Below are positions 1 through 30,739 of a DNA stretch of 30,739 bases, in pieces. The stretch lies in IMG/VR virus record IMGVR_UViG_3300025137_000170, positions 1 to 30,739 of that record. The stretch is one strand, 5' to 3'. Source of the DNA: a virus. The notes under the pieces were generated by a model. It was given only the letters and a program-made list of their open reading frames with translations. It searched no databases and had not been told where the DNA came from. Made by a program: the position numbers and the translations under genes. The first letter of the stretch is position 1; every line of letters begins with the position of its first letter.

Positions 1-247
1 CTAGACCTACAGGGATAGGAAAGTCGGTAAGGAGGTGTATCGCTTAGTCCGTATATTCTAGATCCGTATCATATATAAAAATGTATGGATATATAGATAT
101 AGGTTTAAAATTAATTAAAAAACTATGTAACCTTTTTAAAATAGGTAAGTCTAAATTATGTACGCAAAAATATTATTAGATATATATTAGAAAACATAAA
201 CTTATATATATAAATCGTATAGAATACAAATAATACAAAGGAGAACT
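1..247. other. AT-rich leader region without a gene
   Basis: No convincing gene is seen here. In frame 3 an open stretch of 14 codons ends at a TAG at 45-47; it could be the tail of a gene cut by the left edge but is too short to judge. TCCGTAT occurs twice, at 48-54 and 63-69, 15 bp apart. The remainder is very rich in A and T, with several TATATA tracts. A weak -10 candidate, TAGAAT, lies at 220-225, about 22 bp before the first gene, without a clear -35 box. The region most likely carries the promoter for the 248-2823 cluster. Confidence 0.4.
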
Positions 248-667
248 ATGACACATAGTAATGACGAAAGAAGTGAACACTCAACTTTAAAACAATGGAG
301 TGAATGGAATACTGTAAACACACAGAAGAAGCAGTTCAAACCTTTCATCTTGGCGGATGATATGAATTGGGCAACACCTGGAGAAAGAGCAGGTAAATCA
401 GGTAGGAAAAGTAAATATTTTCCACACGAAACACAAACCTATATGCAAGAGAATCGCAACAAATGGGTTTGTATATATGAGGAAAAAGGTTTACCAATTC
501 GGGAAACTAGAAGACTTGTTGCAACTTTAAGATCCTCTTCAGATCATTTCAGAAAAAATCATGTTGGCTTTCAATCCAAGGTTGTCACTAGAGAAATTGG
601 TACTGTTATACTAGCTGCAGGATTTTTTGATGAGACTAATCCTTTAAGTGACAAGTATGTCCAATAA
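248..667 (+). CDS. Hypothetical protein, 139 aa
   Basis: I do not recognise this protein. The start is well supported: AAAGGAG at 237-243 lies 4 nt before ATG 248. The protein is soluble and polar with no membrane segment. The N-terminal half is rich in Asn, Lys and Trp; residues 70-115 contain a basic stretch (ETRRLVATLRSSSDHFRKNH) that could be a small helical nucleic-acid-binding part, but no defined domain can be named. It is the first gene of a run of five small genes leading to the terminase, a place where the small terminase subunit is often found, so that role is possible but unsupported by any motif I can see. Its end overlaps the next gene. Confidence 0.7.
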   Translation: MTHSNDERSEHSTLKQWSEWNTVNTQKKQFKPFILADDMNWATPGERAGKSGRKSKYFPHETQTYMQENRNKWVCIYEEKGLPIRETRRLVATLRSSSDHFRKNHVGFQSKVVTREIGTVILAAGFFDETNPLSDKYVQ

Positions 668-1379
668 TGATTTAACTCCAATAGGAGAACCAGGAAATAT
701 GAATATGTCATTAGAAGAGTTAGCACAACATCAACCAAAGCCTGTATCAGATACTGATAGAAAAGCATTAGTTGGTATGGCTAAAGCCGATTGGTACGAG
801 ATTGTACAGTGGCTACAGCTTAGAATGTCTGACGCTACAAAGTGGGATGATGTGTATATTGATGTTTGGTATTCAGACTTAAAAGATTACACAAAAGCAG
901 ATGTTTTTAATGCTGTGCGTTCTTTATATGAAGACGGCAGAGTGAAAGCACCTGAGGGTTCGTTAATTGTTGCAAGACTTAAAGAACTAAATGTTCCTAA
1001 AGTTCATAGAACAAATCAATCAACATCTACTTTAGATAATTTTAGTGGTGGTGTTTGTAAGAGCGAGGGAATTCCTTGTAGTTTCATAGACAAAAGATGG
1101 GTTCCAGATGAATACGGAAATCAATCTTATTATGAAGCTTGTATGAGTACTGATAAAGAGGGACAGCTTTGTGAAGAATTAAGACCAACAGTACCAAACG
1201 AAAGTGAAGTTAGATTAAAGCCTACTAAATCTACTAAGGGTGAACTTTATCCTACATTAGTAAACATGGGTTTAAGTCTTGAGATGAAGAGAGCTGTATG
1301 GAAAAGATACCTTAAGTATCCCGACGGCAATCTTGAAGAAATGTTAAAACAGTATGGAAAGGCTACATGGTATGAATAA
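657..1379 (+). CDS. Hypothetical protein with a G39P/loader-like segment
   Basis: Function unknown. Three starts are possible: GTG 648, ATG 657 (chosen; 11-bp overlap with the upstream gene) and ATG 699, which has AGGAG at 683-687. About 30 residues in, a segment reading roughly 'W..IVQWLQLRMSDATKWDDVYIDVWYSDLKDYTKADVFNA' has the pattern of the N-terminal domain of phage helicase-loader/inhibitor proteins of the G39P type: an acidic x-VWY-x-x-L-x-x-Y helix pair followed by A(V/L)..L and a short Pro-containing loop. That resemblance is from memory of the family and is not tested. The C-terminal half (VCKSEGIPCSF, then ACMS and LCEELRP) has four cysteines that might bind a metal. Being next to the terminase, it could instead be a small terminase subunit. 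Confidence 0.65.
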   Translation: MSNNDLTPIGEPGNMNMSLEELAQHQPKPVSDTDRKALVGMAKADWYEIVQWLQLRMSDATKWDDVYIDVWYSDLKDYTKADVFNAVRSLYEDGRVKAPEGSLIVARLKELNVPKVHRTNQSTSTLDNFSGGVCKSEGIPCSFIDKRWVPDEYGNQSYYEACMSTDKEGQLCEELRPTVPNESEVRLKPTKSTKGELYPTLVNMGLSLEMKRAVWKRYLKYPDGNLEEMLKQYGKATWYE

Positions 1380-2415
1380 TTGGAATTGGGAAGATGAAAA
1401 CAAAAACGATGAGGATATGAATATAGAACAACTAGAACAGTTTGTTAATTCAGAACTTGTTGTTAATGGAGATGTTTTTGCAGGACATATAGAAAAAATA
1501 TATAACTCTTCTTTTGGAATGGTTGAATTTATAAATGATGAATCTAATAGTGACATCATAAATTGGAACAATCCAGCACTAGATCACATAGAAATGATTG
1601 ATGAAGGATTTATAAATGCTTCTATACCAACAACATTTTTGTTTGGTCAATTTAGTGAAGAAGCAAATTTTGGTAAATTAGTTTCTACTAATTTTATTCC
1701 TGAAACAGATGAAGACGAAGACCTTATTTCAATTGTGGAAAGAGTTGGAAAACAATTGTCTCGTTTATCTCAGTTACTAGATAAAGACAAAGTAGATTTT
1801 TGTATTGTTTCTTATCCTGTAGTTTTTGATGCAGGAAAAGATTGGGGAGAGGGTTACAACCCTGATAAGTTACATTTGCTTAGTATTATCTTTACTAAAG
1901 GCGGTTCTATAGGCAGAGCCTTTTCTTCTAGAAGAGAACTTACTGAAAAAGAGCAAGAGTGTGACCACGGACATAAACCTGTACACATTCAGTATGAATT
2001 ACCAGGAACTGACAAAATGATTCTAACTTATAGAGAATTATTAAAAATGTGGAAAAAACAAAATAACGACAATGAAGCTATGTTGTATACAAAAATGATA
2101 AAAACATTTTTTAATACTCCAACTATCTATGACAAGTCATCAATGAAATTTGAACTGAATCATTTAGTTGATAACATTGGTGAGACCAAGTCTTTATTTG
2201 TTGGCAGTAAAGATATTTTTCACAAAGACATACAAGAAGATATTTTTTCTGTACCTAGTGATGGTTTTGTAATTCTAGAAGATGATGTTAAAGATTATTT
2301 TATAGACCAAATAAAACTTATGTTAGAAAATGGTGAGATGAATGAATCGGACTTTGAGAATTTAACACGAATTATTAAAGGACAAAGCGATACTCATTGG
2401 GATGAAGAAGAATAA
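1372..2415 (+). CDS. Hypothetical acidic protein, 347 aa
   Basis: I recognise no family. ATG 1372 is chosen over the upstream in-frame ATG 1354 because GGAAAGG at 1356-1362 is spaced 9 nt from it and the overlap with the previous gene is then only 8 bp. The protein is strongly acidic, with Asp/Glu/Asn-rich ends and no membrane segment. A central part (residues about 130-200) alternates hydrophobic and polar residues like an alpha/beta fold and contains 'CDHGHKPVH', a Cys/His-rich patch that may bind metal. The gene ends in TAATG, sharing bases with the start of the next gene, so the two are probably translationally coupled. Confidence 0.7.
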   Translation: MNNWNWEDENKNDEDMNIEQLEQFVNSELVVNGDVFAGHIEKIYNSSFGMVEFINDESNSDIINWNNPALDHIEMIDEGFINASIPTTFLFGQFSEEANFGKLVSTNFIPETDEDEDLISIVERVGKQLSRLSQLLDKDKVDFCIVSYPVVFDAGKDWGEGYNPDKLHLLSIIFTKGGSIGRAFSSRRELTEKEQECDHGHKPVHIQYELPGTDKMILTYRELLKMWKKQNNDNEAMLYTKMIKTFFNTPTIYDKSSMKFELNHLVDNIGETKSLFVGSKDIFHKDIQEDIFSVPSDGFVILEDDVKDYFIDQIKLMLENGEMNESDFENLTRIIKGQSDTHWDEEE

Positions 2416-2600
2416 TGGTTTATGATTTAACATTTTTACTATTAATCATAATTTTAATTCTTTGGGCTTTTCTGTCGGGTGTAGTATTTATTTATATGAA
2501 AAGCTTAGAGCAAAAACTTGCAGTTTTTGAAAAAAGAGAAGAAATGATTCAAAAGATAGTTGAAGAAAAACTTAAAGGAGAAGACTATGAAGAAGACTGA
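2415..2600 (+). CDS. Small single-pass membrane protein, 61 aa
   Basis: Residues 5-28 (beginning LTFLLLIIILILWAFLSG) form one clear membrane-spanning helix, followed by a charged, Lys/Glu-rich helix with a heptad-like pattern up to an acidic end. There is no signal peptidase site, so it is probably an N-anchored membrane protein with a coiled tail. The ATG overlaps the stop of the previous gene (TAATG), which implies coupled translation. Size and layout would fit a pinholin, a spanin-like or a superinfection-exclusion protein, but nothing here decides between them, and the lytic enzyme of this phage lies far away on the other strand. Confidence 0.65.
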   Translation: MVYDLTFLLLIIILILWAFLSGVVFIYMKSLEQKLAVFEKREEMIQKIVEEKLKGEDYEED

Positions 2601-2823
2601 GATAGATAAATTACATGAAGAAACAGGAATATATGCTTGGCACGATACTGACAACAAAATAGTAATGTCTGATATGAGTGTTGAGTTTTGTTTTCCAGCG
2701 AAGACTGATGTTGAAGATGCTATGAAGCAAATACACAAAGCATTAGAAAAAAGTGATTTGTCTTATAACATGAAAACATGGACAATGCCTAACTTAGAGA
2801 ACTTTGAAGATATAGACGATTAA
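2587..2823 (+). CDS. Hypothetical protein, 78 aa
   Basis: Small soluble acidic protein of unknown role. The start at ATG 2587 is clear: AAAGGAG at 2574-2580 is 6 nt upstream. An in-frame TTG at 2560 would lack such a site and would lengthen the overlap with the membrane-protein gene. The sequence mixes an N-terminal charged helix, a probable beta hairpin (IVMSDMSVEFCF) and a helix with many Glu/Lys. It is the last gene before the structured intergenic region in front of the terminase gene. Confidence 0.65.
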   Translation: MKKTEIDKLHEETGIYAWHDTDNKIVMSDMSVEFCFPAKTDVEDAMKQIHKALEKSDLSYNMKTWTMPNLENFEDIDD

Positions 2824-2832
2824 GTTGATATC

Positions 2833-2880
2833 TTGTTGCGAGGAAGTGTACACTTAAATAGTCGGCTTCCTTGCTGACAA
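2833..2880 (+). other. Stem-loop containing a 12-bp palindrome, upstream of the terminase gene
   Basis: GCGAGGAAG at 2838-2846 pairs with CTTCCTTGC at 2866-2874 (one G-U pair), and the stem can be prolonged by TTGT 2833-2836 with ACAA 2877-2880 across a small internal loop. The perfect palindrome AAGTGTACACTT (2844-2855) overlaps the left arm and its loop. It may be an RNA element, an operator, or a terminase recognition site, since it stands directly before the large terminase gene. Confidence 0.45.
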
Positions 2881-2892
2881 GCCCTCCCATCA

Positions 2893-2918
2893 ACGCCTAT
2901 CTCTTCGGAGATAGGTGT
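2893..2918 (+). other. UUCG-capped stem-loop, possible terminator
   Basis: An 11-bp stem (ACGCCTATCTC, 2893-2903, with GAGATAGGTGT, 2908-2918; one G-U pair) is closed by a TTCG tetraloop, the most stable known class of RNA loop. No T-tract follows, so simple intrinsic termination is uncertain; TATAAT begins 2 bp after the stem. Confidence 0.5.
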
Positions 2919-2919
2919 A

Positions 2920-2925
2920 TATAAT
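2920..2925 (+). promoter_or_regulatory. Consensus -10 box (TATAAT) before the terminase gene
   Basis: A perfect TATAAT ends 6 nt before ATG 2932. No -35-like hexamer lies at the usual distance, which falls inside the stem-loop, and no ribosome-binding site lies between the box and the ATG. If used, transcription would begin at or next to the start codon, giving a leaderless mRNA. Confidence 0.5.
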
Positions 2926-2931
2926 AGAACT

Positions 2932-4197
2932 ATGGAAGAGCCAAAGTTTAGCAAGTTTCTTGAAGAAGAAATAAAAAGGAAGAAGATATTAAAGTTACCT
3001 CCTTTGCACGAGAATCAACAAACTGTTTCAGATTCTGAAGCTCGATGGAAAATTCTTTGTGCAGGTAGGCGTTTTGGGAAGACAAGGCTCGGGGTGCAGC
3101 TGTGTATAGAAACAGCAATGAAGGGAAAACGAGCCTGGTGGGTGGCACCTACTTTTTCTATTGCTCGTGTTGGATGGCGAGACATAATGTCAGCAGGATA
3201 TGACCTTGCTGATTCTATGGGTGTTGATGTCAAAATGGGAGACATGACAGTCACATTTCCTAATGGTGGATTTATTGCTGTCAAATCTGCTGATAACCCT
3301 CAGAGATTAAGAGGTGAAGGTTTAGATTTTTTAGTTATGGATGAAGCTGCCTTTATAAAAGAAGAAACATGGACAGAAGTACTTCGTCCTACTCTTACAG
3401 AAAGAAAAGGATCTGGGTTATTTATTTCAACTCCCCGTGGCATGAACAATTGGTTTTATCGTTTATGGCAAGATGCAGACGAAAGAGATGATTGGGATAG
3501 ATTTAGATATTCAACAGTTGATAATCCCGAAATTGACCCTAACGAATTAGAATCTGCAAAGCAAGATTTAGGTTCACTTATCTTTGCTCAAGAATATGAA
3601 GCAGAATTTGTGAACGAAGGCACACAAATGTTTAAAGGGGATTGGTTTAACTACTATCAACCTGCTGTTCGTGGAGCAAAAATTGATGATTTTACATATG
3701 AATTCGATAAAATGCCGAGATATGCCACTGTTGACCTTGCAACATCAACCAAACAAACAGCTGACTACACAGTTATGACAGCTTTTGCTCACGACCCAAG
3801 TGAAAACAAATTATTTGTTACAGATATGCTTAGAAAAAGAATGGAAGCTCCAGATATAATTCCTTCTATGAAAAAATTTTACAAAAAAAACAATCTTGAT
3901 TGGATTGGTATAGAAAGAGCAGGTTTTCAATTATCAATAATTCAGTTTGCTAAAAGAGAAGGTCTGCAAGTTAGAGAATTAAAAGCTGATAAGGATAAAC
4001 GCTCCAGAGCTGTACCTTTGTCTGCTAAAATGGAAAGTGGTCAAGTGTTTTTTCCCGATGACCCTATGTGTGATTGGGTACATGAAGCTGAAAGAGAATT
4101 ATTAACTTTTCCTTTAGGAGCACATGACGACATAGTTGATACGCTAGCTTATGGAGTATTAAACTTAAATAAAAGAATTAATTGGAAAGCGTTTTAA
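2932..4197 (+). CDS. terL: Terminase large subunit
   Basis: The ATP-driven DNA packaging motor and nuclease that loads the genome through the portal. Visible motifs: Walker A AGRRFGKT (residues 44-51), Walker B LVMDE (134-138) with catalytic Glu138, coupling motif STPRG (166-170), and a C-terminal RNase H-like nuclease with acidic residues in VDLAT (Asp268), GIERA (Glu328) and HDDIVD (Asp399, Asp400, Asp403). At 421 residues it is complete and of usual length. The start at ATG 2932 has no ribosome-binding site but follows TATAAT by 6 nt. No small subunit is recognisable next to it. The stop codon abuts the ATG of the portal gene, so the pair is co-translated. Confidence 0.96.
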   Translation: MEEPKFSKFLEEEIKRKKILKLPPLHENQQTVSDSEARWKILCAGRRFGKTRLGVQLCIETAMKGKRAWWVAPTFSIARVGWRDIMSAGYDLADSMGVDVKMGDMTVTFPNGGFIAVKSADNPQRLRGEGLDFLVMDEAAFIKEETWTEVLRPTLTERKGSGLFISTPRGMNNWFYRLWQDADERDDWDRFRYSTVDNPEIDPNELESAKQDLGSLIFAQEYEAEFVNEGTQMFKGDWFNYYQPAVRGAKIDDFTYEFDKMPRYATVDLATSTKQTADYTVMTAFAHDPSENKLFVTDMLRKRMEAPDIIPSMKKFYKKNNLDWIGIERAGFQLSIIQFAKREGLQVRELKADKDKRSRAVPLSAKMESGQVFFPDDPMCDWVHEAERELLTFPLGAHDDIVDTLAYGVLNLNKRINWKAF

Positions 4198-6534
4198 ATG
4201 GCAGAAAATAAGTCAAGATACAGACGAGCTGTAGAATATCTACAAAGACCCGCTTCAAGGGAAATAGAAGGTAAAAAAAGTGTAACTTTTAATCAAACAA
4301 CAGGTCAAGATGGATCTGTAATGGGTTACAACACTGGTTCAGGATTTATTCCTGACAAAATGCTTAAAGAAATTGGAGACGGTACAGGAAACTCAGCAGT
4401 AGTATCTTGTCTTAATGTTTTAGCAACTTCATTTGCCGAACCAAAAATTAAAGTTTGTAAGTATGTTGATGGCGATGTAGAAACAGTACATAATCATCCT
4501 GTTGCTGAATTGTTATCGAGGCCTAATCCATACACATCAGGTTCTTTACTTGCTCATTATATTATTACAGCTTTAAATGCAGAAGGTGATGCTTACTTAT
4601 TTAAGAATAGGTCAGCTAGTGGTAGAGTCGTAGAACTTATTCCACTTATTCCTATGTATGTAAAGGCAAGAGGTAATGAAAAACAATTAATTACTCATTA
4701 CGAATACTATGTGAAAGACAGTAAAAAAATAGAAGGTAACGAATTTAGAGTTATACCTGCTACAGAAATAGTTCACATCAGACAAGGTATAGATCCTAAT
4801 AATCACAGAAAAGGTTTTGCACCACTAAAGGCTGTACTTAGAGAAATTTTAGGAGACGAAGCTGCAGGACAATACGCTGCTGCATTATTACACAATATGG
4901 CAGTTCCTGGAGTTATTCTTTCTCCTAAAGACGACAGTATGGGTGGCCCAAGTCAAGAAGAAGCTGAAGCAATTGCTCAGATTTATAAACAAAAGTTTGG
5001 CGGGGCTAATAGAGGAGCACCAATGATTCTTTCAGGTTCTATGGATGTGAAAGTTGTGTCTTGGTCTCCTGAACAAATGAACCTTAATCAACTTAGGAGA
5101 TTGCCGGAGGAAAGAGTTTCTGCTGTATTGGGTGTTCCTGCTATATTGGCAGGTTTGGGAGCAGGTCTTGAAGCTGCAACTTACAACAATACAAAAGAAT
5201 TAAGAGAATTTTTTACAGAGCAAAAGCTCATTCCTTTATGGCAGACAGTTGCTAACGAGATTACTCATCAATTATTATTGTCAGACTTTACAGCTGATAA
5301 GAATATGCACTGTAAATTTGATTTAGACGAAGTTAGAGCTTTAGATGTAGATAAAGGTGAACAATACAAGCGTATGCAAACAGGAGTTTCAGGTGGTTGG
5401 ATAACAGTAGGAGAAGCAAGAAAAGCTGTAGGCCTAGAAACAGGTCCTGAACATGATGTTTTCTTAAGACCACTTAACTTAGAACCCACTCCTCCCGAAG
5501 AGTATTCAGATTTCAGTACTGATGTTTCTCCTGAAATGCCCCAAGAAGAGGATGTAGAAGAATTAGAAAAGGTTGCTATGGATGAAGATGTATTTGATAA
5601 TCCAGGCGATGCCATGAACAGATCAACTCAATTATCTTGTGCTATTGGAGTACATACACATGAAGTAAATGGTGAAGCAGTATTTATGCCATGTAATTCA
5701 CATGAAGAATATGAAGAGGCTGTTAAAAAAAAAATTAAAGAAGATTTAGAAGAAAAAGTAAGTGCAACAGTTAAAAAAGCACTAAAGAAAAAAGTTGAAG
5801 ATTTTAATGCAAAAGACCCAAAGTACAGGGCAACTCTACGAATGTTGTCAGCAGTTTTTAGAAGAGGAGTCGGAGCGTACAACACAAACCCTGGTTCAGT
5901 TAGACCAAGTGTCACATCTTCAGATCAGTGGGCTTATGCTAGAGTTAATGCTTTCTTAAAAGGATTAAAAGGCAAATTCCCTAGTAAACCATTTGACCAA
6001 GATTTACTTCCTAGTGGACATCCTCTTAGTAGTAAAAAATCATCTAAAGCTAAATATGATGATATGAATTTTACAATTCCTTCAGGTGCAAAAAAAGAAG
6101 CAAGAAGAGGTTTGGATTGGGTAAAAGAACACGGTAGGGGTGGTACTTCTGTAGGTAGAAATTCAGCAAGATATATTCTTAACAACACAACTGCTGGAGC
6201 AGAAAAAGTTAGACACATTGCAAAATACTTTCCTAGACATGAAGTTGATAAACAAGCACAAGGTTGGAGACCAGGAGAAAAAGGTTATCCTTCAAACGGT
6301 AGAATTGCTTGGGCTTTATGGGGTGGAGAAGCAGGTAAATCGTGGTCTGCAAAATTAGTTAGAGGAATGAATTCTAGAGATGGAAAAAAAGAAACTCTAA
6401 CAACAGAATCATTTCAAGTTGAGGTGACAAGAGAAGGTAATATAAGACCTACACCAACTCGCCTTGATAGACAAAGTAACAAAAAAGAGGATACTTCCGT
6501 ACACAAAGAAGAAATAGAACATCTTGAAGATTAA
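4198..6534 (+). CDS. Portal protein (HK97 family) with a long C-terminal extension
   Basis: Forms the dodecameric ring at the capsid vertex through which DNA passes. Residues about 50-430 match HK97-type portals: an N-terminal 'AVVSCLNVLATSFAEPKIKV' helix, 'PYTSGSLLAHYIITALNAEG', 'EIVHIR', and the helix 'RRLPEERVSAVLGVPAILAGL'. Normal members end near 400-450 residues; this one has 778. The extra part has a His/Cys patch (CAIGVHTHEV, 481-490), a Lys/Glu helix (507-535), a segment around RGVGAYNTNPGSVRP (556-570) and WAYARVNAFL (578-587), and another around GRGGTSVGRNSARYI (646-660), KYFPRHEVDKQ (676-686) and SNGRIAWALWGGEAG (699-713). I recall similar segments in structural proteins of other marine phages, without a known function. 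The gene starts immediately after the terminase stop. Confidence 0.92.
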   Translation: MAENKSRYRRAVEYLQRPASREIEGKKSVTFNQTTGQDGSVMGYNTGSGFIPDKMLKEIGDGTGNSAVVSCLNVLATSFAEPKIKVCKYVDGDVETVHNHPVAELLSRPNPYTSGSLLAHYIITALNAEGDAYLFKNRSASGRVVELIPLIPMYVKARGNEKQLITHYEYYVKDSKKIEGNEFRVIPATEIVHIRQGIDPNNHRKGFAPLKAVLREILGDEAAGQYAAALLHNMAVPGVILSPKDDSMGGPSQEEAEAIAQIYKQKFGGANRGAPMILSGSMDVKVVSWSPEQMNLNQLRRLPEERVSAVLGVPAILAGLGAGLEAATYNNTKELREFFTEQKLIPLWQTVANEITHQLLLSDFTADKNMHCKFDLDEVRALDVDKGEQYKRMQTGVSGGWITVGEARKAVGLETGPEHDVFLRPLNLEPTPPEEYSDFSTDVSPEMPQEEDVEELEKVAMDEDVFDNPGDAMNRSTQLSCAIGVHTHEVNGEAVFMPCNSHEEYEEAVKKKIKEDLEEKVSATVKKALKKKVEDFNAKDPKYRATLRMLSAVFRRGVGAYNTNPGSVRPSVTSSDQWAYARVNAFLKGLKGKFPSKPFDQDLLPSGHPLSSKKSSKAKYDDMNFTIPSGAKKEARRGLDWVKEHGRGGTSVGRNSARYILNNTTAGAEKVRHIAKYFPRHEVDKQAQGWRPGEKGYPSNGRIAWALWGGEAGKSWSAKLVRGMNSRDGKKETLTTESFQVEVTREGNIRPTPTRLDRQSNKKEDTSVHKEEIEHLED

Positions 6535-6540
6535 GATGTT
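6518..6540 (+). other. AT-rich perfect hairpin across the portal stop codon
   Basis: AACATCTT (6518-6525) and AAGATGTT (6533-6540) form an 8-bp perfect inverted repeat with a 7-nt loop that includes the portal stop codon. AT-rich and lacking a T-tract, it is more likely an mRNA end or processing element than a strong terminator; it could arise by chance. Confidence 0.3.
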
Positions 6541-6565
6541 AAAATAAATAGTACAGACAACTAAC

Positions 6566-6595
6566 TTGATACGCAACGATACAGTGTATTAAGAT
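6566..6595 (+). promoter_or_regulatory. Probable promoter before the protease gene
   Basis: TTGATA (6566-6571), an 18-bp spacer and TAAGAT (6590-6595) resemble a sigma-70 promoter. The same -10 box, TAAGAT followed by T, occurs in the promoter at 13466-13493. Transcription would start near 6602, leaving a leader of about 20 nt that contains AAGGAAAAAGG before ATG 6625. Confidence 0.45.
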
Positions 6596-6624
6596 TAGTA
6601 AGAGGAATACAAGGAAAAAGGTGT

Positions 6625-7839
6625 ATGGACAATAAAGAAATTAAAAGCTTTGAACTTAATATCAAAGAAGAGGGTGATGAAAAAGGAAATGTTGAAGCTG
6701 TCTTTTCAGTTTTCGGCAATGTTGACAGCGACGGGGATGTAGTTGTTCCTGGGGCTGTAAAATCAGGTTTTAAAGATACACAAGTACCAATGGTGTTTGC
6801 TCATAAATGGGATCAGCCAATAGGTAAAGGTACAATAGTACAAGATAATGAAAAAGCTGTTTTCAAAGGTTCATTCTTTATGGAAACAGAAGCAGGAAAA
6901 GAAGCATACAACTTAGTAAAATCAATGGGAGACTTACAACAATGGTCTTTTGGTTTTAGGGTTGATGATTCAGAAGTTGCACCTTTTAAAAAATCAGACG
7001 AGCAAGGCGATGAATATGATGTTCGTTATCTAAAAGAATTAACAGTTTATGAAGTATCCCCTGTGCTAGTTGGTGCAAACCAAGAAACATATACACTAGC
7101 AATTAAATCAGGTGAAGATACTATTTATGAGAAAACTCAAGGAAAAAAATATGGTTCATGTAATCATGATGAAGATGGCTCTTGTTATAAAGAGAGTAAA
7201 AAAGAATTAAAATCAGATCCTAAAGATGAAGCATGCTGCCAAGGTGGCAACAAAGGGTCTGAAGAAGTTTCTGAAAAAACCGAATCCAGCGTGTCAGGAA
7301 GGCGTTTCTCGGAAGAAGTCAAAGATGTGCTTATCGCATTAGATGACTTAGTTGAAAGAGCGAAGGCTATAGGGTCTTTGCGTTCACAGGATGGTAGGAA
7401 ATTGTCGGAGAAAGCTACGGATGCTTTAAGAGCAGTTCAAGAAGACTTAAATGAGGCTTGGAACGAAATCGATGAAGTCATTGTCGAAGTCGGAACACTT
7501 GTTACTCAAATAGAAGAAGAAATTCCTGATACGGAAAAAACAGAAGAAGAAGTTGCTGAAACTGAAACAGTCGAAGAAGCTTCATCTGAGGAAATAGTAG
7601 AAGACAACCTTGTTGAGGAAACTCAAGGTGATACCGTTGTAGAAACTGAAGATACAGAAGAAGTCGTTGAAGTAGAAGTAGAAGAATCTGAAGTAGAAGA
7701 AGTTGAAGAAGTAGAAGTTTCTATTGAAGAAGAAGTTGTTGAAGACGAAGAAGATGATGAAATAGATGGAATTCTTCTCGAGGCTCAACATACAGTCACT
7801 GAATCTCTTATAGCTGAAACCGAATTAGACGAAATATAA
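6625..7839 (+). CDS. Prohead protease with acidic scaffold-like C-terminus
   Basis: Serine protease of the HK97 prohead type (peptidase family S78 fold), which trims the scaffold and capsid precursors during head maturation. Residues 1-162 carry the domain: 'FGNVDSDGDVVVPGA', catalytic His60 in FAHKWD, and catalytic Ser108 in QWSFGF; the third catalytic residue is probably an acidic one in the LTVYEVSPV region (139-147). Members are usually 180-250 residues; here 404. Residues 179-205 hold a Cys/His cluster (CNHDEDGSC, then CC). Residues 230-295 are predicted helical or coiled, and 297-381 are extremely Glu/Val-rich. This tail probably acts as an internal scaffold, being discarded on maturation (inference). 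Its own promoter seems to lie at 6566-6595. Confidence 0.9.
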   Translation: MDNKEIKSFELNIKEEGDEKGNVEAVFSVFGNVDSDGDVVVPGAVKSGFKDTQVPMVFAHKWDQPIGKGTIVQDNEKAVFKGSFFMETEAGKEAYNLVKSMGDLQQWSFGFRVDDSEVAPFKKSDEQGDEYDVRYLKELTVYEVSPVLVGANQETYTLAIKSGEDTIYEKTQGKKYGSCNHDEDGSCYKESKKELKSDPKDEACCQGGNKGSEEVSEKTESSVSGRRFSEEVKDVLIALDDLVERAKAIGSLRSQDGRKLSEKATDALRAVQEDLNEAWNEIDEVIVEVGTLVTQIEEEIPDTEKTEEEVAETETVEEASSEEIVEDNLVEETQGDTVVETEDTEEVVEVEVEESEVEEVEEVEVSIEEEVVEDEEDDEIDGILLEAQHTVTESLIAETELDEI

Positions 7840-7844
7840 GCTAC

Positions 7845-7865
7845 AGTTTAGAAAAATTCTAAACT
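7845..7865 (+). other. Perfect 9-bp hairpin between protease and capsid genes
   Basis: AGTTTAGAA (7845-7853), a loop of three A, and TTCTAAACT (7857-7865). No T-tract follows, so it is unlikely to end transcription fully. It may mark an mRNA 5' end just before the highly expressed capsid gene. Confidence 0.4.
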
Positions 7866-7885
7866 AGAAATAGGAGACAAATAAC

Positions 7886-9142
7886 ATGTCACAAGACATT
7901 AAAGATCTTCGTGAAAAGTTAGCGTCAAAAAGAGTTGAATTAAAAGAACTCTTTGAGTCAGTTGAAGACGGTAGATATACTGCTGACCAAAAGCAGGCTA
8001 TTGCTGACAGAAACACGGAACTCGCTGGATTAGTAGATGAAGTAAATTTAGCTTCAACTAAAAGTAAAAATGAAGCAGCTATCGAAGCTGATTCAAAACC
8101 AGCCGAAGCAACTTATAAATCGGAGAAAGTTCAACCAACATCAGTTGGAGAGCAATTTGTTAACACAGACGCTTATAAGAACTACAAAAATAATGGAGTA
8201 AAAGGTATTGATGCCAAAGTAGGCTTTAATCCAACAGAATTTAAAACTTCATTAACAACCACAGGTTATCCACCTGAGGTTTTGAGAGAGCCTGGAATAT
8301 TAGAGTCAGCTCTTAGAGATCCAAATGCAGTTATTGGGCTATTCGACCAAATCGAATCAACCCAAAACTCTTTTAGTTATCTTGAAGAGACTACATTCAC
8401 CAACAATGCAGCTGAAGCTGCTGAAGGTGCTGCTATAGGCGAAGCTGCTCTTGCATTTACAGAAAAGACAGAAGCAATCAGAAAAATGGGTGTATTTATA
8501 CCTGTTACAGATGAATTGCTTTCTGACGAAGCTGGAATTCAAGGTTATGTAAACTCAAGACTTCAAACCATGTTAAAGCTAAGATTAGACGGACAGTTAA
8601 TATCCGGTAACGGTACTGCCCCTAACTTAGAAGGTTTATTGGATGCAGGTAAGAGCTCAGTAGGTTCTTCAGACTTCAACAGTTACAACGGTAACTTGGG
8701 AAGAATTGGAGCAATCTATAATGCAATTACTGATATTCGTGTAAACTCCTTTACAGAACCTGATGCTATTGTTATGCACCCAAATGACTGGAATCAAATC
8801 GTGACTTCAGTTGGTGCTGACTTTGCAGGTACTTCTTCAGCAGGATATGCAGAAAAGAGTCCTCTTTTTGTTGCAGCCGGCGGAATGGGTGCTGGACCAT
8901 CAGCCCAAATTTGGGGTGTTAAAGTAGTTCCGACCACTGCTATACCAAACAACACAGTGTTAGTTGGTAGGTTCGGTGGCGGCGAATGTGCAAATGTTGT
9001 AATGAGACAAGGTATTGACCTTGCCATCACAGATAGCCATAGCGATTTCTTTGTTAAGAATCAATTAGCTATTAGAGCAACAATGCGTGTTGGTTTCCCT
9101 GTTTATAGACAAACAGGATTCCACAAGTTACTAAATATGTAA
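7886..9142 (+). CDS. Major capsid protein (HK97 fold)
   Basis: Forms the icosahedral shell. The start is supported by AGGAG at 7872-7876, 9 nt before ATG. Residues 1-70 form a charged coiled-coil (MSQDIKDLREKLASKRVELKE) like the delta/scaffold domain of HK97 gp5. The mature shell domain follows from about residue 100: 'VIGLFDQIESTQNSFSYLEE', 'IRKMGVFIPVTDELLSDEAG', 'QLISGNGTAPNLEGLLDAG', 'DAIVMHPNDWNQI', 'IWGVKVVPTTAIPNNTVLVG' and a terminal 'FFVKNQLAIRATMRVGFPVYR'. Length 418 fits a capsid precursor with its delta domain still attached, in keeping with a protease gene next door. A terminator hairpin follows the gene. Confidence 0.95.
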   Translation: MSQDIKDLREKLASKRVELKELFESVEDGRYTADQKQAIADRNTELAGLVDEVNLASTKSKNEAAIEADSKPAEATYKSEKVQPTSVGEQFVNTDAYKNYKNNGVKGIDAKVGFNPTEFKTSLTTTGYPPEVLREPGILESALRDPNAVIGLFDQIESTQNSFSYLEETTFTNNAAEAAEGAAIGEAALAFTEKTEAIRKMGVFIPVTDELLSDEAGIQGYVNSRLQTMLKLRLDGQLISGNGTAPNLEGLLDAGKSSVGSSDFNSYNGNLGRIGAIYNAITDIRVNSFTEPDAIVMHPNDWNQIVTSVGADFAGTSSAGYAEKSPLFVAAGGMGAGPSAQIWGVKVVPTTAIPNNTVLVGRFGGGECANVVMRQGIDLAITDSHSDFFVKNQLAIRATMRVGFPVYRQTGFHKLLNM

Positions 9143-9162
9143 TCCATATTGAGTTAAAAATT

Positions 9163-9199
9163 TTTGTGAGGGGTAGTAAACCTGCCCCTTACAAATTTC
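9163..9199 (+). terminator. Intrinsic terminator after the capsid gene
   Basis: A 14-bp stem (9163-9176 with 9182-9195; two G-U pairs) containing GGGG paired with CCCC and a 5-nt loop TAAAC, followed by a short T run (TTT at 9196-9198). The A-tract before the left arm could make it work in the other direction too. Confidence 0.75.
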
Positions 9200-9204
9200 G
9201 ATAG

Positions 9205-9210
9205 TATAAT
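9205..9210 (+). promoter_or_regulatory. Consensus -10 box (TATAAT) after the capsid terminator
   Basis: A perfect TATAAT starts 10 bp after the terminator stem; no -35 box stands at the usual distance. A start near 9217 would give a short leader with AAGGAA (9225-9230) before ATG 9240. Confidence 0.5.
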
Positions 9211-9239
9211 TATTATTAAAGATTAAGGAAAAAAATTTC

Positions 9240-9479
9240 ATGGCAGAATTTACAAAAGTAGAAAAATCTATTTGGAAGATGTCAGACGGTAGTATCTGGG
9301 AAGGTCCTATGTCTGAGTTACCAAAGAGTAATGCTGAAAATATTGCAAAAGCTGGAAAAGAATACCCTACTGCTTGGTTAAAAGAGCAAGGTTGGGGAAA
9401 GAAAGCTCCTGCAAAGAAAAAAGCAGCTACTAAAGAAGCACCAGAAACTAAAGCAAAAAAACCAGCTGAAGATAAGTAG
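9240..9479 (+). CDS. Small protein with Lys/Ala-rich tail, next to capsid gene
   Basis: Unknown 79-residue protein. The first 55 residues look folded (WKMSDGSIWEGPMSELPKSN, then TAWLKEQGWG); the last 25 are almost purely Lys, Ala, Pro, Thr and Glu, resembling histone H1 tails. AAGGAA at 9225-9230 serves as ribosome-binding site. Lying between the major capsid protein and the head-tail adaptor, and having its own -10 box after a terminator, it is probably a virion or head-assembly component; the basic tail could contact packaged DNA (inference). Confidence 0.65.
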   Translation: MAEFTKVEKSIWKMSDGSIWEGPMSELPKSNAENIAKAGKEYPTAWLKEQGWGKKAPAKKKAATKEAPETKAKKPAEDK

Positions 9480-9486
9480 ACTTTAA

Positions 9487-10170
9487 ATGGCACTCGCTAC
9501 TTTTAGTGATGTAGAAAGCGTGCTTGGTATTGACCTAGGCAGTACAGATCAAGCTACATGTACGAATTTATTAATTCCTACAGTAGAAGATGCTGTAGCA
9601 AACTACATTGGATATAACCCAAACTATTCAGCATCAATAACAGAAAAATTTGATGGAGACAAGACAGAAGATATCTTCTTAAAGCGTTCTCCTATAGTTT
9701 CTATAACTTCAGTTACAGAAGACGGTACCTCTCTTACCGAGGGAAATACTAACGATTATGTTAGTTATCCTGGTCTTGGACGACTCCGTAAGGTTGGTAG
9801 AGAAAAATGGTCTTCTGCTAGATTACAAAACATTACAGTTGTTTATAAAGCAGGATATTCTGATAGCGAAGGAACAGCAGAAGATGTTCCTAAAGATATT
9901 AAGTATGTTGTAGCTAGATGTGCAGGTAGATTAGTTGTTTCTGCATTGTCTCTAGGTTCACAACAACCATCAGGTGCTGTCGAAACTCACTTAGCATCGG
10001 GATCTGAGGGTAAATTTCAAATGGTTAAGAACGAAGGTATCGGAGATTATCAAGTTACTTATGAATCAGTGCTAGACCAAATGAATTCTGACCTGTTGCA
10101 AAAAGCTGATATGAAAATATTAAGCAAGTACAAGAGACAATTCTTTACATCAGCAGGTATACTAGATTAA
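9487..10170 (+). CDS. Head-tail adaptor (gp6/gp15-like connector)
   Basis: Forms the ring below the portal that extends the connector. Typical features: an N-terminal helix 'MALATFSDVESVLGIDL', the helical 'LLIPTVEDAVANYIGY', a central beta part beginning 'ITEKFDGDKTEDIFLKRSPI' with 'SITSVTEDG', 'ITVVYKAGY', then a helix with 'VPKDIKYVVARCAGRLVVSAL', and a C-terminal 'SKYKRQFF'. This is the usual plan of HK97 gp6 and SPP1 gp15 families. At 227 residues it is somewhat longer than HK97 gp6. ATG 9487 lies 7 nt after the preceding stop and has no strong ribosome-binding site. In most phages the stopper would follow directly; here 4.3 kb of other genes intervene. Confidence 0.85.
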   Translation: MALATFSDVESVLGIDLGSTDQATCTNLLIPTVEDAVANYIGYNPNYSASITEKFDGDKTEDIFLKRSPIVSITSVTEDGTSLTEGNTNDYVSYPGLGRLRKVGREKWSSARLQNITVVYKAGYSDSEGTAEDVPKDIKYVVARCAGRLVVSALSLGSQQPSGAVETHLASGSEGKFQMVKNEGIGDYQVTYESVLDQMNSDLLQKADMKILSKYKRQFFTSAGILD

Positions 10171-10171
10171 T

Positions 10172-10375
10172 ATGACAGATTTTAATTTCCCAGAAGGTAC
10201 AAAAAGAGAAGATGCTGTTAACGAACTCGTCGATGATGAGCAATTTAAAGAAATGGTTCTCAAACAATTTAACTATATGAGAATTAAAGGAATTAATCTT
10301 GTTCAAGATGCTGACGACATGGTCAACTTATATCTTAAAATTTGTAAAGCCTTTAAAGAAGACTCAGACGATTAA
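10172..10375 (+). CDS. Hypothetical small acidic protein, 67 aa
   Basis: Not recognised. Acidic, all-helical in appearance ('EQFKEMVLKQFNYMRIKG', then 'DADDMVNLYLKICKAFKED'). The start lies 1 nt after the adaptor's stop, and its own stop is 3 nt before the next gene, so it belongs to the same transcription unit. No signal peptide or membrane segment. Confidence 0.65.
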   Translation: MTDFNFPEGTKREDAVNELVDDEQFKEMVLKQFNYMRIKGINLVQDADDMVNLYLKICKAFKEDSDD

Positions 10376-10378
10376 ATA

Positions 10379-10618
10379 ATGGCTCTTTATGAGTATAAAT
10401 GTTCTAAATGTGAGCATTTATTTGATGTAAGACATTCAATACACGAAGACCCAATAATAAAGTGTGAGAAATGTAACGCTAAATCACAAAGACAAATATC
10501 TTCAAGGGTATACATGTATGGTACTGTAGGAGTTGATTGGAATACAGATCCATCTAAAGTTTCACAATCTATGAAAGATAAGGCTAGTAAAGCTTCTAAA
10601 AGAAAAGTTCAGTTTTAA
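10379..10618 (+). CDS. FmdB-type zinc ribbon protein
   Basis: A small protein whose first 40 residues match the FmdB-family zinc ribbon: 'MALYEYKCSKCEHLFDV' followed by 'IKCEKCNAKSQRQIS', with Cys8, Cys11, Cys29 and Cys32 placed to bind one zinc. The tail is Lys/Ser-rich. Such zinc ribbons occur often in phage head-tail gene blocks, where their role is not established; regulatory and structural roles have both been proposed. It is the last plus-strand gene before the minus-strand cassette; its stop TAA interlocks with the stop of the convergent gene in the bases TTAA. Confidence 0.8.
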   Translation: MALYEYKCSKCEHLFDVRHSIHEDPIIKCEKCNAKSQRQISSRVYMYGTVGVDWNTDPSKVSQSMKDKASKASKRKVQF

Positions 10619-10770
10619 TTTTCGTATTTTTCTAAAGATTCAAGTAATTTATCACATATAACATTTTCAGGTTCTGCAACCCAAAGTGGTTCATTTCTTT
10701 TTTGTTTCTCATAAGCTCTAACTTCTAGCCAATAAGAAAACCTATCTTTTAAATGTTTAATTATTTTCAT
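10615..10770 (-). CDS. Hypothetical small protein downstream of the methyltransferase
   Basis: Unknown protein of 51 residues if it starts at the ATG whose first base is 10770 (14-nt overlap with the end of the methyltransferase gene); an upstream in-frame ATG at 10797 would give 60. Neither has a clear ribosome-binding site, so coupling to the upstream gene is likely. Basic in the first half (KIIKHLKDRFSYWLEVRAYE), acidic at the end. It ends the minus-strand cassette, and its stop overlaps the stop of the FmdB-like gene on the other strand. Confidence 0.5.
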   Translation of the reverse strand: MKIIKHLKDRFSYWLEVRAYEKQKRNEPLWVAEPENVICDKLLESLEKYEN

Positions 10771-12496
10771 ATCTACTATCAAAAACAAGTGTTCCATACT
10801 TAAGAGAATTTGAAATACAAATTCCTACAAACTCTGCACAAGCAGGAACAACTGCGTTGCCTAATGCTTTTATTTTATTTACCCTGTCAGGTTCATCTTC
10901 TATTGTTCTAGGTACTGTTTCCCATGGTTCTATTACATAATCATCTTTATAAACATAAGGATTTTCTGCAAGATTACCTTTAGGATTTATTCCTTCTGCA
11001 ATTCTTTTTGTACTTGGTCTACTACTTGTTACTAGAGGTGTTTGCCAATTTTGTCTTTGCCATTCAAAACTTTCTACTGTTGTCATTTCTTTATCAAACT
11101 TTAATTTTCTTAAGCAAGGTTTTATAGCTTCCCAATCTTCTATGGTCGGATAAGAGAATCCACCTTTGTCATATCTAAACCAATGTTCGATAGTTGTCTT
11201 CTTAATATCTATATTTTCTGATAATACCTTAACTGATGTTTGAGACCTAAGATAATCTACAAATTGCTTTTGTGTTGGTAGGTAAGGTCTTTTTAATATT
11301 TCGTGGTCTTTATAAATTTCAAATAATTCAGGATTCTTATGTATCTCATCAATAGCAATCTGGTCTGCCAAAGTTATTTGCACAGGTTGACCCGAAGCTC
11401 TTTTTGTTTTTCCTTGAAGTAATTTAGTAGCATACTTTAAAGCATCCTCTCCTGCTTTACCATCCATAGTTGTAGGAGTTCTCCATTTTTGTGATAAATA
11501 AACTCTGTCTTGTAAGTTAAGACTATGAGAATCTGTACCGTCTTTTGTTAGTCTCCTACCTTTTTCATTAAGTTTCATATTTTTATGAAGAACTTCTTGT
11601 GTTGTAGGAGTAGGCCAATGTAAAACATCTGCATTGTATGTCCAATAATTAGGAAGACCTAATCTTCCTGCCAATCCGACGGGAACCCCATAAGTAGGGA
11701 CACCCACTTGCTGTTCAACCTTTTGCCAATAAGTTTTGGGTTCCTCTCCCCCATGTCCATTTCTAGAGTCGAACCGTGTTTCCCCGCCTTCACCGACGGT
11801 GCTTGTTTGTTCACTGGCTTGGATGCTTGACTTGCTCTTGGAGTTGACCAAAGTTTTGGATTCTCCCTCAAGTTGCCCGTACTTTTTCTTTTGCTCTTCT
11901 TGGATTTGTCCCCACGGTACAGAGCGTTCTCCAAAGCTTCCCCTGTTCTCGGTTTCAAGTGATCTAAAGTGTTCGGAGTTTCCCACGATGAATACTCTTT
12001 CTCTAAGGTGCGGGGCATTAACCGAGGCTGCTGATACAATTTGCCATTCAACACTATACCCGCTACTGGAAAGGAAAGAAATAACTCTTCCGACTGCTCC
12101 TCCTTTATTTCCTTCGTCGTCTTTGGCTGTGAGGAGTCCTCTGACATTTTCTGCAACAACCCATTTTGGTTTAAGAACGCTAATGGCTCTTTCGAATTGA
12201 TACCATAATATTCCTCGCTCATCTTCTTCACTCATTCCTTTCCTATTACCTGCATAACTAAATGACTGACAAGGGAATCCCCCTATCAACATGTCAACAG
12301 GTTCTAATTTACTGAAATCTACATTATTTATATCATCATTGATGACATTTGATTTCGGCCATTTCTTTTTTAAAACACTTGCACAATAAGGGTCAAACTC
12401 TACTTGCCAAATTGTTTCAGCATCAAAGTCTTTTAGTCCTCTTTCAATTCCTAAATCTAAACCACCGATACCAGAAAACAAACTACCTATCTTCAT
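10757..12496 (-). CDS. dcm: DNA cytosine-C5 methyltransferase
   Basis: Methylates cytosine at C5 in DNA, probably to protect phage DNA from host restriction. Motif I FSGIGGLDLG (7-16), motif IV GFPCQSF with catalytic Cys76, motif VI ENV (116-118), motif VIII HLRERVFIV (163-171), and motif X RVNKIKALGNAVVP (538-551) are all present, so it should be active. At 579 residues it is longer than typical (300-450). The extra, between VIII and X, holds three W-(P/R/Q)TP elements (294, 338, 484) and a helix-turn-helix-like segment around TTIEHWFRYDKGG (434-446), also seen in other phage methyltransferases. The start has TTAGGA 4 nt upstream and overlaps a small upstream gene. No partner restriction enzyme is visible. 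A second reading frame overlaps it at 11659-12231. Confidence 0.93.
   Translation of the reverse strand: MKIGSLFSGIGGLDLGIERGLKDFDAETIWQVEFDPYCASVLKKKWPKSNVINDDINNVDFSKLEPVDMLIGGFPCQSFSYAGNRKGMSEEDERGILWYQFERAISVLKPKWVVAENVRGLLTAKDDEGNKGGAVGRVISFLSSSGYSVEWQIVSAASVNAPHLRERVFIVGNSEHFRSLETENRGSFGERSVPWGQIQEEQKKKYGQLEGESKTLVNSKSKSSIQASEQTSTVGEGGETRFDSRNGHGGEEPKTYWQKVEQQVGVPTYGVPVGLAGRLGLPNYWTYNADVLHWPTPTTQEVLHKNMKLNEKGRRLTKDGTDSHSLNLQDRVYLSQKWRTPTTMDGKAGEDALKYATKLLQGKTKRASGQPVQITLADQIAIDEIHKNPELFEIYKDHEILKRPYLPTQKQFVDYLRSQTSVKVLSENIDIKKTTIEHWFRYDKGGFSYPTIEDWEAIKPCLRKLKFDKEMTTVESFEWQRQNWQTPLVTSSRPSTKRIAEGINPKGNLAENPYVYKDDYVIEPWETVPRTIEDEPDRVNKIKALGNAVVPACAEFVGICISNSLKYGTLVFDSRYENN
11659..12231 (-). 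CDS. Candidate overprinted gene inside dcm: W-TP / LMGFPxxW family protein
   Basis: A 190-codon frame on the same strand as the methyltransferase but shifted by one base. The protein looks real: 'LFLSFPVAGIVLNGKLYQQP', 'PRTLEKEYSSWETPN', 'LWSTPRASQ' and a final 'LNSKWVSLLMGFPSDW'. That order (SFPxSG..NGKLY, W-TP repeats, LNPxWVxWLMGFPxxW) is the hallmark of a protein family often found beside phage cytosine methyltransferases; I rely on memory for this. The first 50 residues match nothing I know. Possible starts: GTG 12231, with AAAGGA 4 nt upstream, or ATG 12222. Base composition is unusual: by hand count 11701-11940 is about 49% GC, against about 27% for 11221-11340. The methyltransferase frame is also open and looks functional here. 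Alternative: a decayed or chance frame. Confidence 0.5.
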   Translation of the reverse strand: MKKMSEEYYGINSKEPLAFLNQNGLLQKMSEDSSQPKTTKEIKEEQSEELFLSFPVAGIVLNGKLYQQPRLMPRTLEKEYSSWETPNTLDHLKPRTGEALENALYRGDKSKKSKRKSTGNLRENPKLWSTPRASQASKPVNKQAPSVKAGKHGSTLEMDMGERNPKLIGKRLNSKWVSLLMGFPSDWQED

Positions 12497-12605
12497 TAAT
12501 TCCTAACTTAATATATATTTCTTTTAACTCTTTTTCTATTTTATTTTTTCTATCAATAAGTTTTAAAGTTTCTTTAGGAATATAAGGTCCATCTTTATAA
12601 AACAT
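12483..12605 (-). CDS. Small hypothetical protein, 40 aa, coupled to dcm
   Basis: A 40-codon frame from ATG 12605 (minus) to TAG at 12483-12485, overlapping the first 14 bases of the methyltransferase gene. The product begins MFYKDGPYIPKETLKLIDRK and continues as a Lys/Glu-rich amphipathic helix. The overlap suggests translational coupling to dcm. Upstream on the minus strand, TAATAT (12612-12617) ends 6 nt before the ATG, the same spacing as at two other -10 boxes in the window; there is no ribosome-binding site. No known family. Confidence 0.45.
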   Translation of the reverse strand: MFYKDGPYIPKETLKLIDRKNKIEKELKEIYIKLGINEDR

Positions 12606-12621
12606 AATTAAATATTAACAT

Positions 12622-13164
12622 TTATTCTTGACTTCGCCACATACGCTCCCATTTTTCTGCATCGCCCCAACACCATTTGCTTGAGTTCCAATCGTTCCAT
12701 CTTGTATTTGAATATGTATCTTCAGCCAAAAGTGATGCTGCATATATATTCCAATAAGCAGAATATTGGACAGGTCTAAAATCAAAACCAGTATTTGTTT
12801 TAGAGGTCTTATTAGACTCATAAGGCATACCAAATCTAGTAATTACCCAAGAGTCCCATTCAGGTATTCCGTGTAATTCAACCATCCATTTCCAGGTATT
12901 TGGAATAAATTGCATGACACCCGAGTCATTATCTTCTAATCTAAAAGCATTTGATTTGCCACGACTTTCACACCAACCAATTCTAAATGCCGTATATAGA
13001 TTTTCAGGTTCAAAGTGCATAATGTAGTATTGAGTGTGATCAGACATATTTTTTGGAAAACTTTTCATACACTGCTTTACTTCATAGATGTCATCTACAG
13101 TAGGTTGATTGTTAATTATGGGTTGTTGAAAACTTGCTAAGAGTAGCAGACATTCAGCTATCAT
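12622..13164 (-). CDS. Lytic transglycosylase / lysozyme-like protein (SLT fold)
   Basis: Peptidoglycan-cleaving enzyme, likely the endolysin or an entry/exit lysin. Core: 'IGWCESRGKSNAF' with catalytic Glu66, 'DNDSGVMQFIPNTW' (78-91), and 'YSAYWNIYAASLLAED' (134-149), which is the usual order of soluble lytic transglycosylases (Glu, then GxMQ-PxTW, then N..AA..L). The N-terminus (MIAECLLLLASFQQP) is hydrophobic and could be a signal or anchor sequence, short of basic residues. The end is very Trp-rich (RWNDWNSSKWCWGDAEKWERMW), perhaps for wall binding. The start is clear: on the minus strand AAAGGAG (plus positions 13172-13178) stands 7 nt before ATG 13164. It is read from the promoter at 13451-13479. 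Confidence 0.85.
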   Translation of the reverse strand: MIAECLLLLASFQQPIINNQPTVDDIYEVKQCMKSFPKNMSDHTQYYIMHFEPENLYTAFRIGWCESRGKSNAFRLEDNDSGVMQFIPNTWKWMVELHGIPEWDSWVITRFGMPYESNKTSKTNTGFDFRPVQYSAYWNIYAASLLAEDTYSNTRWNDWNSSKWCWGDAEKWERMWRSQE

Positions 13165-13191
13165 TGTTAATCTCCTTTGTTTAGATAGTCT

Positions 13192-13422
13192 TTAATCTAT
13201 AATAAGCATTTCTGCGTCAGATACAGCTATTGATTTTGACTTTCCTGCTGTTACACCGATATGCGTGTACGAAGGATTTGTCCCGATTGTCTTTACTTTA
13301 AAGACATCTGCTTCGTGACAAGTCATGTAAGGATTCCACCTTACATGTATCATATAGTTGCCTTTGTGAATGATTTCATCCTCAAAGACAGGTGCTGTAT
13401 CCACAAAAGGTACTTCTACCAA
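13192..13422 (-). CDS. Hypothetical protein with TTG start, 76 aa
   Basis: First gene of the minus-strand cassette; family unknown. The TTG at 13420-13422 is preferred because the minus strand has GGAAAGGA about 7 nt before it (plus 13430-13437); the first in-frame ATG is 23 codons inside. The product seems to be a small all-beta protein: 'GNYMIHVRWNPYMTCHEADVF' followed by 'HIGVTAGKSKSIAVSDAEML'. No signal peptide or membrane segment. It lies 27 bp ahead of the transglycosylase gene and shares its promoter, so a role linked to lysis or exclusion is possible, but nothing in the sequence shows it. Confidence 0.6.
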   Translation of the reverse strand: MVEVPFVDTAPVFEDEIIHKGNYMIHVRWNPYMTCHEADVFKVKTIGTNPSYTHIGVTAGKSKSIAVSDAEMLIID

Positions 13423-13450
13423 ATTACAGTCCTTTCCTATCAGTAATATA

Positions 13451-13479
13451 ATTCTAGTAAGGTTCTTGCATTAATACAA
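13451..13479 (-). promoter_or_regulatory. Minus-strand promoter of the lysis/methylation cassette
   Basis: Read on the minus strand: -35 TTGTAT (plus 13474-13479), a 17-bp spacer, -10 TAGAAT (plus 13451-13456). Start near 13444, then the ribosome-binding site and TTG start at 13422. The -35 box shares the near-palindrome CTTGCATTAATACAAG (13465-13480) with the divergent promoter. Confidence 0.6.
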
Positions 13480-13493
13480 GTTTATGCTAAGAT
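13466..13493 (+). promoter_or_regulatory. Plus-strand promoter of the DNA-binding protein gene
   Basis: -35 TTGCAT (13466-13471), 16-bp spacer, -10 TAAGAT (13488-13493). The ATG at 13501 is 7 nt after the -10 box, so transcription may start at the codon itself; an ATG with a ribosome-binding site follows at 13522. Confidence 0.65.
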
Positions 13494-13500
13494 TTATTAT

Positions 13501-14460
13501 ATGTTAATAGATGGGAGAAACATGGACAAATATGAAGATAGAATAAACGACAATGAATTAGCTGATGAAAGGCTAGTTTCTGATATGGATAATGTTAAAG
13601 TAGAGACACCTTACATACTAAACAATATGGAGAATTTAAACGAATTACCTCAATTTTCAGGACCTAAAAGATATACCAAAGAAAAGCTTACTAGAGAACA
13701 AATTGTAGAAAAAATAACATCAGATCCAATTAAAACAAATCTGTTTTGGGCTGATGAATGGGGTTGCTCTAGAGAAAGAGTAAGACAACTTAGAGAACAA
13801 TTTGGATTAGCAGGTGCTTCAGACTTTAACTTAGAAATATTTAATTTAGCTCTAGAAAAAATTTCAAAAGCTCGAGGCTTTATAACAGCTCATACTTTTA
13901 AAGATATTCCTAATTTTAGTGTAAGAAAATTAAATACTTGGATACAAGATAAACCACATCTAAAACAACAAGTAGAATTGATAAGACAAGAAGCGTATAA
14001 CCTAACTCATTATCCTTCTCATAAACTATGTCCATTCTGTGATAAAACACTACCTATAGACAATTTTTATGTTTCAAAAGTAGGTAGAGATAAAAGAATG
14101 AACAAATGTAATAATTGTAATGTTAAAATTGTAAAAGCTTATTACGATAAAAGAGATGTTCCTAATCCAACAGTAACAGAAAAAACTTGTGCAAGTATAA
14201 GGTCATTAGGACCACTTCCTGCCTCATTTTTTCATAGGTCTAGAAAAGCATCTTCAGGATTACAATATAGTTCAAAACGATATATGGAATGTTATTCAAG
14301 AAACAAAATTAAATATAATAAAATTATGAAAATTGAAGATAATAACATTAGACAACAAGAACTACAGTTGTTTGGAGATTGGCAACAAAGAACTAAGAAC
14401 GAAGCTAAAGAGCTTCTTATAAAAGATTTGGAAGAATACAACCTGCTAAACTTAGAGTAA
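13501..14460 (+). CDS. DNA-binding protein: sigma-4-like HTH plus zinc ribbon
   Basis: Probable transcription factor. Residues 87-100 (WGCSRERVRQLREQ) strongly resemble the recognition helix-turn-helix of sigma-70 region 4 (G-x-S/T-R-E-R-I/V-R-Q), preceded by a helix containing 'LTREQIVEKI'. Residues 177-206 form a zinc ribbon (CPFC, then CNNC) of the type that in phage HNH/endonuclease VII-related proteins has 'P..xFY.sk.g......C..C'. A degenerate second copy may lie at 230-266 (C230 and C264 only). No sigma region 2 or nuclease motif is seen. Two starts: ATG 13501, 7 nt after a -10 box, or ATG 13522, with GGGAGA just upstream (giving 312 residues). With its own promoter and terminator it is an independent unit of the 'moron' type, and it might control late promoters or the divergent cassette (inference). 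Confidence 0.75.
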   Translation: MLIDGRNMDKYEDRINDNELADERLVSDMDNVKVETPYILNNMENLNELPQFSGPKRYTKEKLTREQIVEKITSDPIKTNLFWADEWGCSRERVRQLREQFGLAGASDFNLEIFNLALEKISKARGFITAHTFKDIPNFSVRKLNTWIQDKPHLKQQVELIRQEAYNLTHYPSHKLCPFCDKTLPIDNFYVSKVGRDKRMNKCNNCNVKIVKAYYDKRDVPNPTVTEKTCASIRSLGPLPASFFHRSRKASSGLQYSSKRYMECYSRNKIKYNKIMKIEDNNIRQQELQLFGDWQQRTKNEAKELLIKDLEEYNLLNLE

Positions 14461-14477
14461 TTGCGACCCGAAATTAT

Positions 14478-14518
14478 CGGAATCCTCTGCTTGAAAAGGT
14501 AGGGGATTTCGTGTTTTT
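14478..14518 (+). terminator. Intrinsic terminator after the DNA-binding protein gene
   Basis: A 13-bp stem (14478-14490 with 14499-14511; includes G-U pairs) with an 8-nt loop TTGAAAAG, directly followed by TGTTTTT (14512-14518). It lies 17 bp after the stop codon. Confidence 0.8.
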
Positions 14519-14525
14519 CAAGTGT

Positions 14526-14531
14526 TATAAT
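14526..14531 (+). promoter_or_regulatory. Consensus -10 box (TATAAT) before the stopper gene
   Basis: A perfect TATAAT ends 6 nt before ATG 14538, the same spacing as before the terminase gene, and again directly downstream of a hairpin. No -35 box and no ribosome-binding site are present, which suggests a leaderless mRNA. Confidence 0.55.
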
Positions 14532-14537
14532 TGTGAT

Positions 14538-14885
14538 ATGCCTTCAATAACAACAGCATTATTAAATGAAACAATTGCTATAGAAAGACTATCTGGTTCA
14601 GTAACTCTAGATGATAGAGGTAATGAAGTAACAGCATGGTCATCTAGTTCATCTAGTGTACAAGCAAGAGTAATTCATACAAAAGAAACAACAGAAGATG
14701 ACGATGATAATTTGGAATCAAACTTAATAAGACTTCGTGTTATGGTTCCTTCAACTACAGATGTAAATGTAAAAGACCGAGTCATTTATGATTCCTCAAA
14801 ATGGAATGTAAAAGGAGTCAAATTAGTTAAAGATAGATTTGGAAGTATTTTTTACAAACAACTTATTTTAGAAAGTGGATATTAA
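14538..14885 (+). CDS. Head-tail joining / head closure (stopper) protein
   Basis: Small beta-barrel protein that closes the connector after packaging and binds the tail. 'LLNETIAIERLSGSVTLDDRGN' at the N-terminus followed by 'VQARVIHTKE', 'LIRLRVMVPSTTDVNVKDRVIYDSSKWNVKGV' is the classical outline of this family (SPP1 gp16 / HK97 gp7-like). 115 residues fits. ATG 14538 is chosen; an earlier in-frame GTG at 14511 lies within the terminator stem and the family normally begins just before LLNET. Its stop overlaps the next start (TAATG). Confidence 0.8.
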   Translation: MPSITTALLNETIAIERLSGSVTLDDRGNEVTAWSSSSSSVQARVIHTKETTEDDDDNLESNLIRLRVMVPSTTDVNVKDRVIYDSSKWNVKGVKLVKDRFGSIFYKQLILESGY

Positions 14886-16006
14886 TGGCTGCTAAAAGAC
14901 CAAGAATAGAACAAAAAATAATAGGACGATCTAGAAGAAGCTTAAGGCAAACAAAAACTGCTAGAGCAGGAAGGCGTTATCTTGTATTTGCTGAACAAGA
15001 CAGTAACAGCCAATTAGAATTTCCTGAGTCAGTAAATGATTTACGAAGTTATATATATACATATTCAATTGTTTCTAACGATGTAACTAACTTGGTACCT
15101 TCTAAAACTTTGAGAAAAATTAACTCTGCTAACTTAAGACTAGGGCGTGCTGTTGGTGATTACAATGCTATAAGAAATACAATTAAAGGTCTTACTAAAG
15201 AACATGAAGTATCTGGTATTGGACAGCGTGCTTTTAGAAGAGCTGGTGGTCGTTTAACAGGTTCAGCTATGAGAGTCATTCCATCAGGAGACAGTGTTTT
15301 TACTAGAGCAGCCTTTCGTGGAATGAGGTCTGTTGCAGGTGCAAACTTAACAATGTTTACAGATAATATGATGAGTAAACTAAAGCCAGGAGAGACTTCT
15401 AGCAGAATGGTTACTGACCGTGCTTTAAGAAAACTTGCAAGAACGGGTCAACTTAATGTTGACTTCTTTGCACAATATGTAGAACGGAAGTTACGAGAAA
15501 AAACACCTGTACAATCTGGTGCTTTAATTGAATCTATACAAAACAGAAAAGGCAGAGGATACGGAAAAGATTTACAAGGTGGTAGCCAAGCAGCACAAAG
15601 AATTGTTAGTGTTGGTGGAATTGCTGATATGCCTGACCCAAGAGTTCCTTATCCTTGGGTTATAGAGTTTGGAATAAATGAAGGTTATGACAGAGGCACA
15701 CAGCATTTAAATGTTCAGCTTGGTGGTGTCGTACCAAAAAGATTTAGGTTTTTGCAAAAGGTTACAGGTCCAAGGCCTGAAGGAGATAATTACTTTGGAG
15801 GATTTTATGATAATGATAACAGAGCACCCGTTCAAGGTAGAAGAGGCAACAACAATCAAAAAGGTGCCATGATGAGAAAAGCATTGAATGCAGTTATAAA
15901 TGATTTTAAAACAAGTGCTTTTGGAAGAGTAGCTGTTGGACAGAAAAAATTTCTAACTTTCGACCAAGTGTGGTCTGAAGGAGAAAAAGGAAAGGCTGAA
16001 ATATAA
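14885..16006 (+). CDS. HK97 gp10-like tail completion protein with long N-terminal extension
   Basis: Residues about 195-345 hold the HK97 gp10 pattern: 'VERKLREKTPVQSGALIESI' (199-218), 'YPWVIEFG' (256-263), then a C-terminal helix 'KGAMMRKALNAVINDFK' (327-343). This family helps connect or complete the tail. Normal members are 110-170 residues; this one has 373. The N-terminal 190 residues are very basic (RRSLRQTKTARAGRR, then RRAGGR) with a predicted helical part and have no counterpart I know. It overlaps the stopper stop (TAATG), and its own stop overlaps the tail terminator start in the same way. Confidence 0.8.
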   Translation: MAAKRPRIEQKIIGRSRRSLRQTKTARAGRRYLVFAEQDSNSQLEFPESVNDLRSYIYTYSIVSNDVTNLVPSKTLRKINSANLRLGRAVGDYNAIRNTIKGLTKEHEVSGIGQRAFRRAGGRLTGSAMRVIPSGDSVFTRAAFRGMRSVAGANLTMFTDNMMSKLKPGETSSRMVTDRALRKLARTGQLNVDFFAQYVERKLREKTPVQSGALIESIQNRKGRGYGKDLQGGSQAAQRIVSVGGIADMPDPRVPYPWVIEFGINEGYDRGTQHLNVQLGGVVPKRFRFLQKVTGPRPEGDNYFGGFYDNDNRAPVQGRRGNNNQKGAMMRKALNAVINDFKTSAFGRVAVGQKKFLTFDQVWSEGEKGKAEI

Positions 16007-16458
16007 TGGCTATTAATTTACCAGATTCAGAAATTTTATTTAGATCATGGGCTACTGCTGAAACTGCAATTACAGATATTGTAAGTACAAGGATAGCTAC
16101 AAGATTACCTTCTAATGCTACATTACCTTTTGCCGTAGTCGATTTAGTAGATTCAGCACCTGAAAATATAAATAGTGCTGGTGTTTGGACAGCTTTTTTT
16201 AACATAGATTGTTTTGCTGGTAAATATGGATCTGATGGTAATAAAGCAACTCCTGACTTTGCAAATGCTTATAATTTAGCAAGTTCTTTTGTTAGAAGTG
16301 CTTTTGACCACACGCCAAAAAAGTACACTTTAACAGGTACAGATGGAATAATATATGGATTTAATCCTATCAGTGGACCCTCCAGAATGGAAGATACAGA
16401 CAGGAATTTAGCACGCTATACTGTAAATGTAGGAATGTATTATGGAGAAGCAACATGA
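16006..16458 (+). CDS. Tail terminator protein
   Basis: Ring protein that stops tail-tube growth and forms the tail side of the joint. Position between the gp10-like protein and the major tail protein, 150 residues, and the fold pattern (a helix from 'DSEILFRSWATAETAITDIV', a strand 'PFAVVDLV', 'FFNIDCFAG', a long helix 'FANAYNLASSFVRSAFD', then 'ARYTVNVGMYY') match gpU / HK97 gp11-like terminators. Starts in TAATG with the upstream gene and ends in ATGA with the next. Confidence 0.75.
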   Translation: MAINLPDSEILFRSWATAETAITDIVSTRIATRLPSNATLPFAVVDLVDSAPENINSAGVWTAFFNIDCFAGKYGSDGNKATPDFANAYNLASSFVRSAFDHTPKKYTLTGTDGIIYGFNPISGPSRMEDTDRNLARYTVNVGMYYGEAT

Positions 16459-16745
16459 AAAATGTTAAAATGAACCCTTTTATCAGAGTTTTTGATGCAA
16501 TAAGGGATGAAAAACTCGATATCATTTTTGACAGCAAAGAATGGATTGAAATAAAAGACTCCGATTGGAAGAGATTAGAAGAATCTCAAACCAAACAAGG
16601 AGAAATTATAGTTCCAACCTTTGTTGCGGAAGGTGAGGGAATGGGAGAAGTTCTCAACATTGTCGGAGAGAAAATTGAAGACAAAGTTGATGATGAAGAG
16701 TGGCACGAAGCTGAGGAAGAAGTCATAGTAGAAGAAGAAGAGTGA
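16455..16745 (+). CDS. Hypothetical acidic protein before the major tail gene
   Basis: 96 residues. The start overlaps the tail terminator stop (ATGA). Residues 1-50 contain a probable beta-rich piece (IIFDSKEWIEIKDSDWKRL); the rest becomes acidic and ends in a Glu/Val run (EEEVIVEEEE), similar in composition to the tail of the prohead protease. Known tail blocks often have a small unplaced gene here; no function can be given. Confidence 0.65.
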   Translation: MKNVKMNPFIRVFDAIRDEKLDIIFDSKEWIEIKDSDWKRLEESQTKQGEIIVPTFVAEGEGMGEVLNIVGEKIEDKVDDEEWHEAEEEVIVEEEE

Positions 16746-16780
16746 CAAGCTCTTCAAAATAGAAAAAGTAGGTAAAAGTT

Positions 16781-17386
16781 ATGGCACAAAGTATTACTGA
16801 AGTTCTTTTGGGAACTGGTACACTTTTTACAGCGTTAGAGTCAGACTTGAATGGTGGAAGCCCAAATGTGGTATTTCCAACCAATACAAGTGTTACTCCA
16901 GCGAATACATACTGGACTGACATAGGATATTCAGAAGGTGGATTTTCATTAGAATATGATAAGACATTTGATGATGTTATGGTTGCAGAAGAGATTGACC
17001 CAATTAAGACAATCAAAACTGCTCAAGAAGTCCGTATAACAGGAGAATTAGCTCAGGCTTCTCTTGCAAACTTGAAGTTAGCTATGTCTGGCGGTACAAT
17101 CTCAACAGGTTCACCGGCATCTGGTTACTCAACATTAGTTCCACCAACAACAGATTCATTCTTAGAATATGGTTTGTTGTTAAGAGTTAACGCTCCAGGA
17201 ACAGATGATGCAGGAGCAACAAAACTTAGAGACATTCATGTCCCTAGGGCAGTTAATGTTGGAGCATTCTCAATGGTTCACGCTAAAGCACCACAGAAGG
17301 TGACAGTCACAGTTGAGTACAAAGTACTTAAACCAAATAGTGACGCACCATTTCAGCAAATATTTAAAATTATTGACACTGTTTAA
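16781..17386 (+). CDS. Major tail protein
   Basis: Builds the tail tube. 201 residues; 'MAQSITEVLLGTGTLFTAL' at the N-terminus, 'YWTDIGYSEGGFSLEYDKTFDDVMVAEEIDPI' (matching the 'G...G..i......e.....d........' loop of tube proteins), 'EVRITGELAQASLANLKLAM', and a C-terminal beta region 'KVTVTVEYKVLKPN'. Location before the frameshifted chaperone pair and the tape measure supports it. TAGGT upstream is a modest ribosome-binding site. Confidence 0.85.
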   Translation: MAQSITEVLLGTGTLFTALESDLNGGSPNVVFPTNTSVTPANTYWTDIGYSEGGFSLEYDKTFDDVMVAEEIDPIKTIKTAQEVRITGELAQASLANLKLAMSGGTISTGSPASGYSTLVPPTTDSFLEYGLLLRVNAPGTDDAGATKLRDIHVPRAVNVGAFSMVHAKAPQKVTVTVEYKVLKPNSDAPFQQIFKIIDTV

Positions 17387-17410
17387 TAATTAATAAAAGA
17401 TAGGAGAGTT

Positions 17411-17758
17411 ATGTCAGAGTTTAAGGACTTCGATAAAGCTTATGAAGAGCTTACACAACATACGCTAGATTTTAAGGTAGCTGGAAAGAAATACAGTATT
17501 CCCGGACAGCTACCAGCTAGTGTAGTTTTAGGTCAACTATCTGTTCTAAATGAACAGGGATTAGTAGATCCAAAGCAAATTAGTAAATTCTTAGAGCAAT
17601 TGTTAGGTGCGAAAGTACTACAAGATATGATGGATAATCAGGTATCTTGGAAACAGTTGGAAGAATTATTGAATTGGTTACTAATACAGTACGAGGTAAT
17701 AAACGACCCCGATGCTGAAGTAACTGAAGATGAGGGAGACGAAGACTCCCCAAAATAA
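17411..17758 (+). CDS. Tail assembly chaperone, short form (gpG-like)
   Basis: 115-residue protein that coats the tape measure protein during tail assembly. AGGAG just before ATG 17411 is a strong ribosome-binding site. Content is helical ('ASVVLGQLSVLNEQGL', 'FLEQLLGAKVLQDMMDN', 'WKQLEELLNWLLIQYEV') with an acidic end. The gene ends at TAA 17756-17758 right after the slippery sequence CCCAAAA (17749-17755), where some ribosomes shift by -1 into the following frame, making the long form. This is the familiar lambda gpG/gpGT arrangement. Confidence 0.88.
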   Translation: MSEFKDFDKAYEELTQHTLDFKVAGKKYSIPGQLPASVVLGQLSVLNEQGLVDPKQISKFLEQLLGAKVLQDMMDNQVSWKQLEELLNWLLIQYEVINDPDAEVTEDEGDEDSPK

Positions 17759-17801
17759 GTATCTCTACTGATGATCTTTTAGAAAGATATTCAGCAGTGG
17801 A
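17749..17801 (+). promoter_or_regulatory. Programmed -1 ribosomal frameshift signal
   Basis: The heptamer C CCA AAA (17749-17755), in the zero frame of the short chaperone, fits X-XXY-YYZ. Eight nt later TCTACTG (17764-17770) can pair with CAGTGGA (17795-17801; one G-U pair), enclosing a second stem, ATCTTT (17774-17779) with AAAGAT (17783-17788). This is the right distance for a stimulatory structure. Confidence 0.75.
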
Positions 17802-18030
17802 GGCAGACTTCCATCGTTTTTATAATCTTGACCCAATGAAAGTATCTTGGAGAAAATTTAAAGTACTTTTATTTTCCTTAGTTTCTCAAGAATCTGCTTT
17901 TTATGCACCTTTTCATAGAGAGATGTATGAGGAAATGAAAGATAAAAATCGACAAGAATCCGACTTTACAAGAAATAAAGAAAAAACACGGGTTTCACTT
18001 GATGTAGCTATGAACGAAATAGGAGTATAG
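17755..18030 (+). CDS. Tail assembly chaperone, frameshift extension (gpT-like part)
   Basis: The -1 frame opened by the slip adds 91 residues beginning ISISTDDLLERYSAVEADF to the 115 of the short form, for a 206-residue fusion. There is no ribosome-binding site of its own; a GTG at 17797 lies inside. The part is typical of gpT: 'FHRFYNLDPMKVSWRKFKVLLFSL' (L/I-D-P...W..F..ll..L), followed by charged residues. It ends 4 nt before the tape measure ATG. The T part binds the tail tube while the G part binds the tape measure (known for lambda). Confidence 0.85.
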   Translation: MSISTDDLLERYSAVEADFHRFYNLDPMKVSWRKFKVLLFSLVSQESAFYAPFHREMYEEMKDKNRQESDFTRNKEKTRVSLDVAMNEIGV

Positions 18031-18034
18031 ATAA

Positions 18035-21000
18035 ATGGACTTTAAGATAACGGGTGCGATGCGTCTGATGACAGACGCTGCTTCACAGCAACTTGCTTCT
18101 GTTGGTGCTAAAGCAACTCAAACACTTTCTAAAGTTGGTAGTGCTGCTTCAAATGCTATTAGTGCAGCTACCGTAGGTTTATTCGCAGGTTTATCTTTTG
18201 CAATGGCTGCAGGTGCAGTCTCCGCAGTAAAATTTCAAAACGAATTTGCAAATGTTAAGAAAACTATGTCAGATATTGACGACCCCGAAGTTTTCAAGAA
18301 AATACAAGAAGATTTAGTAGGTTTAGCAACTCAAATACCAATAACAGCATCAGAACTAGCTGGAATTGCATCTGTTGGTGGTCAGTTGGGTATTGGTGCT
18401 GATGATATTGCAGAATTTACAGAGGTTGTAGCAAAATTAGGTGGAGCTACAAACATGAGTTCCGAACAAGCTGCTACTTCTATGGCTAGGTTCTTAAATG
18501 TTACAAATGAAAACATAAGTTCAATTGGTAAATTTTCATCTGTTCTTGTTGAACTAGGTAACAATGTCGCTGCTCAAGAGGGTGAGATTATACTCTTAGC
18601 CCAGAACTTTGGTGCTTCAGGTAATCTTGCAGGTTTAGCAACAGAAGAAATATTAGCTTTCTCAGCAGCGATGAAAGAAACAGGTCAGCAGTCTCAGGCT
18701 GGTGCAACAGCTCTTTCTAAATTATTCCTAAACATAACTGACGCAGCAAAATTAGGTGGCAGTGAAATGGCTACCTTCGCACAAGTTGCAGGTAAAGATG
18801 TAGATGAATTTAGAAGATTAATAGAAACAGATGTTGGAACAGCTGTACAACAATTATTAGCTGGACTAAATGAAATGGGAGAAGAAGGTAGATCAACTAC
18901 CGCAGTTTTACAAGAAATGGGCTTGGGTACTGTTCGTGTAAGAAAAGCAATTTTATCTTTAGCTAATAACGAAGAAGGTTTAACCGAAGCAATGAGCAGA
19001 GCTAAAGCTGAGGTTATTAGCCAAAATGCTTTGAATGAAGAGGCAGCTGAAAAATTCGGTACAGTTGCTATGCAAATGCAACAGTTTAAATCAACTATGG
19101 GTGCAGCTTCTATTACTTTAGGTCAAATCTTTTTACCTGTTATGGAAAAATTAGCAGGGGTGCTTGTTAGGGTAGCTGATGCTTTCTTTGGACTTGCAGA
19201 ATTCTTTAGAGATAATCCCCCTGCTCTTTTTGCTCTTTATGCTGCTTCTTTTGGTGCTATGGTTTTAAGTTTAGTAAAACTAGGAAAAACTGTTAGTGGT
19301 CTTCTTGGAGGATTTGGGAAATTTCTTAAAATTTCATCAGGTGTAGGTCTAGCTATTGCAGGTCTAGTGGCAGTTCTTGGATTAGCAGCTAGTGCTTATG
19401 GAAAATATAAAAGAGAACTAGAAGAAGTAAGTGATGTTCAAAAAGGTGTCTCTAAAACAATTGAAAGTATGTCAATAAGTCTTAGAGATGGTTTTGAAGC
19501 AGAGCCTGTGAACGCTGCTACTTGGGAAGAGTTTGTTACTAACTTACCAGAAGCTGTAAGAGCTTCTGTTATCAAAGGTGTTGAACAAGGAACTATGGGC
19601 AAAGAATTGTTTGATTCTTTAATATCTAATGCAGAGACATTAGGTCCTGAATTTGGTGAAGCTATTAGAGATGCCTTAGACATCGGTGAAGGATTTTTTG
19701 GAGACTTTCTAGGTGAAGATAGTGAAACAGTCAAAAAACTTATTGAAATGATAAAAAGTGCGGGTCTTGGTGACGAGCTAGCAGGAACTGTTGAGTTGCT
19801 TGAAGAATACGATAAATTAATTCTTCAAGGGAACAGAGCAGATGAAGATAGATTGAAGATAGTAGAAGATTTACTTACCGTACAAATGTCTCTTGTTGAT
19901 GGAGTAAAAATTGAAGCAGATTTAAGAGATAAAGAAATAACAGATGCCTTACATAAACATTTTGGTTCAATGATTTTGCAAGACAGAAGACTCGCAAGCA
20001 TGATGAAGACTGAAGCAGGGAGATTAAAGCTTGCTAAAGATTTATCAAAAGAAAGCAAAATATTTCGTGATTTACTTGATGACACTCAAGAGATAACTGA
20101 AGATATGTCTGATGATACAGAACAAGTTGAATCTAACTTAGATTCTTTGTTAAGAATTACTAGAGACTTTAGAACTAAAATTGATAATTTATTTAACCCA
20201 ATAAAAGAACAATTTGAAATGCAAAAAAATGAAAGAGATTTAGCAAAAGCTCACAAAGAACATGCCGATTTACATCAAGAACAACTTGATTTAACAAATG
20301 AAGATGTTTCATTACAACAAGATTTAGTTGATTTAGGCTCACAAGAAATAACTAACGCAGAAGAAAAACTTGAGATGCAAGAGTTGGAAAATGAAGCATT
20401 AGAAATTGAAGAACGCCTTAGAACAGGAATGGCGTTGACTGCTAACGAACAACTTCGAAAAGAAAAACTTAAGAAGGATTTGGTTAGAGTTAATGCAGCT
20501 GCTGCTCACGGCTCTTTAGAGTTTGCTGAATTAGAAGCAAAAGCTATACAAGAACAAATTGATGAAATAGATGGTAAATCCGTAACTCAAGCACAAGCAG
20601 ATGAACTAAGAGCACAAGCTCTTGATATTTCAGGAGAAGCACAGATAAGAAGACAGGAAGAAATTGCCGAAATAGAAGAAAGAAGAATAGACATAGGCGA
20701 AAGACTTGCAGAGATTCCTGATGATATTTTAGATGCACACCAAGACATTCACTCATTACAAAGAGACTTAGTTGATAACACACTAGACATGATTGAAGCA
20801 CAAGCTAATTTTAATACATTAAAAGAATCTGAACTAAAAATGACTGGTGAACTTCTTGGTTTAGATAATCAAAGAATTGACGGATTAATGACCTTGATGA
20901 ATCATGCAAGAGTTGAATCAGGACCTTTAGGACAAGGCATGGTTGATACAGCACTCGCAAATCTTCCTACATTGCAAGCTTTACTTGGTTACGATGCGAC

Positions 21001-21343
21001 AAATTCCGTAACAGGTGGACAGATGGATGATTTATTTAGTGACTTTAAAACTTCTGGAGGTTATGCAAATATGAAACCTACTTATAGACATATGGGAGGA
21101 AGTTTTAAGCCTGGTCAAAATTATGTCGTTGGTGAGTATGGTCCTGAAATGATGAAAGCATTTCCAGGTGGTGGTGGACAAATTAGTCCTATGGGAGACT
21201 CAAGAGGTGACACAACTAATTATGTTACACTTAATGTAACAGGCTTACCATCAGATCCAATAGCAGCAAGAAGAACAGCTCAAACAATTCAAAAAGAATT
21301 AAATAAATTAAAAAGTGATGGAAGAAGTGGAGTAGTAAGATGA
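18035..21343 (+). CDS. Tail tape measure protein
   Basis: Sets tail length and is ejected during infection. 1102 residues. Residues 60-350 contain the canonical tape-measure domain ('FQNEFANVKKTMSD', 'LAGIASVGGQLGIGADDIAEF', 'EQAATSMARFLNV', 'QAGATALSKLFLNI'). Hydrophobic stretches at about 47-67 and 395-460 ('PALFALYAASFGAMVLSLV', 'GVGLAIAGLVAVLGLAASAYG') are the membrane segments usual in these proteins. Residues 700-960 are coiled-coil, rich in Glu, Leu and Gln. AGGAG a few bases before ATG 18035 supports the start. At about 1.5 angstrom per residue (known rule) the tail would be near 165 nm. The gene ends in ATGA with the next one. Confidence 0.95.
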   Translation: MDFKITGAMRLMTDAASQQLASVGAKATQTLSKVGSAASNAISAATVGLFAGLSFAMAAGAVSAVKFQNEFANVKKTMSDIDDPEVFKKIQEDLVGLATQIPITASELAGIASVGGQLGIGADDIAEFTEVVAKLGGATNMSSEQAATSMARFLNVTNENISSIGKFSSVLVELGNNVAAQEGEIILLAQNFGASGNLAGLATEEILAFSAAMKETGQQSQAGATALSKLFLNITDAAKLGGSEMATFAQVAGKDVDEFRRLIETDVGTAVQQLLAGLNEMGEEGRSTTAVLQEMGLGTVRVRKAILSLANNEEGLTEAMSRAKAEVISQNALNEEAAEKFGTVAMQMQQFKSTMGAASITLGQIFLPVMEKLAGVLVRVADAFFGLAEFFRDNPPALFALYAASFGAMVLSLVKLGKTVSGLLGGFGKFLKISSGVGLAIAGLVAVLGLAASAYGKYKRELEEVSDVQKGVSKTIESMSISLRDGFEAEPVNAATWEEFVTNLPEAVRASVIKGVEQGTMGKELFDSLISNAETLGPEFGEAIRDALDIGEGFFGDFLGEDSETVKKLIEMIKSAGLGDELAGTVELLEEYDKLILQGNRADEDRLKIVEDLLTVQMSLVDGVKIEADLRDKEITDALHKHFGSMILQDRRLASMMKTEAGRLKLAKDLSKESKIFRDLLDDTQEITEDMSDDTEQVESNLDSLLRITRDFRTKIDNLFNPIKEQFEMQKNERDLAKAHKEHADLHQEQLDLTNEDVSLQQDLVDLGSQEITNAEEKLEMQELENEALEIEERLRTGMALTANEQLRKEKLKKDLVRVNAAAAHGSLEFAELEAKAIQEQIDEIDGKSVTQAQADELRAQALDISGEAQIRRQEEIAEIEERRIDIGERLAEIPDDILDAHQDIHSLQRDLVDNTLDMIEAQANFNTLKESELKMTGELLGLDNQRIDGLMTLMNHARVESGPLGQGMVDTALANLPTLQALLGYDATNSVTGGQMDDLFSDFKTSGGYANMKPTYRHMGGSFKPGQNYVVGEYGPEMMKAFPGGGGQISPMGDSRGDTTNYVTLNVTGLPSDPIAARRTAQTIQKELNKLKSDGRSGVVR

Positions 21344-21501
21344 GCGGTTTTAAGAAACAACCAACAACAATGAGAGAACTAAAAAGAGGAGTATGGGCTC
21401 GTATGAAAGCAGGAGAAAGTTTTGAATACATGATTGCTCATTACCCAAGAGAAGTACAAGTCGAAGTGGCAGAATGGATTAAGAAAAAAGTAGATGGCTA
21501 A
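21340..21501 (+). CDS. Small hypothetical protein after the tape measure, 53 aa
   Basis: 53 codons from ATG 21340, overlapping the tape measure stop as ATGA, to TAA 21499-21501, overlapping the next gene by 8 bp. The product begins MSGFKKQPTTMRELKRGVWA; it is basic and helical, with 'WARMKAGESFEYMIAHYP' in the middle. The double overlap in a packed tail operon makes it a real gene. Function unknown; probably tail-related. Confidence 0.7.
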   Translation: MSGFKKQPTTMRELKRGVWARMKAGESFEYMIAHYPREVQVEVAEWIKKKVDG

Positions 21502-22750
21502 TACAATGACATTAGGGAGAGTGACATTCACATCTCCAAGAGGAATAAAAGAAAGTTCTGTTCAATCTAGTAATTTAAATAATCTAGATAGAAGTTTTAG
21601 TTTTAACGGTTCATTGTGTGAAGATACGATAGCAGCTACAAAAAAACTCCGAGATGAAATGATTTCTATGGGTAACTCAGATTTAATTTTGCCTATTACT
21701 TACGAAGGAGATGCAACCCTAGCAGGTTATGGAAAGATAACTTCTATGGATGTATCTCCTATAAGTTTGGCTACGGGTTACTTTTCATATTCAATCGGTT
21801 TTGAAATGAAGGGAAGACCTTCGGAAATGATTTTTGAATCTAATATGAGTGGTGCCTTACTTACAAATTCTCATTCTATTACTACAAATAGCACTACTTA
21901 TGCTCCATGGCATGCAGTTCCTGTTACTACTTATAACTATAAAAACGATTCTCTACCTACACCTTTAGTTAGATCTACCGAAGATGGTAGTGTAACTTTT
22001 TTCTACGATGCAGACTTGAGAGACTTTGGTTCTAATTGGATAGTTGACCCTGCAAATTTTTATAAAGGTGCAGCAAAGATAACTATGGATTCAACAATTA
22101 AATCAGGTTACTTAACATCTAACACCCCAACAGGAGTAGAGCTTTCTAATGGTATTGTAAAAATCACTTCAGGAAGCACTACAGACCAATCAAGATTTAG
22201 TATTTCTTTTTATGATAATGGTAGTTACACAAGTACTAGAGAAATAGAAATATCTAGCGGTTCTTCTTTAACACAGTGGAATGTTTGGAAAACAGTCCAA
22301 ATACTAAGAAATGAACCACAAGAAGTTGTTGTAAGATTTGTTACTTATTCTGATGACACTCATGGTGACGGAAGGTTAACCGTAGATATAAGTCTTAAAA
22401 GGGGTGCTCATCACGCATCAATGGTTATATCTGAAGCAGGAACCTCAACGAGAAGTGCAGATACTAGAAAAAATTTAAGAATGGTTACTTCTAACGGAAT
22501 GTCCGCAGGAACAGGTTATCTTGTAGAAACTAGTGCAGACACTTCTGGACAGAAGTTTATGATGGGAAGTCCGCAAGGTTTTACAGCTGTTGCTTCAAGT
22601 AGGCTCATACACCTAGCTAGTAGCCAAGTTAAGACCTTTTTAGGGTATGTTTATAATGCTTCAAGCCCTGCTACCCACAATACAGCAGATGCTGTGAGAG
22701 ACCAATATTTGGAAGGACTATACGAAAATATTAGATTAGTGAGAGCATAA
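21494..22750 (+). CDS. Distal tail (Dit-like) / minor tail protein
   Basis: 418 residues, between the tape measure and the hub/fibre gene, where the distal tail protein belongs. The N-terminal 110 residues show the Dit outline: 'LDRSFSFNGSLCEDTIAATKKLRDEM', 'LILPITYEGDATLAGYGKITSMDVSP', 'GYFSYSIGFEMKG'. Residues 150-330 seem to be a beta-sandwich inserted or appended domain ('VTFFYDADLRDFGSNWIV', 'QSRFSISFYDNGSY'), possibly a carbohydrate-binding module. Start overlaps the small upstream gene; stop overlaps the following ATG (TAATG). Confidence 0.65.
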   Translation: MANTMTLGRVTFTSPRGIKESSVQSSNLNNLDRSFSFNGSLCEDTIAATKKLRDEMISMGNSDLILPITYEGDATLAGYGKITSMDVSPISLATGYFSYSIGFEMKGRPSEMIFESNMSGALLTNSHSITTNSTTYAPWHAVPVTTYNYKNDSLPTPLVRSTEDGSVTFFYDADLRDFGSNWIVDPANFYKGAAKITMDSTIKSGYLTSNTPTGVELSNGIVKITSGSTTDQSRFSISFYDNGSYTSTREIEISSGSSLTQWNVWKTVQILRNEPQEVVVRFVTYSDDTHGDGRLTVDISLKRGAHHASMVISEAGTSTRSADTRKNLRMVTSNGMSAGTGYLVETSADTSGQKFMMGSPQGFTAVASSRLIHLASSQVKTFLGYVYNASSPATHNTADAVRDQYLEGLYENIRLVRA

Positions 22751-25700
22751 TGGCAGTAACAGAACGGTTAATGGGTGCTGGTAGCTTTAATGTAGATTTC
22801 TCTCAATCTGAAACCCCAACAGAAGTAGTCGAAGCTATAAAAGAGTGGGGACATATAGTCTTAACTGCTAATCAAGTTGATATTAATACTTTATCTGATG
22901 CTCAAATACTTTCTACCGCAAGGTATACAGGTATTATTCTTAACAGATCACTAGAAGAGAATGTTGTTTCTATTACTGGTCAAGGTTTACAACTCTATCT
23001 TGGCGATGGTCAATCAAAAGGTATGGTCATAGCTGAAAGTAAGAATATTGGAAAAGTTAGAAACTATATTGGAACTACACTAGCTGAAACTTTATTTAAT
23101 TCTACAGCACAAACTAATAAGCCATTAGGGATAATGAGAACAGAAGCAGGTAATTCTCAAGCTATTACTCAAGGAACAATAACTAACCCAGCAGGTACCT
23201 ATACAGGTTCACATTTCGTACAAACTGCATTAGGTGCTTTAAAAGAAGTTTCCGAACAGTTGAATGTCGAATACAAAATTAATGCAAATGGAACTATTGA
23301 TGCAGGTCCGTCAGCTAATTTGTTTGTAGGTGTTAATAATAATCCAACAACCATTGTTGTTAAATCAGGCTACGGAGATGACCCTGAGTTTGATGGTGTT
23401 GTTCCACAAGGATTAAGAACAGAGTTTGATGCTACAGACTTTGTTAATAGAGTTGACTTTGTAGGAGAAGTTGGATATTTTGACACTGCTACAGATGTTG
23501 CAGGAGAAGCTAACTTATCTTCCAATCCTTATAAAGATTTACATGGCAATGCTTTGACAAGAGTTGCTTTAGTTCAAGAACCTGACATTGCAATAGCTCA
23601 ACTTAACAATAGAGCTACCTTAATGCTTAATGAGTTATCAAGAGTTAAAAAAGTCCTTAACTTAGACCTTCAACAATATGAAGTTGAGGGAGACATGAGA
23701 GCAGGAGACTTTATATTTGCTTTCGACCCTGACATAGGTTTCAAAGATACTTCAACAGAAGCTGCGGCTGAATCAAGAAGTATGTATGAAGCGGTATTCA
23801 GAGGACAAACAATAACACCTGCTAAGGTTCGTGTTCAAGGTTTAACTTGGCCAATAAAAACAGGAATGGGTATTTACTTTAGAGATAAAGATGGAAAATA
23901 TACAGATTTAACACAGTATGTAACTTTTGAATCAGGTTCAGCCCAGGTTGAGCTTGGAGATTTATTAAGATTTATAGGAGACGATTTAAGATTTAGTGAG
24001 TTCTCTTTAAATCAAGTTACCGCTGGTGTTTTTTCTATACCTGATTTACCTGCCACACCTACTTTGCAATCAGGTAGTTACCAAGATTCGGTAGGAGTAG
24101 ATAAAGGATTTATAAGAGTTGTATTAGCAAAACCTACAAATGAAGATGGTTCACAAATAACAGATGGTAGTCATTACAGAGTTAGATATAAAAAACTTGG
24201 TGATGCCCAATACTCTTATAAAGATTTTCCTTACACAGGTGCTAGTTCAGAAAGTTTATTGCTTCAAGATTTAACAATTGGTTATACATATCAAGTAGGT
24301 GTAACTGTTTATGATAAATCAGGATTTCATAAAATGTCAGCTTACGATGGGACAGGTGGAGATTTATATACTGACAGTTCTAGTGTTAATGCAAGTTTTG
24401 CTACTAACGCAAGAGTAGAAATTACAAAAGATGGTGTTGCTCCTTCTAAACCACATACTGCAACCATTGCAGCAGGAGCTTTAAATGTTCAGATATCTCA
24501 TCACTTGCGTAAAGCAGGAACTGATGGAAGTGGTAATCCTTATGGAAACTTCACTCTAGAAGGAGATTTAGATTATTTAGCAATTCACGCAGTAACTGTA
24601 TCAGGAAATGCACAAAACTTTACTGTAGCTACATCAAATAAAATTGGTGAAGTAAGAGTTACTTCAGGAAACCTATTACAGCAAATTCCTGTTGTAGCAA
24701 CTATAGAATTAGCAGACTCGGAAAATTATTACTTTAGAATTATCGCTGTAGATAAATCAGGTAATGCCTCAACTCCTTCAGATGGACAAACAGCTGCTGC
24801 TACTTTAATAGCTGAATCTCATATCAGTGATGCAACAATTACAACTGCTAAAATCGGCGACGCTCAAATAACAAATGCTAAAATAGCTGATGCAACTATT
24901 ACTAATGCAAAGATAGCTAATTTATCAGCAGATAAAATAAATGCTGGAACTATTGATGCTTCTGTTATTGGTGTCACAAACTTAAATGCTTCAAATATAG
25001 CTTCTGGAACTATTTCAGCTAACTTAATTTCTGGCGGAACTATTTCTGCCAACTTAATTTCTGGCGGAAATATTTCTGCAAACTTGATTTCTGGCGGAAC
25101 TATTTCTGCAAACTTGATTTCTGGTGGAACTATAAATGGTAGCAACATTACCGTCAGTAATTTAGATGCAGACAATATAACTACAGGTACTTTAAATGGT
25201 AATCAATTAGAGGATGGAGCTGTAAGTACTAACAAAGTAGCAGATGATGCAATAACCGATGCCAAAGTATCTAACTTAAGTGCAGATAGCGTCACAACAG
25301 GAACATTGAATGCAAGTAATGTAACTATTAGTAACTTAAGTGCAAATAGCATAACAGGTGGAACAATAAATGGTAACAATGTTACAGTTACGAATTTAAG
25401 TGCTAGCAATATAACTAGTGGTACTATATCTGCTGGGTTAATAAATACTAACTCTTTATCATCAGTATTTATTGATACATCTGCAAATATTACTTCAGCT
25501 TCAACAGTTCAAGGTGCAACAGTAAGAGCTAGTGGTAATGTAGAAACTGGTGATAGATTAGAACATAATGGTGCTTCTAATACTTATATTGATATAGGTC
25601 AGACTTCGCAATTTACTTTTAGACCGAATGGTGTTTCTACGGGATTGTCACTCTCTGCTAGTGGTTCTAGTTTTATTAGAAGTCACTGGAAACCTAATGT

Positions 25701-26130
25701 AAACAATACTTATGATTTAGGAAGTAGTGGCTTGAGATGGGATGATATTTATACTAATGGTTCAGTAAATACTTCTGATATAACACTTAAAACTGATGTA
25801 GAAAATACAACTCTTGGTTTAGATTTTTTAAATACTTTAGAACCAATAGAGTATAAATGGTTAGATGGTGGTGTTAGAACACACCTGGGTTTTTCAGCAC
25901 AAGATGTAAAACAAAAACTTATAGACTACGCAGGAGATGACCAAAATTATGCTTTATATACACAAGGTTCATATGCTGAAAGTGTTGATGAAGTTGACGA
26001 AGAAGGAAACTTAATTGAAGATTTACCAGAGGATTTTGAGAGTTACGGTTTGAGATATGACGAACTTATACCAGTGCTGGTAAAATCTATTCAAGAATTG
26101 ACAGCTAGAATAGAAGTACTGGAAGGATAG
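22750..26130 (+). CDS. Tail hub / fibre protein with S74 intramolecular chaperone
   Basis: 1126 residues. Residues 1-420 look like a tail-hub (Tal-like) part. Residues about 430-545 and 560-690 are FN3-like ('HYRVRYKKLGDAQYSY', 'YTYQVGVTVYDKSG'; 'NYYFRIIAVDKSGN'). Residues 690-910 consist of short repeats: D-A-x-I-T-x-A-K-I, then tandem ISANLISGGT decads, then S-N-L-S-A-x-x-I-T-x-G-T; these build a trimeric beta-stalk. After a knob, residues 1009-1126 are the peptidase S74 chaperone with Ser1009-Asp and Lys1014 (SDITLK), the known autocleavage dyad; the tail is predicted to be released after helping trimer folding. A coiled segment ends the protein. Start overlaps the upstream stop (TAATG). 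Confidence 0.85.
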   Translation: MAVTERLMGAGSFNVDFSQSETPTEVVEAIKEWGHIVLTANQVDINTLSDAQILSTARYTGIILNRSLEENVVSITGQGLQLYLGDGQSKGMVIAESKNIGKVRNYIGTTLAETLFNSTAQTNKPLGIMRTEAGNSQAITQGTITNPAGTYTGSHFVQTALGALKEVSEQLNVEYKINANGTIDAGPSANLFVGVNNNPTTIVVKSGYGDDPEFDGVVPQGLRTEFDATDFVNRVDFVGEVGYFDTATDVAGEANLSSNPYKDLHGNALTRVALVQEPDIAIAQLNNRATLMLNELSRVKKVLNLDLQQYEVEGDMRAGDFIFAFDPDIGFKDTSTEAAAESRSMYEAVFRGQTITPAKVRVQGLTWPIKTGMGIYFRDKDGKYTDLTQYVTFESGSAQVELGDLLRFIGDDLRFSEFSLNQVTAGVFSIPDLPATPTLQSGSYQDSVGVDKGFIRVVLAKPTNEDGSQITDGSHYRVRYKKLGDAQYSYKDFPYTGASSESLLLQDLTIGYTYQVGVTVYDKSGFHKMSAYDGTGGDLYTDSSSVNASFATNARVEITKDGVAPSKPHTATIAAGALNVQISHHLRKAGTDGSGNPYGNFTLEGDLDYLAIHAVTVSGNAQNFTVATSNKIGEVRVTSGNLLQQIPVVATIELADSENYYFRIIAVDKSGNASTPSDGQTAAATLIAESHISDATITTAKIGDAQITNAKIADATITNAKIANLSADKINAGTIDASVIGVTNLNASNIASGTISANLISGGTISANLISGGNISANLISGGTISANLISGGTINGSNITVSNLDADNITTGTLNGNQLEDGAVSTNKVADDAITDAKVSNLSADSVTTGTLNASNVTISNLSANSITGGTINGNNVTVTNLSASNITSGTISAGLINTNSLSSVFIDTSANITSASTVQGATVRASGNVETGDRLEHNGASNTYIDIGQTSQFTFRPNGVSTGLSLSASGSSFIRSHWKPNVNNTYDLGSSGLRWDDIYTNGSVNTSDITLKTDVENTTLGLDFLNTLEPIEYKWLDGGVRTHLGFSAQDVKQKLIDYAGDDQNYALYTQGSYAESVDEVDEEGNLIEDLPEDFESYGLRYDELIPVLVKSIQELTARIEVLEG
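25021..25140 (+). repeat. Four tandem 30-bp repeats in the fibre gene
   Basis: Units at 25021-25050, 25051-25080, 25081-25110 and 25111-25140 begin AACTT(A/G)ATTTCTGG and encode a 10-residue fibre repeat, NLISGG(T/N)ISA, with a diverged last unit; the 21 bp before are a partial copy. Prone to expansion and contraction. Confidence 0.85.
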
Positions 26131-26131
26131 A

Positions 26132-27370
26132 ATGGCTGATTTAATTAACGAGGGTGATTCCAAGATAGAAGTAATCGATTCTGGTGCCGCAGGTGATGCA
26201 GAGATTACGGCTGTTTTAAATAATGTTGAGAGAGCAGAGATTACCTCTACTCTTATTAGTTTATATAACACAACAGACCAAATGGAAACAGGCAATGCGA
26301 CTGATGACCAAAATGGTGCTGCTTCTTCTTTTAATGGTTTTCAAGTTAACGATGCTACTTTAAGACTAAAATCAGGTAATGGATCTAGTGTCCCTCATTC
26401 AAATCTTTACTTTGACGGTAAATCAATTATTTCTGATAAAACCTTATCAATAGGTACAACAGGCCAGAAAGAACTACATTTAGGTACAAATGGTACAAAA
26501 TGGGTAAAAATTACTGAAAGTGGTTTTTTAGATTTTGCAAAAATGACAATTGGTGGTGCTCAAGGTACTGCTGGTCAATACTTAAGAAACGCAGGAAATG
26601 GAACTATTGAATGGTCAACCATTGATAGTAATAACGCTTTCGGTACTGTAACCGTAGGTGCAACTAGCTTAAATGCAGGAAGTGTAGGAGATACATTTAC
26701 AATAGCTGCAGGAAGTAACATAACTTTAACCCCTAATAGTGGAAATAACACATTAACAATAGCTTCGACTCAAACAAATTCTTTTGATAAGATAGCAGTC
26801 ACGGGACAGAGTAATGTCGTAGGAGACTCAGCAACAGATACACTTAATCTCGTTGCGGGTTCTGGTATGACAATAACAACTAACGCTGCTACAGATACTG
26901 TTACTTTTACTTCTACTTCAACTTCTGGTAGTACAGAGGATGTTTTTAAGAATGTTGCAGTCGCAGGACAATCAACTATAACAGCAGATTCATCTACAGA
27001 TACTTTGACTGCTGAAGCAGGTGAAGGTATTGAAATCACAACTGATGATGGAACAGGTAAATTAACATTTAGAAATGAAGCCTTAAGCAGATTATCTAAA
27101 CACGGGTTTTTAACATACAAAAAAGCTGATGGAAGTACTGAAAAAGTCACTCTTAAAAACTTTTTTATAAACCAAAGTGTCTCTCAGTCTGTAAACGGTG
27201 GAGGTTCAAGTGCAGGTATGTCCACGAGAGCTTTTCGTCTGCTAAAATCAGATGGTAGCACTTTTTCATTTATGATAATGCCCGCTACTACAAGTGGGGA
27301 TAGCCTTACTTTTACATACAAAAAAGCAGATGGAACAACAGTGACAAAAGATATAACGATGGCGGCATAA
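26132..27370 (+). CDS. Tail fibre / structural protein
   Basis: 412 residues of fibre-like composition: rich in Thr, Ser, Gly and Asn with many short beta-strand repeats. Residues 170-310 repeat the unit '(V)(T/A)GQS.(V/I).(G/A)DS.TDTL.(L/A).AG.G(M/I).I.T...TDT', three times. The end has 'FTYKKADGTTVTKDI', which echoes 'FLTYKKADGSTEKVT' about 80 residues before, suggesting a duplicated C-terminal domain. No enzymatic or chaperone motif seen. Starts 1 nt after the previous stop, ends 1 nt before the next ATG. Probably a side or receptor-contacting fibre. Confidence 0.7.
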   Translation: MADLINEGDSKIEVIDSGAAGDAEITAVLNNVERAEITSTLISLYNTTDQMETGNATDDQNGAASSFNGFQVNDATLRLKSGNGSSVPHSNLYFDGKSIISDKTLSIGTTGQKELHLGTNGTKWVKITESGFLDFAKMTIGGAQGTAGQYLRNAGNGTIEWSTIDSNNAFGTVTVGATSLNAGSVGDTFTIAAGSNITLTPNSGNNTLTIASTQTNSFDKIAVTGQSNVVGDSATDTLNLVAGSGMTITTNAATDTVTFTSTSTSGSTEDVFKNVAVAGQSTITADSSTDTLTAEAGEGIEITTDDGTGKLTFRNEALSRLSKHGFLTYKKADGSTEKVTLKNFFINQSVSQSVNGGGSSAGMSTRAFRLLKSDGSTFSFMIMPATTSGDSLTFTYKKADGTTVTKDITMAA

Positions 27371-27371
27371 A

Positions 27372-30300
27372 ATGGCAATAAAAACACCTATAAGAGGAGA
27401 ATTTAGCGGTAGTGACCTGACAGGTTTCGCCGAGTTTCAAGCATCTGATTTTATAGGATTAGCTGATGGTGGTACGGGTGCAATAACAGCTTCGGGTGCT
27501 AGAACTGCATTAGGAATAGCTATTGGTAGCGATGTTCAAGCTTTTGATGCACAACTAACTGATATATCAGGATTAACACCAGGTGATGGAAAGTTTATTA
27601 TCGGTGATGGATCTAACTTTATTACTGAATCAGGAAATACAGCCAGAGCTTCTTTAGGTTTATCAACATCAGATTCCCCAACATTTAATGGTTTAACTCT
27701 TAGTGGAAACCTAATAGTTAACGGTACGACAACAACAATAAACAGTACAACAACAACTCTTGATGACCCAATAATGACATTGGGTGGGGATACAGCTCCT
27801 TCTTCAGACGATAACAAAGACAGAGGTGTCGAATTTAGATGGCACAATGGTTCTGCTTCAAAAGTTGGTTTCTTTGGGTATGACGACAGTAGTGGTAAAT
27901 TTACTTTTATTCCAGATGCAACTAATACTTCAGAAGTATTTAGTGGTACTGCTGGAACAATAGTTGCTAACTTAGAAGGTAATGTTACTGGTACAGTTTC
28001 AAGTATTGCTAACTTAGATACAGATAATCTGAGTGAAGGTTCATCAAACTTATATTTTACAAACGAAAGAGTGGACGATAGAGTTAATGCACTCGTTATT
28101 GGTGGTGCAGGTGTTGACACTGCTTATGATGACTCAGCAGGAACTTTAACTCTTACAGCAGATTTATCTGAGATAACAGCTGATTTAAACGAGAGAATAG
28201 ATGACCAAGTAAATAGTGTTATTACAGCAGGTACAAACATATCTGTAACTTATGATGATGCTGCAGGAACTCTTACAATTGCTTCTACTGACACAAATAC
28301 TCAGTTAACTACAGAGCAAGTACAAGATATTGTTGGAGGAATGGTTGATGGAGGAACTGAAACTAATGTAACAGTTACTTACGATGACACAAATGGCAGA
28401 TTAAATTTTGTTGTAGATCAGTTAACTTCTGAACAAGTCCAAGACATTATTGGACCGATGTTTGCAAGTAACACAGAAACTTTTATTACCGTCACATATG
28501 ATGATTCTGATGGAACAATCGACTTAGTAGTTCCAGTAAAAGATGAAGATAACATGGCTAGTGATAGCAGTACTCATCTTGCTACACAACAATCAATAAA
28601 AGCATATGTTGATTCTCAAATACAAACAGAAGAAAGTATAGAAGACTTTGTCGGCGGAATGATTACAGGTAACACTGAAACATTAATAACTGTTACTTAT
28701 GATGATTCCGACGGAACAATGGATTTCGTTGTTGACAACGATTTAGCTAATTATTCAAATACTAACTCTGCTTTTATTACTAAAACAGGTATTAGTGTTA
28801 CTGATGCTGGTGGAGATGGAAGCTTAGCTTACAATAACTCTACTGGTGTTATTACATACACAGGCCCTTCACAAGCTGAAGTTCTTGCACATGTATCTGC
28901 TGGTACAGGAATTACAATATCTGGTGCTGGAGCTATAGCGACAACTATAACTCAATATGCAGATTCAGATGTTCAGTCTTACTTATCTGGAGGAACTGGT
29001 GTTACTTTATCTGGTTCTGGAGAATTTAGTATAGGACAGGCAGTTGCAACAAACAGCAATGTTCAGTTTAACAATCTTCAAGTAGATGGTGTACTAACTT
29101 CTAATGATATAACTTCTACAAATATTTCTATTGATGGAAATGCAACAATTACTGGTAACTTAACAGTCGAGGGTACCTCTACACAAGTTGATTCTACTAC
29201 TGTAACCGTTGCCGACCCACTCTTTAAATATGCAAAAGACAATACAGGTAATTCTGTTGATATAGGTTTTTATGGTAAGTATGTACAATCTTCTACTACT
29301 AAGTATGCAGGTTTAGCTTGGGATGCAAGTACTTCTGATAAGTTTAGATTATTTCATGGCAATCAAACAGAACCTACTACTTCAGTAGATATTACTGGAA
29401 CAGGTCATACAACTGGTACTTTAATTGCAAACCTAGAAGGTAATGTAACAGGTAACATAACTGGTACAGTTTCTAGCATTGCTAACTTTGACACAGATGA
29501 TTTAACAGAAGGTTCAACAAATCTTTATTATACAGATGCAAGAGCAAGAGCTGCAATATCTGGAGGTACAGGAATTACAGTTTCTGGTGCAGGAGTTATT
29601 GCAACAACAATTACTCAATACGCTAACTCTGATGTTCAGTCATATTTATCAGCAGGTACAGGAATCACATTGTCTGGCTCTGGTCAGATTGCAACAAGTA
29701 TTACTCAGTATGCCGATTCTGATGTAGAAAGCTATATAAGTGGTGGTACAGGTATAGATTTTTCTTCTGGAGCCATATCAATAGACTCAACAGTAGTTAC
29801 TGAAAGCTCTACAGATACACTAACTAATAAAACTATTAACTTAGAAAACAATATAGCAATAGTTGAATATGCGGTAACAGTAGCAAGTGTCGGTGGTAGT
29901 AATAAATTCTTAATAGATGGAGAAGCTCAAGCTACTATATCATTTAATCCAGGTATAGTTTATAGATTTGATTTATCTGACAACTCATTATCTGGGCATC
30001 CATTTAAATTATCAACAACTGATAATGGTTCTCATAACAGTGGTAGTGAGTACACAACAGGAAAAACAACAAATGGTTCTCAAGGTAGTGCTGGGGCGTA
30101 TGTGGAGTATACAGTTAATGCTGCTACTTCAGATATTCTTTATTACTACTGTTCATCACACTCTGGAATGGGTGGAACGATTACAGTATTCGGCTCATCT
30201 TATGGTGATACAGATGTTCAGTCTTACCTCTCAGCTGGAACAGGAATTACTCTTTCTGGCTCTGGAGTTATTGCTACAACAATCACACAGTATGCAGATT

Positions 30301-30739
30301 CAGATGTACAATCATATATTTCAGCTGGAACTGGTATATCTATAAACGGTAGTGGTCAGATATCTACAAGTATCACACAATATGCAGATTCAGATGTACA
30401 AAGTTATCTATCAGCAGGAACAGGAATAACATTATCTGGTTCTGGACAAATTGCTTCTTCAATAACACAATACGCTGATTCAGATGTAGCTTCTTACTTA
30501 ACAGGTAATAGTTACGCAACACAATCTTATGTAACTACTCAAGTAAATAACTTGATAGATTCTGCACCGGGTGCTTTAAATACTTTAAATGAATTAGCTG
30601 CAGCTTTAGGTGATGATGCAAGTTTCTCAACTACAATTACGAACTCTATTGCTACAAAATTAGCAACTTCTGATTTTAACAGCACATTAGATGCAAGGTT
30701 GTCTGGTGGAAATGGAATTACTTACAATGCTGGTGCAAT
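27372..30739 (+). CDS. Giant tail fibre protein, cut by the right edge
   Basis: Open from ATG 27372 to the window end (1122 codons, no stop). It holds: two copies of a module starting 'NL(I/T)V.GT.T' and ending '(D/N)L.EGS(S/T)NLY(F/Y)T' (about 110-237 and 590-726), a pattern known from marine phage structural proteins; 30-residue beta repeats of the form DSDVQSYLSAGTGITLSGSG in three clusters; a domain at about 840-940 with His876, Cys927, His930 and Met933 set like type 1 copper ligands; and the common fibre motif 'APGALNTLNELAAALGDD' near the end. Repeats of 'VTYDDSDGT' occupy 330-460. It is probably the receptor-binding or long side fibre. Further domains must lie past the edge. Confidence 0.8.
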   Translation, partial: MAIKTPIRGEFSGSDLTGFAEFQASDFIGLADGGTGAITASGARTALGIAIGSDVQAFDAQLTDISGLTPGDGKFIIGDGSNFITESGNTARASLGLSTSDSPTFNGLTLSGNLIVNGTTTTINSTTTTLDDPIMTLGGDTAPSSDDNKDRGVEFRWHNGSASKVGFFGYDDSSGKFTFIPDATNTSEVFSGTAGTIVANLEGNVTGTVSSIANLDTDNLSEGSSNLYFTNERVDDRVNALVIGGAGVDTAYDDSAGTLTLTADLSEITADLNERIDDQVNSVITAGTNISVTYDDAAGTLTIASTDTNTQLTTEQVQDIVGGMVDGGTETNVTVTYDDTNGRLNFVVDQLTSEQVQDIIGPMFASNTETFITVTYDDSDGTIDLVVPVKDEDNMASDSSTHLATQQSIKAYVDSQIQTEESIEDFVGGMITGNTETLITVTYDDSDGTMDFVVDNDLANYSNTNSAFITKTGISVTDAGGDGSLAYNNSTGVITYTGPSQAEVLAHVSAGTGITISGAGAIATTITQYADSDVQSYLSGGTGVTLSGSGEFSIGQAVATNSNVQFNNLQVDGVLTSNDITSTNISIDGNATITGNLTVEGTSTQVDSTTVTVADPLFKYAKDNTGNSVDIGFYGKYVQSSTTKYAGLAWDASTSDKFRLFHGNQTEPTTSVDITGTGHTTGTLIANLEGNVTGNITGTVSSIANFDTDDLTEGSTNLYYTDARARAAISGGTGITVSGAGVIATTITQYANSDVQSYLSAGTGITLSGSGQIATSITQYADSDVESYISGGTGIDFSSGAISIDSTVVTESSTDTLTNKTINLENNIAIVEYAVTVASVGGSNKFLIDGEAQATISFNPGIVYRFDLSDNSLSGHPFKLSTTDNGSHNSGSEYTTGKTTNGSQGSAGAYVEYTVNAATSDILYYYCSSHSGMGGTITVFGSSYGDTDVQSYLSAGTGITLSGSGVIATTITQYADSDVQSYISAGTGISINGSGQISTSITQYADSDVQSYLSAGTGITLSGSGQIASSITQYADSDVASYLTGNSYATQSYVTTQVNNLIDSAPGALNTLNELAAALGDDASFSTTITNSIATKLATSDFNSTLDARLSGGNGITYNAGA
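30213..30482 (+). repeat. Exact-period 90-bp repeats in the last fibre gene
   Basis: Three units of exactly 90 bp (30213-30302, 30303-30392, 30393-30482), each starting GATGT(A/T)CA, encode the 30-residue DVQSY(L/I)SAGTGI repeat; a fourth begins at 30483. Further diverged copies start at 28968, 29631 and 29721, the last two again 90 bp apart. Confidence 0.85.

Follow-up and report, generated by a model that had tools for sequence, protein, structure and literature searches.

M.AquI (CYCGRG) is naturally split between motifs VIII and IX, with motifs IX and X both located in its small subunit. In M.EcoHK31I (YGGCCR), which also consists of two polypeptides, Lee, Kam & Shaw are said to have reported in 1995 that the beta subunit is likewise encoded in an alternative frame within alpha. 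The large subunit of M.EcoHK31I carries motifs I-VIII and X, and the small subunit carries motif IX (PMC3404938). The out-of-frame HNH endonuclease of ShiLan is a further example of an ORF concealed within a phage DNA methylase gene in a different frame (PMC11855218). Public annotation of loci like the one described here mostly takes one frame or the other; however, depositors annotated both in the Paenibacillus phages Shelly (“g55 internal gene”) and Leyra (gp61/gp62), which have the same nested arrangement, albeit labeled as an internal gene or hypothetical protein, or as a second methyltransferase. The searched passages of the Paenibacillus phage paper (PMC6070908) contain no discussion of this arrangement.

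The stretch of DNA that we analyzed, referred to below as the window, comprises 30,739 nucleotides of viral DNA (IMG/VR record: IMGVR_UViG_3300025137_000170, positions 1 to 30,739). Genes within 2932-9142 and 18035-21343 on the plus strand encode a large terminase, portal, maturation protease, major head protein, and tape measure protein; based on these head, packaging, and tape measure genes, the window belongs to a tailed phage. On the minus strand, which also carries all features of the two frames described below, positions 10757-12496 encode a C5-cytosine DNA methyltransferase of 579 aa (hereafter, alpha). In a profile search, alpha scored 177.6 bits against PF00145 (cut-off 22); it also matches phrog_363, and its match to M.HhaI covers residues 5-171 only. 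Based on the sequence and an alignment to M.HhaI, motif I (LFSGIGG) lies at 12461-12481, motif IV (GGFPCQ, with the catalytic Cys) at 12266-12283, motif VI (ENV) at 12143-12151, and motif VIII (HLRERVFIV) at 11984-12010, whereas motif X (ALGNAVVP, 10844-10867) was placed from the sequence and an alignment of relatives.

From the sequence alone, a preliminary description had proposed that the methyltransferase gene contains a second functional gene in a different frame, and the ORF it pointed to is present at 11659-12231, one base out of phase with alpha and overlapping motifs VI and VIII. This nested ORF (hereafter, beta) encodes 190 aa in the +1 frame and begins with GTG. As the description had noted, it has a start context of its own, which reads AGGAAAGGA-ATGA-GTG; the Shine-Dalgarno-like AGGAAAGGA (12236-12244) coincides with Arg-Lys-Gly codons of alpha, and the relatives that we compared have a similar purine-rich stretch at this place. 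Based on the sequence and the beta alignment, the encoded protein contains an NGKLYQQP element (12025-12048) and two W-TP elements, WETP (11974-11985; T85 is near-invariant in beta alignment A2) and WSTP (11839-11850), followed by motif IX (RLNSKWVSLLMGFPSDW, 11671-11721). Profile searches with the nested protein yielded a match to PHROG_1008 (42.9 bits, E = 7.9e-11) and no match in Pfam. Relatives of the nested protein also match PHROG_1008 (“DNA methyltransferase,” category other); however, the entry for this family gives no hint that members are encoded inside another methyltransferase gene.

Compared by motif layout, the window shares the division of motifs in M.EcoHK31I, and its small subunit is encoded in an alternative frame within the large subunit’s gene, as is reportedly the case for M.EcoHK31I. 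The two-subunit kind is already known from that enzyme. However, M.EcoHK31I is a restriction-modification enzyme with a predicted recognition domain in its large subunit, whereas the window contains a phage gene, beta has W-TP elements in addition to motif IX, and alpha contains further W-TP modules. The window differs from M.AquI in that motif X lies in alpha; an AquI-like split with overlapping ends is instead found in the actinophage-type genes gp6/gp5 of mycobacteriophage Catdawg (L248) and in L249 and L253. In Catdawg, the second-frame ORF continues in frame into motif X (IGNGV). Whereas the hidden ORF of ShiLan is a mobile HNH insertion, the nested ORF in the window encodes no HNH endonuclease based on the Pfam search, and its second frame encodes part of the methyltransferase itself, namely motif IX.

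From sequence comparison, we read the locus with considerable confidence as encoding a two-subunit C5-cytosine DNA methyltransferase whose subunits would be translated from overlapping frames of one stretch of DNA. Alpha would bind AdoMet and perform catalysis through motifs I-VIII and X. Beta would start in the +1 frame at the internal GTG (12231) behind AAAGGA, would presumably be made as a free protein, and would supply the recognition-type W-TP segment and motif IX. Where it overlaps beta, alpha would be read as a hydrophilic linker with no requirement other than an open frame, and it would then continue into motif X. The two proteins would assemble into one enzyme, with beta needed for activity, and this enzyme may modify the phage’s own DNA against host restriction.

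Selection was assessed in the window family (12 distinct sequences), with dN/dS computed for each frame separately. Over beta codons 61-190, dN/dS in the nested frame is 0.084, and the alpha frame over the same codons has a dS of 0.038 and a dN of 0.14; outside the overlap, the dS of alpha is 0.925 upstream and 0.911 downstream, with dN/dS of 0.15 and 0.20, respectively. Beta codons 1-60 span alpha motifs VI and VIII. Here, alpha has a dS of 0.17 and dN/dS of 0.30, and the beta frame has dN/dS of 1.14, with dN and dS both low; the first part of beta could therefore be little more than a leader. The pattern recurs in two further groups: the dS of alpha is 0.09-0.11 across the W-TP/IX part, 0.17-0.22 across the part with motifs VI-VIII, and 0.79-1.21 outside, and the dN/dS of beta is 0.13-0.16 and 0.41-0.50 in the first two of these parts, respectively. 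Position-wise divergence counts agree with these estimates and follow the nested frame for 130 codons in the window and for ~300 codons in loci L110-L127. In enterobacterial relatives, the N-terminal part of beta follows the codon pattern of the methyltransferase. For lambdoid-type phages, the beta frame had at first seemed to be tracked over the initial 20 beta codons; this signal was an artefact of gapped columns, and it was dropped after a gap-free count.

Because selection acts in each frame, both frames are coding, and both proteins are real. Strong dual constraint is confined to the initial ~60 codons of the nested ORF; beyond them, the nested frame is conserved, and the alpha frame is a variable hydrophilic linker. 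The suggestion in the preliminary description that conserved segments of the two proteins are written in the same bases thus holds for those ~60 codons but not for the remainder of the overlap.

The passage of constraint from alpha to the nested frame right after motif VIII could also reflect a programmed +1 frameshift past motif VIII, which would fuse alpha motifs I-VIII to the W-TP/motif IX segment as a second isoform, without beta as a free protein. Fusions of this order do exist in a single frame (L254-L257 and L278). However, the product of such a frameshift would lack motif X, and the open stretch of the nested ORF extends far upstream of the switch and has its own start codon and Shine-Dalgarno-like sequence; in lambdoid-type phages, it is open from near the start codon of alpha. 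The dS of alpha is also lowered 4-7 fold in the first part of the overlap, and the precedent M.EcoHK31I has a separate small subunit (PMC3404938). We consider a frameshift improbable and favor translation of beta as a subunit of its own.

The C-terminus of the nested protein (LNSKWVSLLMGFPSDW) matches motif IX of C5-methyltransferases, which reads LTPRECARLMGF in Escherichia coli Dcm; the segment also resembles RRLTPRECARLMGF, found in Dcm shortly before motif X (GNSVV). Three of its residues (M181, P184, and W187) are invariant among 69 sequences. When the sequence of the alpha frame was read, no motif IX of the LMGFP type was found; it is present in the nested frame instead, and alpha is not a complete monomeric enzyme by its motifs. 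Single-frame relatives (L254-L257 and L278) contain motifs I-VIII, W-TP elements, LMGYP or MMGWP, and GNGV or GNAV in this order, such that their W-TP/LMGFP segment sits between motifs VIII and X. The beta profile aligns to this VIII-X segment (hhalign probability 97.7%, E = 1.4e-12), and motif IX of beta is collinear with that of the single-frame relatives, which bears out the shared history suggested in the preliminary description. A profile comparison between alignments A2 and A3, which share sequences and are not independent, was left unused.

Because motif IX is in beta, is absent from alpha, and is collinear with the single-frame relatives, beta most likely represents the half of the same enzyme that carries recognition and motif IX. 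The nested protein had been assigned to a phage family that usually occurs beside cytosine methyltransferases; the family match stands, but the notion of a separate neighbor most likely does not; no stand-alone copy of the nested protein away from a methyltransferase was found among ~245 loci in phage, genome, and plasmid searches. Beta might still be a real but separate protein, such as a regulator or adaptor of the methyltransferase, with alpha active alone and using its own W-TP modules for recognition. Consistent with this, alpha in the window has W-TP elements of its own downstream, and the N-terminal part of beta is absent from the single-frame relatives. However, alpha would then have to function without motif IX, whereas the C-terminus of beta fits motif IX both by sequence and by its place before motif X in the single-frame relatives, and we regard a separate function as quite improbable.

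Structure prediction was also applied to the recognition half of the proposed two-subunit enzyme and to a single-frame relative. AlphaFold2 modeled beta alone poorly, with a pLDDT of 55 and a pTM of 0.20, and no claim about its fold is based on this model; a PDB sequence search with the beta profile returned no matching chain. The AlphaFold2 model of L278 aligned end to end with M.HhaI over 208 residues (VIA-align Z 23.4, rmsd 2.6); because the W-TP region of this model has a pLDDT below 50, it says little about the fold of the W-TP segment. The 31 nested representatives (<70% identity) fall, in a tree built from the catalytic part, into one set of lineages with the single-frame and AquI-like forms. 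Only two changes are needed to account for the nested state in this tree, the backbone of which has weak support.

In the +1 frame of alpha, stop codons occur at codons 90 and 281 (stop-to-stop numbering) with none between them, compared with 38 stops outside this stretch, and the third same-strand frame is full of stops over the gene. Both frames are open in all 17 close IMG/VR relatives, none of which has a stop in the nested ORF. The rise in GC content noted in the preliminary description was recovered: GC is 0.466 in the nested ORF and 0.485 in its last 130 codons, versus 0.340 upstream and 0.324 downstream in the same gene, and AT-rich relatives have a similar step. When the synonymous codons of alpha were shuffled, a +1 stretch of 190 codons arose in 0 of 2000 shuffles (mean longest stretch, 60 codons); when the nested ORF was shuffled by codon instead, the methyltransferase frame stayed open in 0 of 2000 shuffles, with 8.3 stops expected. 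Among 38 representatives, the alpha shuffle gave P<0.05 in 37, and the nested-ORF shuffle gave 0 of 2000 in 35. In a small control, the longest stretches in the alternative frames over the last 200 codons of E. coli dcm were 62 and 45 codons, and no single-frame relative exceeded 134 codons in the +1 frame.

One module has been found in both frames. Residues ~338-507 of alpha in the window (10976-11485), which contain W-TP and helix-turn-helix-like elements, align by BLASTP to the beta protein of L020 with 53% identity over 172 aa (E = 1.4e-54) and to the nested protein of L113 with 56% identity. In L020, the alpha frame at this module is a low-complexity linker. One phage thus reads this W-TP/HTH module in frame 0 and another reads it in frame +1, which provides independent evidence that the nested frame is translated. 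That only the methyltransferase is translated, with a linker poor in Leu, Ile, Val, and Met leaving few +1 stops, is extremely improbable: the alpha-shuffle test is weak in high-GC relatives (P of 0.01-0.05; 0.052 in L165) and no stand-alone copy was found in the loci searched, but divergence and dN/dS track the nested frame, a protein module occurs in the nested frame of L020 and L113 and in the alpha frame of the window, and the nested segment matches single-frame relatives.

The translated nested subunit proposed here is widely distributed. In nearly all of ~245 related loci, the nested ORF lies in +1 phase inside the methyltransferase; across the searches of viral contigs and public phage records, the best nested ORF was in this phase at 188 of 189 loci. 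At the exception (L178:1808-2673), the alpha frame contains motif IX, the beta frame contains the W-TP elements, and the third frame contains motif X. This pattern looks like the result of a one-base indel, by mutation or assembly error; IMG/VR contigs may carry indels. Searches of bacterial genomes and plasmids added 22 loci from genome contigs, and PHROG_1008 occurs in 23 of the 295 genomes in the enterobacterial family to which L190 belongs. In these searches, the nested phase is likewise +1 inside a methyltransferase wherever both ORFs are detectable, except for an extra short fragment (L235/L247). The loci come from phages, prophages, or plasmids of Pseudomonadota, Bacillota, Bacteroidota, Cyanobacteria, and Actinomycetota. 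The preliminary description had named homologues in the same nested position, together with reduced synonymous change in both frames, as support for a second gene, and both were found; its central claim is upheld by selection in both frames, the codon shuffles, the ~245 loci in the same phase, and the module present in both frames.

The extent of the overlap varies. In the lambdoid-type phages S9-5, ABMM1, phPA-G, and Vibrio 1.291.O, the two ORFs overlap near end to end, with the nested ATG a few bases past the methyltransferase start. L020 and its relatives have a nested ORF of ~375 aa in a methyltransferase of 530-580 aa, such that ~1.1 kb is dual-coding. The window family has some of its W-TP region in the tail of alpha, outside the overlap. 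Other layouts were also observed. At L133:1716-3272, alpha is split into proteins of 186 aa (motifs I-VIII) and 175 aa (motif X) around an intact beta of 436 aa, representing either a three-piece methyltransferase or a damaged one. At L258 and L260:1662-2429, motifs I and IV are joined directly to W-TP and motif IX in a single ORF, possibly through an in-frame fusion or an indel.

Several ORFs lie over or near the methyltransferase gene in the window. An antisense ORF of 154 aa (11736-12200, plus strand) covers the nested gene; it is open in 5 of 12 distinct family members (the window, L004, L005, L007, and L008) and closed in the rest, and we rejected it as a gene. Because it is open in so few members, it probably arose as a side effect of the dual coding and the elevated GC content. 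A gene at 12622-13164, which lies immediately upstream of the methyltransferase on the same strand, encodes a protein of 180 aa with segments (ESRG and GVMQFIPNTW) that resemble lytic transglycosylases; a search of PHROGs identified no match for it. On the plus strand, a gene at 13501-14460 encodes a protein of 319 aa with weak PHROGs matches to Lar-like restriction alleviation proteins (37.9 bits) and endonuclease VII, and based on these matches it may be a further anti-restriction gene near the methyltransferase.

In the open-licence literature, we found no report of the phage-wide spread, depth, or module frame-swapping of nested methyltransferases. To our knowledge, there are few documented cases in DNA phages of two proteins that share 0.5-1.1 kb of the same strand and are both demonstrably under selection. 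The evidence for and against a broader proposal seems to us evenly balanced: these loci may belong to an old family of heterodimeric methyltransferases, dual-coded and spread across phages, whose recognition half occupies the +1 frame of the catalytic half and whose W-TP modules move between overlapped beta frames and free alpha frames, with the frame deciding which subunit carries a module and how freely it can evolve. If this is true, the hydrophilic linkers of many phage C5-methyltransferases regarded as “complete” would be the read-through of a hidden subunit. Since annotation mostly keeps one frame, many database entries for phage “cytosine methyltransferases” probably describe only half of an enzyme; we would expect no success from expressing alpha by itself, and a methylation specificity predicted from it could not be relied on. 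These enzymes, whose gene tree contains single-frame, AquI-like, and nested forms, offer a natural system for studying the evolution of recognition domains under overprinting.
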